Part shown: piece after piece, positions 1 through 64,000 of the stretch
How positions within the stretch are numbered: position 1 is the first letter of the stretch
Layout: the number at the start of each line of letters is the position of its first letter
Source of the DNA: a virus
Length of the DNA: 64,000 nucleotides
Strand: one strand, 5' to 3'
IMG/VR virus record: IMGVR_UViG_3300021364_000009
Coordinates: 1-64,000 of that record
Translations under genes and position numbers: made by a program
Notes under the pieces: generated by a model
The model's input: only the letters and a program-made list of their open reading frames with translations
What the model was told of the DNA's origin: nothing
Database searches by the model: none

Positions 1-38
1 GTGCTGAGGCAGGTACACAAGCAGATATGGGAGCGTAA
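1..38 (+). CDS. 3' end of an upstream gene (partial)
   Basis: The third forward frame is open from the window edge to a TAA at 36-38 and reads ...AEAGTQADMGA, which resembles an ordinary protein C-terminus. It stops three bases before the next ATG. Frame 1 also stays open to a TGA overlapping that ATG, so the choice of frame is uncertain. No function can be inferred from 11 residues. Confidence 0.35.
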   Translation, partial: AEAGTQADMGA

Positions 39-41
39 AAA

Positions 42-392
42 ATGAGAAGAACAGCCACAGAGATACTAAGAGACTTAGAAATAAGAGTTGCTAGGCTTGA
101 AAAAGAGTCTTCACCGAAAGAGTATGTAGACCTTGATTATATAGAACAACTTGCTCGTCTGTTTGTACATCACAGCAGGGGAGTAAAGCTTGTTGAGAGG
201 AAAATGCAGAGAAATGGTCGTGAGGGGGTTTTCATACACCTTAAGAATGGTGGAGCAATCATTTATGAACTTCACATGGGTAATGGTCTTTTAGCGAAGA
301 CTCCAGATGGTCCGATTGGTTGGGGACGAGTTTCTTTTGATGGTATGAAAGAAGTACTGAAAAAAGATTTAGCTTTATATGCCAATAATTAA
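42..392 (+). CDS. Hypothetical protein with [12 protein letters not shown] leader
   Basis: A 116-residue protein I do not recognise. Residues 4-21 form a charged amphipathic helix ([18 protein letters not shown]) that recurs almost unchanged at the N-terminus of the membrane protein encoded at 49333. The rest is a small mixed alpha/beta domain (residues 30-116) without a known motif. GGGAG lies about 7 bases before the ATG. The gene converges with the GIY-YIG gene and overlaps it by 4 bases. One AGAAATA word (77-83) falls inside the shared leader. The leader may be a targeting segment, but that is inference. Confidence 0.75.
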
Positions 393-715
393 GTATTTCT
401 AAGAGTCTTACCTCTACACCACTTGGAGTCTTCAAGCGTCCAACATAACCTTTGACGACCCCTTTTGCGTTTAAGAGCTTTCTCAGCTTTCATAGCTTCA
501 GACCTGTTAGCGTATGTGCCGTAAGTACACATGAGCTTCCAAGGTCTATATTTAGAAGTATATTTGGCTCCGCCTCTTATTTCTCCGTTGTGTTGTCTCA
601 GTCTGCGATTAACGTCAGTAGTACAACCAACGTAGAAGAACCCTTCAGCAGGCTTCCCACTTGCAGTTTTTCGTGGTTGTTGGCTCTGAATTACATATAC
701 GACCCATTCGCTCAT
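389..715 (-). CDS. GIY-YIG endonuclease-like protein
   Basis: A 108-residue single-domain protein of the GIY-YIG superfamily. The paired motif appears in degenerate form as VYV (residues 6-8) and FYVG (27-30). These are followed by the conserved RRLRQH segment (about 37-42, with the catalytic arginine) and a glutamate in KAEKALK (Glu78). Length and layout match small SLX1/UPF0213-like domains. The start at 715 is chosen because TAAAGGAG sits 6 bases upstream; a GTG seven codons earlier has no such site. Members cut branched or specific DNA, and many in phages are homing enzymes. A lone domain next to unrelated genes fits a mobile or repair role, which cannot be decided here. Confidence 0.8.
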
Positions 716-769
716 TGATAGCTCCTTTATGCTCACTTATTATCAACCTTATCGTAAAGGAGTCCAAAG

Positions 770-1588
770 ATGGATAGAGAATTTCAGAGAGATATAGACG
801 GCTTTTATAGTGCAGTTAAAATATTCAAGCCAGAAAGAGTCATCTCTCAAGTAGAAAAAATGATCACAGATTATATCCAACGATGTAACTCGTTAGACCC
901 TTCGGTTGACTATCAGCTTTTCAAAAAAGTTGTAGATCGAGAATACTATCAGAAAAGAATCAACTTCTTAAAGAACTGGCTCTTAGAGAATGGACATCGT
1001 TACGATACTAGAAGAAATAAAGTCGTTCCTCTCACAACAGAAGAAAAGAAAAGAAATATCTTGAGAACAGCATTCTTAAGACTAAAAAAAAATTCCTCTA
1101 GCCGTCTAGGTCTTGAAGCTCTTGAAGTAGCTAAAGAGTGTTTGGGTTTAGGTGAAGAGGGTAAAAATAATACAGGTTGGTTTATAGATATGATACATGA
1201 AACCAACGAGACAGGTATGTGGTGTAGTGCTTTTGTAGGGTGGTGCTTTGAAGAAGCATGTCGTCGGCTTAATATCGAAATGCCTTTCGAGAGGAATAAA
1301 AGAGCAAAGGTTTTTTGGGAGAATGTTGTTTCTGTCGGAGAAATACCTAAGAATCCGATGCCAGGAGACATTATTCTTTGGGACAGGAAAGAAGAAGGTT
1401 CTCCTGATGGGCATATTGGTTTTGTGGAGTCCATTAAAAACGGGAAAGTGTACACTATAGAAGGTAATCGTCGCCCTGTACCAAGCACAGTTCGTAGGTT
1501 TTCTTACGATTTGAAAGATTTGCAAAATAAAGCAGACTGTTCTGATGGAGAGTTTCACTTATTTCTTAACTTTGGAAGAACTCCTTGA
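770..1588 (+). CDS. CHAP-domain peptidoglycan amidase (endolysin-like)
   Basis: A 272-residue protein. Its C-terminal half is a CHAP/NlpC-P60-type cysteine hydrolase: the nucleophile Cys152 in MWCSAF, the PGDIILW strand at about 198-204, the catalytic His215 in DGHIGF, and a polar residue in TIEGN (229-233). The N-terminal 120 residues are helical and charged, perhaps a binding or oligomerisation part. Such enzymes cut peptide cross-bridges or the amide bond of peptidoglycan, during lysis or at the tail tip. No signal peptide is seen, so export would need a holin. AAGGAG is well spaced from the ATG. The membrane-anchored gene at 2389-3492, two genes on, makes a lysis cluster plausible. Confidence 0.75.
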   Translation: MDREFQRDIDGFYSAVKIFKPERVISQVEKMITDYIQRCNSLDPSVDYQLFKKVVDREYYQKRINFLKNWLLENGHRYDTRRNKVVPLTTEEKKRNILRTAFLRLKKNSSSRLGLEALEVAKECLGLGEEGKNNTGWFIDMIHETNETGMWCSAFVGWCFEEACRRLNIEMPFERNKRAKVFWENVVSVGEIPKNPMPGDIILWDRKEEGSPDGHIGFVESIKNGKVYTIEGNRRPVPSTVRRFSYDLKDLQNKADCSDGEFHLFLNFGRTP

Positions 1589-1650
1589 ATAGTTTTTTTA
1601 TTTGCTATCTTGTTTAGTTATTTTCACACGTCAAAAACATGGAGTCAAAC

Positions 1651-2388
1651 ATGAGCCTTACCAACAGAATTGCAAATTTGGTCGAACGTATTGACCGTCT
1701 TGAGAAAACCTCTTCTTTGTCCCCCAGACACCGTGACATTGTTACGATGAAGGGTCGAAAATCTATCGCACAACTCTTCGAGCTTGCCGAAGAGTTCTTG
1801 CAGATTGCTATCAACAAGGGTTTTCTTGGTGCTAAAATTCAAGAAGATAATGATTTTCCTGTTGTTGTTCTTGAGAGAGAAAAGTATGTATTCTTCAGAC
1901 CTACAGAATATGTTTTTGAGGTCGATGGTTCTTCTCGGAGCTACAAAAATTGGCGTGATATTATTAGCCGTTTGAGCCAAGAGCAAGGCTCGTTTGGTAA
2001 CGAAGAGGCTATGATGGACGAAGTTGAGATTATGCCTACTACCGAGGATATTCTCGAAATGCTAAGAGGAGCTAGAGACGGTGATGGCTTCATGGGAGAG
2101 AGATGGACAATCTCTTCAGACAATGGGAAGACTGCTCTTTTTGAGACTGCTACAGGCACAAATTCACTTTCTGTTACTTTAACCCCCCGTGGAATTAAGT
2201 TCTCTTTCACAGGACGCTTTGTAAAGCCAAGACAGCCTGTTGCTACAGTCAACGGCTTTATCAGAGAAGAAGGACGTGCAATGCAACTTCAGATGCTTGG
2301 TTACAAGCTTGATGAGATTGTCGGAAAAGCAGGGAAGCGTCTTCAGAAGTCTCGTATGAAAGCCTTGAAGGAAATGAAACTCGTTTGA
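1651..2388 (+). CDS. Hypothetical protein
   Basis: A 245-residue protein I do not recognise. The start at 1651 is preferred because GGAG lies 7 bases upstream; an in-frame ATG at 1639 has no site. It begins with a short coiled-coil segment (TNRIANLVERIDRLEK, residues 4-19) reminiscent of leaders in other proteins here, then two mixed domains, and a basic helical C-terminus (about 220-245). It contains no copy of the AGAAATA word in 738 bases, unlike most genes of this length, and uses more CGT arginine codons than its neighbours. That may mean recent arrival. It ends directly against the convergent gene at 2389. Confidence 0.7.
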   Translation: MSLTNRIANLVERIDRLEKTSSLSPRHRDIVTMKGRKSIAQLFELAEEFLQIAINKGFLGAKIQEDNDFPVVVLEREKYVFFRPTEYVFEVDGSSRSYKNWRDIISRLSQEQGSFGNEEAMMDEVEIMPTTEDILEMLRGARDGDGFMGERWTISSDNGKTALFETATGTNSLSVTLTPRGIKFSFTGRFVKPRQPVATVNGFIREEGRAMQLQMLGYKLDEIVGKAGKRLQKSRMKALKEMKLV

Positions 2389-3492
2389 TTACCAGACTTG
2401 GAATAGAAGCCCTAAGCTGAGGGCTTGTTTTTCTGAGGAAACGAGATAAGAGATGTTGGGGGCGAAGTTTAAATATTTCCCCCCAATCTTTGGGTGGTAG
2501 GAAATAGAAGGTCCGACTCCGAAATAGTCTTTGGATATATATCCTACACCTCCTATTCTTAGTTTAGCTTCAAACAGGTTTACGAAGCTACCGCCCGCTT
2601 GTATTCCCATGTCGTATCCAAGAGTGGGAAGTAGACTTGTGCCAACATAGTAAGAAGGCTCATACCTTTTATATTTCTTACTGTGCCCATAAGGGACTGT
2701 AGGGACATAGAAAAATCTAGGGTCTAGGTTCGGGTCTCCTTCTATCAGCTTGTCTTCTACAAGAGTGACAAACTGCCCATCTTCAGAGAAATAACCTCCC
2801 TTGATGTATACTCCTTGGTTTTGGACTGCTCCGCTCCCTAGACTGTCTGGATCTTCTCCAAAGGTCAGTACATCTACCTTAAATACAAGGTTTAAATCTA
2901 ATTCCCCTGCTTCATCGAGCCAAAGGTTGCTTGTTCTAAACTGTGAGACAGGCTTCCCTTTGTTCTGATATTGCATAGCCCAAGTGTAAGAAATAGAAGG
3001 ACACTTGTCAGGGTCATAGTAATGTATGCAAGTTAAGAAGTCGTCTGCGTCTACACCTCTCCAATCTTGTGTAGGTTGTTTTACTTCTTTGGGTTTTTCT
3101 CTTCCTTCAACGCTTACTTTTATTTTCCCACCCGTTAAGGTCGTTTCGATCTGTGTAAACCTTGAAGAGTAAGAAAGAATCTGTGCATCTGTTTTCTTTA
3201 GGTGATCTTCTAGTGCTTGTGTTTGAGTACCTACCGCAGAAATAATCTGTTTGGTTCGCTTCTCCATTTCTTCATAGGAGATCATTTCAGACTTAGCAGT
3301 TTTTAGTTCTTTATCTAGTCTTGCTATTTCTTTAGCTTTCCCTTCCAACACACCTTTGAGTTGGAGTTGTATGGTGCTCTCAAACTTTTGTTGCTTGTAA
3401 TTGTTCCAAAACTGAAGAGCGGTTGAAAGAAATAACGTAAAACCTAAGACATATTTAGGTAATTCTGCGTATGAGAGTAAGTTTTTCCACAT
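2389..3492 (-). CDS. Membrane-anchored coiled-coil protein with beta-rich C-terminus
   Basis: A 367-residue protein with one N-terminal membrane segment (about residues 14-31, YVLGFTLFLSTALQF). A long charged coiled coil follows (about 35-110), then a beta-rich C-terminal domain with many aromatic and glycine residues, ending in LFQVW. The start at 3492 is chosen because AAGGAG precedes it; the open frame extends 87 codons further upstream across the divergent promoter region without a ribosome site. The layout (inner-membrane anchor, periplasmic coil, beta domain) could fit a spanin-like or envelope-spanning protein, and the amidase gene lies nearby. No sequence signature proves this. Confidence 0.6.
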   Translation of the reverse strand: MWKNLLSYAELPKYVLGFTLFLSTALQFWNNYKQQKFESTIQLQLKGVLEGKAKEIARLDKELKTAKSEMISYEEMEKRTKQIISAVGTQTQALEDHLKKTDAQILSYSSRFTQIETTLTGGKIKVSVEGREKPKEVKQPTQDWRGVDADDFLTCIHYYDPDKCPSISYTWAMQYQNKGKPVSQFRTSNLWLDEAGELDLNLVFKVDVLTFGEDPDSLGSGAVQNQGVYIKGGYFSEDGQFVTLVEDKLIEGDPNLDPRFFYVPTVPYGHSKKYKRYEPSYYVGTSLLPTLGYDMGIQAGGSFVNLFEAKLRIGGVGYISKDYFGVGPSISYHPKIGGKYLNFAPNISYLVSSEKQALSLGLLFQVW

Positions 3493-3564
3493 TTTCCTGG
3501 CTCCTTTTCCCTTTTGACGATATATGTAGCATACAACAACACAGCACCGATAAAGGAGGTAAAA

Positions 3565-5016
3565 ATGTTGTATGATACAAATGCGTTGCTCGTAGGTGGA
3601 GAGTCTACCTACGCCACGCAGTTCAAGTTCAAAGCTATTAAGCATGGGATCAACATCAATGTTGCCCACCACATTGATTGGGATCAAACAAGGAAGTCGT
3701 TCCCAACTACAGGCGTAGATGTGGTCATTGTTCTTAAAGACGTGTGTAACCATATGCTCAGAGATTGGGCTTCTTCCGAAGCAAAGAAGAATAATCTTCC
3801 TTTTTGCGAGATTTCTCAGAAAATCTCGTTTGGGATTGCCCGTTTGCGTCAGACTCTAGGTATTGACTCAAAGACTAATGTCTCTTCTGTCGAGGATGAA
3901 GGAGATCATGTTTTCGTGCCTTCAAATGACACCTCTGAAGCTCTCCATGAAGTTCTCGAAGGCTATACTGAAGTCCTTGTCCCAAAAAGCAAAGCGGTCT
4001 TGGCAAGTAAGAAGAAGTACTTGACCTACCTTTCTAGGTCTCTTGTGAAGTTGTGTAAGCAAGAAGTCTCAGACTTTAAGGAGAGCCGATCTCTTGCGTA
4101 CAAAGAGATTGCCTTCCATGACTACGGAGTCTTGAGAGAAGAATATGCTTCTGTCCTCAAGTCAAAAAAGAGAGGCTATGTTGAGATTGAAGAGCTTGCG
4201 AGGAGCGTAATCATCTTAATGTCATTAGATGATATGTGGACGATCTTTGATATTAAGAGGACACTTAGCTTCGCACTAGGTTACTCCTTAACTAAGAAAC
4301 AGGAACAGGAAATAAAAGACATGAAGACGGACAGAACGTCTCTTCCTTTAGAATTGAAACCTATAGTTTCTGAGGTTCTTGAAAACCCGACACAGACTTT
4401 GGGCTTCTGTAGAACCTCAGAAGAGCGATTAGATATGCTCAACGCTTATCTAAGCTATCACTTAAATACGCAGATTTCAAAATCTCGTTTTGAGACAATT
4501 ATGGGTGTGCTTCAGGAGACGAGCAGAGACAGAAAGAATCTTAAAGCAGACTTAAAGCAAAAGCTTATTTCTGCCCGAGATAAATGGGCAAGACACTACT
4601 TGGAGCTAATTCAGCTAGGTGTGTTGGATGTTTCTAAATCTGAGTTCAACAAGGTGCATAAGCTGACTTGGGGCAGTCGTGTTTCAGACGCTGTAAGAAA
4701 AGAGATGTCTGATAACTCTCATACAGAAGCCCCTACGCAAAAAACGACCCAAGAGGAAACTGCTCCTGTAGTGGAAGCTCCTGTAGTGGAAACTCCTGTA
4801 GTGGAAACTCCTGTAGTGGAAACTCCTGTGGCTTTACAGGAGGTGGCTCAGAGTTTAGCTACAGTGCTTATCGGAGACTTGGAGCTTGAGATAGATGGTG
4901 CTCTTTCTATTAAAGAAGTAGCAGTGGGCACACAGATTAAAGTCTTAAGTGGTCAAAAGAAGATCACTATCGAGAGCTTTGATGGTAATGTTTTGAAGGG
5001 TGTGGTTATCAGCTAG
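3565..5016 (+). CDS. DUF2325-like protein with C-terminal proline-valine repeats
   Basis: A 483-residue protein. The N-terminal about 95 residues resemble the bacterial DUF2325 domain: a GGES..Y start (about 9-15), a conserved HH (about 33-34), the strand VDVVIVLKDVCNH (about 50-62) and a conserved lysine-rich helix. The middle (about 130-385) is helical and unknown. A tandem VVETP repeat at about 400-422 links to a small C-terminal beta domain (about 425-483). AAAGGAGGT lies 5 bases before the chosen ATG; the frame extends 17 codons upstream without support. It is followed by a hairpin. DUF2325 proteins have no firm function, so none is assigned. Confidence 0.6.
   Translation: MLYDTNALLVGGESTYATQFKFKAIKHGININVAHHIDWDQTRKSFPTTGVDVVIVLKDVCNHMLRDWASSEAKKNNLPFCEISQKISFGIARLRQTLGIDSKTNVSSVEDEGDHVFVPSNDTSEALHEVLEGYTEVLVPKSKAVLASKKKYLTYLSRSLVKLCKQEVSDFKESRSLAYKEIAFHDYGVLREEYASVLKSKKRGYVEIEELARSVIILMSLDDMWTIFDIKRTLSFALGYSLTKKQEQEIKDMKTDRTSLPLELKPIVSEVLENPTQTLGFCRTSEERLDMLNAYLSYHLNTQISKSRFETIMGVLQETSRDRKNLKADLKQKLISARDKWARHYLELIQLGVLDVSKSEFNKVHKLTWGSRVSDAVRKEMSDNSHTEAPTQKTTQEETAPVVEAPVVETPVVETPVVETPVALQEVAQSLATVLIGDLELEIDGALSIKEVAVGTQIKVLSGQKKITIESFDGNVLKGVVIS
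4765..4824 (+). repeat. Four tandem 15-base repeats inside a gene
   Basis: The unit CCTGTAGTGGAAACT is repeated four times head to tail; the first copy has GCT at its end. It encodes the pentapeptide P-V-V-E-T. A fifth partial copy (CCTGTGG) follows. In-frame 15-base units make a flexible linker that can grow or shrink by slippage without a frameshift. Confidence 0.9.
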
Positions 5017-5029
5017 TGGGTTGAGTAGG

Positions 5030-5053
5030 TGAGGGAGGTTCTAGCCTCCCTCA
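5030..5053 (+). terminator. Hairpin after the DUF2325-like gene
   Basis: A perfect 9-base-pair stem (TGAGGGAGG / CCTCCCTCA) with the 6-base loop TTCTAG lies 14 bases after the stop at 5016. The following TTATATTTC is only weakly T-rich, so it may be a weak terminator or an RNA-end stabiliser. It separates this gene from the kinase gene at 5138. Confidence 0.6.
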
Positions 5054-5137
5054 TTATATTTCACTGACTTCACTAAGAACCTTTATTTTTCGATCTCTTG
5101 TTCGGTAGTGTAAGACACCACTTAACAGGAGAGAAAA

Positions 5138-5716
5138 ATGAAAATAAGCGTTGAAGGGTTGATAGGGGTGGGCAAGTCTACTTTTGTCCGTCATTTTTGT
5201 CAGCAGACCTCTTACACTCCGTTGTATGAGTCTGTTTCAGACAATCCTTTTCTGTCACGGTTCTATGAAGACCCTAAACGCTGGGCTTTTACCCTTCAAA
5301 TGTATTTCTTGTATGATCGGTGTAAGAACCATACTGAGCAAGGCGACATACTTCTTGACCGTTCGATCTATGGTGACATTTGTTTTGCAAACATCTTACA
5401 CGATCAAGGCACATTAGACTCCGAAGAATACCATTCTTATATGAGTCATTTTAATCTTGTAGAGTCCTTTATCCCCAATCTTGACCTTTGTATTCATCTT
5501 CATATTTCAGAAGAGAAGGCTATGGAGCGAATTGCAAAAAGGAACAGGAGCTTCGAGTCTGACCTTCCGTTAGATTACTTACAGAGGCTTCAATATCAGC
5601 TTTTCAAGCTACCTGATCTTCTTCCTAAAGAGACAAAATACATCCGAATTGATTGGGGTGATATGGATGAAGAAGAAATAAGAGAAAAAACTCAGAGTAT
5701 TATTTCTTCCCTTTAG
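5138..5716 (+). CDS. Deoxynucleoside kinase
   Basis: A 192-residue kinase that phosphorylates deoxynucleosides to monophosphates with ATP, feeding dNTP synthesis in the infected cell. The P-loop GLIGVGKST is at residues 7-15, the substrate-binding and catalytic DRS motif at 74-76 (DRSIYGD), and an arginine-rich lid at about 130-139 (ERIAKRNRS). The length fits the dNK/dGK family (Drosophila dNK-like fold). The substrate base cannot be read from the sequence. AGGAG precedes the ATG. The 3' end overlaps the convergent gene at 5700 by 17 bases. Confidence 0.85.
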   Translation: MKISVEGLIGVGKSTFVRHFCQQTSYTPLYESVSDNPFLSRFYEDPKRWAFTLQMYFLYDRCKNHTEQGDILLDRSIYGDICFANILHDQGTLDSEEYHSYMSHFNLVESFIPNLDLCIHLHISEEKAMERIAKRNRSFESDLPLDYLQRLQYQLFKLPDLLPKETKYIRIDWGDMDEEEIREKTQSIISSL

Positions 5717-6566
5717 TGTTAGCAGGTGTCTGCCACTTCTTTGGGTACGGCTTCATTTTCTTAGGGTCTTTTTGACCTTGGTTGATGAGGTAGTATCTCT
5801 TATTTCTTTCACAATGAGGGCTGTTTGGCTCTTTATACTTGCAATAGATACTCCAAGCTAAAGCCCATGCCTTTGAAGTCTCGTAGTCTTCTTCCTCTTC
5901 AAAGTAGTGTGCTTTCTCAGTGACGTACTTAGGTACGTCTCTTTCTTTCTTCTCTGCAACTATGGTTTGTTCTGCATTTCGAGTAGGTAGAGAGTGGGTG
6001 GAATAACCCCCCCAAGACTTCTCATAGGAATTGAAAGCGAGTCTCAGATTATCTATGTCTCCTGCAAGGATTGTATGGTTATTGCTTTTTACCCACTGCT
6101 CAATGGCTCTCAGATACTCCCTCTCTCTCTTTTCATCTCTCTCATTTTGAACCTTTTCTAGCCACCTGTGAAAAAGAACTGTAGCTTTGTTTATTTTTCT
6201 CTTTTGAGAGGCGTAAATAGACCCATAAGGCTCTACGAGAAACCCTGAGTCATTCAAATATGCTTTACTTCCAGGGATATAAATACGAGCTAAGAATCCT
6301 TGTCCTGTTTGTTTTGTCCATACATTATGGTTTTGACCGACTTGGGTTAGAAGATCGGAAAGTTTCTCTATGTTTTCGATAGCTTCTTCTTTATCCCACT
6401 CTTTATTTCTTTTGCTTTCGTTTCGTTTCCACTCTTTATACTCAAGAGATTTGCTAAACTTGAATTCTAAAAATTCTCTACTGTCTGAATCAGTTAGATC
6501 AAAGGAATGCCCTAGTCTCTTTAAGTAAGCAGTTCTGACTATCTTTTTTAACTGTATATCACTCAT
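5700..6566 (-). CDS. Hypothetical protein with YCKYKEPNSPHC motif
   Basis: A 288-residue, highly charged protein. The C-terminal region (about 218-262) reads as an acidic helix, then AWALAWSIYCKYKEP, then NSPHCERN, ending in a basic tail. From memory, similar segments (AWAxAWSxYCKYKxPxSPHC) occur in many uncharacterised phage proteins, often at the C-terminus. The paired Cys and His-Cys could bind metal. The rest is unfamiliar. AAAGGAAA precedes the ATG. It is transcribed away from the tube gene at 6647, and the 80 bases between them should hold divergent promoters. Confidence 0.65.
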   Translation of the reverse strand: MSDIQLKKIVRTAYLKRLGHSFDLTDSDSREFLEFKFSKSLEYKEWKRNESKRNKEWDKEEAIENIEKLSDLLTQVGQNHNVWTKQTGQGFLARIYIPGSKAYLNDSGFLVEPYGSIYASQKRKINKATVLFHRWLEKVQNERDEKREREYLRAIEQWVKSNNHTILAGDIDNLRLAFNSYEKSWGGYSTHSLPTRNAEQTIVAEKKERDVPKYVTEKAHYFEEEEDYETSKAWALAWSIYCKYKEPNSPHCERNKRYYLINQGQKDPKKMKPYPKKWQTPANTKGKK

Positions 6567-6646
6567 ATTATTTTTCCTTTAATAGAACATTTATAGTCTT
6601 TCTATTTTCTGTGGCTATTAAGATTCTATAAGAAGGAGAAGGTGAG

Positions 6647-7471
6647 ATGGCAAATACAGACTCAACCCCAGCAAATGGAGCACAAGGCTCTAGTCATATC
6701 TATGACTATAATTCTAGTCCTAATACTAGAGCGGCTATTTCTCAGAAAGTAAGAATTCTTACTCCTGTTTACAAACCAGGAGCAGGAAACAATAATCTTC
6801 TTTATCAGTTAGGCGTATGTTCTTCTTTCTCTGCTGACTTTAACCGAGGCGTAGAGGATATTAGAGGAATTGGTTTTGGTGATCAGATCGCAGAGCGTGT
6901 TCCAGGCGTTTCAGACCCTGTGGATGTTTCTATAGAAAGAACTCTTATGTATCTTTCTAATGGACACCAAGCGTTTGGTTTTGCAGGTGGTGTGGATGGT
7001 CCAGTTCGTACCCTTCAACACCACAGATGGCCTTTTGACATTGAGCAACAGCTTGTTTTTAGTTCGATTGCAGATGTAGAAACACCTACAGAAGTTAACA
7101 GTAATCAACTTGGCTTAAGAGACATTGATTTCAGCGGTCAAAAAGTGACAGGTGCTGAAGAAGCTTATGGTGCTAATCAGAAGCACAAAGCGATCATCAC
7201 TTATTTCGAGGCTTGTTGGATGACAGCTATTTCGGGTGCTAATCCAAGTGCAGACTCTTCACTTATGGCTCAGAGTATTTCTGCCGCCGCTCAAGACGTG
7301 CATGATCTGTTCTCAACATATGGCGAGTTCTTACCTAGCGGTAACGACCCGACTATTGGTCAGAACTCAACTATCCGCCACAACAATGTTGCAACCGCTT
7401 CAGGGAGCGTAGCTCTTGAGAGAACAGGTGCAGAAGCTGTGTCAGGCACTAGCGGAGGCATTCAGCCATAA
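6647..7471 (+). CDS. Probable tail tube protein
   Basis: A 274-residue protein that opens the first tail block. It is rich in beta-forming, Gly, Ser and Asn residues and has no enzyme motif. The role is inferred from size and position: tube genes lie just before the chaperone and tape-measure genes in most tailed phages. A very strong site (AAGAAGGAG) fits a protein needed in many copies, and a small hairpin just downstream could tune expression of the next genes. The sequence itself gives no family signature that I can confirm; a major structural protein of another kind remains possible. Confidence 0.55.
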   Translation: MANTDSTPANGAQGSSHIYDYNSSPNTRAAISQKVRILTPVYKPGAGNNNLLYQLGVCSSFSADFNRGVEDIRGIGFGDQIAERVPGVSDPVDVSIERTLMYLSNGHQAFGFAGGVDGPVRTLQHHRWPFDIEQQLVFSSIADVETPTEVNSNQLGLRDIDFSGQKVTGAEEAYGANQKHKAIITYFEACWMTAISGANPSADSSLMAQSISAAAQDVHDLFSTYGEFLPSGNDPTIGQNSTIRHNNVATASGSVALERTGAEAVSGTSGGIQP

Positions 7472-7506
7472 TTCATCATAAGAATATAATTTCTTGTGGT
7501 AAAATA

Positions 7507-7520
7507 GGGTAGCCGTACCC
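7507..7520 (+). terminator. Small hairpin after the tube gene
   Basis: GGGTA and TACCC flank the 4-base loop GCCG and are followed by TTAAATTAAA. The 5-6 pair stem is short, so this is at most a weak attenuator reducing read-through from the tube gene into the less-needed chaperone genes. Confidence 0.3.
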
Positions 7521-7546
7521 TTAAATTAAACGGACAGGATTAAAAT

Positions 7547-8137
7547 ATGATTGCGTTAAAAGATTTGAAGAGTGCTTTAGCACCTCTTTCTGAAATAGGC
7601 CACAAAGAGAAAGAGTTTGATCTTTTTGGGATGAAGATCACGCTCTCTACTTTGACCCCCTCTCAAGAGTCTTCCGTACAACGTGCTATTTCAGATAGCC
7701 AAGAAGATACGGATGCTCTTGCTTTGGAGTTCGTGGACAAGTTCCGTGTTGAAACTTTGTGCCGTTGTATCGTTCAGATAAATGATTTCGATCTTAGATC
7801 ACGTTATGTGACTACGGGAGAGGTTCTTGATAACGGAGTGGAAGTTAAGATCACTAAAGAAGAAGCAATCTATGATGTTATTTCTTCTTGGTCGAGGACA
7901 GTTGTTTCTCAAGTATTTAATTCCTACGCTTTACTCGTAGAAGAAGTAGAGCAAGAGCTTGATAGCAAGTGGGAGCTGAAGAAGTTCAATGCAGAAGATG
8001 AGAAAGAAAATCTTCAGAGTAGGATAAAGCACCTAGAAAACACTGAAGCGGTTGAAGACGTTTCGGAAACCCCTAAAAAAGATATTGATCTAGCTCAGTC
8101 AGCGTATACTGAAGCTCTGAAGGGTATGGGGCAATGA
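7547..8137 (+). CDS. Probable tail assembly chaperone (first gene)
   Basis: A 196-residue, acidic, mostly helical protein between the tube and tape-measure genes, where tail assembly chaperones are found. The ordered part (about 1-145) contains a conserved-looking TLTPSQE turn; the C-terminal 50 residues are charged and probably disordered. The next gene begins 3 bases after its stop, so translation is probably coupled. I looked for a slippery frameshift site joining the two genes and found none that is convincing near the stop. Function is inferred from position only. Confidence 0.5.
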   Translation: MIALKDLKSALAPLSEIGHKEKEFDLFGMKITLSTLTPSQESSVQRAISDSQEDTDALALEFVDKFRVETLCRCIVQINDFDLRSRYVTTGEVLDNGVEVKITKEEAIYDVISSWSRTVVSQVFNSYALLVEEVEQELDSKWELKKFNAEDEKENLQSRIKHLENTEAVEDVSETPKKDIDLAQSAYTEALKGMGQ

Positions 8138-8140
8138 TAG

Positions 8141-9262
8141 ATGTCCAACCCATACGAGGAAATAAGACACCTTATTTATGATGGTTTTTTACAAAACCAC
8201 ATCATAATAAAAGAGCATGATTTCTTTCTGAAATTCAAGAACCCTTCTAACGAAGACTTAGACTGGATTTCAGAATATTCTCCTACTATAATGTGGAAGA
8301 AAGAAATCGCTCTTCTTGGGAGAAGCATACATTCGATTAACGGTCAGTCAGTGGACAAGAGTCAAACGCTCGAAGTGATACAGCTCTTGTCTACTTTTAA
8401 CTCTCAGACTATTAACCGTATTTCTTCTCTTGTATATAGGTTGATGGAGAGTGCTAAAGAGGCTCACCAATATTTAGAGGCGTACTGTTATGAAGACGAG
8501 TCTCGTTCTTTGTGGGGTATGTGGTTAGCTAATCAGAAGTTTGGCTATTCTCCTATAAGAAATCAGACTATCCTGAACGAGATACAAACTTCTTGGGTGA
8601 ATTGGAACCTTGCTGAAGATGAGAGGAAGTCTTCTCGCATCGCTTGGGATCAAGCTTTGTTGGTTACTTCTAGTATGAACCATAAAGGAGCCAAAGAAAT
8701 AAGCTCTAAGTGGGAAGTGACGGATAAGAAAGAAGAAGAATATCGCTCAGAAATAAAGAGAAAAGCTAAAACAGGCACTCTCGACACGGCTTCTGTTTCT
8801 AATTTAAGAAATAAGCTAGACACTTTTGATGATCTCAAAGAAGAAATGAGAAAGTGGGTGGCAGGGGAAGAAGACGATCACGATAAGATCGTAAGAGAGT
8901 ATAAAGAGTCGATGTATCAGCGGATAGAAGAGAACAAGCAAAGAGCTGAAGACATCAGAAGAAGGAACGAAGAGAGAAGGAAAGATTTATCAATTTTTAA
9001 TGATCCTTCTTATAGGAGTAGTCCTGTGGTTGCTTTATCTGATGAGGAAGTGAAAAAGATGGTTTCTTCTACCAAGAAATACAAAATCTCAGACGATCAC
9101 GAAGAGAAGTTCGAGCATGTTAAAGAGAGATACATTACGGCTCGGCAATCTAGTGGCAATTTGAAGATTGGTGAAGATGGGGACATCGTAGACACTAAGA
9201 AGAGTAAGCAATCTTTAATGGATGAGATTAAAAAAAGACCCACTGTTTTAGGAGATAGATGA
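8141..9262 (+). CDS. Tail gene preceding the tape measure (second chaperone-like)
   Basis: A 373-residue helical protein with a hydrophobic N-terminal half (about 1-190) and a very charged, probably coiled C-terminal half rich in Lys and Glu (about 195-300). It sits exactly between the first chaperone-like gene and the tape measure and overlaps the latter by 4 bases (ATGA), which indicates coupled translation. It has only a weak ribosome site of its own, so it probably depends on ribosomes from the upstream gene. A role in escorting the tape measure is inferred from position; no motif confirms it. Confidence 0.5.
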   Translation: MSNPYEEIRHLIYDGFLQNHIIIKEHDFFLKFKNPSNEDLDWISEYSPTIMWKKEIALLGRSIHSINGQSVDKSQTLEVIQLLSTFNSQTINRISSLVYRLMESAKEAHQYLEAYCYEDESRSLWGMWLANQKFGYSPIRNQTILNEIQTSWVNWNLAEDERKSSRIAWDQALLVTSSMNHKGAKEISSKWEVTDKKEEEYRSEIKRKAKTGTLDTASVSNLRNKLDTFDDLKEEMRKWVAGEEDDHDKIVREYKESMYQRIEENKQRAEDIRRRNEERRKDLSIFNDPSYRSSPVVALSDEEVKKMVSSTKKYKISDDHEEKFEHVKERYITARQSSGNLKIGEDGDIVDTKKSKQSLMDEIKKRPTVLGDR

Positions 9263-12200
9263 TGGCTAGTGACGCAACTAAAGTAGCAGAAATAGGGGGT
9301 AGCTTAGATAGTATTTTAGGGACTCTTCAAAAAGCAGGAAAGCTAGATATTATTTCTGCTGAAGACTTAAAGAGAATGAAGTCTATGGAGAAGTTGTCGA
9401 GAGACGTTTCTAAGACTTTGGTTGAGGGCGGTGCTAAGAACTATTCTCTTATGGCTCGGAACTTAGAGGCTATTTCTTCTCGTCTTGGTGGTCTTCAACA
9501 AGAGCAGATGAAATATCTTAAGATTTACGAAAAAGCAGTTCAGTCGGGTAATGAGAATATGATCAGACTCGCTGAAAAGAGGCTCAAACTAGCCAATAAA
9601 CAAATGGAGTCTAAAAAGAAAGAAATAGAGATAGAGCAAAAGAGATACACGTTAGAATATCAGAAGCTCAAAGATTTAAAGAAAGAAATGGAATTTGCAG
9701 GGTCTAACATGCAGGGTACGATCTTTGACCCTGACCTTAACTTTAGAAATATAGATAAAATCTCAGAATATGCTGAAGGTCAGTTCGGGAACGTAGCAGA
9801 CGCATTTGGTGATGCTATGAGTGGGAGTCTTGATAATGTTGCTCAAAGAGGCATTGGAATAACGAGAGGTATAGCTAAAAGACTAAGAATAGCTGGCCAA
9901 CAAATCGAAGCTAAGTCAGGAGCTGGTGGACATTCTAAGTTAGGAGGAGCTTTAACTAAGCTAGGAAAAGGATTGGCTATTTTTGGAGGTGTGGCTGCAG
10001 GTTTGTTTGCAGTAGCAAAAGCAATGCAAGCAGTAGAGGAAGCACAAAAAGGTGCGAACAAAGAACTCTTAGACTCTATTGGTGGCACAGACCTAATGGT
10101 CGAGGGGACTAACAATCTTTATGATTCAGTGAATAAACTGAGGAAAGATTTAGCTGACGGGTCATTTGCTAATTCTATGGGTATGACTCTCGATGAAGTA
10201 AGAGGGCTAGTGGGCGAGCTTCATAATGTAGACATCACTATGAGAAGTCTTGGTGGAAATACTTATGCTCTCAAAGACATCATGAAGGATTTCCAAGCAC
10301 AATCTAAGATGCTAGGTGTTTCTTTTGGAGAGGTTGCAGAGTATTCTAACAACTTTAGGATGGAGCTAGGGTATGCGGCTTCGGATGCGTCATTCTTAGA
10401 AAGAATGGCAGACCAATTCAATACCATCAGAGATTTAGCTCTTCAATCTGGATACAACACTAACAAGTTTTTTCAGACTGTAAAGAAATTGACAGAGGGT
10501 GTTGACAACATGAACTATCGTGTTGGTCAAGCAGGTAAGTTATTTCTTAACTTGTCTAAGGTTTTAGGTCCGAAAGCGGCGGAAGCCTTCGCAGAAGGTC
10601 TAGCAGGTGGGTTCAAAGGCGAGGGTGTTGTTGATAGGTACAAAAGAATAATTCTTACAGGTGGAAAGAGATCAAAGAAAGTTATTCAAAGTGTAGCCGA
10701 ATCCGCAGCTACCAATTTCAAGAAAACCTTTCAAGGGTCAGGCTCAGAAGATTTTAGCAAAGAGAAAGAAATACTTCAGAAATACGGAATTAACGTAGAT
10801 GGAGACAAGAAGGCAATAGTACAGGCTCTAGCAAGTAAGTCAGATAAAGAACGACAGATGATTCTGGGTGAGTTGCAGACTACAGGGACTAAAGGTCAAG
10901 GTATGTCTCGGCAACTTATGGGGATGTTTGACTTAGCTAAGGGTACTAAAGGTGGGCTTTCTAATATGGCTATGGCACTTGGTCAAATGGACATGATGGG
11001 CAGTATGCAAATGCAAATGGCTCAAGTGAACGCATTTCTTGGGGAGAAAGGTTTTGCAGGAGCAAGTGCTACACAACTAGAAGCTCTTTCTAACTACACA
11101 GGGAAGAGCATGGAAGAGCTTGAGAATATGCGTCAGATTGACTTCATGATGAGAGGTCAATATATGGAGCTTGAAAAAATAAAGCAAAGTGCCAAAACAG
11201 ACGCACAAAAAACCGCAGAACTAGAACAAAAAGGTTTTAAAGGTCTAAAATTTGAGGGTGGTAAGTTAGTAACAGACTCGGGAGACGAAGTTAAGAATCT
11301 CAATGACTACATGGCTTCTCAAGGTTCTGTAATAGAAGACATGAAGATGGACACCACTACTCAAAATCAACTTTTGAGAGATAATACAGATGCCACGCTT
11401 ACTTCGGCTCAAATGATTAACAATCATTTAGGTGGTATTATGCAAAATGCCACGGACTATTTAGGCATGATGGCAAGAAGAAAAGTTAGTAAAGAAGAAC
11501 AAATACAACTAGACACTATAGAGCAAATTAACGCTAAAATAAAAGCTCTGAATCAGGATGGCACAGAAAAAGAGGCTAAGATTAGATCAGAGATCAATGC
11601 TTTAGAGGCATCTAAAGAGGGTGTTACAGACGCAGGGAGATTATTAGAAATAAACAGGGCTATTGAAGAAAAACAGAATTCTCTTACTACTTTGAGAGAA
11701 GATAAAGGTTTAAGGAGTCGGAAATTATTGGCTCAGAAGCGAGCGGCTTCTGGATCGCAGGGTTTGCAGTTAATAAAAGAATTGAATGCTAACTCTGCCT
11801 TTTTGGAAGGAGGAGGTTTTACTTCCCCAGAGTATAGCAAAACATTACTAGATAGAGGTTTAAAGGGTAAGAGTAGGGAGGAGTTGCAGAAAATGGGGTA
11901 CACTCCCGAACAGGCAAGTAATCTAATTGCTCGAAATGCTGTTTTAGATAGTCAGGGGGCACATCTAAAAGGTTCGCATGTTGCTACATCGAGTCAAGCA
12001 CAAGCTTTAATTGATGATTTGGCGAGTAGTGATGACAGCAAGGTGCATGGGGGAGCAATAAATCAAACTACGATGCAATCTGGTTATTATGCAAACGTCG
12101 CAAAGGCTCATATGGAGACTACAACGGAAGTAAGGCAGGCACTAGAATCAGTAGGCATTCAGAAGCAAGGGTTTGCTCCTAATTCTCCGTTTATAGATAC

Positions 12201-12819
12201 CAAAAGTGGGATAGACATTACTGACCGAGAAAAGAATGCACAAAAAATTGCAGATGAAATCAAGAGTTTACAAGACAAATTAACTAGCGAGACAGATGAG
12301 AAGAAAAAAGAGGAACTGCGTCAGAAAATATTCACTAAGAATAGACACATGAAAGATTTCTATGTGGACACACAAGTTCAAGCATTACGAGAAGCAAAAA
12401 AAATAGAAAGTCAGGGTTATGTTAAGGATATTTTAGGGGAAGAAACTAAGCTTGATACTGCAAACCAACGCAAAAACGCTATGCAAAAACTGAGGCAAAA
12501 GCTTGAAGGTATGGCCGCAGATGACCCGAATAGGGATAGGGTTCAAAATGCGATAAATCAATTAGGTGCAAGTGAAGTTTTCTATTCTAAAGACTCAAGA
12601 AGTGCTTCAACTAGCAATAGACCTATGCTCTTTAGGAGAGGTACTCTTACAGTAGGGCAACCATACGATCAAGTCGATATGTATGACCCTAGAGGAAGAG
12701 GGGCAAGCGGAGGGGGAGGCGTCACAAATGTTATTAATGTTTATGGAGGAGATGAGAAGAGGATCGTAGATTTATTTAAGAGAGTTACAAAAGCTAACTC
12801 AGGAAGAACAATGGGGTAA
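9259..12819 (+). CDS. Tail tape-measure protein
   Basis: A 1186-residue protein, the longest of the first tail block apart from the hub. Long helical heptad stretches (about 95-150, 755-820, 1000-1060) surround a glycine- and alanine-rich hydrophobic segment (about 225-260, LGKGLAIFGGVAAGLFAVAKA), as is typical of tape measures. The family rule of about 0.15 nm per residue would predict a tail near 180 nm. It sets tail length during assembly and exits through the tube at infection. ATGATG overlaps the preceding stop, with TAGGAG just upstream. The second half has few AGAAATA words (none from about 11650 to 13060). Confidence 0.8.
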   Translation: MMASDATKVAEIGGSLDSILGTLQKAGKLDIISAEDLKRMKSMEKLSRDVSKTLVEGGAKNYSLMARNLEAISSRLGGLQQEQMKYLKIYEKAVQSGNENMIRLAEKRLKLANKQMESKKKEIEIEQKRYTLEYQKLKDLKKEMEFAGSNMQGTIFDPDLNFRNIDKISEYAEGQFGNVADAFGDAMSGSLDNVAQRGIGITRGIAKRLRIAGQQIEAKSGAGGHSKLGGALTKLGKGLAIFGGVAAGLFAVAKAMQAVEEAQKGANKELLDSIGGTDLMVEGTNNLYDSVNKLRKDLADGSFANSMGMTLDEVRGLVGELHNVDITMRSLGGNTYALKDIMKDFQAQSKMLGVSFGEVAEYSNNFRMELGYAASDASFLERMADQFNTIRDLALQSGYNTNKFFQTVKKLTEGVDNMNYRVGQAGKLFLNLSKVLGPKAAEAFAEGLAGGFKGEGVVDRYKRIILTGGKRSKKVIQSVAESAATNFKKTFQGSGSEDFSKEKEILQKYGINVDGDKKAIVQALASKSDKERQMILGELQTTGTKGQGMSRQLMGMFDLAKGTKGGLSNMAMALGQMDMMGSMQMQMAQVNAFLGEKGFAGASATQLEALSNYTGKSMEELENMRQIDFMMRGQYMELEKIKQSAKTDAQKTAELEQKGFKGLKFEGGKLVTDSGDEVKNLNDYMASQGSVIEDMKMDTTTQNQLLRDNTDATLTSAQMINNHLGGIMQNATDYLGMMARRKVSKEEQIQLDTIEQINAKIKALNQDGTEKEAKIRSEINALEASKEGVTDAGRLLEINRAIEEKQNSLTTLREDKGLRSRKLLAQKRAASGSQGLQLIKELNANSAFLEGGGFTSPEYSKTLLDRGLKGKSREELQKMGYTPEQASNLIARNAVLDSQGAHLKGSHVATSSQAQALIDDLASSDDSKVHGGAINQTTMQSGYYANVAKAHMETTTEVRQALESVGIQKQGFAPNSPFIDTKSGIDITDREKNAQKIADEIKSLQDKLTSETDEKKKEELRQKIFTKNRHMKDFYVDTQVQALREAKKIESQGYVKDILGEETKLDTANQRKNAMQKLRQKLEGMAADDPNRDRVQNAINQLGASEVFYSKDSRSASTSNRPMLFRRGTLTVGQPYDQVDMYDPRGRGASGGGGVTNVINVYGGDEKRIVDLFKRVTKANSGRTMG

Positions 12820-12822
12820 AAA

Positions 12823-13461
12823 ATGGCTAAGATTATAAACACCCCTTTTAGATCACACGAAGATCAGTTTTTAAATCAGAATAAGCGTCCTGTTGTTTTT
12901 GACATAATCGCCCCAGATGGACGCAACTCTATGCTTCCCGAAGGGATTAAGCTAGTCTGCCACTCGAACCCAAAAGATTTAAATTTCAGCTACACTAAAA
13001 AAGTCTCACGTTCTCCTACTATTGGGGGGTGGGTTGAGACGTATTGGGGAGAAGAGCCTTATACTATTTCTTTATCTCTTTCTTCTGGAGGCTTCATCCG
13101 TCTAGGTTCGGGTTTGTCCAATGTTACAGGTCCTGTTAAGACTCTTGGCAGTGCATTAGACTCCAAAGAGACTTTCGGTGAAGACTTGGGTGGAAATAGA
13201 AGAGAAACAATTACTTATGACAAGTATTTAGACCTTCTCTCTTTGTTTCACAACAATGGCTCTATCTACGACGAGCAAGGCTTTGTGGTATTACAAGGCT
13301 CTATTAAAATGTCTTATGACGGGGGGACATGGTTTGGTTGGTTTCAGAGTTTCTCCGTGGCAGAGGCTGCTGAGAAGCCTTATTCTTTCGATCTCTCTTG
13401 TGTCTTCCAAGTAGAAAGAGAAATACACGGTGTGAGAACACAAGGAGGCGTGTTTAGATGA
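12823..13461 (+). CDS. Baseplate/tail-completion protein, copy A
   Basis: A 212-residue beta-rich protein directly after the tape measure. It aligns by eye with the next gene: SNPKDLNFSY matches INPASLDVAY, a WGEE motif and a GGFI motif are shared, YDKYLDLLSLFHNNGS matches YRQLMSLLAIYKNGS, and SYDGGTWFGWFQSFS matches HYDGQTWEGRINSFS. Position and fold type suggest the junction between tube and hub, as for the tube-initiator or LysM-type baseplate proteins of other contractile systems. The exact role is inferred. A 4-base ATGA overlap links it to the next gene. Confidence 0.6.
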   Translation: MAKIINTPFRSHEDQFLNQNKRPVVFDIIAPDGRNSMLPEGIKLVCHSNPKDLNFSYTKKVSRSPTIGGWVETYWGEEPYTISLSLSSGGFIRLGSGLSNVTGPVKTLGSALDSKETFGEDLGGNRRETITYDKYLDLLSLFHNNGSIYDEQGFVVLQGSIKMSYDGGTWFGWFQSFSVAEAAEKPYSFDLSCVFQVEREIHGVRTQGGVFR

Positions 13462-14456
13462 AAGGAACTACCGCTACATTTCCCTATGTTAATCTTCCTA
13501 CAGATGAGGACTTCATATTATTTCCTGAAGATAATATTGGAACCATCCCTATTGATGGCAGTCATCAGAATCTAAGAAGGTTCTCACCTTTCATCTTGGA
13601 AGTAATACCTCCTAAGATTAATGATCCAAGCACAGGACAAGAAAGAGTCATAAACTATGGTTTAGTCTCAAGAGTACAAGAAAGAAATAAGCCCTTCTCT
13701 TCTCCTTTGCGAGAGGTACAGCAAACAAGACCTGTGAGAAGCTCTAGGATTTCCCCTAATATTTCTTCATTAGCGTCTCAGCCTGTAGGAGGCCGAAGAA
13801 GCCGAGCACAAGGAGAGAGCTTTGTTACGATTTCTGACTCTTTAAGCTCTAGGTTTACGGACAGAAATAACCTCTTAGAGGTTGCAAGGCAGACATTTGC
13901 TTTGGATTTCTTGCCTCCTATAGTGTTTCTGATAAACCCTGCTAGTTTAGATGTCGCTTATAATGCCATTCAGAATTTCTCTGAACAGACTAGATATGGT
14001 TTTATATTTCAGAGATGGGGTGAGGAACTTCCTGAGTTGTCTTTGAGCTGTAGGATTGGTGGTTTTATTGCGGGTCGTGCTCAGAATGAGTCTGTAGACG
14101 AGAATGGAAATCTCCGAGGGGTTTCAGGTTTACAGATGGCAAGCAAGAAAGACAGTGCTTCTTATCGTCAGTTGATGTCTTTGCTCGCTATTTATAAGAA
14201 TGGGTCTGCTCTTGTAGATACTGTAAGCAGATCGAGGGCATATTATGCTGTAGGTAGACAAGCTATCCATTATGACGGGCAAACATGGGAGGGGAGAATA
14301 AACTCCTTCTCCTATACTGAAGATGAGAACTCTATTCATGGAGGTCTTACTTTGGATATTGGATTTACTGTCTATAAGCACTACTGGCACGATCAAGGTA
14401 GTGGTGGCATACAATCACATCTGACGAATGTGAACAAAAAAGAAGGAGGTAGATAA
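13458..14456 (+). CDS. Baseplate/tail-completion protein, copy B
   Basis: A 332-residue paralogue of the preceding protein. The shared domain occupies about residues 150-315 (INPASLDVAY, QRWGEELPELSLS, IGGFI, YRQLMSLLAIYKNGS, DGQTWEGRINSFS). A unique N-terminal region of about 150 residues, Arg- and Ser-rich and probably extended, precedes it. The extension could reach into a neighbouring baseplate protein. The gene starts inside the stop of copy A and ends with TAATG, overlapping the hub gene by one base, so three genes are translated as a coupled set. Function is inferred from position. Confidence 0.6.
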   Translation: MKGTTATFPYVNLPTDEDFILFPEDNIGTIPIDGSHQNLRRFSPFILEVIPPKINDPSTGQERVINYGLVSRVQERNKPFSSPLREVQQTRPVRSSRISPNISSLASQPVGGRRSRAQGESFVTISDSLSSRFTDRNNLLEVARQTFALDFLPPIVFLINPASLDVAYNAIQNFSEQTRYGFIFQRWGEELPELSLSCRIGGFIAGRAQNESVDENGNLRGVSGLQMASKKDSASYRQLMSLLAIYKNGSALVDTVSRSRAYYAVGRQAIHYDGQTWEGRINSFSYTEDENSIHGGLTLDIGFTVYKHYWHDQGSGGIQSHLTNVNKKEGGR

Positions 14457-17400
14457 TGTCTGTAGAAAAAAGACCTTTTGCAGGAAATTGGTCTCCTGAC
14501 ATTCTTAATTATAAGAGGAAATACACCACTTGGACACCTGACGCTATTGTGCTTTTCAATGGAGACACAAAGTTACCTGGATGTAATGAGTGTAAGAATA
14601 AGATAGATTTCCAATCTTTTATTACGAGCGTCAACTGTAGTGCAGGTACGGATTCAGGTTCTTCTTCAGCGGATATTTCTTTATCTATCCCATCTCATTA
14701 TGGGGACAGTATATTTAAAGATGGAGAGTTTTTATTTGAAACAGGTGTAGAGATAAACATTTATTACAGAGGTTTTTTTGAAGTAAGTGGTTTAAGACCA
14801 GAAGGGGAAATAGTTTCAGAGAATATAGGCGGAGAGCAAGCGGAGTTTGACTTAAATAAAGTAGAGATGAGACCTTACTACCCTGTGTTTCATGGTGTGG
14901 TGACATCTGTCAGCTATAACTTCTCTGGAGGTTTTTATTCTGCTTCTCTTTCTTGTGCAAACATCCTTCATTTTTGGAACAATCAAAAGATTAGCACCTC
15001 CGCCGCTTACATGGCGGCTAAACCTACTGCGAGTAGAGGTTCTGTAAGATTTGATGGTCATGTTTATACAAACATGACCCCACATCAGATTATCTATGAC
15101 TTGTATCGTGACTCAGCTGGTTCGGCAGATGGGGTAAGTTGGACATTCTCTAAGAAATCTAATCTCACAGGAAAGACACAGTTAGAGGGCAGGTCGGAAA
15201 GTCTTTATTCTCTTTCTTTATTGTATTGGAATACTAGATTCGCTCAAGGTGCTTATTCTTTAAGAATGTACGGAGCTTCGGGGGCAGTCTACACCGGTCT
15301 TCAAACAACATATCTTGGAAATAAGACTGCAACCTCAAGGCGTCTGCAAAAGTTGAGCACTGCAGCTCCTGGATCGAAAAGTGCGAGAGAGTTTCAAACG
15401 GAATATGCGATTAAGCTCTCTGAGAGCGATGAGAAGCTCAGAGTATTAAGACAACCCGATGGTGATCTTCTTCCTGCTCTTCCGGGAAGTAAGACAGGAG
15501 TATCTGTAGCAGATCAGAAAGCGTTTATTCCCGATGTTTCTGCGATGGGTAGTTTCGAGCTTTTTGACACACAATATGACACAAAGCTTGGTATTGCAGG
15601 TCTAGTCGCAGACAAAGCTGGCTATGAGTTTTATCAAGATGTAGATGGTTCTTTGGTTTTTAAACCGCCCTTCTATAACTTAGATACAAGTTCGAGCCGT
15701 GTTTACAGGATAGAGAATGAGGACATTCTTGATATTTCTTTTGAGAACCAAGAGCCTGAGTACACTTATGCTGTCTGTAAGGGGGGCTTATTTAGAAATA
15801 CAGCAGGTCTTGGTATGGAAGGTACTTGGGGTGTTAAGAGTACTTATGTAGACTATAGGCTAGTAGCGAAATATGGTTGGAAAGCATTAGAGTTCGACAC
15901 CACTTTCTTTAACAATAAGATTGCCGCTTACTATGCGGCCGTCGTTGAATTAGAGAAATCTAACGTAAACATAAATGGGTGTAGTGTGACTATACCTTTA
16001 CGTCCAGAGATGAGACCGGGTTATCCTATATATATTCCTTACATAGATTGCTTTTATTACGTCTCTGCAATAAGCCATTCATTTTCTTTTGGGTCAGATT
16101 GCACTACTAGCTTGACTCTGACTGCGAGAAGAAAGAAGTTCCATGCTCCCGCAACTTCAGAGAAAAATGGCATCGAAAGTATCAACTTAGCTAACCCTGC
16201 TCTCCCTCCCAAGAGACTTATCGCTAAAGATAGGCGTGGACACTACAACACTATTGGTTTCCCTAATGTGGTCATGGCACTTGACCCTACAAAAGTGAAT
16301 CCCAACCATTCTTTCTTTAGGTTTGATTTCCATCAAGGGCTTACTTCTAACAACAGTAAGCTTAGGACGGCTTTTAAGAATGGACTCGTATTACAAGCCT
16401 ATGAGATGGGGGTCTTAACTCTCTCAAGAGATGCGAGTGCAAATCCACAAGACGATGGCTTCTTTAATGGTCCTTGGGTTTTGTCAATTCCTTCAGAGGA
16501 AGGTGGTGTGATTCAAACTCGTCTTGGAGTTGAGAAGGGGTATGCTTCAACGTATGATGCGGCTAAAGACAGATTCAAAAGAGGTAAATATGTAGGTGTG
16601 GATATTTCTGGGACAGGGGCACTTAGAAAATTAGCACAGCAGAGAGATGCGAAGATTCAAGAAGCACTTAAGAGTAAGAACAGTAAAGACTTTGGAGAAA
16701 TAGATAAGGAAGCAAGGGCAGAATATTATCGTCGTCGTAGTGAGCTTAGAGCAAAAGAAGGGGGTAGTTTTTCGGTAATAGATTTAATCGACCTTGTACA
16801 AGATAGTAATCCTAGTGGAGGTCAGCCTGAAAACACGACAGCAAGCACCGCTAATATTCTTAAGATGTTGGATGATAAGAAATCTTCTTTTAATCCTAAT
16901 GTTCCAGGTTATTACCGCTACTATTCTAGTTCTCACCCAAAACCTGAACACCAAGCTCCTGAAGATATGAAAACAGACAAGGATGGGAACCTTGTTTCTT
17001 TAGACCCACAACTTTTAGTCGATGGCGTTGAAGGCTTTATCTTAAAAGATAAGCAAACCTTTGGAGCCTTGCCCGATGAGGTTGTGGTACAGAAAGAGAA
17101 AATTAAAAGAGGGTTTAAAACTAAGACCAAATATTCTAAGACAGAACCAGAAATAGTTCCTACGAAAGATATTCTTCATCTTTCTTTCCAATATCATGGA
17201 GCTTATAAGAAAAAAGGAATCTACAAGGACACGATCAAAGTACAGCGTAGTCCTAAAAGTATCGAAAGAGACATCAGGATAGCAGTCAAACGTGGTGTGG
17301 ATAGTGCGTTTAAAGGGAAGAAGTCTATTTCTTCTTCCGACTTAGTGGCGAAAGTTTTCAACAATGCTACTAAAGCAAATGCTGTAGGTGCTCAATTGAA

Positions 17401-18415
17401 GGCCGCCCAAGTCCGTTTTAAAGGAGAGTATGTTTCGATAACAGATAACCACCCTACTGTTCCTATTAAAGAAAAGAGGGGTATTATATCTCAAACCGCC
17501 ACAGGTATTATTTTTGCAGTCAAATCAGACCATCCTGCTATTTTTACTAGAGGTGCGTCCCTTTCTGAAGCAGAGTACAAAGCAGAAGTAGATAAAATAG
17601 CTTCAGACTTATCGAATATATTTAATGTATCTATCTCAGGGTCAGCAGGGATTTCAGGGAAATCCAAAGTTGGAGAGTCTAATAAGTTTAATGGCTATGT
17701 CTCACCGATATTTCCCATTTCAGATGAAAAAGGCTATGAGGTTTTCGGGGCTTACCAATATGGTAGGGGCTTAGATATTGTCCCAAACGCTGAGTTTGAT
17801 TCTCTTTTGAAGAGAGACGCTACTCAGCTTCTGACGAACAGAGAGTCAGATCAGCTTCTTGAGGATATAAAGGGAGGTAAAGGACGTTTTGCTTTTATTG
17901 CAGCCGCACAAAGTGCTTATAAGAGAATAAACGGCGATGGGGCAGAAATAGGTCAAGAATTAAAAGATGTGTATTTCAGACTAACAGGCGAAGAAGCACC
18001 TGGAACTAGAAAAAACCTAATATCGGGTATTGCGAATGCTTTAGAAGGTTCCGATAGGCAAGATCAAGTCGTAGTAAATACACCGATACGACTCAGAGAC
18101 CTTCGACCATTATTACAAGACAAAGAAGCCTGTGATTGTCGTGCAGATAATGCAGATATTCAGATAGTGCTCGCAGAAGAATTTCTTCAACCTGTAGACG
18201 GTGACGAGCAAGAATCTGCGATAGTGAGAGCACAAAAAGCGAAGATTAAGGGTAAAGTTAAAGAATGGTCTGACAGGCAGTCTTCTTTACAAGGAGAGGT
18301 AGAGACTTCTTCTTCTGCCCCACTTCCAACAAATATAAGAAGTAGACTAGAAGGAGCACTTAAAGATTTAGGCTCTCTGAGTGATTTTCCAATACCTAAG
18401 CCTCCAAAGGATTAA
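14456..18415 (+). CDS. Baseplate hub protein (gpD/gp27-like) with long C-terminal extension
   Basis: A 1319-residue protein. The N-terminal 570 residues have the pattern of hub proteins (T4 gp27, P2 gpD, Mu gp44): early beta strands with a GVVTSVSYNFSGG turn (about 147-159), a domain with GYEFYQDVDGSLVFKPP (about 388-404) followed by NEDILDISFENQEPEYTY, and a strand-rich end at about 560 (TSLTLTARRKKF). Residues 580-1319 are an unrelated charged extension of unknown role, including a segment with QYGRGLDI. Hubs form the trimer that connects tube and spike. The usual family length is 350-450, so this one is unusually long. No lysozyme motif was found in the extension. Confidence 0.65.
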   Translation: MSVEKRPFAGNWSPDILNYKRKYTTWTPDAIVLFNGDTKLPGCNECKNKIDFQSFITSVNCSAGTDSGSSSADISLSIPSHYGDSIFKDGEFLFETGVEINIYYRGFFEVSGLRPEGEIVSENIGGEQAEFDLNKVEMRPYYPVFHGVVTSVSYNFSGGFYSASLSCANILHFWNNQKISTSAAYMAAKPTASRGSVRFDGHVYTNMTPHQIIYDLYRDSAGSADGVSWTFSKKSNLTGKTQLEGRSESLYSLSLLYWNTRFAQGAYSLRMYGASGAVYTGLQTTYLGNKTATSRRLQKLSTAAPGSKSAREFQTEYAIKLSESDEKLRVLRQPDGDLLPALPGSKTGVSVADQKAFIPDVSAMGSFELFDTQYDTKLGIAGLVADKAGYEFYQDVDGSLVFKPPFYNLDTSSSRVYRIENEDILDISFENQEPEYTYAVCKGGLFRNTAGLGMEGTWGVKSTYVDYRLVAKYGWKALEFDTTFFNNKIAAYYAAVVELEKSNVNINGCSVTIPLRPEMRPGYPIYIPYIDCFYYVSAISHSFSFGSDCTTSLTLTARRKKFHAPATSEKNGIESINLANPALPPKRLIAKDRRGHYNTIGFPNVVMALDPTKVNPNHSFFRFDFHQGLTSNNSKLRTAFKNGLVLQAYEMGVLTLSRDASANPQDDGFFNGPWVLSIPSEEGGVIQTRLGVEKGYASTYDAAKDRFKRGKYVGVDISGTGALRKLAQQRDAKIQEALKSKNSKDFGEIDKEARAEYYRRRSELRAKEGGSFSVIDLIDLVQDSNPSGGQPENTTASTANILKMLDDKKSSFNPNVPGYYRYYSSSHPKPEHQAPEDMKTDKDGNLVSLDPQLLVDGVEGFILKDKQTFGALPDEVVVQKEKIKRGFKTKTKYSKTEPEIVPTKDILHLSFQYHGAYKKKGIYKDTIKVQRSPKSIERDIRIAVKRGVDSAFKGKKSISSSDLVAKVFNNATKANAVGAQLKAAQVRFKGEYVSITDNHPTVPIKEKRGIISQTATGIIFAVKSDHPAIFTRGASLSEAEYKAEVDKIASDLSNIFNVSISGSAGISGKSKVGESNKFNGYVSPIFPISDEKGYEVFGAYQYGRGLDIVPNAEFDSLLKRDATQLLTNRESDQLLEDIKGGKGRFAFIAAAQSAYKRINGDGAEIGQELKDVYFRLTGEEAPGTRKNLISGIANALEGSDRQDQVVVNTPIRLRDLRPLLQDKEACDCRADNADIQIVLAEEFLQPVDGDEQESAIVRAQKAKIKGKVKEWSDRQSSLQGEVETSSSAPLPTNIRSRLEGALKDLGSLSDFPIPKPPKD

Positions 18416-18420
18416 GAAAT

Positions 18421-20736
18421 ATGCCTCCTAAAAATCCAATAAATAGAGCGAACATTTCAGCCAATGAGCTGAACCTTGAAATGAAAACACAGGGAGCAAG
18501 AGACCGAGACCCTGGAAGCAATTTTGGTTTAGCCGTCGCAAGAGTTACACATGTTTATTGGGAAGAAATGCGTGTTTCTATAGAAACCGTGTTTGGAGAC
18601 TCGGACAGGACACCATATCATGGTGTAGAAATAACTCAGTCTTCTATTGGAGCACGACATTTCTTAGGTGCGATGCCAGAAATAGGAGATTTCTGTGTTG
18701 TTGGTTGGTTCGGTGCAAACACAGGAGCTGAAGCAGGGAAAAAGTCTCCCGCCATTATTTCTTGGATGCCAAGAACTTCTTACTTTGGTTATGATTGGCT
18801 ACCTGTTCAAGATTATGGTCCTGATGAGGGTGTGCAAGGAACTCCGGCAGAGCGAGCAGAAATAGAAACTCATGCAAATCGTATTCGATTTAAAATGAGA
18901 CATTGGGAACCTGGTATGGTAGGCGGAAGCTCGTCTCAAGGTTCAGATTTAGTGTTGGATGAAAGTGTGTTGCTCTCAAACAGGAGAGCAAATGAAATAC
19001 GAATTCGTGACCAAGACCAAGCCATAGTTATGCGTTCTCTACAACAGTTCCACGCCATGTCTGGAGCTAGACTCTATGCAGGAATGGTGCAGAGAGACGC
19101 ACAGCTCCTCCCTAAAGAAATGGTCTATGAGGACACAAATTGGGACATTCAGAATGTCTTAGATGATAGTGGGCTTCCTGCTGAGAATACTGACACCGAT
19201 GAAAGCAAAGTGGGCTTTTTAAACCCACATAGTATCTTCATTCGAGGTACGGACGGGAAGACAGACATAGAAAGAGAGCGAGGTAAAAAACTTCCTGCCG
19301 AGATCGACCCTTATGTATTTCTTAACGATGCTGGTGTTATTTCTTCTGATGGTCAAGTGCTCTTTGATTACGATGCTGGCGTAGTCTACGGTGGGAAGAA
19401 TATTTTCAGAGTCAGAAGGTATATAGATGAATCAGAGTCGGTTGAGTCTTTGACGGAATATCGTGTTGAATTAAATCACACCGCTGATGGGACATTACCT
19501 GTAACAGAAGAGACTGAAGGCTTCGATGTAGACAAACAGGAGAATAAAGAGAAATACATAGAGAGTGTTTTAGGTACGGTGGTGGGAAATGATCCTTTTG
19601 GAGATGAGTCTCACTTATATGGGCTTCCTTTAACTGCTGTAGTAGATGAGGATGGAGGCTATTTAGAAGCTGAGTCTTCGGAAATAAGCGGTCAGAGTGC
19701 CACGTTATTCAGATTGTTCCCTGTAGATGAGCCAGAGCAATCTGCTACTTTCACGTCTTTCAAGAAAGATGGTTCCTTTGTAGCCAACATAGGTTCTCTT
19801 TCTTCTCAAGCTGTAAACATAAATGTTGAGGGTGGCTTAAAAGTACGCTCTCGAACTTCTTCAGAAATACAATCTTCAAAGATAAACATTGTCGGGGGTG
19901 TAGATGAAGGAGAGGGTGTAGAGATTTCTTCAGGTCGTGGTGTGGTGGTTATTAAGTCAGAAGGAAGCCAAGAAATAGGAGGTCAAGGTTTAGGTTCAGA
20001 CTTAAAGAAGACGAGTATTTCTCTACAGGCAACCAAAAGTATTTCTTTACAGTCTGCTACTGCTATTGTGATGGATGCTCCTACGGTGGATTTCTCTAAT
20101 GTGAAGAACTTCAACTTTGCCGCTCAAGACCAAATGGCGTTGAAGGGTGGCAGACAAGTAAAGATCGACACAGAGAATATGCTCATAAACTCATCAGGTC
20201 CAAAAAGCGAGCTTATTTCTGGTCCTTCTCAAGGAATCCCTATTAACGCTCAGGGTGAAAGTAAGACAATCGCTTGCTCTCCTGGTACGGGTTCAGTCGG
20301 GGGTGTAGTTAAGAATACGACTATTGTTGCAGGAGACGAGTTAAAGAGTCAGCTTGGTCCAGGAAATAACACTACGGTAATGAGTGCAGGAAATCACTCC
20401 ACATCTTTAGGTACGGGTTCTATTTCTCACACAGTTGGGACAAATAACACGACCCACAGTCCTCTTGGTGTAGTTCAGACTTTAACGACAGGTAACTCTG
20501 TTGTTAGTGTACCTACAGGAGCACATGTCGTGAACTCAAGCGTCTCGATAGGTATGCGTTCTGTGGGTGTGAACAACACATCGGGAGCTACAGTCGTTTT
20601 AGAAGCGACTGCATCTCCTTCAGTCGTAGGACCAATTATGTGTGGTTCAGACATTCATCCATTGATTGGTTTACCCTATGCGGCTCTTGGGATGTTGCCT
20701 AGAGCACATGTATTAGCTCCAAAGGTAGCCCCTTAA
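18421..20736 (+). CDS. Baseplate spike protein (gpV/gp5-like)
   Basis: A 771-residue protein. After about 30 residues comes an OB-fold-like domain (about 35-130: GLAVARVTHVYWEEMRVSI..., MPEIGDFCVVGW). This is the module that sits on the hub in gpV, gp5 and VgrG spikes. The middle is an insert of unknown fold. From about 450 the sequence becomes repetitive, with alternating Val/Ile, Ser/Thr, Asn and Gly (NNTT, GTGS, NHST patterns), as expected for an intertwined triple beta-helix needle. A C-terminal segment with GSDIHP and RAHV could hold a tip metal site, which is speculative. Trimeric membrane-piercing spike is the likely role. AAAGGA precedes the ATG. Confidence 0.7.
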   Translation: MPPKNPINRANISANELNLEMKTQGARDRDPGSNFGLAVARVTHVYWEEMRVSIETVFGDSDRTPYHGVEITQSSIGARHFLGAMPEIGDFCVVGWFGANTGAEAGKKSPAIISWMPRTSYFGYDWLPVQDYGPDEGVQGTPAERAEIETHANRIRFKMRHWEPGMVGGSSSQGSDLVLDESVLLSNRRANEIRIRDQDQAIVMRSLQQFHAMSGARLYAGMVQRDAQLLPKEMVYEDTNWDIQNVLDDSGLPAENTDTDESKVGFLNPHSIFIRGTDGKTDIERERGKKLPAEIDPYVFLNDAGVISSDGQVLFDYDAGVVYGGKNIFRVRRYIDESESVESLTEYRVELNHTADGTLPVTEETEGFDVDKQENKEKYIESVLGTVVGNDPFGDESHLYGLPLTAVVDEDGGYLEAESSEISGQSATLFRLFPVDEPEQSATFTSFKKDGSFVANIGSLSSQAVNINVEGGLKVRSRTSSEIQSSKINIVGGVDEGEGVEISSGRGVVVIKSEGSQEIGGQGLGSDLKKTSISLQATKSISLQSATAIVMDAPTVDFSNVKNFNFAAQDQMALKGGRQVKIDTENMLINSSGPKSELISGPSQGIPINAQGESKTIACSPGTGSVGGVVKNTTIVAGDELKSQLGPGNNTTVMSAGNHSTSLGTGSISHTVGTNNTTHSPLGVVQTLTTGNSVVSVPTGAHVVNSSVSIGMRSVGVNNTSGATVVLEATASPSVVGPIMCGSDIHPLIGLPYAALGMLPRAHVLAPKVAP

Positions 20737-20801
20737 AAGCTCTTGGCGTAGTAGTATATAAAACTAACTTCGAGAATACCTAACACGATAGCATATGTCA
20801 T
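20733..20801 (-). CDS. 22-residue predicted membrane peptide
   Basis: A very short frame reads MTYAIVLGILEVSFIYYYAKSF, essentially one membrane helix with a positive C-terminus. AAAGGAG lies 7 bases before the ATG and overlaps the end of the upstream gene (stop at 20815-20817), as in an operon. The stop overlaps the convergent spike gene by 4 bases, an arrangement seen at several real gene ends here. The strong ribosome site makes translation likely. The role is unknown; small phage membrane peptides often affect lysis or envelope functions. Confidence 0.5.
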   Translation of the reverse strand: MTYAIVLGILEVSFIYYYAKSF

Positions 20802-20814
20802 GATCAGACTCCTT

Positions 20815-21081
20815 TCATATCAAATCTTGGTACATCTCTCTTAATGTATCGACTATCTTTCCGAAATCATTAGTCTTAATTTCAAATGCAGGGACTTTTA
20901 TTTCATAGGAGCCTTTAAGCTCGCAGTAAATGACAACATCATCAGGGAATTGGTTTTCCCTGAGAGTCAGTTGGTATCTCATGTCTCTCAGAGTTTTGGA
21001 ATCAAACTCAAGTTTGATTCCAAAGTCCCTTGCTTTTAGTATTTTTTCCGAGATGGAGTTCGCTTTTTCTTTTGCGTTCAT
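20815..21081 (-). CDS. Hypothetical protein
   Basis: An 88-residue soluble protein with a helical N-terminus and a beta-alpha C-terminal half (DVVIYCELKGSYEIKVPAF). I do not recognise it. AAAGGAC lies about 10 bases before the ATG. It is third in a minus-strand operon of 22601-20733 and followed immediately by the 22-residue membrane peptide. A 6-pair inverted repeat (TTACGG / CCGTAA, 21099-21118) lies in the 49 bases upstream and may be an attenuator. Confidence 0.65.
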   Translation of the reverse strand: MNAKEKANSISEKILKARDFGIKLEFDSKTLRDMRYQLTLRENQFPDDVVIYCELKGSYEIKVPAFEIKTNDFGKIVDTLREMYQDLI

Positions 21082-21130
21082 TCTAGTAGAAGTCCTTTTT
21101 ACGGGCTATACGCCGTAACATCGTTCTCTT

Positions 21131-21988
21131 TTATAGGTTATCTAGGAAGTCATCTATAGACTCTTCCACATTTTGTTCTTGTTGCTTTTTCCACTTAAGA
21201 AATAGCTCCCTATTTTCTTCGTACTCTTTAAAGGTAGCGTAGGAGTCTCTGTCCATAGCGTCTAAAGACCAATACCTTTTCGGATGCTCCTTCGTGGCTT
21301 TGGCTTCTTTGGGTGTGGAATAAAGGTTGTCAGGTGTGACACAAGTCCAATGCCCATCTTTTTTATTGAGAGGAGTCACATAAACAGAGACGTGTACCTC
21401 ATCAACTTCCATCTGCTTTACAGAGGAGTCTTGCCCTTTCACCCAAAAAATATCTCCTTTTTTGGGTACATATGTACCTTGTGGGAGGACATTTGCCTTG
21501 ATATTTCTAGGTTGAGTTACGGAGCTTTTGACAATTGAAGTTCCTGCAACATAGTCGCTTGGCAAAAAGCCTCTGCTATTTCTCTTTGTCTTTGTGTCTT
21601 CTTCTTCTTCCTTAGATACTTCAGACTTTTTGGTTTTCTTTGTGGTGGGACTGCTTTTTGATTTCTTCCAAGCAGAGTCAATGTCAAGAGCTTCCCCATC
21701 AAGAGCAGTGCTGAGAAGTTCAGTGTCGATGTTCAAGTCTAAAATCGCAGTTTGCTTCTCAGAGCCGACTACTAGAATAGTCTTTGAGGGTAGAGCGTTA
21801 CTGTCCCTGTAAAACAGCCCAAGTTTCTCACCATGCTCTAAGAGTAAGTTCCACCGAGAAGAACCCATCTTTTTGATATTGAGAGCTTCACAAGCATATT
21901 TCTTCCAATGGTCTACTTTTTTCCGTTTCCCTGTGTCATTCTTCAATGCCGTCAAAATTGCGTGGCAAGCCTTTGTTTGCTCGTCCAT
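21131..21988 (-). CDS. Hypothetical protein with central charged linker
   Basis: A 285-residue protein. An N-terminal alpha/beta domain (about 1-105) is followed by a Lys/Glu/Ser/Thr linker (about 106-140). A C-terminal beta domain (about 150-245) contains an SH3-like run (KKGDIFWVKGQDSSVKQMEVDEV), and the tail is acidic (EESIDDFLDNL). The acidic end recalls the tails of single-strand-binding proteins, but no OB fold is evident, so this is not proposed as an SSB. The gene begins inside the upstream gene (53-base overlap) with AAGGAGAAA before the ATG. Confidence 0.65.
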   Translation of the reverse strand: MDEQTKACHAILTALKNDTGKRKKVDHWKKYACEALNIKKMGSSRWNLLLEHGEKLGLFYRDSNALPSKTILVVGSEKQTAILDLNIDTELLSTALDGEALDIDSAWKKSKSSPTTKKTKKSEVSKEEEEDTKTKRNSRGFLPSDYVAGTSIVKSSVTQPRNIKANVLPQGTYVPKKGDIFWVKGQDSSVKQMEVDEVHVSVYVTPLNKKDGHWTCVTPDNLYSTPKEAKATKEHPKRYWSLDAMDRDSYATFKEYEENRELFLKWKKQQEQNVEESIDDFLDNL

Positions 21989-22601
21989 AAAAAACTTTCT
22001 CCTTGTGTGAGTAATGTACTAAGTGATCCTCCTCCATGAACACACAATGTGCGTCTTTGAAGTTGGATACGTTCCCATAGGTTATTTCTGTGATCCTATG
22101 TTCAACACCTGCGACTTTGTAGACAATAACTTCTCCTATAACATGAGCTTGCGTTTCAGAAAAGAAACCACTCATAAAAGGGTTTGTAAGTATGCGAACG
22201 TAAGTTCCATCACTTTTCACACCGTATTTCCCACGGTTTAAGAGTGGACACCATCCGTTTGTCTTGACGAGGTGCTCTATATTGTTTTCAGAGGAGTCTT
22301 GATCCAGACTTTGAGGGAGATTTTGTTCTGCACTCTGCCAGAGTAGAGGAGGAGAGATCGGATTTGCCCCTTGTTTTGTGTAGTAATGGATTTGCTTACG
22401 GGCTAGTTCAAGTTCAGAAATACTCCTAGTCCTCCCACAGTGGTCAGAGGTGTTGTATTTCCTCTCATAGTAGGTGTACGAGTTATTTCCATTAAAAATA
22501 AGGTGGTAGAAGCTCTTTTTGCTCTCTAACAGGACGCACAGTGGCTTCTTGTACTCTAGGTTTCTTATTATTCTTATATCTTTCGGGTGAATGTAGAGCA
22601 T
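21936..22601 (-). CDS. Hypothetical protein
   Basis: A 221-residue protein, first in the minus-strand operon. A beta-rich C-terminal half (about 115-200) with strand VIGEVIVYKVAGVEHRITEI resembles the C-terminal domain of the next gene: both carry short beta strands ending near FKDAH/FKEYE, but the similarity is too weak to call homology. The ribosome site AAAGGAGGTG lies 5 bases before the ATG and is among the best in the window. The promoter should lie in the 47-base divergent gap shared with the peptidase gene at 22649. Confidence 0.65.
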   Translation of the reverse strand: MLYIHPKDIRIIRNLEYKKPLCVLLESKKSFYHLIFNGNNSYTYYERKYNTSDHCGRTRSISELELARKQIHYYTKQGANPISPPLLWQSAEQNLPQSLDQDSSENNIEHLVKTNGWCPLLNRGKYGVKSDGTYVRILTNPFMSGFFSETQAHVIGEVIVYKVAGVEHRITEITYGNVSNFKDAHCVFMEEDHLVHYSHKEKVFYGRANKGLPRNFDGIEE

Positions 22602-22648
22602 TTTTCACCTCCTTTGTGATTTAGATATATCGTTTAAAGGTTTTTATT

Positions 22649-23860
22649 ATGATAAAAATAGCGAAAGCAGATGTGGACCCTATTCGGCAGCGATCTCAAT
22701 TTACCTGTGTGACAACTTCCACTTGCATGGCTCTCAATGCCCTTGGAGTAGTTTGTTCAGAAGATGACGTAAATAAAGTAATAGGTGCGAAGCCCATGCA
22801 AGGGGCGAGATGGGAAGAGGTTTTAGCTTGTGCTCAGTATTTTGGTGTACGAGCTACATTGACTATGCCTGCAACTCTTACACAAGTTAAACAGTGGACA
22901 GACGCAGGGAAGCCAGTGTTGATTGCATGGAACCCCGAAGGTAGAGATTGGAGCCATGCTAGTCTTATCTTTGATGTCACAGGGGAAAAAGGCAGTTACG
23001 AAGTGCATGTGGCAGACCCCAATATTCCAAACCCCGATAAGACGGTAAGGATTGTTGGCGAAGATGACTTCTATTCTAAGTGGTTTGAGAAGTGGCCTAA
23101 CTATTTAGTGAGAAGACCTGCTCTAATGTTAGAAAGAGAAATAACTTCAGACGGTAGGCAAGTCATGGCTAGTTCTAACGAGCATGTCGCTTCTAAATAC
23201 ATTAAGGACTTGCATGGTCATGAGTTTGGACCTCGCAGAGGTTTAGAAGGTCCTTTCCGTTTTAAGAATGGGCAAGTGCTTTATTATGACCGCAGTGAAA
23301 AAGGGGGTACTTACTATAACCCTCTTACAGACATGTATCTCACGCATGATGAAGCGTATCAAATCACAAGTGGTTATTCTAAGTCTGCTAACGCAGAGAC
23401 ACCAAACTTCTTCTCTGTTGTTAAAGAAATAACTTCTACTGTAAGGCATCTTGGCTATCTTATGACCTTTGACAGAGGGTCTTCAAAGATATGCACGAAA
23501 GAGCCGTACTTAGTGTTTAAAATCTCAGTTCCCGGCATTGGGCATTATTCTTTAGACTTTGAAAGAAATAATGCTTCCCTTTACGAGGGAGAAGAACTTT
23601 TGCAGTCTTTTAATGATGTTAAAGACTTTCCTGAGCTTCTAAGATTTCTTCCCAAACAGCTTTCGGACATGAGTTTGAAACCAAAAGTTAAAGAAATAAC
23701 CGTGGTAGATGAGCATACTGTAGAAGAAATAACAGAGCTTCTGAACTCAGACTTACCTAAAAGAGAGAAAGCTCTAGGTATCAAAGACCTGATCCCTGAG
23801 ACTAAAGATAGATTGAGCAAGACGGATCGTGCCTTAAGAGAAATGAACAAGTTTAATTAG
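22649..23860 (+). CDS. C39-like cysteine peptidase fused to an internal helix tag
   Basis: A 403-residue protein. The first 155 residues are a papain-like C39-type domain: Gln14 as oxyanion residue, Cys20 in QFTCVTTST, His103 in DWSHASLIF and Asp123 in VADPN. After it comes a short segment starting MASSNEHVASKYIKDL (173-188), matching a helix motif shared with several unrelated proteins here, then a domain of unknown fold. C39 enzymes process double-glycine leaders or cleave peptides; the phage substrate is unknown. The tag lies exactly at the domain boundary, as if two genes had been fused. No transporter domain is attached. Confidence 0.65.
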   Translation: MIKIAKADVDPIRQRSQFTCVTTSTCMALNALGVVCSEDDVNKVIGAKPMQGARWEEVLACAQYFGVRATLTMPATLTQVKQWTDAGKPVLIAWNPEGRDWSHASLIFDVTGEKGSYEVHVADPNIPNPDKTVRIVGEDDFYSKWFEKWPNYLVRRPALMLEREITSDGRQVMASSNEHVASKYIKDLHGHEFGPRRGLEGPFRFKNGQVLYYDRSEKGGTYYNPLTDMYLTHDEAYQITSGYSKSANAETPNFFSVVKEITSTVRHLGYLMTFDRGSSKICTKEPYLVFKISVPGIGHYSLDFERNNASLYEGEELLQSFNDVKDFPELLRFLPKQLSDMSLKPKVKEITVVDEHTVEEITELLNSDLPKREKALGIKDLIPETKDRLSKTDRALREMNKFN

Positions 23861-24177
23861 TACTTAATTATACCAAAGTATTTCTTCCCCACTATTTCTA
23901 GTGGGGAAGCCTCTGTTCTTTTGATCGTCCACACAACGTGGTACTCTCCCATCCCCATAGCGGTGGAGATGACTTCGTTTACATAGTAATAACCTTCAGA
24001 AAATCGAGTAGGGTTTCTGTCGGGCAGTCCAACTCTCCAAACGCCTCTAGTATTTGACTCTCCAAAGATAGAGTAAGAAATATAATAGGGGTCGAAGGGG
24101 TTTCCTTGTTCGTCTTTGAATGTGACGAAAAGGTCATTCTCATTAAGTTGTTGCAACTGTTGGAATGCTACAGCCAT
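23857..24177 (-). CDS. Small beta-rich protein, possibly structural
   Basis: A 106-residue protein with alternating aromatic and small residues (YYISYSIFGES, EGYYYVNEV, GEYHVVWTI), suggesting an immunoglobulin-like beta sandwich. It ends in VGKKYFGIIKY. It is paired with a similar-sized beta-rich gene just upstream. Such pairs in phages are often tail or head decoration proteins, but nothing here confirms that. It overlaps the convergent peptidase gene by 4 bases. Confidence 0.6.
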   Translation of the reverse strand: MAVAFQQLQQLNENDLFVTFKDEQGNPFDPYYISYSIFGESNTRGVWRVGLPDRNPTRFSEGYYYVNEVISTAMGMGEYHVVWTIKRTEASPLEIVGKKYFGIIKY

Positions 24178-24189
24178 AAGCTCTCTCCT

Positions 24190-24540
24190 TTAAAAAGAAG
24201 TATAGAAGCGTTGTGTGGAGATTGCACCGTTAACTACAACTACTTGGTTGGACGTGATTGTGCTCTGATCTTCAGTGTATGTCGCAGAGAACTCACAGAA
24301 GATAATCTCACCTTCAAACCCCTCGGGTATTTCTGTTCTTGTTATAAACCTGTGCGGTTGGTCAGTGGCTACCATAGGGGTGTTTGCTTCTATGATTAGT
24401 GTTTTTACTCCACCGACATAGTAGAAGATGTTTACGACTACATCTTCTACTGAAAGAGGTCTGCCATAGGGGTCTACCCATGCAACTTGAAACGGGTGTG
24501 AGTCTCCGACTCTTGCTGTAGTTGTGTAAGTCATCGTCAT
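24190..24540 (-). CDS. Small beta-rich protein, possibly structural
   Basis: A 116-residue protein with the pattern of a beta sandwich. A Phe-Gln-Val-Ala-Trp strand with DPYGRPL follows residue 15, then NIFYYVGG and a Glu-rich turn EIPEGFEGEIIF. The layout (a property of a parameter, then a YVGG turn) resembles phage Ig-like proteins. The ribosome site AAAAGGAG precedes the ATG. It heads a two-gene minus operon and is divergent from the repeat protein at 24654; the 113-base gap contains TATTATACT, a fair -10-like element. Confidence 0.6.
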   Translation of the reverse strand: MTMTYTTTARVGDSHPFQVAWVDPYGRPLSVEDVVVNIFYYVGGVKTLIIEANTPMVATDQPHRFITRTEIPEGFEGEIIFCEFSATYTEDQSTITSNQVVVVNGAISTQRFYTSF

Positions 24541-24653
24541 GTCTCCTTTTTTCCATAGAAATAAGTAAGATAAACAGACTATTATACTTTCTTTATTGTG
24601 TAGCTTGGTTAGCTGTTGTTTTATTCTGTGGAAAGATACAGAGGAGTGCGAAC

Positions 24654-25691
24654 ATGGATATTTTCGACAAAATCGCTAATGATTATTTAACAAAGAAATC
24701 TGCTCTAACTCAACCTCTCAGACTTAGGAGAGACTATGGTGAGGAAGAGCTTTTGAAGGAAGCTCGAATGACCAAAGAGAAGTTTGCCGAGCGTCTTGAG
24801 AATGATCCTGAGTTTGCAGAGAAGTGGGAAGCGAACAAGTTTAAAAAGAAAGAAGCGGGTGAGAGTGACATTGATCGTATCGCTTCAGAGTTTATTTCTG
24901 AGAGAGAAGCTTATGCTAAAGGTCCAAAAGGCTCTAAGGACTTCAAGAAATATCACAGCAAGCACAAAGAGTTTGCTGAGATTTGGGACGGACAGATAGA
25001 AGCTAATAAAGACAAGATCAAACCTAAGAAGAAAAAGACCGAGAGCAAGCCTAAGTCGAAGTCTGTCGATATTTCTGCTCTTGGTATGTTAGGTAAGAAA
25101 GCAGACGAGAGTGATATTGATCGTATTGCTTCAGAGTTTATTTCTGAGAGAGTAGCTTATGCTAAAGGTGAAGAAGGTCGTAAGCAACTAGAAGAGAAAA
25201 AGAAGAACGATCCTGAGTTCGCTGAGAAATGGGACGAGAATATTGTTCACTCTAAAGAGGAGATGGATGAGAAGATGGGTAAGAACGCTTCTGACATCTT
25301 TGATCGTATTGCTTCAGAGTTTATTTCTGAGCGTGTAGCTTACGCTAAAGGCGAAGAAGGTCGTAAGCAACTAGAAGAAAAGAAGAAGAACGATCCTGAG
25401 TTCGCTAAGAAATGGGATGAGAACATTGTTCACTCTAAAGAAGAGATGGACGAGAAGATGGGTAGAAGTGCAGGTCATCATGAGCACCACAGAGGTTCTT
25501 ATATGAGCGTACAGCATCTTAATGAGATGCAAGACCTTATTGCAGGTATTTCTGAGATGATACATCGTGGAGAGGAGCTTCCAGATTGGGTTGAGTCTAA
25601 GATCGCCCACACTCATCAGACTCTTTTAGACCTTGTAGGCTATTTCCAATACGGAGAAGGCTACCACACACATGAAGAAGACCTTTACTAA
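24654..25691 (+). CDS. Repeat protein with four DRIAxxFISER modules
   Basis: A 345-residue, highly charged protein. Four copies of a helix motif occur: FDKIANDYLTKK at residue 4, IDRIASEFISER near 73, again near 156, and FDRIASEFISER near 216. Each is followed some 40 residues on by D/KxEFAExWD. The last two units are nearly identical over 54 residues with a 61-residue period. The C-terminus (about 295-345) contains LPDWVESKI, a motif I associate with C-termini of several uncharacterised phage proteins. The ATG at 24654 follows AGAGGAG; the frame extends 44 codons upstream without support. Scaffold or internal virion protein are possibilities, unproven. Confidence 0.65.
   Translation: MDIFDKIANDYLTKKSALTQPLRLRRDYGEEELLKEARMTKEKFAERLENDPEFAEKWEANKFKKKEAGESDIDRIASEFISEREAYAKGPKGSKDFKKYHSKHKEFAEIWDGQIEANKDKIKPKKKKTESKPKSKSVDISALGMLGKKADESDIDRIASEFISERVAYAKGEEGRKQLEEKKKNDPEFAEKWDENIVHSKEEMDEKMGKNASDIFDRIASEFISERVAYAKGEEGRKQLEEKKKNDPEFAKKWDENIVHSKEEMDEKMGRSAGHHEHHRGSYMSVQHLNEMQDLIAGISEMIHRGEELPDWVESKIAHTHQTLLDLVGYFQYGEGYHTHEEDLY
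25119..25280 (+). repeat. Direct repeat, copy 1 (183-base period)
   Basis: This stretch is about 94% identical to 25302-25463, offset by 183 bases (61 codons). Differences are mostly synonymous, so a duplication inside the gene has been kept under protein-level selection. Confidence 0.85.
25302..25463 (+). repeat. Direct repeat, copy 2 (183-base period)
   Basis: Second copy of the in-frame duplication starting at 25119. The main protein difference is Glu to Lys in the FAE/KKWDEN segment. Confidence 0.85.
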
Positions 25692-25700
25692 GAGTTTGTC

Positions 25701-27449
25701 GTGGATAGGAGACTAAAGCCATCTGAAGAAATAGACAGCTATATTTCTTTCTTAGGGGGAGATGTTGATCTTCTTTTGGAACAATCTCCTAATGGTTTAC
25801 ATGATCCTATAAATGCCCTTTTTGGTAGAGTGGCTTCTTGGCTTAAGAAAGATTTGAGAGCAACAACTCTTAAACTCTATGGCTATAAGTCAGAAGCTTT
25901 TCTTAATTTTTGGCGTGGTGATGTGACTTTAGATCAGATTTTGGACTTTATCAAACAAAGCCCTGCTGACATAAGCTCAGTTGAAAAACTGATCGAGGGT
26001 CTGCGACATTTAGAATCTGTTGCTAAAAATTCAGAAGCTCACTATATCGACCAAGAAACAATAGACCGGCAACGATTTAAATATAAAGGCTTCAAAATAG
26101 AAGCTTTCAACATTAGCAAAGAAACTACATCAGCGATGTTAAAAGCCATCGACTGCTTGGTAGACATATTTAAAAAGCGTGGGGTTATACCTGTAATGCA
26201 CAAAGCGATTGATAGAGTGTATTTGCAACATAACCCTTCTAATGAAGAAGGTGCAGGTTGGGGTAAGAATCACGCTTATTATGTAAACAAGAAAGTGTTT
26301 CTTTACGACACGATTTTAGACGTAGATCGAGAAATGCCTGAAGTAGATACTATCTGCTATGTCCTTATACACGAAATAGGACATTGGCTTCATTTTGACT
26401 ATCTTCCAAGAGAGGCACATGTATTGTGGAACTCTTCTTGGGATGGTGTGATGAGAGGTCGGAGAGAGCTTCCTTTTGAAGAAGCTCAGAATAACGACAC
26501 TCTGTCTAAGTTAAATATTCCTACTTCTTACGGCAAGAGAAATCCAAATGAAGACTTTGCAGAGACATTTGCAAGGTTTATGGTCAATCCGAACAGTATC
26601 TCTACAGAAGCAAAAGAAAGACTAAAAGCAACCCTGTCGCTTAGTGCAGGTTTTGGGAGAAGATTTATGAGACTTGGTAGTATTATTGGACAACTTGAAG
26701 AACGTGTAGCTCTCTTAGAAAAAAGAGTTTCTATGTCTCGCACTGCTTCGATTCAGAAAATCGCAGGCAAGGCTTATTTGTTCGATGAAGGTTTGACTAA
26801 AAGAAAAGTAGAGCTTGGAGAAGGTGCGATGCTCTACAAGATTGATAAAGCTAAGAATCAGTCTAAATATTATGAGATGCTCATTACACCAATTCGAGAT
26901 AAGCATGGTCTTCCTAAGTTTGAACTAAAGAAACAACATGGTAGATTAGGTCCTAGTGGGCGTCAGATTGTGAAAGTGTTTGATACTCTTAGAGAGGCGA
27001 AGCAAGCACTTGCAGTGACTCTTGCGAGCAAAACAAGCAGAGGCTATATTTCTACCTATGATCGTGCAAAGCATAAGACAGTAGGTGGGCAACTGAAACA
27101 AGGTCAGTATCCCATAGGTCTTGCGTCAAGTGGAGGCTCTTGGAAGAATGAAGGTGTCAATTCGCAAACAAGAAAACTTAGAAATCTTGTAGGCAAAATT
27201 AACGACTCTCTTGAGCTTTTGGAAGAGGGTACGATGCCTAAAACGGTTCTGAGACACCTTGAAAGAATTAACGCTAGTATTTCAGACTTTGACAGCTCTC
27301 TTACAGGGGAAATAAGAAAGAGACTTCGACCCCCGATGGAGAGACTGAGAGGCACAAACAAGAGATTTATTCAGTGTCCTAAAAAGACTGTTTCTGAATT
27401 AAAAACCTTGAGAAACTACTTGAGAACTCAACTTAGCGTGGTCAGTTAA
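25701..27449 (+). CDS. Zincin metallopeptidase-like protein fused to a WGR-like domain
   Basis: A 582-residue protein. The zinc motif HEIGH is at residues 224-228, and downstream NEDFAET (283-289) offers a glutamate third ligand, as in gluzincin-type folds. A coiled leader-like segment (IGQLEERVALLEKRV, about 329-343) is followed by MSRTASIQKIAGKAY. Then comes a domain (about 388-450) matching the WGR pattern: YYEM strand, a QHGRLGPSGRQ core where His replaces the usual Trp, an aspartate-threonine turn, and KTSRGY. WGR domains bind nucleic acid ends in PARP proteins. The C-terminal 130 residues are basic and helical. The start is GTG with a weak site; the gene follows the repeat gene after 9 bases. 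Confidence 0.65.
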   Translation: MDRRLKPSEEIDSYISFLGGDVDLLLEQSPNGLHDPINALFGRVASWLKKDLRATTLKLYGYKSEAFLNFWRGDVTLDQILDFIKQSPADISSVEKLIEGLRHLESVAKNSEAHYIDQETIDRQRFKYKGFKIEAFNISKETTSAMLKAIDCLVDIFKKRGVIPVMHKAIDRVYLQHNPSNEEGAGWGKNHAYYVNKKVFLYDTILDVDREMPEVDTICYVLIHEIGHWLHFDYLPREAHVLWNSSWDGVMRGRRELPFEEAQNNDTLSKLNIPTSYGKRNPNEDFAETFARFMVNPNSISTEAKERLKATLSLSAGFGRRFMRLGSIIGQLEERVALLEKRVSMSRTASIQKIAGKAYLFDEGLTKRKVELGEGAMLYKIDKAKNQSKYYEMLITPIRDKHGLPKFELKKQHGRLGPSGRQIVKVFDTLREAKQALAVTLASKTSRGYISTYDRAKHKTVGGQLKQGQYPIGLASSGGSWKNEGVNSQTRKLRNLVGKINDSLELLEEGTMPKTVLRHLERINASISDFDSSLTGEIRKRLRPPMERLRGTNKRFIQCPKKTVSELKTLRNYLRTQLSVVS

Positions 27450-27816
27450 GGTTTATTATTTCTTTGAATGGTCTGTCAGCGTAAGATAAATGGTTTGAGA
27501 TAAGAATCTTTTTTAAAACTCTACCCTTCCATTTATATCTGACAGTTCTTACAGGCTTCTTTTCTTGGAAGCCTTTTTCATAGTTATAGATGAGTACATC
27601 TGACAAGAGCTTATTTTCGCTGTACTTACAAACTACTTTTTTAGAAATAGGGATGCCGTATTCAGGTCTAACTAGGACTATTTCTTTATAGGGGTATTGG
27701 CAGTTTTCAGAGTGTGGGATATTTGTGGGGTAGCTCTTTTTTTGATGTATTGATCTCTGCATCATAATCAAGTTGAACAGAATAGCTAAAAGAAATATCG
27801 CTTGTGTTTTCATCAT
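27442..27816 (-). CDS. Small exported or membrane-anchored protein
   Basis: A 124-residue protein with an N-terminal hydrophobic segment (about 4-19, TQAIFLLAILFNLIMM) that fits a signal peptide or anchor. A basic, tyrosine-rich body with two cysteines (about 39 and 63) follows, which could form a disulfide in the periplasm. I do not recognise it. The ribosome site is weak, and the gene begins 4 bases after the upstream HAD gene, so coupling is likely. It overlaps the convergent metallopeptidase gene by 8 bases. Confidence 0.6.
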   Translation of the reverse strand: MMKTQAIFLLAILFNLIMMQRSIHQKKSYPTNIPHSENCQYPYKEIVLVRPEYGIPISKKVVCKYSENKLLSDVLIYNYEKGFQEKKPVRTVRYKWKGRVLKKILISNHLSYADRPFKEIINLN

Positions 27817-27820
27817 GTCT

Positions 27821-28420
27821 TTAAATGCTCTCTATGAAAGACTCATATTCTTCTTTGGGTATGTTGTTTTCAGGTTGCTCAATCTTAATGAGGTGTCCGT
27901 AGAAAGGGATACCTAGTCCTTTACAGACTTCTTCGTATGCTTCTATGTTTTCTTTTCTGTCTTCCCAGAGATGGACACTTTTGACAGGAAGAGTGTTGAT
28001 CTTATTCAGCAGTACGCTGACTTTATACTCTATGCCCTCTAAATGTTTTTCTCTTAAGAATATCTCATCAAAGTCGATATTTCTAGCCGAGAGTATTTCT
28101 GCAATACGATACCTTAAACCTCCGTTGTCTTCTCTTGCTGTACATAGGATCGCCCATGTGTTTTGAGAGTTGATGGAAGTCATCGCCGCTTTAACGGTTT
28201 CAGGAATCCAATACTTGGAGCTTTGGGGGAAATCAGGTACGAAGGGTCTTCCTAAAGAAATAGAGTCTGACTCCCAAGCTCCATGTTCTACATAGTCCCA
28301 CCATTTTGGAGGAGGTGGGCTTTTAAACAACGTCCAATCAAAGTCATAGACGTGGAGACTCAGATTATCTGATGCTTTTTTTAGGAATTTAGTGGCTACT
28401 CTAGCTGTTTTCGTTCTCAT
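27821..28420 (-). CDS. HAD-family phosphatase-like protein (SAK RNA-repair-like)
   Basis: A 199-residue protein. HAD motif I is at residues 24-30 (VYDFDWT, Asp26 and Asp28), motif II LCTARED at about 92-98 with the Thr/Ser position as Thr94, and the acidic motif is LWEDRKENI at about 151-159. The W-E-D-R motif resembles HAD domains of the Swiss-Army-Knife RNA repair-like family. These typically remove phosphates from nucleic-acid ends or small substrates; the substrate is not known here. The first 18 residues carry ARVATKFLKKA, a copy of the helix tag found in other proteins of the window. AAAAGGAG precedes the ATG. Confidence 0.7.
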   Translation of the reverse strand: MRTKTARVATKFLKKASDNLSLHVYDFDWTLFKSPPPPKWWDYVEHGAWESDSISLGRPFVPDFPQSSKYWIPETVKAAMTSINSQNTWAILCTAREDNGGLRYRIAEILSARNIDFDEIFLREKHLEGIEYKVSVLLNKINTLPVKSVHLWEDRKENIEAYEEVCKGLGIPFYGHLIKIEQPENNIPKEEYESFIESI

Positions 28421-28460
28421 TTCAGTCTCTCCTTTTGTATTTATTATACATAGAATAAAT

Positions 28461-28497
28461 ACAAAAAGAGCAGACTTTAGAGGTCTGCTCTTTTTGT
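28461..28497 (-). terminator. Strong rho-independent terminator
   Basis: A perfect 15-pair stem (ACAAAAAGAGCAGAC / GTCTGCTCTTTTTGT) with a 7-base loop lies 34 bases after the stop of the histone-like gene. On the minus strand it is followed by a T-rich stretch. The A/T outer arms make it work in either direction. It isolates the histone-like gene from the HAD operon. Confidence 0.85.
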
Positions 28498-28530
28498 AAG
28501 GAGATACGTTCGTAAAGGAGAGTTACAGGT

Positions 28531-28719
28531 TTAGCCCTCTGTATTTCTCGCCTCAAGCACTGCCTTACGGACTTCCTTGCACTCAGCGATGACTTCTTGC
28601 ATTAGCTTTCGTACTCGGGTTCCTGCCGCCTTATTTCCCTTATCGCACTTAGCTGAGTCAACCTGTGCTTCTGAGAGGAGGGTAGATAGATTCTGAATTC
28701 TTTCTGAAATGGTGCTCAT
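28531..28719 (-). CDS. Hc1/histone H1-like small protein
   Basis: A 62-residue helical protein. Residues 24-52 (KCDKGNKAAGTRVRKLMQE followed by an acidic/basic helix) match the conserved core of small bacterial histone H1-like (Hc1 family) proteins, KGNKAAGTRxRKxxQE. These proteins bind DNA and are linked to nucleoid organisation. The phage copy lacks the long Lys/Ala tail of chlamydial Hc1, as do many short family members. It has its own gene unit: AAGGAC before the ATG and a strong terminator after it. A role in compacting phage or host DNA is inferred. Confidence 0.7.
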   Translation of the reverse strand: MSTISERIQNLSTLLSEAQVDSAKCDKGNKAAGTRVRKLMQEVIAECKEVRKAVLEARNTEG

Positions 28720-28772
28720 ATCTTGAGTCCTTTCTTTCGTTGTTAGTGTTTGCTCTTGACTATACCGAACAT

Positions 28773-29135
28773 TTACAGAGGTTTTTCTATTTTTTGAAGC
28801 TCTTTTAGTATCTTTTTCTTGTCTGTGCCTAGCTCTTCTAGCTTTTCAGCACTCATTTTGGCGATCCTGCACCTTATAGTGAGGTCTTTTAAGCTAGGTT
28901 CGCTTTCTTCACACATATAAATGATACCCTCGTCAGAAACCCAAACTTTCTCTGCACCTTTAGCTATATTTTGGACAAATAGTATCGTAAGGCCATGTTC
29001 TTCTATCCACAGCTTTGCTTCTTCTATAGCTTTAGGTTCTTTTTTCAGAAAGTCCTCTATGATGTCTGTCGGGATTCTACTTTGAGGCTTGATTTTTCGC
29101 CATGTAATTTCGCCATACTTGTTTTTCTTGCTCAT
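28773..29135 (-). CDS. Hypothetical protein
   Basis: A 120-residue alpha/beta protein with no motif that I recognise. A central strand-turn pattern (LTILFVQNIAKGAEKVWVSDEGIIYMC) is followed by a basic helical end. It overlaps the upstream gene by 59 bases and has GGGGAAG before its ATG, within the upstream coding region. It is last in the polymerase operon, running from 32573 to here on the minus strand. Confidence 0.6.
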   Translation of the reverse strand: MSKKNKYGEITWRKIKPQSRIPTDIIEDFLKKEPKAIEEAKLWIEEHGLTILFVQNIAKGAEKVWVSDEGIIYMCEESEPSLKDLTIRCRIAKMSAEKLEELGTDKKKILKELQKIEKPL

Positions 29136-29310
29136 TTAGCTTCCCCAGAACCACTACTTTTTTGTTTCTATCTTCTTCTCTTATTTTTGAAGGGTGGAGG
29201 TACGTTGACTTCAAAGCATATTCTGTAAGATTTAATTTTAAAAGGTCACTTTGAGAAATAGCGACGATGTTTCCTTTGAGTATTTCTTCTGTGATGTTTA
29301 TCTCAATCAT
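29077..29310 (-). CDS. Small hypothetical protein
   Basis: A 77-residue protein that begins 5 bases after the stop of the polymerase-associated gene (29316) and overlaps the next gene by 59 bases in another frame. Long out-of-frame overlaps are unusual in this window, and the two genes' overlap supports tight packing rather than an error, since both frames carry plausible starts. No motif or function is apparent. Confidence 0.5.
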   Translation of the reverse strand: MIEINITEEILKGNIVAISQSDLLKLNLTEYALKSTYLHPSKIREEDRNKKVVVLGKLNEQEKQVWRNYMAKNQASK

Positions 29311-29315
29311 TTTAG

Positions 29316-29822
29316 TTACTCCCCCATCTTAAAAGTGCCACCAACTTTTAGGTTGTTTTTAGCAGGTACAGCCCAAGGGTCATTCTTAGGCTTGGACTCT
29401 ATATTACCGCCAATGGTGATACTTTTAGCAGGTGTATTAAAACTACTGACTCTTTGTTCAGGTTCTGATTTTACAACTGTAGGTTTTTGCTCTACTTCCG
29501 CTATTTCTTCTGCCGTAGAAATAATTTCGACTTGTTTTGGTGTTTCTTGTGGCGTCGGATCGAAGTTCCAAACTTCGACTACACCAGAATTCTCAAGAGT
29601 TTCCAAGTTAGAAATACCCTCCCAACGGGAGCTTTCTGTTTGTGAGACAATGTTGGGGTTGATGAGCATACGATCTGCTTGTGTTAGAATTCTTTTGTCC
29701 CAAGAAGAGAAAGCCCAATCTGCACGAACGCACTCTCTATTTCTACAGACATCACAAAAGGTTTGTTTGAACTCTTTTTCAGACAAACCCATGTCATTAC
29801 ATTCTACAAACAAATCTTTCAT
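29316..29822 (-). CDS. Polymerase-associated protein with Cys motif and VGGTFKMG end
   Basis: A 168-residue protein just downstream of the DNA polymerase. The N-terminal region has FCDVCRNRECVRADW (about 22-36, C-x2-C-x4-C) and a W-x-R-x4-Q-x-D-R run, suggesting a metal-binding or Fe-S site. The C-terminus ends in DPWAVPAKNNLKVGGTFKMG, a segment I recall at the end of similar phage proteins that sit beside polymerases. The middle is a low-complexity linker. The ATG at 29822 is chosen over a GTG one codon earlier. It may be a polymerase or replication accessory; this is inference from position. Confidence 0.55.
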   Translation of the reverse strand: MKDLFVECNDMGLSEKEFKQTFCDVCRNRECVRADWAFSSWDKRILTQADRMLINPNIVSQTESSRWEGISNLETLENSGVVEVWNFDPTPQETPKQVEIISTAEEIAEVEQKPTVVKSEPEQRVSSFNTPAKSITIGGNIESKPKNDPWAVPAKNNLKVGGTFKMGE

Positions 29823-29831
29823 CACTATTTC

Positions 29832-32573
29832 TCACAACAATGTATTGATATTTCGACCTTCAAAGAAGACTTCTGTCTTCTTGTTTTTATTTTCATTTAA
29901 CCACAAAGCAAGAGACTCTGCTTCTTTTTTTGTAAGCTCTTTTATCTCGTATCGCTCTGCTTTCGTTTCTTTTGTAGGAGCCACCTCAGTCGTCATATCT
30001 TCAGAGTGTGGTTCTTCCTTTTTGCTCTCTTTGAAAATAGAGTAAAGCTCATCTACTTCGTTTTGTGTGAGCAGTCTTTCTTCTGCGGAGTATTTATAGT
30101 CTATGTTTGAGCTTCCACATTCATGGCAGACTGTTTCAGAAATAGTGGTCTTGATCTTCCCTGTCTCTTTGCAATCAGAGCACTTGTATGTCTTTAATAT
30201 TTTCTCACCTGCGGTACGCTCTTTAATGTCCTTTACATCATAAGGTACATCCCAACGCTTACCAAGCTCAACATCTACAAGAAGAGGTACAGGCCAATTT
30301 TGGTTGGCAATCGCTTTATTTCTTGCCATGATTTTAGAAATAATCTCGATAGCTTCTTCAAGGATAGAGCCATGTATCTCGAAGACGATCTCATCGTGTA
30401 CCGTAAGAATCATGTGGAGCTTATCGAACCAATTTCTTTGCTGTACCGCTTTATATATGAGGCTCATGGCAAGTTTGGTGATGTCTGCTGACGTTCCTTG
30501 TATAGGGCCGTTTACTGCTTTTCTCTCATCTTTTGATTTCTTTCGGAAGTCCTCAGAGTTTATTTCTGGCAAAGGTTGGACTCTCCCAAAAGCAGTCTTC
30601 ACATACCCTTGCTTTCTTCCTACTTTGTGCTGGTGGCTCCACCAACCTGTCAGTGTCCTGTATGTCGTGGTGAATTTACGGAACTTCTCCTCTCCTTCTT
30701 CTGCCGTACACCCTTCAATTGATCGCTGAACTGCTTTACCTGTACCTCCGTAACTCAGTGCAAAGTTACAACGCTTCCCATGTCCACGGAGTGCTTTCCA
30801 ACGTGGGTCTTTCTTAGCGTTTTCACCATAGAAAGCAACAGCCGTGATTGTGTGCAAGTCTCCTATTTTGTCGGAGCCACACTTAGGGCAGAAAGGAGGA
30901 GTCTCAATCGGTAGGTTTTCTTCTGTTATCTGCTGTGGAAGCTCATGCTCACATTCAGAGCATTGATAGAACGCCTTGATCCATTTTGGCTCAGTAGAGA
31001 GGTTGGTTACGAGTCTTAACTCGACACCTGCATAGTCGATAGCTACTAACCAATTCTCTCTGTCTCGTACATCAATGCAACTACGCATTTGGTTTACAAT
31101 ACGAGGCTTACTTGAGTCATAGGAGGAAGGTATCCCTTGAAACGGCACACGACAGCCTCCGTCTTTTGTCTTTTGGGGGTCTTTGGTGGTTTTACAGCTA
31201 AACCTGCCTGTGTCGGCTGAAAACTGCTTAAAAGAAGGCTTAAGCGTACCATCTCTTCCGACATCCTCTAAGAATGGGATTAAGTATTGGTTTAAAGCCC
31301 GACTGATATTTCTCAGTCGTTTCATCTTTGCCATGAAAGGGAAGTCTTTGTACGACTTCTCGATCACTTCGTCTAAAACATCTGCACCTGTCTTAACTTG
31401 CCCTGACTTCTCAGATATTTGGAGGTTTGGAATGTTTAGCTCTCGAAATAACAGACCCAACTGTTGTGGCGACATAATGTCGTAAACAAGAGGGAACTCG
31501 ATTTTCTCTGTGCCTTCCTTGCCTACAATATTGACGTTCTTTTCAAGAGTTTGATTGGGGTCTGGATATAATCTCCTCGCCTCTTTTCGTGCTTCGTCTA
31601 AGATTGTCTTATAAAAAACACCTTCTTTGATCTTGTCTGTCTTAAAGTGGTTCTCACCCTTTAACTCTCCTTTCATGAGCTTGAGGAAAGACGGAGAAAT
31701 ATCTCTCCCAAGAATGTCTTTCGCTCCACTATACACTTCAAGTAGAGAGTCCCACCACTCTTGGTGTCCTTCTAACACAAACTCTTTTGTTCTTACTGCG
31801 TCTACATGTACACGGCATCTGTGCATCCATCTGACAGAAACAGCACAAGATTTCTCTAAATTATACATAGAGTTGGTGTGTTCGGGAGCTTCTTGGTATT
31901 TCTTGTAGAGGATGTTAAACACTCTTAGAGTACAAAGAGGATCAGCAGCCGCATATAAGACGCTAGGAGGCCAAGAGGGGTCGAGTGTGCTGTAATCTTT
32001 GACTTTTGAATCGGGTATAAGTTCGTTTAGCTCTATCATCTCCATACCGCAGAGGTTTTTAGAGAGGGCTTTCAGACCTCTGCCCCCCTTTTCCCGAGGA
32101 TTTAGCAGATAAGTCAGAATAAGGGTGTCTTCCCACTTCTTCCCATCATTAAATCTTTTGCTTCCAATATCGAAGAAGCCGTTGTAGTCGAGAAATTCCA
32201 AGTCAAAGTTAGCGTTGTGAAATACGGGGTTTGCTTTCACTTCTGTAGAGAAGAGGCGTCCAAACTCTCGACCTAATACAGACCAAGGGATGTTGTTGCT
32301 GTCTCCCACTCTATGTCCGACAGGGAAATAGTAGGCTTTCTCTTCATTCGGAGCGATACCGATACCTACAATAGAGTCTACAGTCCTTCCCCCATAGACT
32401 CTGTTGTCTAGTCCCGTAGTCTCAATGTCACACCCATAATAATCTGAGGCAATACACTCATCTATCGCTTGAGAGATGTTCTCTGTAGTACCGAGAATAA
32501 GCTCGACATCCTTCATCCAATCTTTGGGCTTTATTTCGGGTCTTCTTATTTCTTCCAAGAAATCTGCGAACAT
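29832..32573 (-). CDS. Family A DNA polymerase with 3'-5' exonuclease and zinc-ribbon insertions
   Basis: A 913-residue replicative polymerase. The exonuclease carries DIETTGL (about 49-55), HNANFDLEFLD and YAAADPL. The polymerase has motif A as DYAGVELR (about 509), motif B as GKRCNFALSYGG (about 600-612) and motif C as VHDE (about 724). There is no 5'-3' exonuclease domain. Two zinc-ribbon-like Cys sets are inserted: C-x2-C and C-x2-C between motifs A and B (about 536-566), and another C-terminal to motif C (about 794-822). Such ribbons are not standard in family A enzymes. It heads a minus-strand operon and AAAGGAG precedes the ATG. It probably copies the phage genome with the helicase and primase domains encoded at 37.7-47.8 kb. 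Confidence 0.9.
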   Translation of the reverse strand: MFADFLEEIRRPEIKPKDWMKDVELILGTTENISQAIDECIASDYYGCDIETTGLDNRVYGGRTVDSIVGIGIAPNEEKAYYFPVGHRVGDSNNIPWSVLGREFGRLFSTEVKANPVFHNANFDLEFLDYNGFFDIGSKRFNDGKKWEDTLILTYLLNPREKGGRGLKALSKNLCGMEMIELNELIPDSKVKDYSTLDPSWPPSVLYAAADPLCTLRVFNILYKKYQEAPEHTNSMYNLEKSCAVSVRWMHRCRVHVDAVRTKEFVLEGHQEWWDSLLEVYSGAKDILGRDISPSFLKLMKGELKGENHFKTDKIKEGVFYKTILDEARKEARRLYPDPNQTLEKNVNIVGKEGTEKIEFPLVYDIMSPQQLGLLFRELNIPNLQISEKSGQVKTGADVLDEVIEKSYKDFPFMAKMKRLRNISRALNQYLIPFLEDVGRDGTLKPSFKQFSADTGRFSCKTTKDPQKTKDGGCRVPFQGIPSSYDSSKPRIVNQMRSCIDVRDRENWLVAIDYAGVELRLVTNLSTEPKWIKAFYQCSECEHELPQQITEENLPIETPPFCPKCGSDKIGDLHTITAVAFYGENAKKDPRWKALRGHGKRCNFALSYGGTGKAVQRSIEGCTAEEGEEKFRKFTTTYRTLTGWWSHQHKVGRKQGYVKTAFGRVQPLPEINSEDFRKKSKDERKAVNGPIQGTSADITKLAMSLIYKAVQQRNWFDKLHMILTVHDEIVFEIHGSILEEAIEIISKIMARNKAIANQNWPVPLLVDVELGKRWDVPYDVKDIKERTAGEKILKTYKCSDCKETGKIKTTISETVCHECGSSNIDYKYSAEERLLTQNEVDELYSIFKESKKEEPHSEDMTTEVAPTKETKAERYEIKELTKKEAESLALWLNENKNKKTEVFFEGRNINTLL

Positions 32574-32636
32574 TCCAACTCCTTTAGTATGTTTATGACG
32601 CTCTTATTTTGTTATATGGTCTACAGGAGAAAACTA

Positions 32637-32984
32637 ATGTCTAATTTTTGGATAAACAAAGAAGGTGTCAACACTCTGAAGGGGACACACACTAATCCTC
32701 TAAATAAGATATATCTTCCAGACTATCTTATTGCAGAATTTCTAGTCCAACACCCACATAGTCGAAAAGACTTTTTAAGTTTGTTTGATACTATGCTTCC
32801 AGAGGAGCAGTTTCGGCTCCAAGAAATACTCGATTCTTATCCCGGACTCTTCAAAGATCGAGAACACGACCAAGAAATAGAAGACAACTTTCAGTCGAGA
32901 GCAAATAAGTCAAGAGTCAACACGATTTCAAAGATCAAACCAAAACAAGAGAAGGTTAAGAAAACTTTGAGGGTAAATAGATAG
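32637..32984 (+). CDS. Hypothetical protein
   Basis: A 115-residue protein, first of a plus-strand operon divergent from the polymerase. The frame extends upstream into the polymerase gene, but AGGAG before the ATG at 32637 fixes the start. A helical body (residues 30-75) is followed by a basic, probably disordered tail (about 80-115). It is unfamiliar. Confidence 0.6.
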   Translation: MSNFWINKEGVNTLKGTHTNPLNKIYLPDYLIAEFLVQHPHSRKDFLSLFDTMLPEEQFRLQEILDSYPGLFKDREHDQEIEDNFQSRANKSRVNTISKIKPKQEKVKKTLRVNR

Positions 32985-33032
32985 TTTATTTATGTGTTCG
33001 AGTTTTAAATCCTCAAATCTAGGAGCACTCTC

Positions 33033-33398
33033 ATGAGCAATGAAAAACCTCAAGACCCAACACAGTTTGATAAACTACCTCTCAAGAGCAAGAAGTTTTT
33101 AGCGTACTTGCTCGCAGACCTTGGGTGGAAATTCCTTATGTTTTATGTGATCTGGGAATATCAGACTAAGATTGAGCATTATGCTTTCATGGTGCTTGTA
33201 ACCATGATCGTTACGAGTGGCTTCATTCAGATTGGCTACATCTTAGGTCAAGCGGCACTCGACAAGTACACTCACGTTGCCGTTTCAGCTTTAGATAAAG
33301 ATAAAAGCCCTAGTTCCCCAACCCCTTCTCCATCTCAGAAAAAGCAGAAGCCTTTAGGCGAATTAGAAGACGGTGAAGACTTTGACGGGACGCTATAA
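33033..33398 (+). CDS. Small membrane protein (holin-like topology)
   Basis: A 121-residue protein with two predicted membrane helices (about residues 24-43 and 50-75) and a Pro/Ser/Lys-rich cytoplasmic-type tail (about 88-121). Small size, two helices and a charged tail match class II holin-like topology, but no lysis gene adjoins it: the downstream neighbour is a GNAT-like gene. It may equally be another membrane effector. TAGGAG precedes the ATG. A TAGTTTATT element lies about 43 bases upstream, as for three other plus-strand genes. Confidence 0.55.
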   Translation: MSNEKPQDPTQFDKLPLKSKKFLAYLLADLGWKFLMFYVIWEYQTKIEHYAFMVLVTMIVTSGFIQIGYILGQAALDKYTHVAVSALDKDKSPSSPTPSPSQKKQKPLGELEDGEDFDGTL

Positions 33399-33400
33399 TC

Positions 33401-33913
33401 ATGGGTGGTAGTTCCGCAGAGAGAGTGGCAAAGAAATACGCTTCTTCTATTAAGAATAAGAAGTTTTCTTTACCTATCTCATATGAAGAATATTATGAGA
33501 GAAGTAGCTTTGGTAGGCACTTATCTCTTCAGCTTCAATATGAGGGTTCTGATGTCGGAAATATCTCGGGCATCTTAGTTGAGACAAAAGACTTATCTTC
33601 TTATCAATGCAAGTCTGATATTCAAGCACTAGCAGAGAGCCACTCAACTACCTCTACAATCAGAGGTGATGTTCGGATTCTTACTCTAAATGAGTCTGAC
33701 TTGTCCGAGAGCTTTCGTGGTGTAGGTCTTGGGCTTCAAATGTACACTGAGTTTCTTCGTATTTTTTGGGATAAGGTGAAGAAGCCTTTTATTTTTATTC
33801 CTGATGCTTGTGAAGTGGGGCGTACATCACAAGATGCTAGAAGAGTTTGGAACTCACTTGCGAGAAATAAACCTTCTTCTAATCTTTGTATCGCAATATT
33901 AGAGAGACCTTAA
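33401..33913 (+). CDS. GNAT-like acetyltransferase, copy A, with N-terminal tag
   Basis: A 170-residue protein. Near residue 106 is FRGVGLGLQMY, a fair match to the R/Q-x-x-G-x-G acetyl-CoA loop of GNAT enzymes, followed by a helix and the conserved TSQDARRVWNSLAR at about 140-154. The same C-terminal motif occurs in the protein at 38326 (TSSDAQRVWNSLAR), and the two are clearly paralogues. The N-terminus carries ERVAKKYASSI, a copy of the shared helix tag. The substrate cannot be predicted. The gene starts 2 bases after the membrane-protein stop, with only a weak ribosome site, so coupled translation is likely. Confidence 0.6.
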   Translation: MGGSSAERVAKKYASSIKNKKFSLPISYEEYYERSSFGRHLSLQLQYEGSDVGNISGILVETKDLSSYQCKSDIQALAESHSTTSTIRGDVRILTLNESDLSESFRGVGLGLQMYTEFLRIFWDKVKKPFIFIPDACEVGRTSQDARRVWNSLARNKPSSNLCIAILERP

Positions 33914-33925
33914 GGAGAAATAGTC

Positions 33926-35281
33926 ATGCCAAAATATGTGTTAAATGCAGTACAGCAAAAAGAACAAGCGAGGCATGTTTCTCAGGCACTACGCTCTTAC
34001 ACTAGATTAGCTAGAGAAGTTAAGAGTATAGCGACAACAGCTAAAGCAGATCGAAGTCCTGCAAGGAAATTTGTTCAGTTAGCTAAAGCAAGCTCTCAAG
34101 TGTCGTCATTTTTAAATGCTTTTGTGGGTCAGCCTACGGACTATAGTGTCGCATATAGTTTTCGAGAGAAGTGTATCTACGCCTTGAGAGATCATCTCTT
34201 AGGTGCAAAGACGGCGACAGAGGCGAAAGAAATAATAAAAAACAACGTAGAGAAAGCATACATTCAGATTACTATTTCTAATGCACAGCAAAATCTACGG
34301 AGTCTGTTGCCTCCTGAAATCAAAGCGTTCTTGCCAGATAACATTGTGATCGAGACAGATGACGATGGCTCTATCCGTAACATGACGGATATTTTTGGTA
34401 ATGAAAGAGATACGCTTCAGAATAAAGTGAACCTTGTTCGCAAGATTGTAGAGAAGTACAACACTATCGTGCAACAGGTTAAAAAAGACTTGAAGAGTTC
34501 AAACGAGAGAACAAAGTTCAAGGCTATTGTCACTTCTATTCTTATGGAAACAGGAATCCGTCCCGGACGTGAAGGTAACGCATCTAGTGTTGCAGGAGTT
34601 CAGGTAGAGACTTTTGGTGCAGTTACCCTCGCACCCGAACACATTACGTTTGTTAAGTCGAACTTTGCCGAACTTCAGTTTATCGGAAAAAAAGGCACTT
34701 TAAATGTAGCTTCCCTAAGAGACAGTGTAGTGATTAAAGAACTGAAGTCCTACGCAAAGAAAGCACTGAAGGGTAAACTTAACCGAGTATTTGTAGATAG
34801 GAATGGTATCCCTTTATCTCATGTTGAGATAAACTACTATTTCCAAGAGTATTTTGGAGAGATCAGACCTTCAGACTTGAGGAAATACAAAGCTACTGAG
34901 CAGATGTTTGAAGCCTTGAAAGAGGAACAAAAGTCTTTGCAGGCCAAAATACTAGAGTTTGTGGAAGATGAGGTAGAAGACCTTAAACCTAGAGTTGTCC
35001 AAGAAATAGTAAACACGCTAAATGTGGCTACAGAAAGAGCAAGAAGTTCTTTGAGCCATCTTTCCGGCTCAGACACTATTAGTTATTATGTCAATCCTGA
35101 TGTAGTCTTAACTTTTCTCTCTCAAGGTTTTGTGGAAGAAGACTTGAAAAGTGCAATCATAAGAAACCAACGTGTGCTTTCTTTTGACGTTGATGTTTTT
35201 GTTGATCACGCCATGTCTAAGAGAGGCTCATCGAACGAGTCTTTGCTTTCTATTTATACAGACCTCTCAAAAATGTTTTAA
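33926..35281 (+). CDS. Topoisomerase IB-like protein
   Basis: A 451-residue protein whose middle matches the catalytic core of type IB topoisomerases: TGIRPGRE with Arg212; a strand region with VTLAPEHITF; FIGKKG with Lys255 as the catalytic lysine; a beta-helix region; DLRKYKAT with Arg319; LSHLSGS with His378 in the LGH position; and the tyrosine pair SYYVNP (387-388) for the nucleophile. All expected catalytic residues are present. Type IB enzymes relax supercoils through a 3'-phosphotyrosyl link. Phage type IB enzymes are uncommon; a host gyrase supplement is plausible. The N-terminal 190 residues are unfamiliar and helical. AAGGAG precedes the ATG. Confidence 0.7.
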   Translation: MPKYVLNAVQQKEQARHVSQALRSYTRLAREVKSIATTAKADRSPARKFVQLAKASSQVSSFLNAFVGQPTDYSVAYSFREKCIYALRDHLLGAKTATEAKEIIKNNVEKAYIQITISNAQQNLRSLLPPEIKAFLPDNIVIETDDDGSIRNMTDIFGNERDTLQNKVNLVRKIVEKYNTIVQQVKKDLKSSNERTKFKAIVTSILMETGIRPGREGNASSVAGVQVETFGAVTLAPEHITFVKSNFAELQFIGKKGTLNVASLRDSVVIKELKSYAKKALKGKLNRVFVDRNGIPLSHVEINYYFQEYFGEIRPSDLRKYKATEQMFEALKEEQKSLQAKILEFVEDEVEDLKPRVVQEIVNTLNVATERARSSLSHLSGSDTISYYVNPDVVLTFLSQGFVEEDLKSAIIRNQRVLSFDVDVFVDHAMSKRGSSNESLLSIYTDLSKMF

Positions 35282-35327
35282 TGGTCGGTATTCTCCTTTA
35301 TAGTGAAACACAACAAGGAGGTGTGCT

Positions 35328-35516
35328 TTGAGAGTTTCTTTTTTTTACTTGGTCTTAATTCTTACTTTTATTTTTGCTTTGTCTTCTGAAGCTGTTTCTT
35401 TCGTCTCTGTGGGAGACGTACCTTCCGTAGAAGGCGAAGAAGGTGGGAATATGTTGGACTCAGATGTTCCGCAGAAATACGACGAAGAAGAATTTGAAGA
35501 AGACTATGGGTGCTAA
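35328..35516 (+). CDS. Small acidic exported protein
   Basis: A 62-residue protein starting at TTG, supported by AAGGAGG 7 bases upstream. An N-terminal hydrophobic segment (about 4-19, SFFYLVLILTFIFALS) ends in a signal-peptidase-like SSEA. The remainder is strongly acidic (EEEFEEDYGC) with a terminal cysteine and no lipobox. It is likely exported to the periplasm; function is unknown. It overlaps the start of the next gene. Confidence 0.55.
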   Translation: MRVSFFYLVLILTFIFALSSEAVSFVSVGDVPSVEGEEGGNMLDSDVPQKYDEEEFEEDYGC

Positions 35517-35518
35517 AA

Positions 35519-36124
35519 ATGAAAGATAAGAATGATTTTGGTGGGGGAAATAAGAACTCTCTTTACATCCCAATGTCGGAGATTGAGCAAGAATTCCTAC
35601 AACGTCTTGTAGAGTCCAAAAGTTTCAGATTGATCATACATGAGTGGGGCTATGTAGATGAGCCAAGAGTGACGTTTGGAGATAAAAACCTCCATGTGTT
35701 CTTTAAGCTCACTTTCGATAAGCCTGAGACACCAATGCCTGTTCATTATTTCGATTTGGAGCTTCAAACAAGATCGGGGATTACTCTATCGAAGCAAAGA
35801 ATGAGCACTGAGTACGGAGGACAGCCAATCTTAGTGGCACAAGGCTTATCTCTCGATATGGTTTGGGACATTGCTATTAAGCATATTGACCCTAAACTCT
35901 TAAAGTCTTTAATGCCTAGTGTTACAGGGCTTACTTCACGTCTTCAAGACCGTGACAACCATGAGTTTACGGTCTTTGGGAACATGAGGCTGAACCGAGA
36001 CCTTAAAGATAAAGCTCTTGCTCTGCATAAGGCAGAGATTAAGCTCAAAGAAACAGAGAAGATTATCCGAGAAGAAGCGAGGAAAAACCCTCGAAACATG
36101 TTTGAAGATTATCCGAAAAAGTGA
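35519..36124 (+). CDS. Hypothetical protein
   Basis: A 201-residue protein, last of the plus-strand operon that begins at 32637. An N-terminal alpha/beta part carries RLIIHEWGYVDEPRVTFGDK (about 36-55); a C-terminal helix (about 160-200) is strongly charged. It is unfamiliar. The GTG at 35510 and the ATG at 35519 are both possible starts; neither has a clear ribosome site, and translation may be coupled to the preceding gene, which stops at 35516. It overlaps the convergent gene at 36109 by 16 bases. Confidence 0.6.
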   Translation: MKDKNDFGGGNKNSLYIPMSEIEQEFLQRLVESKSFRLIIHEWGYVDEPRVTFGDKNLHVFFKLTFDKPETPMPVHYFDLELQTRSGITLSKQRMSTEYGGQPILVAQGLSLDMVWDIAIKHIDPKLLKSLMPSVTGLTSRLQDRDNHEFTVFGNMRLNRDLKDKALALHKAEIKLKETEKIIREEARKNPRNMFEDYPKK

Positions 36125-36378
36125 TTCTTTTCTCGCTCTATTTTGTCTCTTATCACTCCCATAAGAGAATAGACTGCTTCAGACTTTCGCTTGTTTAAAT
36201 AGAACTCAGGTATCCACCATCTGTCAAATCTGCGATTGCCTTCATGCAGTAACGTGGCGAGTGCATTTCTGTATTTCTCTTTTTCATTGTCGTCTTCAAC
36301 ATGGTCGATCATCTTTTTTGTAGTATGCAAGATGACGATAAAACGTGTTTTGTATTTGTGGTTAAAGAAGTCGAGCAT
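36109..36378 (-). CDS. Hypothetical protein
   Basis: An 89-residue helical, basic protein following the ClpP gene after 2 bases. A longer frame extends into the ClpP gene, but the ATG at 36378 is favoured by spacing to the ClpP stop. The ribosome site (GAGAG) is weak and coupling is probable. No motif is recognised; the histidines and paired tryptophans (about 54-55) give no family. Confidence 0.5.
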   Translation of the reverse strand: MLDFFNHKYKTRFIVILHTTKKMIDHVEDDNEKEKYRNALATLLHEGNRRFDRWWIPEFYLNKRKSEAVYSLMGVIRDKIEREKNHFFG

Positions 36379-36380
36379 TC

Positions 36381-37016
36381 TTAATTTCTCTCGTAATGTA
36401 TGATCTCGTCTACGACACCATGCTGTAGACATTGTTCTGCATTTAGCCAAAGGTCTCTTTTTAAGAGTTTCTTTAGCTCTTTTTTCTTCATTTTAGTGTG
36501 CTTCAAATAAATGGACTCTATCATCTCCATAAGAGAGTCCATACTTTCTTTTTCGTCTTTTAAGTTTTCGTAAGTCCCCCAAACTCCAGTTGAAACTTGG
36601 TGCATAAGGAAGAAGGAGTGCTCAGTGATATATCTTTTAGCCCCTACTACAGAGAGCATTGTCCCAGCGGAAGCGACACTGCCTTCTACATATGTGATGA
36701 CAGGAACTTGGCTATTCAGAATGTGGCTTGCACCTGCAAGACCCGCAAAAGCGTCTCCACCATAAGAGTTGATATGGAGGTGGATTGGAGGGGCTGTACT
36801 CAAACCTAAGTTTTGAGATACTTGGATAATCTGATCGTTTAGGTTTTGGATAGCAATCCCTAGAAGCATAACAGACTTGGGGTTTACAGACTCGTAGAAA
36901 TAAATATGGTTCTCTACGGTAGTGACTGCCCCTTGAGGGCTATGGCTATCGTCCATATAAACGCTCTCTGTGTTGCTGTTTCTTACGACTCTTCGATTAA
37001 AGGGTGTATTGATCAT
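36381..37016 (-). CDS. clpP: ClpP-like serine protease
   Basis: A 211-residue protease of the S14 family. The catalytic serine is Ser116 in SVASAGTM (113-120), the histidine His139 in FFLMHQ and the aspartate Asp188 in KRDLWLNA, in the usual order. HINSYGGDAFAGL (81-93) supplies the oxyanion-hole strand. The length equals cellular ClpP, unlike many phage prohead proteases that carry extra domains. The start at 37016 rests on an ATGA overlap with the preceding gene; a TTG 11 codons upstream is less likely. ClpP needs an ATPase partner; none is encoded in the window, so a host ClpX/A may be used. A capsid maturation role is possible. Confidence 0.85.
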   Translation of the reverse strand: MINTPFNRRVVRNSNTESVYMDDSHSPQGAVTTVENHIYFYESVNPKSVMLLGIAIQNLNDQIIQVSQNLGLSTAPPIHLHINSYGGDAFAGLAGASHILNSQVPVITYVEGSVASAGTMLSVVGAKRYITEHSFFLMHQVSTGVWGTYENLKDEKESMDSLMEMIESIYLKHTKMKKKELKKLLKRDLWLNAEQCLQHGVVDEIIHYERN

Positions 37017-37399
37017 ATCACTCTCACAATGTGGTAATTGTCTCTCCAAGCAGAGATCAGTATATGGTTTAAATTAGATTCTTCCATAGAAAAACAATCA
37101 GGCATTTTCTTATGTTCGATCTGGCAGTATTTCTTGTGATAGGAGGCACAGCTTTTATAGCTAGAGCAAGTTTTATTTACAGGTGCTTTTTTTAAACATC
37201 CTTGCGGTTCTCTGACTTCTCGCATTAGAGGTGTCGCATCTCCATGTAAAGCACGATCCAATATATCTTCAGAAATACTTGGTATGAGGCTTTCCCACTC
37301 AGTCCCCTTGAGTTCAGCGTATTCGCCCCAAGAGTCTCCATCTACAGGCATTATTCTGGCTATTTTAGGGTTCTGCCAGATTTTGCTTTGGATAGACAT
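37013..37399 (-). CDS. Cysteine-rich hypothetical protein
   Basis: A 128-residue protein. The C-terminal half has at least five cysteines in a compact segment (CLKKAPVNKTC, SSYKSCASYHKKYC, then MPDCF at about residues 68-103), likely a metal-binding or disulfide knot. The N-terminal half contains the short WGEYAELKGTEWESL. The ATG at 37399 is preferred over a TTG overlapping the upstream stop; this is uncertain. It is translationally coupled to clpP through ATGA. No family is recognised; Cys-rich phage proteins of this type are typically uncharacterised. Confidence 0.55.
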   Translation of the reverse strand: MSIQSKIWQNPKIARIMPVDGDSWGEYAELKGTEWESLIPSISEDILDRALHGDATPLMREVREPQGCLKKAPVNKTCSSYKSCASYHKKYCQIEHKKMPDCFSMEESNLNHILISAWRDNYHIVRVI

Positions 37400-37425
37400 A
37401 AAGACTATCCCGTTTCTTTTATAGA

Positions 37426-37743
37426 TCAATGGTACACCCCTCTAGTGTTCTTTATTTCTTTGAGCACAATGTCTATTATCTCATCTGTCATAACTTCTTC
37501 TGAGCTGAAGAATTCTACTATTTCTTCAGAAGGAGAGCCGACTAAAGCTACCATTTCTTTAGTACCATCTTCGTCAGAGTGTACGACCACTTTTAAGTGT
37601 GGAAAGTAAAAATTCACACCCAACTTTGTCCCTATATTAATCCAAATGCTTATAAGCTCTTCTGGACTTTTAGCTTCCTCCATTAGAGTCTGCATAGTGC
37701 TATCGAATATGGCTTTTAGCTCTTCCTTAGAAAACAATGACAT
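37426..37743 (-). CDS. Hypothetical acidic protein
   Basis: A 105-residue acidic protein with an N-terminal helix (SKEELKAIFDSTMQTLMEEAK), a beta segment (GVNFYFPHLKVVVHSD) and an acidic helical C-terminus. It is unfamiliar. AAGGAGA lies 6 bases before the ATG, and the gene lies between the primase zinc domain and the Cys-rich gene in the minus-strand operon. Confidence 0.6.
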   Translation of the reverse strand: MSLFSKEELKAIFDSTMQTLMEEAKSPEELISIWINIGTKLGVNFYFPHLKVVVHSDEDGTKEMVALVGSPSEEIVEFFSSEEVMTDEIIDIVLKEIKNTRGVYH

Positions 37744-37753
37744 TGGTATCTCC

Positions 37754-38266
37754 TTATGTGAGTTTGCTATATAACTTCTGCCATTGTTCCAAAGATTGAA
37801 GTTCTAGTGAACTTATGAAGTCATATGCTTCCCACATTCTTATTGCTTGAGATAACTCTATTTCTCTATTGTCGGTTTTGTTTTTCAACAGCGTATATAC
37901 TCGCTTGGAGAGCACTTCTATTTCGGAAGGGTTTGTGTTTTTTTCAGAGTACACGTCCTTCTTTTTTTTGAAGACCCACTCACTAAGTCCGTATTTCTTC
38001 TCCAAAACGGAGCAAGAGTCATTGAAAGAGAGTCCTTCTTTTTCCACTACGGTAGAAATAGCATCTCTGCTTTTTCCACATGCAAAGCAAAACCAACTAT
38101 TCGTTTGAGGATAGACTCTAGCTGAGGGTGCATTATCTGAACCGTCACCATGCAAGTCACATCGGAATTGTTGTTCTCCACCGTCTACATGGACATCGTA
38201 GCCGTACTCTTGTAGTACGGCTTCTATGTTTATTTGCTCTTTGATTCTTAAAGCACGTTTGTTCAA
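37754..38266 (-). CDS. Stand-alone primase zinc-binding domain (CHC2-type)
   Basis: A 170-residue protein. The CHC2 zinc finger is at residues 36-63: C36 and H39 (FRCDLHGD) and C60 and C63 (FCFACG). Upstream residues form the typical DnaG N-terminal helix (about 10-25). The rest (about 80-170) is helical. The RNA-polymerase and TOPRIM domains are absent, so this cannot make primers alone; the polymerising part may be encoded elsewhere or by the host DnaG. The start is TTG with AAAGGAGGT 5 bases upstream, a very strong site. It probably works with the DnaB-like helicase at 44008-45522. Confidence 0.75.
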   Translation of the reverse strand: MNKRALRIKEQINIEAVLQEYGYDVHVDGGEQQFRCDLHGDGSDNAPSARVYPQTNSWFCFACGKSRDAISTVVEKEGLSFNDSCSVLEKKYGLSEWVFKKKKDVYSEKNTNPSEIEVLSKRVYTLLKNKTDNREIELSQAIRMWEAYDFISSLELQSLEQWQKLYSKLT

Positions 38267-38325
38267 CTTGTACCTCCTTTATATCTTCTTTATATGTTTT
38301 GATTATTAAAGTTAAAGGAGAAGCT

Positions 38326-38880
38326 ATGAGAAAGAAAATTGCGAACGATCTGCTTAAGCCCTTAGAGACATATGGCAAGTATGAAGGTGTTTTAGAGTAT
38401 GACACATACACTCTTGGCGATGACTTGGGTGTCACCTTCTATGGTAATGGAGAACAGATCGGATATATTCGAGGACAGAAGCTTGACTATAAGAACTTCC
38501 AATCTTTGCAGAAAGTTAGAGATTGTTATCCCGATGTTGTGAACTTAGCAGAGATGGGTGGTAGTGATGTGTGTGACAGGAAAAAAGGAGTCTCCTGTCT
38601 TTTACCTAGAGTTTTCATGATTACAGACTCAGATTTAGATACGAACGACAATCAAGGAACCTCGCTAAGAGGCACAGGCATTGGTCGGATGATGTATGAA
38701 GCTATCTTCACAGAGTTTTATGAAGACCAAAAAAATAAGGATTTCATAGCTGTACCTATGAAATGTATTTTTGGTCGAAGCAGTACTTCTTCAGATGCTC
38801 AGAGAGTGTGGAACTCTCTTGCTAGGACATTAGAGTCTTCTAATGATCTTGTTCTTGTAGACAGACCTTTGATCTTTTAG
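38326..38880 (+). CDS. GNAT-like acetyltransferase, copy B, with N-terminal tag
   Basis: A 184-residue paralogue of the protein at 33401. The putative acetyl-CoA loop is RGTGIGRMMYEA (about 123-134); the shared motif TSSDAQRVWNSLAR follows. The start KKIANDLLKPL is a copy of the helix tag. Between tag and core it has its own insert (about 75-120) containing several cysteines. The ATG at 38326 has AAAGGAG 5-6 bases upstream. The gene stands alone on the plus strand between two minus-strand blocks and overlaps the GIY-YIG-type gene by 4 bases. Confidence 0.6.
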   Translation: MRKKIANDLLKPLETYGKYEGVLEYDTYTLGDDLGVTFYGNGEQIGYIRGQKLDYKNFQSLQKVRDCYPDVVNLAEMGGSDVCDRKKGVSCLLPRVFMITDSDLDTNDNQGTSLRGTGIGRMMYEAIFTEFYEDQKNKDFIAVPMKCIFGRSSTSSDAQRVWNSLARTLESSNDLVLVDRPLIF

Positions 38881-39221
38881 TTTTTTTCCCACCAATCGTC
38901 AAAACCCCCAAATGGGATGAGGTCATATATTTCTACAGGAATACTACCCACACAGTCATAACTGAACCATTCTCCTGAACCTCTCCACTCTTTGAGTTCT
39001 TCGTGGAGTTCTTTCTCTCTCCACCCCAAACCCTCTAAAGATGCAACTATTCTCAGAGTATTGGGGTTTCCTGTCTGTAAGTTTTTGAGTCTTCTTTCAG
39101 GATGTTTAGACCTCCCTATCTTTATTTCTCCCGTGTTAGAAGATTGGATGAAATAAAGATAGTCGCCTTTCCTTTCGAGCTTCCTTGCTCTGTAGTTTTT
39201 CACTAGCTCTTCATATTTCAT
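38877..39221 (-). CDS. T5orf172/GIY-YIG-superfamily protein
   Basis: A 114-residue protein with the T5orf172 pattern: YLYFIQS (21-27), IKIGRS (33-38), RRLKNLQTGNP (43-53), LGWREKELHEELKEWRGSGEWF (65-86). These correspond to the two short strands, the arginine helix and the C-terminal glutamate of GIY-YIG nucleases. T5orf172-type domains occur in phage and restriction proteins and are often predicted nucleases. Its ATG lies 2 bases after the stop of the last methyltransferase, whose final codons provide its ribosome site (GGAGTCTAAGAATG). It may act with that gene set. Confidence 0.75.
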   Translation of the reverse strand: MKYEELVKNYRARKLERKGDYLYFIQSSNTGEIKIGRSKHPERRLKNLQTGNPNTLRIVASLEGLGWREKELHEELKEWRGSGEWFSYDCVGSIPVEIYDLIPFGGFDDWWEKN

Positions 39222-39223
39222 TC

Positions 39224-40453
39224 TTAGACTCCAAAGAAATTCTCTTTAGCCCATTTAGGTTCAGGAGCTTCTCCTTTGCTCCAAACCCAAATAGGCTCAC
39301 CATAAACAGAACCACCTACTTCTCCCATCCTATCGCCAGGTCTTTTGTTCATCCTATACCCGATAACACCTTCATACGTTGCTCCTATTGACTCCATATA
39401 ACTCAACATAGGTTCACAGATAGAAGCATTTACATCGGTTCTTGAGTGTCCCTTATCTGCGATGTTGATTGCAATTCTCCCCCCTTGGACTAAGCTCTCC
39501 CAAGCTAGTTTTAAACTAGGTAGAAAAAACAGATCGAGCCATTCTTGGTTGGTTTTATATCGTTTCCAACTTTGTGTCTCTTCTTCAGAGTATTTCTCAA
39601 TGTTGAAATAAGGGGGAGAGGTAAATACAAAGTCGAACTTACGATCTCCAAGATCAGCATCTTCAGCGGGAGAGCAAATAAACTCTGTTTTCTTTCCTGT
39701 GTTGCAGAATTCAGAAATAGAGTTGTAGTGTGGGTGGAGCTTTGAGTTAGGGTCAATACCTACATAGCTCTCTGCGTTGGAAGCGTGGAACCCAACGAGT
39801 CTGTCACCCCAACCTGCGGAGAAGTCGATCACATTTTTAGCGTCAAAGAAATCGTAAAGTGTTTTTGCACATGAAGGTTTGAACTGAGACGCCATGTAGT
39901 TTCCTAATCTCAGACAATCTCTAAGTTGCTTATTTCCGACACCATTTTTCAAAGCGTCTTTCTCGGAAAGCGTCCAAAGAACTCTTAATACATATCGAGT
40001 CTTTGATTTGCATCCGTCTCTAGTCCATTCTCTCATCGGGCTTTTGTGCTCAAAATGAGCACACTTCATTCTTTCAATGTGTGTGTGCTGATCTGACACT
40101 TTTAAACCATGAGATGAAGATTGGAAGTAACACGGCTTATCTAAATATGTAGTGGGCACATCAGGGATGGTTCTTAGACAAACCCAATCTCCAATCTCTA
40201 TTTCTTTGCTCTCTTGTTTCAGACTATTAAAGTCTTTGTTTAGCTTATTGTGTGTGTATTTTCTTTCGGGGAAAGGTAGGTTATTTTCTTCTATCAGACT
40301 AGAAAGATGTTCGATTATTTCCTTCTTCTCGAAGTTATGTTTTATTTCACTCCAAATATGAGGGGGGATTGAAATCTCGTCTTTTTCTATAAGACTGTAG
40401 TCTGAGAGCTTTTTTGTTGTTTCTTTTTCTGCACTTAAATCAAATAATTCCAT
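39224..40453 (-). CDS. DNA methyltransferase-like protein, paralogue 1 of 4
   Basis: A 409-residue SAM-dependent methyltransferase: SAM motif DFSAGWGDR (210-218), acidic GIDPNS following, catalytic SPPYF (279-283), as in N4-cytosine or N6-adenine DNA methyltransferases of the TSPPY type. An N-terminal module with PFPxRxY (about 60-66) and a variable part (about 80-170) precede the core; a conserved QHTxIxRMxCxHxxxKSPxxEW block lies at 122-143. The end EPIWVWSKGEAPEPKW...FFGV is nearly identical in all four copies. The variable parts may hold target specificity. Copy 1 is the last in the chain. Confidence 0.75.
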   Translation of the reverse strand: MELFDLSAEKETTKKLSDYSLIEKDEISIPPHIWSEIKHNFEKKEIIEHLSSLIEENNLPFPERKYTHNKLNKDFNSLKQESKEIEIGDWVCLRTIPDVPTTYLDKPCYFQSSSHGLKVSDQHTHIERMKCAHFEHKSPMREWTRDGCKSKTRYVLRVLWTLSEKDALKNGVGNKQLRDCLRLGNYMASQFKPSCAKTLYDFFDAKNVIDFSAGWGDRLVGFHASNAESYVGIDPNSKLHPHYNSISEFCNTGKKTEFICSPAEDADLGDRKFDFVFTSPPYFNIEKYSEEETQSWKRYKTNQEWLDLFFLPSLKLAWESLVQGGRIAINIADKGHSRTDVNASICEPMLSYMESIGATYEGVIGYRMNKRPGDRMGEVGGSVYGEPIWVWSKGEAPEPKWAKENFFGV

Positions 40454-40455
40454 TT

Positions 40456-41634
40456 TTAAACTCCGAAGAAATTATCTTGTGACCATTTAGGTTCGGGGGC
40501 TTCTCCCTTACTCCATATCCAAATAGGTTCAGCAAAAGGCTTTTCTGTTTTCTGGCCGCCTCGTTGATAAAGTTCATATCCAATCGCACCTTCGTAGTGG
40601 GCGTTCAGTTTTTCCATGTGTTTGAGCATAGGCTCACATAAGTTTATGTTCTTTTTGTCATTGATATTAACACATACTCTCCCACCCTCAGATAAATGAT
40701 TCCAACATTTCGTTAGAGTTGGAAGCAAGAACCCCTCTAACCATTTTTCAGGTGTTGCGTATCGCTTCCAACTCTGTGTTTCTTCTTCAGAGTATTTCTC
40801 AATGTTGAAATAAGGTGGAGAGGTGAACACAAAGTCGAATACTCTATCTTCAAGATCAGCATCTTCAGCAGGAGAGCAGATAAACTCTGTTTTCTTTCCT
40901 GTGTTGCAGAATTCAGAAATAGCGTTGTAGTGTGGGTGGAGTTTAGTGTTTGGGTCTACTCCCACATAAGAAATAGCATTTGAGGCGTGGAAGCCAACGA
41001 GTCGATCTCCCCAACCTGCTGAGAAATCGAGTACATTTTTAGCGTCAAAGAAATCGTATAGCCATTTTGCAACCACAGGTCTAAACTGTTGAGCCATATA
41101 AGAGTGGCTCATGATTGCTCTCCTTAAAGTTTGACTATTGATGCCACCTCTAGTGTAAGGTTCATCGCTCCTAAAACCAAAGAAGCCTCTGAGGAAGTTA
41201 TTCTTTTTATCTGGATTTTGCCATTCATAGATAGGGGACTTACTCGAATGATACCCACAGTTCATTCTTACTATTTGAGTGTATTGGTCTGAGATAGTTT
41301 TTCCCCTATTATTTCCTGAAAATAATAGGTGTTGGTCTAAGTATTTATTCTCTAAGCCTCTTACTTGTCTTGGATTTTCCCACTCTATTTCTTTCAGCTC
41401 TATTTCTGACTGTTTTAGTTTCAACCAGTCTTTTTTAACTTCGCTTAGTTCATACTCTCGTAGAGGAAAAGGTAGCTTCTTTATTTCTTCTGATAGGTGT
41501 GCTTTTATTTCTTCTTCAGAGAAATAATGGAGCAAGTTATCCCATTCTTTTGTAGAGATATAAAGACGGTTCTCTATTACGGTAGAGTACTCTTCTATCG
41601 GTTTTTTGGGTTCTCGTTCTAAATCAAACAGCAT
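40456..41634 (-). CDS. DNA methyltransferase-like protein, paralogue 2 of 4
   Basis: A 392-residue copy with the same layout (DFSAGWGDR, GVDPNT, SPPYF, final EPIWIWSKGEAPEPKW and FFGV). At the DNA level its catalytic segment is about 88% identical to copy 1 over some 250 bases, while the N-terminal 100 residues and the section around 100-175 diverge strongly. This suggests recombination or strong selection on specificity segments. Its start lies 4 bases from the end of copy 3 with ribosome site GGAGTCTAAATG, taken from the FFGV codons of copy 3. Confidence 0.75.
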   Translation of the reverse strand: MLFDLEREPKKPIEEYSTVIENRLYISTKEWDNLLHYFSEEEIKAHLSEEIKKLPFPLREYELSEVKKDWLKLKQSEIELKEIEWENPRQVRGLENKYLDQHLLFSGNNRGKTISDQYTQIVRMNCGYHSSKSPIYEWQNPDKKNNFLRGFFGFRSDEPYTRGGINSQTLRRAIMSHSYMAQQFRPVVAKWLYDFFDAKNVLDFSAGWGDRLVGFHASNAISYVGVDPNTKLHPHYNAISEFCNTGKKTEFICSPAEDADLEDRVFDFVFTSPPYFNIEKYSEEETQSWKRYATPEKWLEGFLLPTLTKCWNHLSEGGRVCVNINDKKNINLCEPMLKHMEKLNAHYEGAIGYELYQRGGQKTEKPFAEPIWIWSKGEAPEPKWSQDNFFGV

Positions 41635-42807
41635 TTAGACTCCAAAAAAGTTTTCTAATTTAAACTTAGGTTCGGGGGCTTCACCTTTACTCCATATCCA
41701 AATAGGTTCACAGAAAGTTCCGATTAAACCAATACCATTCCTCTTGTTGAGCTTGTAGCCAACTACACCCTCATAAGTAGCTCCCAACGACTCCATATGT
41801 TTCAACATAGGAGTACATATATCTTCACCTTTTTTATCTGCTATATTGATCGCTATTCGACCCCCTTCAACGAGACAACCCCAAGACTTACTAAGCATGG
41901 GAAATAGAAAGCCCTCTAACCATTTATCTGTAGTAGGATAACGCTTCCAACTCTGAGTGTCTTCTTCACTATATCTCTCTATGTCAAAGTAAGGTGGGGA
42001 AGTGAATACAAAGTCCACTTCAACCCCTGTAAGATCAGCATCTTCAGCGGGAGAGCAGATAAACTTAGTCTCTTTACCTGTATTACAGAAATTGCTGATC
42101 TCTTCGTAGGGTTGGTGTAGCTCAGAGTTAGGGTCTATCCCTATGTAGCTGATCGCATTAGAAGCGTGGAAGCCTACAAGTCGATCTCCCCAACCTGCTG
42201 AAGTATCTAACACTCTTTTCGCACCAAAGAAATCGTAGATAGTCTTAGCACATGAGGGCTTGAACTGACTCGCCATGTAGGTGTGCATTTTTAATGCTCG
42301 ATAAAGAGTGCTTTGGTCTATGCCTTTAGAGGCTAACTCGCTCTTGAGTATGCCGAACAAACACCTTAGAAATGAATTTTTTTTGTCGCAGTTCTCCCAT
42401 TCAAATACAGGAGCTTTCCCTGAGTGGTAGCCACATTTCATACGCATAATCTGAGAGTGTTGGTTAGACACTTTCAGACCATAATTACCACAGGTGAACA
42501 CTACAGGCTCACCTCTATAGAGTAAGGGTGTTTCTTTACTTTGTCGGGGGGCTAACCATGACTCTTTTGCGTAGCTTATTTCTTCTGCCTTTAGTTTTGC
42601 CCAGTCAGACTTAACCTCTTGTTCTGTGTATTCTCTAACAGGGAAAGGCAAGCCTTTGATTGCTTCGGCTAGTTGAGGCTTTATTTCTTGTTTCGAGTAA
42701 TGGTCTAGCATAGCCAACCATTGGCTAGGGGGGATTACTAGCTTGTCTCCTATTATTTTTATGTACTCTTGGAGAGGTTTCTTTTCAGTGGTGTAATCAA
42801 ATAACAT
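41635..42807 (-). CDS. DNA methyltransferase-like protein, paralogue 3 of 4
   Basis: A 390-residue copy. SAM motif appears as DTSAGWGDR (Thr replaces Phe), the acidic site GIDPNS and the catalytic SPPYF are intact. Its last 68 coding bases (41639-41706) are identical to those of copy 4, the longest exact match among the four genes, indicating gene conversion or very recent duplication between neighbours. The N-terminus MLFDYTTEKKPLQEY and PFPVREY fit the family. Site GGAGTTTAAGAG before the ATG comes from copy 4. Confidence 0.75.
   Translation of the reverse strand: MLFDYTTEKKPLQEYIKIIGDKLVIPPSQWLAMLDHYSKQEIKPQLAEAIKGLPFPVREYTEQEVKSDWAKLKAEEISYAKESWLAPRQSKETPLLYRGEPVVFTCGNYGLKVSNQHSQIMRMKCGYHSGKAPVFEWENCDKKNSFLRCLFGILKSELASKGIDQSTLYRALKMHTYMASQFKPSCAKTIYDFFGAKRVLDTSAGWGDRLVGFHASNAISYIGIDPNSELHQPYEEISNFCNTGKETKFICSPAEDADLTGVEVDFVFTSPPYFDIERYSEEDTQSWKRYPTTDKWLEGFLFPMLSKSWGCLVEGGRIAINIADKKGEDICTPMLKHMESLGATYEGVVGYKLNKRNGIGLIGTFCEPIWIWSKGEAPEPKFKLENFFGV
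41639..41706 (-). repeat. 68-base exact repeat at a methyltransferase 3' end
   Basis: Identical to 42815-42882. It encodes the common C-terminus (SKGEAPEPKFKLENFFGV) of methyltransferase paralogues 3 and 4 and includes the ribosome site used by the following gene. Confidence 0.9.
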
Positions 42808-42810
42808 CTC

Positions 42811-44007
42811 TTAAACTCCAAAAAAGTTTTCTAATTTAAACTTAGGTTCGGGGGCTTCACCTTTACTCCATATCCAAATAGGCTCACAAAACATAAGACT
42901 TGTGTCTCCCATGTTTTTTCCTGGTCTCGCACCCATCTCATATCCGATAACACCTTCATATGTAGCCCCTAGTGTTTCCATGTGTTTTAACATAGGCTCA
43001 CATATTTCTTCTCTCTGACCCTGTGTATATGCGTCTGCAATGTTGACACAAATACGCCCACCTTCAGATAAATGATTCCAACATTTCGTTAGAGTTGGAA
43101 ATAAGAAACCCTCTAACCATTTTTCCATTTTGGGGTATCGCTTCCAACTTTGTGTCTCTTCTTTAGAATATCTCTCCAAAGTGAAATAAGGTGGAGAGGT
43201 AAATACAAAGTCGAATACTCTATCTTCTAAATCAACGTCTTCTGCGGGAGAACAGATAAACTCTGTTTTCTTTCCTGTGTCACAGAATTCAGAAATAGCT
43301 TCATATTTTGGATGGAGTTTTGAGTTAGGATCAACACCCACATAGCTCTCTGCATTTGAGGCGTGGAAACCAACAAGGCGATCACCCCAACCTGCTGAGA
43401 AATCGAGCACATTTTTAGCGTCAAAGAAATCGTAGATTACTTTTGCAGACTGAGGTTTGAACTGAGAAGCGATGTAGCTTCTCATAGCTAAAGCACTCTT
43501 CAATGCTTTTGGTGTGACATCCTTATTGAACATCACAGGATTAAGTAAGAATTTGAGGAAAGACTTCTTTTCACTTGTCCATGCAGACCACGGTGAGCGA
43601 AACCTCTCATGCCCTACTTCCATTCTCTCTTCTTGTGTGAAAAAATCAGAAACAGAAGCCCCTATTCTCAGAGCTTGTGGCACATATAAAGATAGCTCTT
43701 TATACTGAGTAGGTATTTCTTCAGAGATACGCTTGCACGACCAACTTCCTTCTTGGACAGAGGCGTCTTTGCTTTGAAGTAAACTAAACTCGTTTCTTAT
43801 TTCTTCAAGGTTATATTCTCGGTATGGGAATTTGATTTTCCCTTCATCAATTAAAACGATCATTCTTTTCATTATTTCTTCGTTGCTGTACGAAGAAATA
43901 ATGTTTTGCCACAGACCTCTAGGTATGAATATTTTTTGGTCTATGCCAAATATTTCATTTTCATCTAAGAGGTTTGGTTTTTTTATTTCTAAGTCTTCAA
44001 ATAGCAT
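42811..44007 (-). CDS. DNA methyltransferase-like protein, paralogue 4 of 4
   Basis: A 398-residue copy, first in transcription order of the array and directly joined to the DnaB-like gene (stop TAA and start ATG are adjacent). DFSAGWGDR, GVDPNS and SPPYF are present; the N-terminus MLFEDLEIKKPNLLDENEI is the most divergent. The segment near 90-170 lacks the KSPxxEW block of the others but has FRSPWSAW. Its first codons are preceded by GGACGGA, not by the GGAGTYTAA junction that copies 3, 2 and 1 use, which fits it being the founder copy or the edge of the array. Confidence 0.75.
   Translation of the reverse strand: MLFEDLEIKKPNLLDENEIFGIDQKIFIPRGLWQNIISSYSNEEIMKRMIVLIDEGKIKFPYREYNLEEIRNEFSLLQSKDASVQEGSWSCKRISEEIPTQYKELSLYVPQALRIGASVSDFFTQEERMEVGHERFRSPWSAWTSEKKSFLKFLLNPVMFNKDVTPKALKSALAMRSYIASQFKPQSAKVIYDFFDAKNVLDFSAGWGDRLVGFHASNAESYVGVDPNSKLHPKYEAISEFCDTGKKTEFICSPAEDVDLEDRVFDFVFTSPPYFTLERYSKEETQSWKRYPKMEKWLEGFLFPTLTKCWNHLSEGGRICVNIADAYTQGQREEICEPMLKHMETLGATYEGVIGYEMGARPGKNMGDTSLMFCEPIWIWSKGEAPEPKFKLENFFGV
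42815..42882 (-). repeat. 68-base exact repeat at a methyltransferase 3' end
   Basis: Identical to 41639-41706; see that entry. Outside this block the two genes differ at many positions, so the identity is local. Confidence 0.9.
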
Positions 44008-45522
44008 TTATCCGTCCAAAACATCAGCTAATGGGTCTTTTTTCTGCTCTCCCTTTTTCCCTTGATATGTGGGGATAGAGTGCATGGGGATATTGAGGAT
44101 TCTACCAGAAGGCCAAGCAGGTTTAGCTTCAAAAGGCTCAAACCCTCCACCCTGTCTGACTTTCAGACATTGATATTTGATCGCTCCTTTTTCTCTCATG
44201 TCATCTCCGTACCAACAGGAAATAACAACGTCAGAAGAACGCTCTGCTTCGTTAGCATAAGAGAGGTGTGTAAGATTGTAAGAGCCTCCATTTTTCTCAG
44301 CGGCTCTAAATCCTTCACGGGAAATCTGAAATAAACAGAGAAGAGGGATGCCTTCACCTCTGTTAAAGGAGAGAGCTAGTTTCTTTAAGTCTCGTATGAC
44401 CTCATTTAGTCTCTCTGTAGTACTAGCCACCCATCTTCTTGATGAAACTAAGAGAGCGTGATCTACAACCAAGACTTTTGCAGGTCTTCTTTGATGTAAC
44501 ACTTCAGCCTTAGTCTTAATATCTTCGACTGTAATGTCCATCGCATCGGGGTCTGCTATTTCAAATTGAATAGACCCATACTCTCCACTCTCTACACCTT
44601 CTCTTAAGTCCTTAACGACATCCTTCAGCAAGTCGATTTCGTCTTCTGTGAGTGTGCCATTCTTAATAGAGTCAGGGTCAATCCCCACGTCAGGTGTTTG
44701 TTGTTTTTGGATACCTAACGCTATTCTCTTATCTCTAAACTTCTTGTGCATAGAGTGGAAAGCATAAATAGTCTCTCTGCACTGCTCATAGTGCATTTCT
44801 AGCTGAAAATAAATGCTGTTTAGACCTTGATAGACAGCTTGGTTGTATATCCAATTCATCGTAGTCTTGGATTTCATGTGTGCGGTAAACCCTGCCACCA
44901 TATAAAGCTCTTTTTTACGGAACCCTCCGATAGCATCGTCTATGCACTTCAGACCTGTCTTAGGGAGTACGCCAACATCTGTATCTACAGTTTTCTGATA
45001 ATGCTCCCAAAAAGCGTCTTCGTCGTTGAGTACATCCCCACCTAACTTCGCCCCAAAGGTTGGGGTGAGTAGATCAGAAAGCTCTTTAGAGAGGAACTTT
45101 GTAGCATCTCTGACTCCTTTCAGAGTAAAAGTGTTCCGCCCTTCTTTTATTTCTAGTCCTTGTCTTGCAATCGTTTTAGCAGAAGATATTGCCTCTGCTA
45201 ATGCCATGTGTCGTGCGTCCTCTACACTCTTTTCAATCTCAAGAATAAAGTCGCCACGATATATGACAGGAGTGCTAGAAATCTGTCGGATGCGATCTGC
45301 TTCATCAAAGTCATTGTTAGAGTCAAAATATTGTATGACAACATCTTGCTCAGGCAGATGTCCGTGAGTAGACGCAAAAGTCTTAATAAAGTCATAGATT
45401 TTTACGTCAGTGGGTTGGTCGAATTGAAAAATACTCTCTCGAAGAGAAATATAATTCTGAAACATCAAGTCGTCTTTGTCGCCAACTCTAGTGTCGGGGA
45501 GTATTGCTCTTAATATCTTCAT
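44008..45522 (-). CDS. DnaB-like replicative helicase with altered Walker A
   Basis: A 504-residue protein. The N-terminal helical part (about 1-160) resembles DnaB's. A RecA-like core follows: the P-loop region GFTAHMKSKT (211-220) keeps the Lys-Ser pair, but Met replaces the glycine before Lys. A Walker B appears as KVLVVDH (349-355), and an arginine-glycine-rich end as KVRQGGG. It unwinds DNA ahead of the polymerase. The ATG overlaps the stop of the loader-like gene (ATGA), so the two are translated together. The Walker A change is unusual; it may reflect a lineage variant rather than loss of activity. Confidence 0.75.
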   Translation of the reverse strand: MKILRAILPDTRVGDKDDLMFQNYISLRESIFQFDQPTDVKIYDFIKTFASTHGHLPEQDVVIQYFDSNNDFDEADRIRQISSTPVIYRGDFILEIEKSVEDARHMALAEAISSAKTIARQGLEIKEGRNTFTLKGVRDATKFLSKELSDLLTPTFGAKLGGDVLNDEDAFWEHYQKTVDTDVGVLPKTGLKCIDDAIGGFRKKELYMVAGFTAHMKSKTTMNWIYNQAVYQGLNSIYFQLEMHYEQCRETIYAFHSMHKKFRDKRIALGIQKQQTPDVGIDPDSIKNGTLTEDEIDLLKDVVKDLREGVESGEYGSIQFEIADPDAMDITVEDIKTKAEVLHQRRPAKVLVVDHALLVSSRRWVASTTERLNEVIRDLKKLALSFNRGEGIPLLCLFQISREGFRAAEKNGGSYNLTHLSYANEAERSSDVVISCWYGDDMREKGAIKYQCLKVRQGGGFEPFEAKPAWPSGRILNIPMHSIPTYQGKKGEQKKDPLADVLDG

Positions 45523-46190
45523 AGCTTCATACTCCTACGTTTTGGTTGTGTGCTAGTTTCAGTCTTTCTTCCCATGAGATTTATTCTTTCCCAACCTTCA
45601 ATAGACTCGTCTACTGCTCTCGACCAAGAAATATGTCCTTCTTGTAAAGGGCGGTTTGGCTCTTCTACAATCCATGTAGGTTTAGAGAGATGCTCTCTAA
45701 GTTCTATTGTCTCTACGAGTACTTCAGGCATGGCACTATTTCTTGCCATTTTGACTCCAAGTCTCACGATTAAGAGTGAGGGAGACTCTGCTAAGTCTTC
45801 AAGAGATTGGACACGAATGTTTCTTTGGAAATCGGGGTCTATTATTTCTGACTGAGCTAGTTGAAGATTACTGAGCCAAGCACTCATGAGCGTTGCATCT
45901 GAAACTACTTTAACAAACTCTTCGGGCTTTTTTCGGTGTGCAAGAGCACTCCTCAGATTGAGCATCAATGAGCTTTTGTCACCAACAATGACAACATTGT
46001 CCTCCATCTTTCCTTTTAAAGAAGATGCTTTTGTTAGCCTAGTATCCGTTAAGCCTTTCCAAGCTCTCTCCGCTTGGATATTTAAGGCTTTTTTTACAGC
46101 ACAACTACAGGGTATTGCGTATGGCATACCCATGTAGCCATCGTCTTTTTGGAGATACCCTGCACCTCCACATTTTTTACACATAGACAT
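45519..46190 (-). CDS. Helicase-loader-like protein with N-terminal zinc motif
   Basis: A 223-residue protein. The N-terminus has C-K-K-C (4-7) and CSC (about 30-32), like the zinc motif of DnaC- and IstB-type loaders. The remaining alpha/beta region is similar in layout to an AAA+ domain, with NVVIVGDKSS where a P-loop would be (no clear GxxxxGKT), SLLIVRLGV and an arginine-rich C-terminus. It is placed between the SNF2 helicase and the DnaB-like gene and translationally coupled to both. A helicase-loading role is inferred from position and motif order. The ATG at 46190 has GGAGG upstream. Confidence 0.5.
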   Translation of the reverse strand: MSMCKKCGGAGYLQKDDGYMGMPYAIPCSCAVKKALNIQAERAWKGLTDTRLTKASSLKGKMEDNVVIVGDKSSLMLNLRSALAHRKKPEEFVKVVSDATLMSAWLSNLQLAQSEIIDPDFQRNIRVQSLEDLAESPSLLIVRLGVKMARNSAMPEVLVETIELREHLSKPTWIVEEPNRPLQEGHISWSRAVDESIEGWERINLMGRKTETSTQPKRRSMKL

Positions 46191-47772
46191 TACGAGCGTC
46201 CTCCAATAGTCCGTCAAATAGTTCAGCAACTTCGCTTGTACCGACTTCTACTATATCGGAATCTTCGTCGTTTTTGAGTCTCTTGCCTAAAACACTCTCA
46301 ATTAAGTTCATCTTATTTCTCAGAGTTTTCATTACTCTATCGTCAATCGTTTTAGGGGCTACCATATGGTAGGCAAACACCTTGTCGTGAATACTACCGA
46401 TGCGGATCATCCTACCTACAATTTGAAGATAATCTCCCGCTGACCAAGGCGTGTCATAGAAGATAACCGCTTTAGCTAGTTGAAGATTGACGCCTTCAGC
46501 CGCCGCCATTGTAATAAGACAGACTTTAACTTCAGACTTTTCGTCTTGGAAAGATTTCTGAGAGGCAAGTCTTTCTTCACCGCTCTCGGCTCCTGTGATA
46601 CGGCAAGTCTTGATCCCCTTGCCTTCTATTTCTGCTTCTAAAATATCGACCATCGCTCTAAAGCGAGAGAAAATAATTACTTTCTCACCCTCCAAGTCTG
46701 TAGAAATAGTCTCAATCAGAGCTTCGAGTTTCCCACTGTCTCCATCAAAGTCGAGTAAAGCAGGGTGATTTACGATTTGTTGGCAGATCGTCACCGCTGT
46801 CAGCTTTGTCACTTCACGCTCAACTAACTCGCCAGTTTCGGGGTCTATACACTCTAAGAATCCTTCCAAGGCTTCTTTGTATTTAGTCTTTTGAGGCTTG
46901 GTTAAGTCACACTTGATTACTTTGGTGGTCAAAGGGGGTAGTTCTTTCGCTACTTCATGTTTAGGTCGCCCTAAGAAATAGGGGTCTATTATCTTTCTAA
47001 ACTCCTCTATGTCTGATTTCCTATGTCCCACCACTACGGGGATTCTACGCCTACCTCCCGGAAGGATTTGATCTCTTGTAATACAGAAATGTCGCATAAA
47101 TGCGTTCTTTGTAGTGAACAGGCCGGGGACTGTGACTTTATATATTGCCCACGCTTCCATGAGCCTGTTCTTAATGATCGTGGCGGAAAGACTCCAAACT
47201 CGCTCTGCTGAACCTGCGAGATGCTTACAGACCTGATGGACTTGAGACTTATCATTCTTAAAGGCAGTAGCCTCGTCAAAGACCATTACATGACCTGTAA
47301 TATTTCTGAGGGTATCAAAGTCCATACACGCAGTCCTGTACCCCATGACAATCGCTTTAGGTCCTGCGTTGTAACTTTGAAATTCTGCGTGTATTTTTTC
47401 TCTCTTCTTTTTTGTCCCTAAACACTTGAATATCTTCACTCCATTAGTGAAGCGATCAAACTCTGCTTCCCACTGACCTACCGCAGACTTAGTAGTAAGA
47501 ATGATCGCAGGAACATCGGGACGCTTATCCCAAAGATAAGAGAGAGTTGCTATTACTTGGAGCGTTTTTCCAAGTCCCGTGTCGTCACCTAGAACAAAAC
47601 GAGGCATCGCTAATAAATGGAGAACCCCCTGAACTTGATATTGTCTCAGAGTTAGCGGAACACCTTGTTTTATTTCTGACTTGAGTATCTTACTTGGAGG
47701 AGCTTTAAGGTCGCTTTTAGTCCTTACTTTCCTCAGTTTTTCAATCGTTTTGATCAGTTTTTCTTCATTCAT
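46177..47772 (-). CDS. SNF2-family DNA helicase/translocase
   Basis: A 531-residue SF2 protein. Q-motif-like RQYQVQG (43-49), Walker A GDDTGLGKT (62-70), DEAT box (166-169) in place of DEAH, motif III SAT (about 196-198), and in the second lobe GVNLQLAKAVIFYDTPW, then QIVGRMIRIG as motif VI. The motif set and spacing are those of SNF2/RapA-type double-strand translocases, which move along DNA and displace proteins; strand separation is not a given. Its 3' end overlaps the loader-like gene by 14 bases. GGAGG precedes the ATG. Confidence 0.85.
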   Translation of the reverse strand: MNEEKLIKTIEKLRKVRTKSDLKAPPSKILKSEIKQGVPLTLRQYQVQGVLHLLAMPRFVLGDDTGLGKTLQVIATLSYLWDKRPDVPAIILTTKSAVGQWEAEFDRFTNGVKIFKCLGTKKKREKIHAEFQSYNAGPKAIVMGYRTACMDFDTLRNITGHVMVFDEATAFKNDKSQVHQVCKHLAGSAERVWSLSATIIKNRLMEAWAIYKVTVPGLFTTKNAFMRHFCITRDQILPGGRRRIPVVVGHRKSDIEEFRKIIDPYFLGRPKHEVAKELPPLTTKVIKCDLTKPQKTKYKEALEGFLECIDPETGELVEREVTKLTAVTICQQIVNHPALLDFDGDSGKLEALIETISTDLEGEKVIIFSRFRAMVDILEAEIEGKGIKTCRITGAESGEERLASQKSFQDEKSEVKVCLITMAAAEGVNLQLAKAVIFYDTPWSAGDYLQIVGRMIRIGSIHDKVFAYHMVAPKTIDDRVMKTLRNKMNLIESVLGKRLKNDEDSDIVEVGTSEVAELFDGLLEDARNVYV

Positions 47773-47808
47773 ATGTCCTCCATTTCAGCATAGAGGACAT
47801 ATATAATA

Positions 47809-48282
47809 TTAAGGGAGGTTTTTGATGAAGATTTTGATCAGTTTCCTATAGGGTATACCGTTGGTGAGCTTTAGGTACTTGTGCTTTAAGAGATCGAAAG
47901 CCACGTTATCTAGTTCATTCTTGTCTTTTGTCTGCATATATAACTTTGCAGAAATAACGGGACTCCAATGAAGATAGACCCAGAGGGCCGCTCTTTTGTG
48001 GAGCCTGTTTATTTCTAGCTTTTGCTCTGTAGTTAATGTGCTCTCTAAGTCTCTTGAGTAAGATTTATCTTTGCTTTGATTGTGGTAGATAGTCCCAAGA
48101 TGAAAAAACTCACTGCTAATTCTTAGGAGCCTTGAGGAGATGCCATAGCCATTCTTCCACCTTCGGATAGCGATTATCCTGACTAAAGGGTCTTTAGTGT
48201 CCGAAAGAGTGTTGAGTATTTCTAAGATAGCTAAATTACAAGAATGCTCTAGCAGTTTCACAATTTTTCTTGTGTTGCTCAT
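47809..48282 (-). CDS. Hypothetical protein
   Basis: A 157-residue helical, basic protein at the start of the minus-strand replication operon. It has Arg-Lys clusters and a hydrophobic helix (RAALWVYLHWSPVISAKLY) but no motif that I recognise. It might bind nucleic acid given its charge. The 77-base gap to the divergent gene at 48360 should hold promoters; TAGTTTATT begins there on the plus strand. Confidence 0.6.
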   Translation of the reverse strand: MSNTRKIVKLLEHSCNLAILEILNTLSDTKDPLVRIIAIRRWKNGYGISSRLLRISSEFFHLGTIYHNQSKDKSYSRDLESTLTTEQKLEINRLHKRAALWVYLHWSPVISAKLYMQTKDKNELDNVAFDLLKHKYLKLTNGIPYRKLIKIFIKNLP

Positions 48283-48359
48283 AGTTTATTTATCCTTTTT
48301 CTATTCTTAGTCCGTTACCTGCTACCTAGTACAACTATAAACTTACTATTGGAGTCCTT

Positions 48360-48734
48360 ATGTTTAGAGACGTAAAACCTATCTTTGTAGAGAATTCAAA
48401 AGTCCCTGTCTTTCTCAGTCGGTTTGCACCGATAGAAATAAATGCGATCACTCTTTTCTTTCTCGTTTTCTCAAAGGGAGAAATATCTGAAGAAACAAGA
48501 AGACATGAGACGATCCATTTTCAGCAGTACTTAGAGACTTTTGTGGTGGGCTTCTTGTTGATTTATATTTTTGAATATCTTTACTCTGCACTTATCAAGA
48601 AGAAAGGTTTTAGTCGAGACTCATACCTAGCCATAAGATTTGAGCAAGAAGCGTGGACTCAAGATAAAGATGTAGACTACTTAAAAACACGGAAGCGTTT
48701 TTCTTGGTTGAATTACCCTCTCGGTGGAGAATAA
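48360..48734 (+). CDS. Small membrane zincin-like protein
   Basis: A 124-residue protein with HETIH at residues 49-53 (HExxH zinc motif) just before a predicted membrane helix (about 60-78), followed by a conserved-looking FEQEAW (94-99) whose glutamates could be the third ligand. I recall this layout (HExxHFQQ, membrane helix, fEqEA) from small uncharacterised bacterial and phage proteins. A membrane-bound peptidase is inferred; no substrate is known. TTGGAG precedes the ATG. It is followed after 3 bases by a second small membrane protein. Confidence 0.6.
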   Translation: MFRDVKPIFVENSKVPVFLSRFAPIEINAITLFFLVFSKGEISEETRRHETIHFQQYLETFVVGFLLIYIFEYLYSALIKKKGFSRDSYLAIRFEQEAWTQDKDVDYLKTRKRFSWLNYPLGGE

Positions 48735-48737
48735 TCT

Positions 48738-48860
48738 TTGAGTAGATATTATATCTTCCTGAAAGCTTCTGAGTCTTCAGACTTTACCTCCTTTTACTTG
48801 TTGGGCGTTTTGGTCTTAGTCATGGTGGCTCTAATTCTTTTAAATTTAAGAACAAAGTAA
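48738..48860 (+). CDS. 40-residue predicted membrane protein (TTG start)
   Basis: A short frame starting at TTG, with GGAG 8-9 bases upstream inside the end of the preceding gene. The protein has an N-terminal polar part (SRYYIFLKASESSDFTS) and one membrane helix (about 18-36, FYLLGVLVLVMVALILL) ending in NLRTK. The stop, the spacing and the hydrophobic pattern favour a real small gene. Function is unknown; it is probably co-translated with the zincin-like gene. Confidence 0.45.
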   Translation: MSRYYIFLKASESSDFTSFYLLGVLVLVMVALILLNLRTK

Positions 48861-48880
48861 GTATTCTTCTTACCCCTTTA

Positions 48881-49231
48881 CTAAGCTAAGAAATATTTTA
48901 GAGAGCGGTAGTCCTTTGGGTGTATTTCTAAGTCAAAAACTTCAGAAATACTAACCCAAGCCCAATCTATACTCTCTTCATTTATTTCAGGCGTAAACGG
49001 CTCTTCTAAAATCCCATAGAAGAGTGTGTATGTTTTAGTGTTGTGGTGGTCTACTATTTTCAGAGTTTCGGGCACGTTGACTATTTCTTCGTTCATCTCT
49101 CTTATGGCAGTTTGGAATCTGCTCTCTCCCTTTTCTGTAGAACCTCCAGCACAGTTCCACATATGGTCTTTAGATCGCTTTAGAAGAAGAACTCTATTTT
49201 TACATGTGATCATGACACCAGCACCCATCAT
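48881..49231 (-). CDS. Nudix hydrolase
   Basis: A 116-residue protein with a complete Nudix box: Gly30, Glu36, then REMNEE at 44-49, within GGSTEKGESRFQTAIREM. Nudix enzymes hydrolyse nucleoside diphosphates linked to another moiety, such as oxidised dNTPs or capped RNA ends; the substrate cannot be read here. It is a single-domain enzyme of about the minimum family length. AAAGGAGT lies 7 bases before the ATG. In phage, roles in dNTP cleaning or RNA decapping are both known. Confidence 0.85.
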   Translation of the reverse strand: MMGAGVMITCKNRVLLLKRSKDHMWNCAGGSTEKGESRFQTAIREMNEEIVNVPETLKIVDHHNTKTYTLFYGILEEPFTPEINEESIDWAWVSISEVFDLEIHPKDYRSLKYFLA

Positions 49232-49332
49232 CTTATACTCCTTTTATAGTTTATTGGGATAGAAACCCACACAGATCAAAGGCATAAAAAATGTACGACA
49301 AAAAAGCAGATAACTTTTCGGGGAGAAATAAA

Positions 49333-50181
49333 ATGTTAGAGAATACATCTACTGAACTACTTAGAGATTTAGAAATAAGGGTCGCATCTTTAGAGAGAGA
49401 AGCCTTGTTTGGGTTCAACCTTAAAGATATGGGAGTTGGTATTGTCAAAGAAAAAATTACTGAGTTCCTAAGTAAGATTCCTTACTTCAGAGAAATCGAG
49501 AGATTCTTTAAGCAGATTTTCAAAGGCATCCGTGATTTTGGAGACGCTAAGAAGAGAGCTAAAGAGGTTTTAGATTTTGGCAAAAGAAATAAAGAAGCTA
49601 AGAAATATCTCGACTTGGTATATAAAGAAGAGTCTTCTCTAAAAGGTCGGCTAAAACTTATTCTTTCTCATATAAAAGACTCGGAAGCACGTTCTAGTTT
49701 TATGCGTTCTGCAGCAGATACACTAGGACAAATGTTTGGCTATATGCTCTTAGCTTGGGCAATCCTAGAGATTCTTAGCAGTATTTGCGTCAAGTTGGGG
49801 ATTGTGAATTATGTTCTAGGTTTCTTAGGTGCAGGTGCGATTATTTTTGTAGTCGCATTTATACTTCTTTTCATGGTCGATTGGAGAGGGGCTGAAAAAG
49901 AGATTTCAGAAATTGACGCTGAAAGAAAAAAGAGAGAAATCCCAGAGGGCTATGAAGACCTTTTTGATGAATACGGTGATCTACTCCCCGGAATGACCTC
50001 CGAACTCCACAGAAGACAAGACGAAGATAGAATCAAAAGAGAGAGAAATAACCCTTTCTTTAGATCGGCAACGAGTCAAACAGCTAATCTTAAAAAGAGG
50101 GCTAGTTTTATACTCGATTATTGTCTTTCCGAGGAGCAAAAGAGAGCGAACCGTGTAGCCTCAAGATACCTTCTATCTTAA
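49333..50181 (+). CDS. Membrane protein with leader helix and C-terminal RVASRYL tag
   Basis: A 282-residue protein. It begins [20 protein letters not shown], almost the same as residues 3-22 of the first gene of the window. The centre has two predicted membrane helices (about 136-200) preceded by a long charged helical region. The C-terminus ends in KRANRVASRYLLS, the helix tag. It thus carries both recurrent modules. GGGGAG lies 7 bases before the ATG at 49333; the frame extends 14 codons upstream without support. A TAGTTTATT element lies about 78 bases upstream. Possible membrane-associated virion protein; unproven. Confidence 0.65.
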   Translation: MLENTSTELLRDLEIRVASLEREALFGFNLKDMGVGIVKEKITEFLSKIPYFREIERFFKQIFKGIRDFGDAKKRAKEVLDFGKRNKEAKKYLDLVYKEESSLKGRLKLILSHIKDSEARSSFMRSAADTLGQMFGYMLLAWAILEILSSICVKLGIVNYVLGFLGAGAIIFVVAFILLFMVDWRGAEKEISEIDAERKKREIPEGYEDLFDEYGDLLPGMTSELHRRQDEDRIKRERNNPFFRSATSQTANLKKRASFILDYCLSEEQKRANRVASRYLLS

Positions 50182-50227
50182 TTTTAACGCATCTATCGGT
50201 CTTTAATCTACTAGGAGAGATATTATT

Positions 50228-51460
50228 ATGGCTACTATTTCTAAACTAATACTCACGCACACAGGTCTTGGTCCACTTGACCCAAGAACTCAGACTAACC
50301 TTCAAGCAACAGATGGCTTTTCGGTCTATTTCACAGACGTTGTGGGCGATCTTGATAACTCTCAGAACACTCGCTCTCAAGCACAACCCACACAGCTTAC
50401 TTATAGAGTAGGTGGGGATAATACAGTCACTCTTGAGATGACTGATCTTGTAGAGAAATCTTACAACACAGGAGCTATTTCTAAGCTCATCGCAAGTGGA
50501 CACCTAACGGCTACTCTTGAGGGTGCTGTAAACTCGGTTGATGGTGAGTCTTTATTTGCCGTTGACCCTAGTGGTCGAGGACTAGATGACGCTGACCCTA
50601 ACGATCAAGGAATAAGAATTAAGGGTAAAGAGGGTAATGGCTATGTTGATCTGTTCTATGACAACGGAAATAACGCATTAAGAGTTATCAGCCACCCTCC
50701 GACCAATCTTGTAAATGACGCTGATGACGCTGATATGTACTTTATGACATCAGCAGGGTATGAAGTTGGAAATGACAGAACAGGAGGTGGTGAGTTCATT
50801 GTCAATACTGGTAAGGGATTTGACTCCAATGTCGTAGATGAAGATGGGCTTAGTGGTGGAAACATTACTTTCTACACAGGTGATGGTGGTTTGTTTGGTG
50901 GAGGTGGGGGTGACTTCACAGTAGAGTTGGGTAGGGGGCACAAATCTAGTGGGGGTCGAATAGAGCTTAGGGCAGGGGACTCGGCTCTCGACTCAGATGG
51001 AGGCAACATCTTCTTAAATGCAGGTCGAGGTGATGGTAATGGCAACAGAGGTGGGGACATAGAGCTTGTCGTTGGGACAGGTGCTAATGGTGCAACAGCA
51101 GGTGATCTTATCATTGATCACTTAGGGAATGGTGTTCTTCACATGGACGGTGGTGTTGTTAAGAGTACAGGCTCTGACTTTGCCCCTAACTTCTATCAAG
51201 GCAAAGAAATCTTTAATGCCCCTGGAGGACAGACTACAAGTATCACAGTAACAGTTCCCGTTGCAGGTCTTGTTAATGGTGGTAGCTCAATCGTTGTAAG
51301 TCTTATGTTCGTAGGTGGTGTTGGTGGTCAGTTTACTGTTGCACAGACACCTTGGGTTTCAGAGATTGACGGTGCAAACAATCAATTCACAGTCTCACTC
51401 GACATCACAAATAATGGAAATGCTACCGACATTGCTATTGCATACAGTATCAAGGGATAA
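50228..51460 (+). CDS. Glycine-rich fibre-like or receptor-binding protein
   Basis: A 410-residue protein. The N-terminal 150 residues are mixed beta structure. From about 180 to 300 a run of short glycine-rich turns (GGNITF, GGDFTVEL, GGRIEL, GGNIFL, GGDIELV, each with a G-rich loop) indicates a beta-solenoid or beta-roll. A final beta domain (about 320-410) has alternating Thr/Val strands. This pattern is common in tail fibres and adhesins. Only two AGAAATA-class words are found, both in the first 260 bases. AGGAG precedes the ATG. Role in host binding is inferred. Confidence 0.6.
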   Translation: MATISKLILTHTGLGPLDPRTQTNLQATDGFSVYFTDVVGDLDNSQNTRSQAQPTQLTYRVGGDNTVTLEMTDLVEKSYNTGAISKLIASGHLTATLEGAVNSVDGESLFAVDPSGRGLDDADPNDQGIRIKGKEGNGYVDLFYDNGNNALRVISHPPTNLVNDADDADMYFMTSAGYEVGNDRTGGGEFIVNTGKGFDSNVVDEDGLSGGNITFYTGDGGLFGGGGGDFTVELGRGHKSSGGRIELRAGDSALDSDGGNIFLNAGRGDGNGNRGGDIELVVGTGANGATAGDLIIDHLGNGVLHMDGGVVKSTGSDFAPNFYQGKEIFNAPGGQTTSITVTVPVAGLVNGGSSIVVSLMFVGGVGGQFTVAQTPWVSEIDGANNQFTVSLDITNNGNATDIAIAYSIKG

Positions 51461-51466
51461 TGAAAC

Positions 51467-51838
51467 ATGAGTCTTAATTTATACCATTACAAAGCAGAGG
51501 TCATTTCTGTATATGACGGAGACACCATTACAGTTATGATCGACCAAGGCATGAAGCACTTTGCTCGTGTCAAGGTTCGCATGATTGGTATCAACACACC
51601 AGAGCTACGAACCAAAGACTTAGAAGAAAAAGCTAGGGGTTATGAAGCTAAGAATTACCTCAAATCTCGTATCGAGGGTAAGACCGTTGTCATCAACACA
51701 GTTAAGAAGGGCAAGTTTGGTCGCTGGTTAGGTGTCATCTGGCTCTATGAGGAGGGCATGGAAGAACTAGGTGAGTCTCTCAATGATGAGATGATCCGAA
51801 TGGGTCATGCAGTAGCTTACGATGGTGGTAAGAGATAA
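51467..51838 (+). CDS. Thermonuclease (SNase)-like nuclease
   Basis: A 123-residue SNase-fold protein: YDGDT (16-20) with the calcium ligands, VRMIGINTPE (37-46) supplying Arg38 and Glu46, FGRW (84-87) with Arg86, and a C-terminal helix LNDEMIRMGHAVAY. These match the catalytic Arg35, Glu43 and Arg87 of staphylococcal nuclease. The enzyme cleaves DNA or RNA using calcium. No signal peptide is seen, so it acts in the cytoplasm or is a virion component. It contains no AGAAATA word in 372 bases. It starts 6 bases after the fibre-like gene and ends at a hairpin. Confidence 0.85.
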   Translation: MSLNLYHYKAEVISVYDGDTITVMIDQGMKHFARVKVRMIGINTPELRTKDLEEKARGYEAKNYLKSRIEGKTVVINTVKKGKFGRWLGVIWLYEEGMEELGESLNDEMIRMGHAVAYDGGKR

Positions 51839-51859
51839 ACCTCTTACATAGAGAGGTTT
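51837..51859 (+). terminator. Hairpin between convergent genes
   Basis: An 8-pair stem (AAACCTCT / AGAGGTTT) with a 7-base loop begins at the stop codon of the SNase gene and is followed by TTCTCTC. Placed between two convergent genes, it could end transcription in both directions, though the T-tract is short. Confidence 0.45.
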
Positions 51860-52704
51860 TCTCTCAAAGCCTTTTTCATCTGTGCCTTGTGCTTACGGAG
51901 GTCTTTGAGAGGGATACCGAACAAATCTGCCCACTCGGAGTCTGAGTGTTTCTTAATGTTACACACCTTGTCTTGAATGAAGGCGTCTAACAGCTCTGAC
52001 CAAATGGCGTATTTCTCGTCATCCCCCAAACAGGACTTCTTTACAATGTCCTCCATAGACTCAATGAGAGTCTTTAAATTTAACTCTTCTTCTGCTGTGG
52101 TCTGACAAGGATCATACAGCTCCTTCTCGAACACTCCTTCTTCTACTTCAACAGAAGCATAAGAATGTGGTGTGGGGGTTTGGTAGCTGTCTTCTCCTTT
52201 TTTAATGTCTCGTAGGGTCTTATTTCTCTTGTCAGTCCTACAGTCTGCGAGCTTTCCTAGTTTCTGACGCTGTTGAGTCATCCATTGGCTGAACATGGTG
52301 TGCTTGACGTAGTTGAACCTTCGCTCTTCACAGTACCCTCCTAGCTTATTCTTATAGGCGAGTTCTGTTAGGAAGCTGTGAGCGAGATCGAGAGCTTCTT
52401 CTTTGATCTGATATTTTGGCTTGTAGTCTAAACCGCTCACATATTTTTTACGGATGGCTTGACGTTGGAGTTTCTTTGCCCATGCGTAAAAAATGCGACA
52501 GTCGTCTTTGAACAAGAAGAGTCGTGTTTCATCCGATGATGGGGGGTGCTGTTCCTCTAATTCTTTGAAGAGCAGATCAAAGTCTTCTTCAGAAATAGAA
52601 TCTGGATAGATACAATCCAAGTTGTCGAGTAGTTGGTCTAGTCCTTCAGTGCTTGAGGTGGGTTGAGATGGTGTGAGTATGTCACAAATCACATTGTCTT
52701 TCAT
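51844..52704 (-). CDS. Hypothetical protein, possible HTH or sigma-like C-terminus
   Basis: A 286-residue protein. The C-terminal 60 residues (KYAIWSELLDAFIQDK, then EWADLFGIPLKDLRKHKAQMKKAL) look like a helix-turn-helix of sigma region 4 type, with a recognition-type helix near ADLFGIPLKDLRKHK. The N-terminal region is acidic; the middle has basic helices (KKLQRQAIRKKY, FSQWMTQQRQKLGKL) that could form sigma region 2-like structure, but no clear signature. A phage sigma factor or other DNA-binding regulator is possible, not established. AGGAG before the ATG at 52704 fixes the start; the frame extends upstream. Confidence 0.5.
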   Translation of the reverse strand: MKDNVICDILTPSQPTSSTEGLDQLLDNLDCIYPDSISEEDFDLLFKELEEQHPPSSDETRLFLFKDDCRIFYAWAKKLQRQAIRKKYVSGLDYKPKYQIKEEALDLAHSFLTELAYKNKLGGYCEERRFNYVKHTMFSQWMTQQRQKLGKLADCRTDKRNKTLRDIKKGEDSYQTPTPHSYASVEVEEGVFEKELYDPCQTTAEEELNLKTLIESMEDIVKKSCLGDDEKYAIWSELLDAFIQDKVCNIKKHSDSEWADLFGIPLKDLRKHKAQMKKALRENLSM

Positions 52705-52902
52705 GAAGACTCCTGTTGTTGTTACGCCCGAAATCGGGGTTTGAAGTTGAGAAGCTCTGTGTGACAGTATCGGTCTTCGAGAGCTGTGGTTACTTTTCTC
52801 ACAAACACCCACCCTGTGCAAGTACTTTTTTTATTTTTTTATCTTTTATGCTGTGGGTATTCTAGTGAGGCAGACACTAACGAACATATTGGAGAAAAAA
52901 AC

Positions 52903-55900
52903 ATGAACACTGAGGCTATTTTACAACTTTGCGTGGATAGAGCTACGAATCTCTATCTCTTGCACATCATGGGCATCCGTCTTGAGGCTATTCAAGGAGC
53001 AAATAGACAGAGAATTGTGGAAACAGAAAGCTCTAAGCTCTTTGCCAAGCTTTGTGCAAGCATACACCACCAAGGTGAAGAAGGTTTTGTGTTAATGGAC
53101 GATCTTTTCAGATTGTGTGTTTGTCCTACTTTCAACACTTATGAAGATGTCAAAGAATACAACGCACTAGCGTCTGACAAAGAAAAGAAAGAGCTTATTT
53201 CTTCACGAAATATTTTAGTGCGTAGAAATAAGCAGGTTAAGTTCCTAGAGCAGTTGCACCGTACTGTTCGAGGTTACTTTAATTCTTACTTCAATAAGGC
53301 GATTGGGACTTTAATAAAGCAAGACATCACTCAAATCCAAGGTGTCCCCTCAGACGAGTATTTCGTAGGTAAGATTTTAGAGTTGGTTTCTGTCGGCAAG
53401 AGAGATGAGATTTTAGAGATTAGTTATGCACAAGAGTTTCTCCGAGAGCTTCCTGAGCTTCAGGGTGCATTAAAAGCAGACCTTCTTAAGAAATTACGTT
53501 TTAAAGGTAGGTCTACGCTCTACGCAAAAACATATGTCTTCTACAACAATAGAAGAATGAGAGGGACTCAATTCCAAGGCATCAAAGGTCTTAGAATGAG
53601 AATCCTCAAAGATGCCAAATACTTTAATAATCAGATTAAGATGTATGCACAGGCAGAGCTTTCTAAGTATGTAGATCGTAGCTTCATCGGTGAGAACATG
53701 GAGCGAGAGATCACGGATGCTAACGAAGACCAACAGCTTTATAAGAGCGTGTTGAAGAAAACAGACGGCATTTTTGACTTGATTGAAGGCAGAGAAGAGT
53801 CTGTAGAGAGATACAAAGAGGTCAAGAGAAATAAAGCTGATCTTGCGAGGACAGACATCACTAGAGAGACTACGCTTGAAGAGCGTAAAGAAATACTAGA
53901 CGCTCGCTCAGACTTTATAGAAGCCGTTGTTTCTGCGGTAAAGCATAAAGACGTTGCGAAAACTGACTTGCAGTTTATTTCAAGACAGCTTTTGAGAGAT
54001 ACTGCTTCTTCTTTGGGTGGGATCACAGATAATGATCGAAGAGCATTTCAAGAGTATGTAGGTTTCCTCCAAGACAAAGACACCATGATGGACGTTGTTG
54101 GAGACGCAGATGAACTAGAAGAACTACAGGGCATCTTGGAGAACATCTTAGTTCAAAATCCAGACTCTACTCAGATTATTTCTGACTTCATCGGTGCTAT
54201 TTCTAAAGTCAATAAAGCTACAAAGAAAGCGATGGCTGAGGTTGGGGAGCATCTTGAGATCATTAATAAGGTGATCGAGCAATCTTCGGATCAGTTTAGT
54301 CCTTCAGAGTTTGATAGCGTTAGAGAACTCTTGTATCAGAGAAGACTGAACAAAGGTGATCTTTCTACTCCAGAAATACTCGATTTGTCTGATTCTGATC
54401 GTAGGGCTTATCTTTCAGGTTTAGCGACAGGCTATGCCAACGATTTCGTTAAGAATGAGGAAGATGTAGAGCGGTTTGTTATGGGTCGTCTCGGTAACGT
54501 AGAGAAGTTAGACGAGTGGAGGAGGCTCTATAAGTCTTCAGACCCTTCGGAGAAAGCGAAAGCAGAAGAAATGCTTTCAGATTTTAGGGGGAGACTAGAG
54601 GCTGATCTTCGACCTCAAAGAAGAAGAGGGAGACAGAACAAGTCACGCCAAGATGTTCGTCTCAGTGCCTCACAGACTCTTCTTGCACCTACAAACTCTT
54701 GGGTTTCTTCAAGAGAGAAGGACAAGAGCAGTAAATTCCCATACGCTGAAGCGACTGTTCCTCCACTCGATGTACTCAAAGATGCAATTTCAGAGGTTCG
54801 TACTGATTTGTCATCAAGAGAAGTTACAAAGTTAGCGAAGGAAGCCCTCAGTGAGAACGAGAGCGTGTTTTTGATTGGTGGTCTTATTTCTGACTCTGAC
54901 GGTAAGAAAAAGATTAAGACCGCTCTCGACAGCATGAAGATCATAGATCGTGACTCTTGGTTTAAAAAGAGAGACGCACTCTTAAAGAAGATCAAGATGG
55001 ACGCAGTGAAAGAAATGGCGTTGTTGCGTTCTATAGAGGAGTTGTTGAATACAGACGCTGAGAATATCTTAACTACAGAAGGCGTGGCAACAGAGCAAGA
55101 CTTCTCAGACATGAGAGTCCTTACTGTTGAGAGAAATATTGATGCTTACACAGGAAGCGTACCTAAGAGTGAGCTAGTGAAAGCAAAAGAAGAAGCGTTC
55201 CGCCAACGTGCGGTTGCGTATTCAGCTTCGGACTTTGACCGTGATCTTTTTGAGTACGACAATGATCCTAAGAACAACTACGAGTCTGCCAAGAAAGCTT
55301 GGAAAGACGAAGTTGAAGATAAGCTCAAAGACGCACTTAAAATCTTGAAGGCGATGGGCGTTCAAGTTGACGGTGACGAGCTTGAGTTGATGGTAGACAA
55401 CAAAGAAGTTCCACCTCAATCTGAAACTAGCTTAGACGATCAGAAATATGCGGTAGCTCAAAGAAAGCTGTCTGCAATTTATGTCGCTTTGCAGAACTTA
55501 GATATAGACAGCGGAACTGACCGACTCGTACAAGAGTACAAGAGTGCCGCTAGTGCTAGAAGGACATTTGTAGATGGTCTTAAAGCTAAGTACAAAGAGA
55601 GCAGTGCGGCAGAAGAAATAGAGCAAGAGCTTTCAGATAAAGAGATGGAGACTCGAAATGAGCTTTCTCAGGGAATACAGCAAGCTCTTGAGAATCTACT
55701 AGAGAGCCGAGACAAGAACGAGTTTACGGGTGCTCGAAAGCGTAAGATGCAAAGAGCACAGGCAATTCGTAGTAAAATATATGAAGACCTCAACGCAAAA
55801 GTCACCGAAGCGGAGCGTAACCTTGGCTTTAAGAATGTCAACGATGTTCTCAGAAGTGCTAAGGTTATGGACATGTCTCTAGCTTCTTTGAACAGTTTGC

Positions 55901-56751
55901 TTGATCTTTCAGAGTGTCTGCCTACAGCACCAGACCCTAAAGCGAATAAGATACTGATGAAGATGTATTTTAAAGCAGTAGATCAGGGTCTAAGCATTTT
56001 TGCAGACTTTAGCACAGGCGTCTATCAGTCAAGTGACTTGAAGTTCCCCAATGATTTCTTAAACGCTCAAATTGGTCTTGATCTTATCAAGAGCTTCAGA
56101 AGAGGTTTACGTTCTAAGTATAGTCCTAGAATGGCAGACCATATGGATTTCTTTGGTATAGATAACAAAGACAATACTATGGTTATGCCCGACAATACTT
56201 TCGGTGTCGATGCACTCGACAATGTGCTTCGAGTGAATAAGAGTATTGATGGGAGCATTGGTTCTATTCCAGAGTCTTTCTTTACAGGTGCTTATGCTCC
56301 TATTTTGGAGATCGTTCAGTTCTCACAAGATCGAGTCAATGTCGCAATAAAAGGTGACAAAATGACTTACACTAATGAGGACGGGGTAAAGCTAACCCAC
56401 TCTATTTCTCAAATTCAGAACGACATGAAGGCTCTTATGGTAGAGCGACTTGCTTCAGACTTTGGTATTTCTTCGGCAGACGCCACTACGATTATTGATG
56501 GTTTCCAAAACGTGATCGAGAAAGAAGACCAAGGGATCAGAATTGCACGATCTCGTCTTATGCTAGAGTGGTTTAGATCAGCAGTCATGGACTTGGCTTA
56601 TCTTTCCTCTGTTTGGGCTTTAGAGTCTATTACAGGCGATCTTGCAGACCCTGATATTTCTGATGAGTGCCTTGACTTCATGGATAGTCTTGCCACAGAT
56701 GCAGATAAGCGAAAGACGGCAAAGAAAGTACAAAAAGCTCTCGGGAACTGA
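52903..56751 (+). CDS. Very large helical protein of unknown function
   Basis: A 1282-residue protein, mostly charged helices with few cysteines (mainly near the N-terminus and two near the end). No enzyme motif was found on reading through. Regions at about 290-480 and 830-960 have coiled-coil heptads; a basic stretch RPQRRRGRQNKSRQ is near 565-578; the C-terminus (about 1215-1282) is acidic. GGAG lies 8 bases before the ATG; the frame extends 39 codons upstream without support. Size, helical content and neighbouring baseplate genes suggest a structural, internal virion or host-takeover protein, but I cannot choose. Confidence 0.65.
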   Translation: MNTEAILQLCVDRATNLYLLHIMGIRLEAIQGANRQRIVETESSKLFAKLCASIHHQGEEGFVLMDDLFRLCVCPTFNTYEDVKEYNALASDKEKKELISSRNILVRRNKQVKFLEQLHRTVRGYFNSYFNKAIGTLIKQDITQIQGVPSDEYFVGKILELVSVGKRDEILEISYAQEFLRELPELQGALKADLLKKLRFKGRSTLYAKTYVFYNNRRMRGTQFQGIKGLRMRILKDAKYFNNQIKMYAQAELSKYVDRSFIGENMEREITDANEDQQLYKSVLKKTDGIFDLIEGREESVERYKEVKRNKADLARTDITRETTLEERKEILDARSDFIEAVVSAVKHKDVAKTDLQFISRQLLRDTASSLGGITDNDRRAFQEYVGFLQDKDTMMDVVGDADELEELQGILENILVQNPDSTQIISDFIGAISKVNKATKKAMAEVGEHLEIINKVIEQSSDQFSPSEFDSVRELLYQRRLNKGDLSTPEILDLSDSDRRAYLSGLATGYANDFVKNEEDVERFVMGRLGNVEKLDEWRRLYKSSDPSEKAKAEEMLSDFRGRLEADLRPQRRRGRQNKSRQDVRLSASQTLLAPTNSWVSSREKDKSSKFPYAEATVPPLDVLKDAISEVRTDLSSREVTKLAKEALSENESVFLIGGLISDSDGKKKIKTALDSMKIIDRDSWFKKRDALLKKIKMDAVKEMALLRSIEELLNTDAENILTTEGVATEQDFSDMRVLTVERNIDAYTGSVPKSELVKAKEEAFRQRAVAYSASDFDRDLFEYDNDPKNNYESAKKAWKDEVEDKLKDALKILKAMGVQVDGDELELMVDNKEVPPQSETSLDDQKYAVAQRKLSAIYVALQNLDIDSGTDRLVQEYKSAASARRTFVDGLKAKYKESSAAEEIEQELSDKEMETRNELSQGIQQALENLLESRDKNEFTGARKRKMQRAQAIRSKIYEDLNAKVTEAERNLGFKNVNDVLRSAKVMDMSLASLNSLLDLSECLPTAPDPKANKILMKMYFKAVDQGLSIFADFSTGVYQSSDLKFPNDFLNAQIGLDLIKSFRRGLRSKYSPRMADHMDFFGIDNKDNTMVMPDNTFGVDALDNVLRVNKSIDGSIGSIPESFFTGAYAPILEIVQFSQDRVNVAIKGDKMTYTNEDGVKLTHSISQIQNDMKALMVERLASDFGISSADATTIIDGFQNVIEKEDQGIRIARSRLMLEWFRSAVMDLAYLSSVWALESITGDLADPDISDECLDFMDSLATDADKRKTAKKVQKALGN

Positions 56752-56765
56752 GTTTTTAATACTTA

Positions 56766-56822
56766 GTTTATTCTCCTAGAATGTTGTGAGAGAAGATTTA
56801 ACAACATTCTAGGAGAGTAAAC
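56766..56822 (+). promoter_or_regulatory. 22-pair inverted repeat covering a ribosome site
   Basis: A left arm at 56766-56787 pairs with a right arm at 56801-56822 over 22 positions with a single G-U, around a 13-base loop. The right arm contains AGGAG, the ribosome site of the gene starting at 56823, and ends at the base before the ATG. In RNA this would hide the site; in DNA it is a strong operator-like dyad. It separates the large unknown gene from the baseplate block. Confidence 0.8.
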
Positions 56823-57866
56823 ATGAGCGAAGATGCTTTGTTAGCACACGCTTGTCCTCACCATATAAGGTATGAGAGGGCAACGATTATGGGGGGTAGA
56901 GAAATAACCACCCAATCTCCTATTTCTTCCACTAATCTTCTCGTTTTAAGATTTAATGGGGAAGAAATACCCAAAGAAGGTTTAGTGCTGGCATCTGAGA
57001 CTGTGTTCCCTTCTTCAGCTCCTTATCGTTTTACCTCAAGCACAAATACGCTCTTAGTCTTATCTGACGGCAAAGAAAGAAACATACAGTTCCCAACAAA
57101 CCTCCTATTTACTCAGAAAGAGATAGTTTCCTTCTTAAATAAAGAGCTTCCCTTTCCCGTGTATGCCGAACCTTACGAGTCTTCTGTAAAACTGACTAAC
57201 CAAAAGAATAGTGAGAGCTTGTCTCTTAAAGGTACAGCTTTGGCAAAACTAGGGTATGCTTCTACTAAGGTTTTCGTAAGAAATAAGAAAAAGATTGGGG
57301 AGTGGGGTTTACAGAAGCGTTTTGGAGGTGGATATAAGATATTCTTCAAGAAAGAAGAACATTTTGACGGGATTGTGGATATTTCTTACCTCACAGAAAA
57401 GAATTTTTGCAGAAGGTGTGCAACTACAGGAGTTGAGAACGACTTCAGATTTGATGAGAGAGGCGGGATAAAGACGATTTCAGACCATAACCTGCTTTAT
57501 CAGTCTCTTTCTAAAGTTCTTCTTACAGAGATTACCTCAAACCCATACCATAATTGGTATGGCTCTAACGCTATGACTTTAATTGGTCGTAAAGTTAGTG
57601 CTTCTGTAGTTCAGTCCCTTCGTGCGTCTGTTCGTGATGCTCTTACTACTTTTAAGAATGTCCAAGATCAGCAAGCCTCTATCCAAGATATGTCTTTGAA
57701 AGAAAGATTGCGTAGGGTGGTAAGTATAGATGTTTCTACTATTGGAGAAGATGAAACCTCTTATTTGGTTTCTATTGTGGCAGAGAGTATGTCTAGTGAA
57801 CAAGTAAGCATCAACCTTGTATTTGCTGTTCCTGGTTCGTTTTCATTAGATGGAGATTTGACATGA
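56823..57866 (+). CDS. Baseplate wedge protein (gp25-like C-terminus)
   Basis: A 347-residue protein. The C-terminal 110 residues (NPYHNWYG, then SVVQSLRASVRDALTTFK, then LRRVVSIDVSTIGEDETSYLVSIVAES) resemble the gp25/IraD wedge fold, with a conserved loop before the first helix and a beta hairpin at the end. The N-terminal 240 residues are unusual for gp25, which is normally about 130 residues, and may dock onto neighbours. It opens the second baseplate block and overlaps the gpJ-like gene by 4 bases (ATGA). The hairpin before it could control this block. Confidence 0.6.
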   Translation: MSEDALLAHACPHHIRYERATIMGGREITTQSPISSTNLLVLRFNGEEIPKEGLVLASETVFPSSAPYRFTSSTNTLLVLSDGKERNIQFPTNLLFTQKEIVSFLNKELPFPVYAEPYESSVKLTNQKNSESLSLKGTALAKLGYASTKVFVRNKKKIGEWGLQKRFGGGYKIFFKKEEHFDGIVDISYLTEKNFCRRCATTGVENDFRFDERGGIKTISDHNLLYQSLSKVLLTEITSNPYHNWYGSNAMTLIGRKVSASVVQSLRASVRDALTTFKNVQDQQASIQDMSLKERLRRVVSIDVSTIGEDETSYLVSIVAESMSSEQVSINLVFAVPGSFSLDGDLT

Positions 57867-60800
57867 TTAAGATTATTAAGCCCGATGGGAATACCGTAGA
57901 AACACCTGTCCACTATAGTACAAGCCTACAAACAGTTTATATACGAGGTCTAGTGCCAGTAGAAGTTAATCGCATAGAAATAGAATATGCGAATACGAGG
58001 TTTTCTCCCGAAGACGTATATGTAAACAACGGACAATTTACTTTCCCTAATCCAAATGTATTCTCAGAAGGTATTGATCTTTCTACAGGTCAAAATAACT
58101 TTAAGATTAATGCTTTCAATAATAACATTTCGTATGGGATGTTAGAGCTGAATGTCATTTTCTCTTCTGACGTAGTAGGCTTGGCAACTCCTCCAAGTGG
58201 GTTGAAAGTCAACCGCTCTAATAACTTCGTAGAAATATCTTTCGACCATATAGACGAGAGTGTTTCTTACTATAATATCTATGCGAGTAGTGTTTCAGGT
58301 GGTGTTCTTAGTAACTATTTTAAAATAAACTTCGAGCCACTTAGTCCTAGCAAATATGGGAAGAGAGAAGAAATCTCTAGTCCGATCAAAGAAATCTCTT
58401 CAGACATGAGTGTTGAGCCTGTAGACCCTCTTTTCTTAGAATTGTCCGTACAACAAAAAGACGTTTCTGACGTAACTCTCTCTAACAATGTTCTTGATGC
58501 GTTTGAAGTGCCTGAGACTGTGAGTCGAGTTCGTATTTCGTCTTCTTTTCAGAGTGTCGCTTTAAAGACCCGTGTTTCTTTTAATCACTTTAGAAATGCA
58601 GAGCCAACCTCTATCCCCCCTACCATACCTGTGGGTGTTCTTAGCTCTACTCCTTTAGATAAGCCTCTCTACTATGTGGCGACTTCCGTTAAGGTTATCG
58701 GAGGTGTAGAAGTAGAGAGTGCTATTTCTAGTGAAGTTTCGGGGATGCCAATACAAGTGACAAACACCACACTCTCCCTACCTGTTGTAGGGAGAGATCA
58801 AATGGCTACGGATATGATTCAGAGTATATTTCTAGCCCAACCTAACATTGCGGTGCAAGCAGGTTCGGTGGTCAGAGATGTGATCATAGACCCCTTCTTG
58901 TCAGAAATGGAGCGAGTTCGTTTCCTTTTAGATTTCTGTTATCGTTCTTCTTCTTTTTCGGGGTTGCTCAGTATTGACGACCCTCTAAATGAAGGGGCTT
59001 CTATTCCGGTAGAGGATAGTCAATATAAAACTGTCTTAACCCAAGCTCTTTTTACAACGGAAGACCAAGTTCAGTATTTCATAGACTCGGCATTTGAAAA
59101 ACTTGCCTCTAATTTTGGAGTGAGCAGAAGTATAGGAAAACAAGCTTCTGGTGAAGTTGAGTTCTTTACTACCACAACACCTACTTCTTCTATTTCTATA
59201 CCGACAGGCACTGTGGTTTCTTCTTCCACTTCGGATTTCATCACCACCCTCTCTGTTGTGATGAACGTAGATCAGCTAAGTCAGTATTACAACCCTACCA
59301 CTAAGAAATACTCGATCACGGTTCCAGTCCAAGCTTTAGAAGCAGGTCTAAATGGTAATTTGACCTCTGACCAAATAAATCAAGGAGCACCTTTTGGGCT
59401 GAAAGTGACGAACTCAGCCCCTACTTTTGGAGGGACAGAGACTGAGACCAACTCAGAGTTAGCTTCAAGAGCTTTAGCTACTTTATCCTCAGTCGATGTA
59501 GGTACGAAGGCCGGCTTAGAGCGTGTTTCAAGAAGTATTGCAGGAGTAGTTAACAGCTTTGTAGTGGACAGCGAAAGTCCTTTCATGCAAAGAGATGAGG
59601 GTCTTGGTGGGAAGGTAGACGTGTGGGTAAGAGGCGAGAGTTTAGCTACTGTTTCAGATATTTATGCTCCGAGCTACCAATCTCATTTTGAGAGCAGATT
59701 CATTCCTATTTCTACAGGCTATGTTTTCAGAAATATGGAAGCTACTGTAGAGTCTCCTATTTCTCAGATGATAGACCGAGGAAATCTAGGCTTTGGGTTG
59801 AGAAACCTAAGTACCTCTACAGTATTTGATCTTACAAACGTGACGGTTTTAGACTACAGGACGATACAGCTCGACAACACCATCCCCCAACCAACCTACA
59901 ATGTGGCAGACAACATTGTGGGAGATTGGAGATCGAACGTCTCAAGTAAAATCGTTTTAAAGAGACAACCGGTAAGAGAAATTAAAGCGATAAGCTACGC
60001 TGAAGGTACAGAAATCTCAGATTTTGTTTTTGTAGACAAAGAGGACGCTCTTAGATTGGGACGTTCTTCAAAGTCTTCTGACCATGTTTTGATCACGAAT
60101 GACACCACAAGAAATAAGATTATTTCCATTACGGGAGAGGCACATACTGTAGTTGGGTTCTACCCTGAAAGGCTTGGAAATCTTGGAGTCGATCAGCTTT
60201 CTATAGTTGTGTCGGATGTTGCAGGGACGACAATATACAAAAGCCCGTTTTTGAACGACTCTCCTGACTATACTATTTCAAGAGACTCTAATGACATTAC
60301 TTACATACAGAGAACTTCAGACAGTGCCATAAAAGACGGAGACGTGGTTCATGTTTCTTACGAGCACTTGGAGAATATTGTTGTTAGTTACGTTACAAAT
60401 CTAGTCGTATCAAACGCACAAAACAGCATCGACAATAGTAAGAATATCTTTGCCGATATTGTAGTGAAAGAAGCTATCGGTTGTTTTGTTGATATAAAAG
60501 CTACCGTAGTTTTAGATCGTGGAGTTCGGTCTACGCTTGTAGATTCAGAAATACGCTATGCTCTGACTTCCTTCATCAATGAATCTTCTCTTGGGGGTTC
60601 AATAAGACATTCAGAAGTAGTCACCGTTTTGAATAGCGTAGATGGCGTAAATCATGTGGTGTTGCCTTTAACTCAAATGTCCTTCGCACACGACACCTAT
60701 ATCCTAAGAGAGGGTATTTCTCTTGGGTCTAGTGGCTTCAATCGTGTGCCTTCTCTCTCGAATTCAAGAGTATCTGTGTGGGCAATAGACTCAGAACTTT

Positions 60801-61135
60801 TAAATAAGACACAAGACTTAGGTGGGGCTAGAGGTCGAGTCTTTATCGAGAAAGAAGAAATGAGGATGTTGGACACTTTGGAGAGGGTGAACTCGCCTTC
60901 TTGGGAACATAAAACCTGTACCATCGTAAATGATGTTGGCTTAGGTATAGAGGGTATAAAGACCAACAACAGAATTTTGATTGCTTTAAATATAGGGGAG
61001 AGTCCTTCAGAGTATTCTTACTATGTAGACTACAATGTTGAAGGACAAATAGAGACAGTTTCGGAACTCAAGCTAAACAACTTCTCTTTCTTTAGAACAG
61101 GTGATCTGAATTTCACATATGAAGAGGTACAGTAA
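57863..61135 (+). CDS. Baseplate J/gp47-like protein
   Basis: A 1090-residue protein. A fibronectin-like domain at about 110-150 (GLKVNRSNNFVEISFDH, SYYNIYAS) precedes a gpJ/gp47-type region: a helix around 300-330 (VVGRDQMATDMIQSIFLAQP), then GEVEFFTTT..SISIPTGTVVSS (about 431-455) and TETNSELASRALATL (about 532-546). These are features of baseplate wedge J proteins. The later part (about 650-1090) is a set of beta domains. The length is well above T4 gp6 or P2 gpJ. It connects wedge components; the gp25-like partner is upstream. The stop TAA shares one base with the next ATG. Confidence 0.7.
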   Translation: MIKIIKPDGNTVETPVHYSTSLQTVYIRGLVPVEVNRIEIEYANTRFSPEDVYVNNGQFTFPNPNVFSEGIDLSTGQNNFKINAFNNNISYGMLELNVIFSSDVVGLATPPSGLKVNRSNNFVEISFDHIDESVSYYNIYASSVSGGVLSNYFKINFEPLSPSKYGKREEISSPIKEISSDMSVEPVDPLFLELSVQQKDVSDVTLSNNVLDAFEVPETVSRVRISSSFQSVALKTRVSFNHFRNAEPTSIPPTIPVGVLSSTPLDKPLYYVATSVKVIGGVEVESAISSEVSGMPIQVTNTTLSLPVVGRDQMATDMIQSIFLAQPNIAVQAGSVVRDVIIDPFLSEMERVRFLLDFCYRSSSFSGLLSIDDPLNEGASIPVEDSQYKTVLTQALFTTEDQVQYFIDSAFEKLASNFGVSRSIGKQASGEVEFFTTTTPTSSISIPTGTVVSSSTSDFITTLSVVMNVDQLSQYYNPTTKKYSITVPVQALEAGLNGNLTSDQINQGAPFGLKVTNSAPTFGGTETETNSELASRALATLSSVDVGTKAGLERVSRSIAGVVNSFVVDSESPFMQRDEGLGGKVDVWVRGESLATVSDIYAPSYQSHFESRFIPISTGYVFRNMEATVESPISQMIDRGNLGFGLRNLSTSTVFDLTNVTVLDYRTIQLDNTIPQPTYNVADNIVGDWRSNVSSKIVLKRQPVREIKAISYAEGTEISDFVFVDKEDALRLGRSSKSSDHVLITNDTTRNKIISITGEAHTVVGFYPERLGNLGVDQLSIVVSDVAGTTIYKSPFLNDSPDYTISRDSNDITYIQRTSDSAIKDGDVVHVSYEHLENIVVSYVTNLVVSNAQNSIDNSKNIFADIVVKEAIGCFVDIKATVVLDRGVRSTLVDSEIRYALTSFINESSLGGSIRHSEVVTVLNSVDGVNHVVLPLTQMSFAHDTYILREGISLGSSGFNRVPSLSNSRVSVWAIDSELLNKTQDLGGARGRVFIEKEEMRMLDTLERVNSPSWEHKTCTIVNDVGLGIEGIKTNNRILIALNIGESPSEYSYYVDYNVEGQIETVSELKLNNFSFFRTGDLNFTYEEVQ

Positions 61136-64000
61136 TGAAGTTTATCCCTGATCTTCGAGAAGACAAAGACCCTCTAGGGTCGTCGTCTCAAAACAAAAAG
61201 AAATTTGTCGATTATATTTCAGAGCAAGTCACTCTAAACTTAGCTAATTCGACAGCTTCTAACTATAACTTCCAAAACTACGGCTCAAATCAGAGGATTA
61301 TTTTTGAGTCTGTAGCGAAGATCATTGCAGAAATATTTGTAGACATTTCAGACTTTGAAGACGATATTTCTTTTTCTAACTTAAGATCGGAGTTTATAGC
61401 CAACAAGCTCCTAAGCTTGGTTTTTGAAGAAGAAAACATCCCAAACATAAAAGACACAGAGAATTTAAGATACCTCTGCCAAGAGGTAGTTCAAAGTCTT
61501 CTCTTGGGTTCTACCGAAGAAAGCATACTAAAAGCTTTAGAGAGCACTAAAGATGGTGACTTAATTGAGCTAAGGCAGATTAGTCAGCATGTTATTTCTA
61601 TATATTCTTCGACCCTTAAATACACAAGCAACCCTTTAGATACGACAACCCCAATGCACCGACATGTAGTGTTCGCTAAGTCGAATGGTGTCGGGGCGAC
61701 TTCTGCACCTATCGGTAAGAATTGGGGAGAAGAGCTTCACTACCACGAAGTTGTAGATGGGGTGGTTCAACCTTATAACGGGCATACACATGATGTAGAG
61801 CTAGGTATTTCTTCCACTTCTCTTGAAGAACAAGAAAATCTGAGAAAGGTGTTGCGTACCACTAAGCCGGCTCACCTAAAGATCGGAGAAGTGTCTTCTG
61901 TTTTAGCTGAGAGAATTCAGCCTCCTTCAGGTTCGACCGTGAACTTTAAAAAAGAAGGTGGGGTTATTTCTGTAGTTAACCCTGAAAAGGAAGAAGACTT
62001 CATCTTCTCACTTGGAGGCTCTTACCAAGAAAATATGAGAAAGGTAAGGGTTGGTACATGGGAGAATGTAGTCTTCGGATACTATAAAGACCAAAAGATC
62101 AGAGTTTCTAATGCTCTTGTAAGTCCTCTCGACAACATCTCTGTAGGTGGAAAAATCAGAAAAGTGTCGGAGGTTGTGGAAGTCTCTGTTGCAGACGGAG
62201 AATATGTTGCAAACCTTCTAAGACACAACAAAACTTTAACTGTGAATGTGTTAAATGGGTTTATTTCTGTAGATGAAACAATAGGAAACAACGAAGTTTT
62301 TGTAATAGAAGGAGAGTGTTATTTTGCAGAGAAAAGGGCAAAAGGAGTTTCGTATCTTAAAGCTATAGAAATAAGATTAGCTTCTTCTGTAGATGTCGGA
62401 GAAGGTCTAAATGAAGTTTCTTTCTTAGATTTAAGCTGGTATTCACCCACCACACTTAAATACCGAAAAGCTGTTATCCGAGTTAGAGAACACGGGGGTT
62501 TTTTCTACGCAGAGTTGAATGTGCCTCAAAGAAAAACATTTAGAGGGCTACCTGTTCTTAAAGAAGATTTTATTATAGACCCACAATATGTTCTTTTAGA
62601 GTACTATCCTTATTTCTTGTCTATAGCAGGTCTCTCTAACAAGATTGTCTTGAAATTTGAGAACACCAACCTAACTGAAGGGCAAGAAATAGAAATACTA
62701 TGTCCACTAGGTGAAGACGATCTTATCAACTTCACGGAACTCAACTCAGAACAATTCGTTTTAAATGCTTCGAGAAAAACAAGAAGGAGCGAGAAAGTAC
62801 CTAGCCCGTCAAAGATCGCAACTCAGAGTAAATACAACTCTAGTTCTTCGCCTACAGTCGGGTTGTACCCAACTCTTCCAACACAGCCGTTTAACTTTGA
62901 GACATTCAAAGCAGACTCTACTTCTTTAGGTACTTTTGGCTTAAACACATATGATCCGACAGACATTACAAACTCACAGAAGAACCAACTTCTCGTAGGT
63001 TTGAACTCTAAGTATAATTCTTATACGCACTTCACATTAAACACATACAACAAAGTCTCCTCTAATGTTTCTGATATAAAAGACTATGCAAGAAAGACTT
63101 TAAGTGTTTTTGGAGGCGTTGTATCTTTCAACGCTCTAGGCTTCAGACCTGACTTTATCGTTTCGGTTTTAGATTCAGACTTGAGAGAGTATCAATATGA
63201 GATCACGCCTAGAGGGTTGAAGGTTTTTGGAGCGGAAGAAGGTCTTGAAGTTACAGTCACTTCGATTTCTACCAATCCGTACAAGAAATCTACTTGGGCA
63301 AAAGGAAATGTCCTCAGCGAAGGACAAGCTCCTTTTGATTTCCCTGAGAAGAGTATTCGAGAAACTACGTCTTTCCCCGAAGACATCATGCGAAATCCAC
63401 AAGGGAGAGTGCTAGACTCTTCAGATTTTGCGGAAGACAAACAAAGACTAGACTTATATCACAAAGAAATAACATCTGAAGGGGTGGTGGCAGAGGAGAT
63501 TTTCTACGAAGACGATCTGACTCGGTTAGAAATAAAAGGACACCCCTTTATTAGAAATATAAAAGCGATTAAGCCCACAGTTAAAGTAGTTCGTCCCTCT
63601 CTGATGACAAATACGTCTAACACTCTTATTGGGATACGAAGTGTTCTAAACAGACGTGAAGTGCTTGAAAGTGAAGGGCTAAGAATAAAACTGATCCCCA
63701 AGGAAGACATTGATCTTCTTTCACGTTTCTTTTTCGGTGTGTTCTTGGAAGATCAAGTCAATATCAATGATGCCGACCAAGAAATACCTCTTATTTCTTT
63801 CAAAGACCATCAAGATGTCGGTGATGTGTTAAATATCAATGACGATGGTGTTTCTTTAGAGTTTAACCTTTCTCTCGAAGACGAAGTTCCTCTAATCCGA
63901 GACAACCCTTTAGTGATAGGTGGGGATTTCCTTTTAGAGGAAAACCTCGAAGATGGCGTATCCATCTCAGATTTAGACCCTCTCGACACTGTGTATTTGC
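61135..64000 (+). CDS. Large baseplate or tail protein (runs past window end)
   Basis: An open frame of 955 codons continues beyond the window. The N-terminal 130 residues are helical and acidic; at about 179-225 there is a histidine-rich stretch (MHRHVVFAKSNG, ELHYHEVVDG, GHTHDVELG), the kind of H-x-H pattern seen in several tail proteins. The rest is beta-rich with repeated ExxEDxxNIxD and DGVSI motifs toward the end, perhaps repeats. It continues the baseplate block through TAATG overlap. Its family is unrecognised; a wedge or fibre-connector role is inferred from position. Confidence 0.6.
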   Translation, partial: MKFIPDLREDKDPLGSSSQNKKKFVDYISEQVTLNLANSTASNYNFQNYGSNQRIIFESVAKIIAEIFVDISDFEDDISFSNLRSEFIANKLLSLVFEEENIPNIKDTENLRYLCQEVVQSLLLGSTEESILKALESTKDGDLIELRQISQHVISIYSSTLKYTSNPLDTTTPMHRHVVFAKSNGVGATSAPIGKNWGEELHYHEVVDGVVQPYNGHTHDVELGISSTSLEEQENLRKVLRTTKPAHLKIGEVSSVLAERIQPPSGSTVNFKKEGGVISVVNPEKEEDFIFSLGGSYQENMRKVRVGTWENVVFGYYKDQKIRVSNALVSPLDNISVGGKIRKVSEVVEVSVADGEYVANLLRHNKTLTVNVLNGFISVDETIGNNEVFVIEGECYFAEKRAKGVSYLKAIEIRLASSVDVGEGLNEVSFLDLSWYSPTTLKYRKAVIRVREHGGFFYAELNVPQRKTFRGLPVLKEDFIIDPQYVLLEYYPYFLSIAGLSNKIVLKFENTNLTEGQEIEILCPLGEDDLINFTELNSEQFVLNASRKTRRSEKVPSPSKIATQSKYNSSSSPTVGLYPTLPTQPFNFETFKADSTSLGTFGLNTYDPTDITNSQKNQLLVGLNSKYNSYTHFTLNTYNKVSSNVSDIKDYARKTLSVFGGVVSFNALGFRPDFIVSVLDSDLREYQYEITPRGLKVFGAEEGLEVTVTSISTNPYKKSTWAKGNVLSEGQAPFDFPEKSIRETTSFPEDIMRNPQGRVLDSSDFAEDKQRLDLYHKEITSEGVVAEEIFYEDDLTRLEIKGHPFIRNIKAIKPTVKVVRPSLMTNTSNTLIGIRSVLNRREVLESEGLRIKLIPKEDIDLLSRFFFGVFLEDQVNINDADQEIPLISFKDHQDVGDVLNINDDGVSLEFNLSLEDEVPLIRDNPLVIGGDFLLEENLEDGVSISDLDPLDTVYL

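Follow-up and report, generated by a model that had tools for sequence, protein, structure and literature searches.

The window analysed here, the first 64,000 bases of a virus record 96,571 bases in length, contains four consecutive minus-strand open reading frames (ORFs), 0-3 bp apart, within a tight operon behind a DnaB-type helicase gene, and the first of them begins directly where the helicase gene ends. Four tandem paralogues beside a replicative helicase had been proposed in an earlier note on this DNA, with which both the ORFs and the DnaB_C match agree; the array starts at 39224, the position given there, 39221, belonging to the following gene as its first base. The following features are referred to below.

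46177-47772, minus strand: SNF2-family helicase, operon neighbour (profile match).
45519-46229, minus strand: Cys-rich protein, 236 aa, a conserved gene flanked by those of the SNF2-type and DnaB-type helicases.
44008-45522, minus strand: DnaB-like replicative helicase, upstream neighbour (DnaB_C, E=7e-17).
42811-44007, minus strand: putative methyltransferase copy 1 (P0004, 398 aa), the transcript's first copy (PF01555 8e-7, above the cut-off; model pLDDT 89).
43438-44007, minus strand: residues 1-190 of copy 1, its variable N-terminal domain and a putative target-recognition domain, confidently modelled and unmatched by any PDB fold.
42811-42867, minus strand: C-terminus of copy 1, a conserved tail (SKGEAPEPKFKLENFFGV plus stop) with its final residues disordered in the model.
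41635-42807, minus strand: putative methyltransferase copy 2 (P0003, 390 aa), from the ORF list.
40456-41634, minus strand: putative methyltransferase copy 3 (P0002, 392 aa), with the strict clamp-like tail SQDNFFGV.
40456-40512, minus strand: C-terminal tail of copy 3, beta-clamp-like QDNFF.
39224-40453, minus strand: putative methyltransferase copy 4 (P0001, 409 aa), from the ORF list.
38877-39221, minus strand: T5orf172/MUG113 (GIY-YIG-like) small nuclease-like gene, 114 aa, at the array's end (MUG113 8e-10, T5orf172 4.5e-9).

A second GIY-YIG endonuclease-like gene is located at window 389-736 on the minus strand (E 4.8e-14).

The four copies are true paralogues, since their similarity is far above chance (tblastn between copies, E about 1e-127 to 1e-158). 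All of them carry motif I as D[FT]SAGWGDR, motif IV as TSPPYF and NFFGV as the C-terminus, so that the common SAM motif, SPPYF site and ending described previously are present in each. A catalytic identity of up to about 88% at the DNA level had also been reported, and a 300-nt catalytic segment (39558-39857) was found to be 86, 73 and 84% identical to the other copies; the 68 identical 3' bases noted in two copies are the longest exact match between P0003 and P0004. The divergence claimed for the N-terminal segments is equally evident in the protein identities of the window paralogues, which amount to 25-46% in the N-domain vs 75-89% at residues 181-290, 47-67% at residues 291-380 and 78-100% in the tail formed by the last 18 residues.

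The best reading of the family is that of SAM-dependent DNA amino-methyltransferases. The G-W-G-D-R and TSPPYF motifs are invariant in all 23 collected members, every one of which is matched by the PF01555 DNA methylase profile at E<=0.01, weakly and with scores near the cut-off; among the window four, the curated PF01555 cut-off is passed by P0004 only. A beta-class DNA methyltransferase could be aligned to the catalytic half (hhalign probability 93.9), and a comparison of the family profile with PDB sequences gave a modification methylase as the best, though weak, match (E 0.009). A weak JBP1-like Pfam hint (E 0.077) was recorded, and P0002 resembles, over part of its length, MADS mad2 (PADLOC 2.6e-9). 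The N-domain of copy 1, modelled in isolation (pLDDT 88), found no match among the PDB folds (best E 5), and its assignment to a known DNA-binding fold was rejected on this search.

Despite their divergence within the window, the N-domains have recognisable counterparts elsewhere. Orthologues were found of copy 1 in G010 and G003 (83 and 80%), of copy 2 in G001/G002 (89%), of copy 3 in G010 (87%) and of copy 4 in G004 and G011 (71%), and the N-domains of close cross-phage orthologues share 55-87% identity vs the 25-46% among window paralogues. In the N-domain trees, alleles group across phages. The dN/dS along the alignment, a check proposed in the earlier note, was 0.06-0.26 for orthologue N-domains where synonymous change was unsaturated, which is purifying. 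Low dN/dS together with cross-phage orthology thus argues that the N-domains are old, distinct alleles under purifying selection, and the four copies look like maintained, separate specificities. To this extent, N-domain orthology and selection support the proposal of different targets set by the variable segments, but they do not reach to the target sequences themselves.

The core and the tail behave differently from the N-domain. At residues 181-290, the pS is 0.38-0.45 for several same-phage paralogue pairs (window, G010, G001) and 0.33-0.77 for orthologue pairs across phages, the same-phage pairs being as low as or lower than most; copies 1 and 2 differ by a pS of 0.10 in the tail vs 0.81 immediately upstream, and copy 3 groups with copy 1 in the tree of catalytic halves (98/91) but not in that of N halves. 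The simplest reading is gene conversion of core and tail. Concerted evolution of whole genes was rejected, as the trees lack clustering of copies by phage, and the conversion looks confined to the core and the 3' tail.

About ten phage lineages carry arrays or sets of the family, with 2-7 members each. In the sister phage G010, whose SNF2-type helicase, DnaB and T5orf172 proteins are 90, 92 and 82% identical to those of the window, the interval holds in order a copy 1 counterpart (83%), a D12-class methyltransferase, a beta-class methyltransferase, a copy 3 counterpart (87%), a GNAT-ATPase and T5orf172; two DNA methyltransferases of other classes and the GNAT-ATPase thus stand in place of two copies. 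TS-like, Asn-synthetase-like and PLP-type genes are interspersed in the arrays of G004, G009, G011 and G014, and LPG-synthase-like genes with a PP-loop/Asp-Arg-hydroxylase protein in that of G007. Short fragments of family members in G011, G012, G014 and G015 are likely gene remnants. Judged by gene content and order, the locus is a cassette island, with modification-like enzymes other than methyltransferases among the cassettes, a point absent from the earlier reading. A three-gene cassette of TS-like, Asn-synthetase-like PP-loop and PLP-enzyme-like genes lies between methyltransferase copies at L043:5060-7470, L045:10461-12883, L054:11380-13800 and L061:9210-11620 and possibly represents a pathway, so far undescribed, that modifies nucleotides or bases. 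At L122:580-8828, a Limnohabitans relative has as neighbours a T5orf172 gene and a further gene encoding an N6_N4 methyltransferase domain, and this locus is possibly a defence island.

The C-terminal tail, Q-D-N-F-F-G-V in many members, is conserved though disordered (pLDDT <50 at residues 393-398 in the model of copy 1); several distant homologues lack it and stop just after the last strand. Like endings occur on non-homologous array enzymes, namely QDNFFGV/QDNFFEV on the GNAT-ATPase, QVDLFGI/QLDLFGL on the D12 and QEYLF/QEYFF on the beta methyltransferase, and divergent family members end in QITLDL and QSLEL. The C-terminal consensus of bacterial beta-clamp clients is given as QL(S/D)LF in PMC9690074. 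When either a Qxx[L/F]F pentapeptide or a QxxLxL hexapeptide was required among the ten C-terminal residues, matches were found in 19 of 54 distinct family tails and in 8 of 680 other ORFs from the same viral loci (Fisher 1.5e-17, a value to be read with the pattern having been picked after the tails were seen and with family members not being independent). Shuffled family tails gave 0.7 matches on average and 4 at most, and six of the eight matching non-family ORFs are the array D12, beta and GNAT-ATPase genes themselves. In bacterial loci, 1 of 166 ORFs matched (QMSLF), by eye a radical-SAM DNA-repair-type protein.

Both array copies of the D12 enzyme carry the tail, whereas its non-array homologues, which have 57-64% identity and come from 15 contigs, some of them nearly the same, lack it; this comparison and that of the GNAT-ATPases were made after the clamp idea arose. 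For the array beta methyltransferase, the scan found too few relatives for comparing tails outside arrays. The precursor-type cassette genes (TS-like, PP-loop, PALP) lack the tail. Tandem GNAT-ATPase paralogues at L142:4001-5143 and 5152-6267 end in QESLF and QGSLF. Beyond serving as a family signature, the shared tails resemble beta-clamp-binding motifs and recur non-randomly on unrelated array enzymes, a resemblance absent from the earlier reading. A phage-encoded beta clamp was rejected after a search for DNA_pol3_beta_3 (PF02768, one family) gave no match in 11 phage records, possibly incomplete. The tails would accordingly dock on the clamp of the host, although the phages may have a clamp that escaped recognition, or the tails another partner.

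The explanation preferred here, with a probability of roughly 0.6, is that of paralogous DNA amino-methyltransferases with several targets, serving anti-restriction and docked by their tails on the host sliding clamp. Each copy would join its own N-terminal target-recognition domain to the common catalytic core and would methylate N6 of adenine or N4 of cytosine in phage DNA, with SAM as the donor. Four copies marking several different sequences would shield the phage DNA from several host restriction systems, the modification enzymes being gained, lost and homogenised by recombination at a cassette locus in the replication operon. The conserved tail would attach the enzymes to the sliding clamp of the host, so that nascent DNA could be modified when leaving the fork. 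The methyltransferase and anti-restriction part is based on homology, on the maintained alleles and on the exchange of cassettes with DNA methyltransferases. From these we infer the DNA substrate, the distinct targets and the anti-restriction role, and from the tails the clamp docking, which is their most likely function. The broader proposal, a plug-in, replication-coupled platform on the host clamp for which three methyltransferase classes and the GNAT-ATPases each gained a clamp-docking tail on joining the island, is put forward tentatively, at somewhat less than even odds.

The main rival, unlikely though deserving serious weight, keeps the same anti-restriction methyltransferase array and supposes that the tail binds a different component of the phage replisome, or that it is a remnant, either structural or left by recombination. 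The strict Q form is found in copy 3 only, copies 1, 2 and 4 ending in LENFFGV/KENFFGV, a weaker match, and the 68-bp converted 3' end is common to copies 1 and 2, two points that favour this rival. A different hub is also hinted at by a shared N-terminal motif, M-x-[LF]-F-[DE], seen on methyltransferases, GNAT-ATPase, PP-loop proteins and the phage DNA polymerase (window 29832-32573), and counted in 26 of 54 array vs 6 of 278 other ORFs. However, copying of one DNA end does not account for QLDLF, QESLF, QGSLF, QITLDL and QSLEL amid differing letters. Many unrelated proteins of these phages have, at or near the N-terminus, another common segment (20 protein letters), located at window 42-392 and 49291-50181, L044:18052-18468 and L047:6302-7096, among others, which possibly serves targeting.

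The other explanations are less likely than the non-clamp tail. A phage restriction-modification set, in which the methyltransferases protect phage DNA and the T5orf172 protein cleaves DNA of the host or of rivals, appears improbable: the T5orf172 gene does adjoin the window array and terminates the DnaB-locus arrays of G000, G007, G009, G010 and G014, but it is a single small nuclease-like gene against many enzymes, resembles homing-type endonuclease domains too, and is not adjacent to the arrays near the DNA polymerase gene in G001 and G011. The DnaB-locus array of G016 is also without it.

Methylation of RNA, protein or small molecules is more improbable still, although tRNA Trm11 and other non-DNA methyltransferases are the best PDB fold matches. 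The AF2 model of P0004 (pLDDT 89, pTM 0.88) was matched by Foldseek to PDB in its Rossmann part only, over about 205 columns, with Trm11 as the best match (E 1.8e-8, TM 0.35), and the matches to this domain, led by RNA methyltransferases and with low TM-scores, include small-molecule methyltransferases. A Trm11-type RNA methyltransferase was rejected, as the likeness does not extend over the full length with the RNA-binding part. Structure prediction had been named in the earlier note as a check that could place the enzymes in an RNA or small-molecule family; the Rossmann matches do include both, yet at TM about 0.35. Such substrates are disfavoured by the exocyclic-amine motif TSPPY, by the PF01555 match of every member and by the interchange of family copies with D12 and beta DNA methyltransferases. 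The claim of an expanded DNA amino-methyltransferase set is indirectly favoured by the profile, by the beta-methyltransferase alignment and by the D12 and beta enzymes at the sister locus, while the fold leaves the substrate unsettled.

Least probable is a carboxymethyl or other hypermodification via a SAM derivative, with CmoX/CmoY-like, Asn-synthetase-like ligases adding amines, which a weak CmoB resemblance and the Asn_synthase-like, TS-like and PLP-type genes within related arrays brought up, and the carboxy-SAM idea was rejected because CmoA exceeded the cut-off in none of 15 array phage records (two weak stop-interrupted scraps), the Asn_synthase family and the TS-like gene both being absent from the window's own phage.

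The docked DNA amino-methyltransferases proposed here may be compared with several known systems. The array family shares with PF01555 N6_N4_Mtase the TSPPY motif IV and the subsequent strand/helix region, but differs from the beta class in order: motif IV comes after motif I, and a putative recognition domain stands at the N-terminus. The catalytic half is homologous to PHROG phrog_12517 (function unknown) and to the 'N-4 cytosine-specific DNA methylase' of Vibrio phage 2.058.O, to which, however, the family is <35% identical; in 50,697 phage records no place covered 80% of the query, the homologues having <35% identity and at most 58% coverage. Giant-virus proteins (Pithovirus LCPAC102, annotated methyltransferases) match over the full length in predicted structures (about 400 columns, TM 0.74), but at about 26% identity. 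A literature search on GWGDR methyltransferases and on COG2401 found nothing. The multispecific phage C5-methyltransferases of the SPbeta/phi3T type hold several target-recognition segments in one enzyme; there, as proposed here, one phage protects several target sequences, whereas the array consists of separate paralogous amino-methyltransferase genes. The CmoA-CmoX-CmoY phage hypermodification system (PMC12783734) likewise has Asn-synthetase-like enzymes near phage modification genes, but no CmoA was found in the array phage records and their methyltransferase class is different. Eukaryotic DNMT1-PCNA coupling, in which a sliding clamp carries a methyltransferase, is described in PMC9690074; unlike it, the array enzymes are of phage, the clamp would be bacterial-type, and the coupling is suggested by the tails.

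Phage anti-restriction methyltransferases are already known; the apparently novel part is the family architecture, with a putative recognition domain without a solved structural relative, the swap-in cassettes and the convergent tails. A testable prediction is that the tail peptides bind DnaN. If true, the convergent clamp-like tails would explain how DNA is modified fast enough during replication, and such tails at array loci may provide a sequence handle for finding new phage DNA-modification enzymes.
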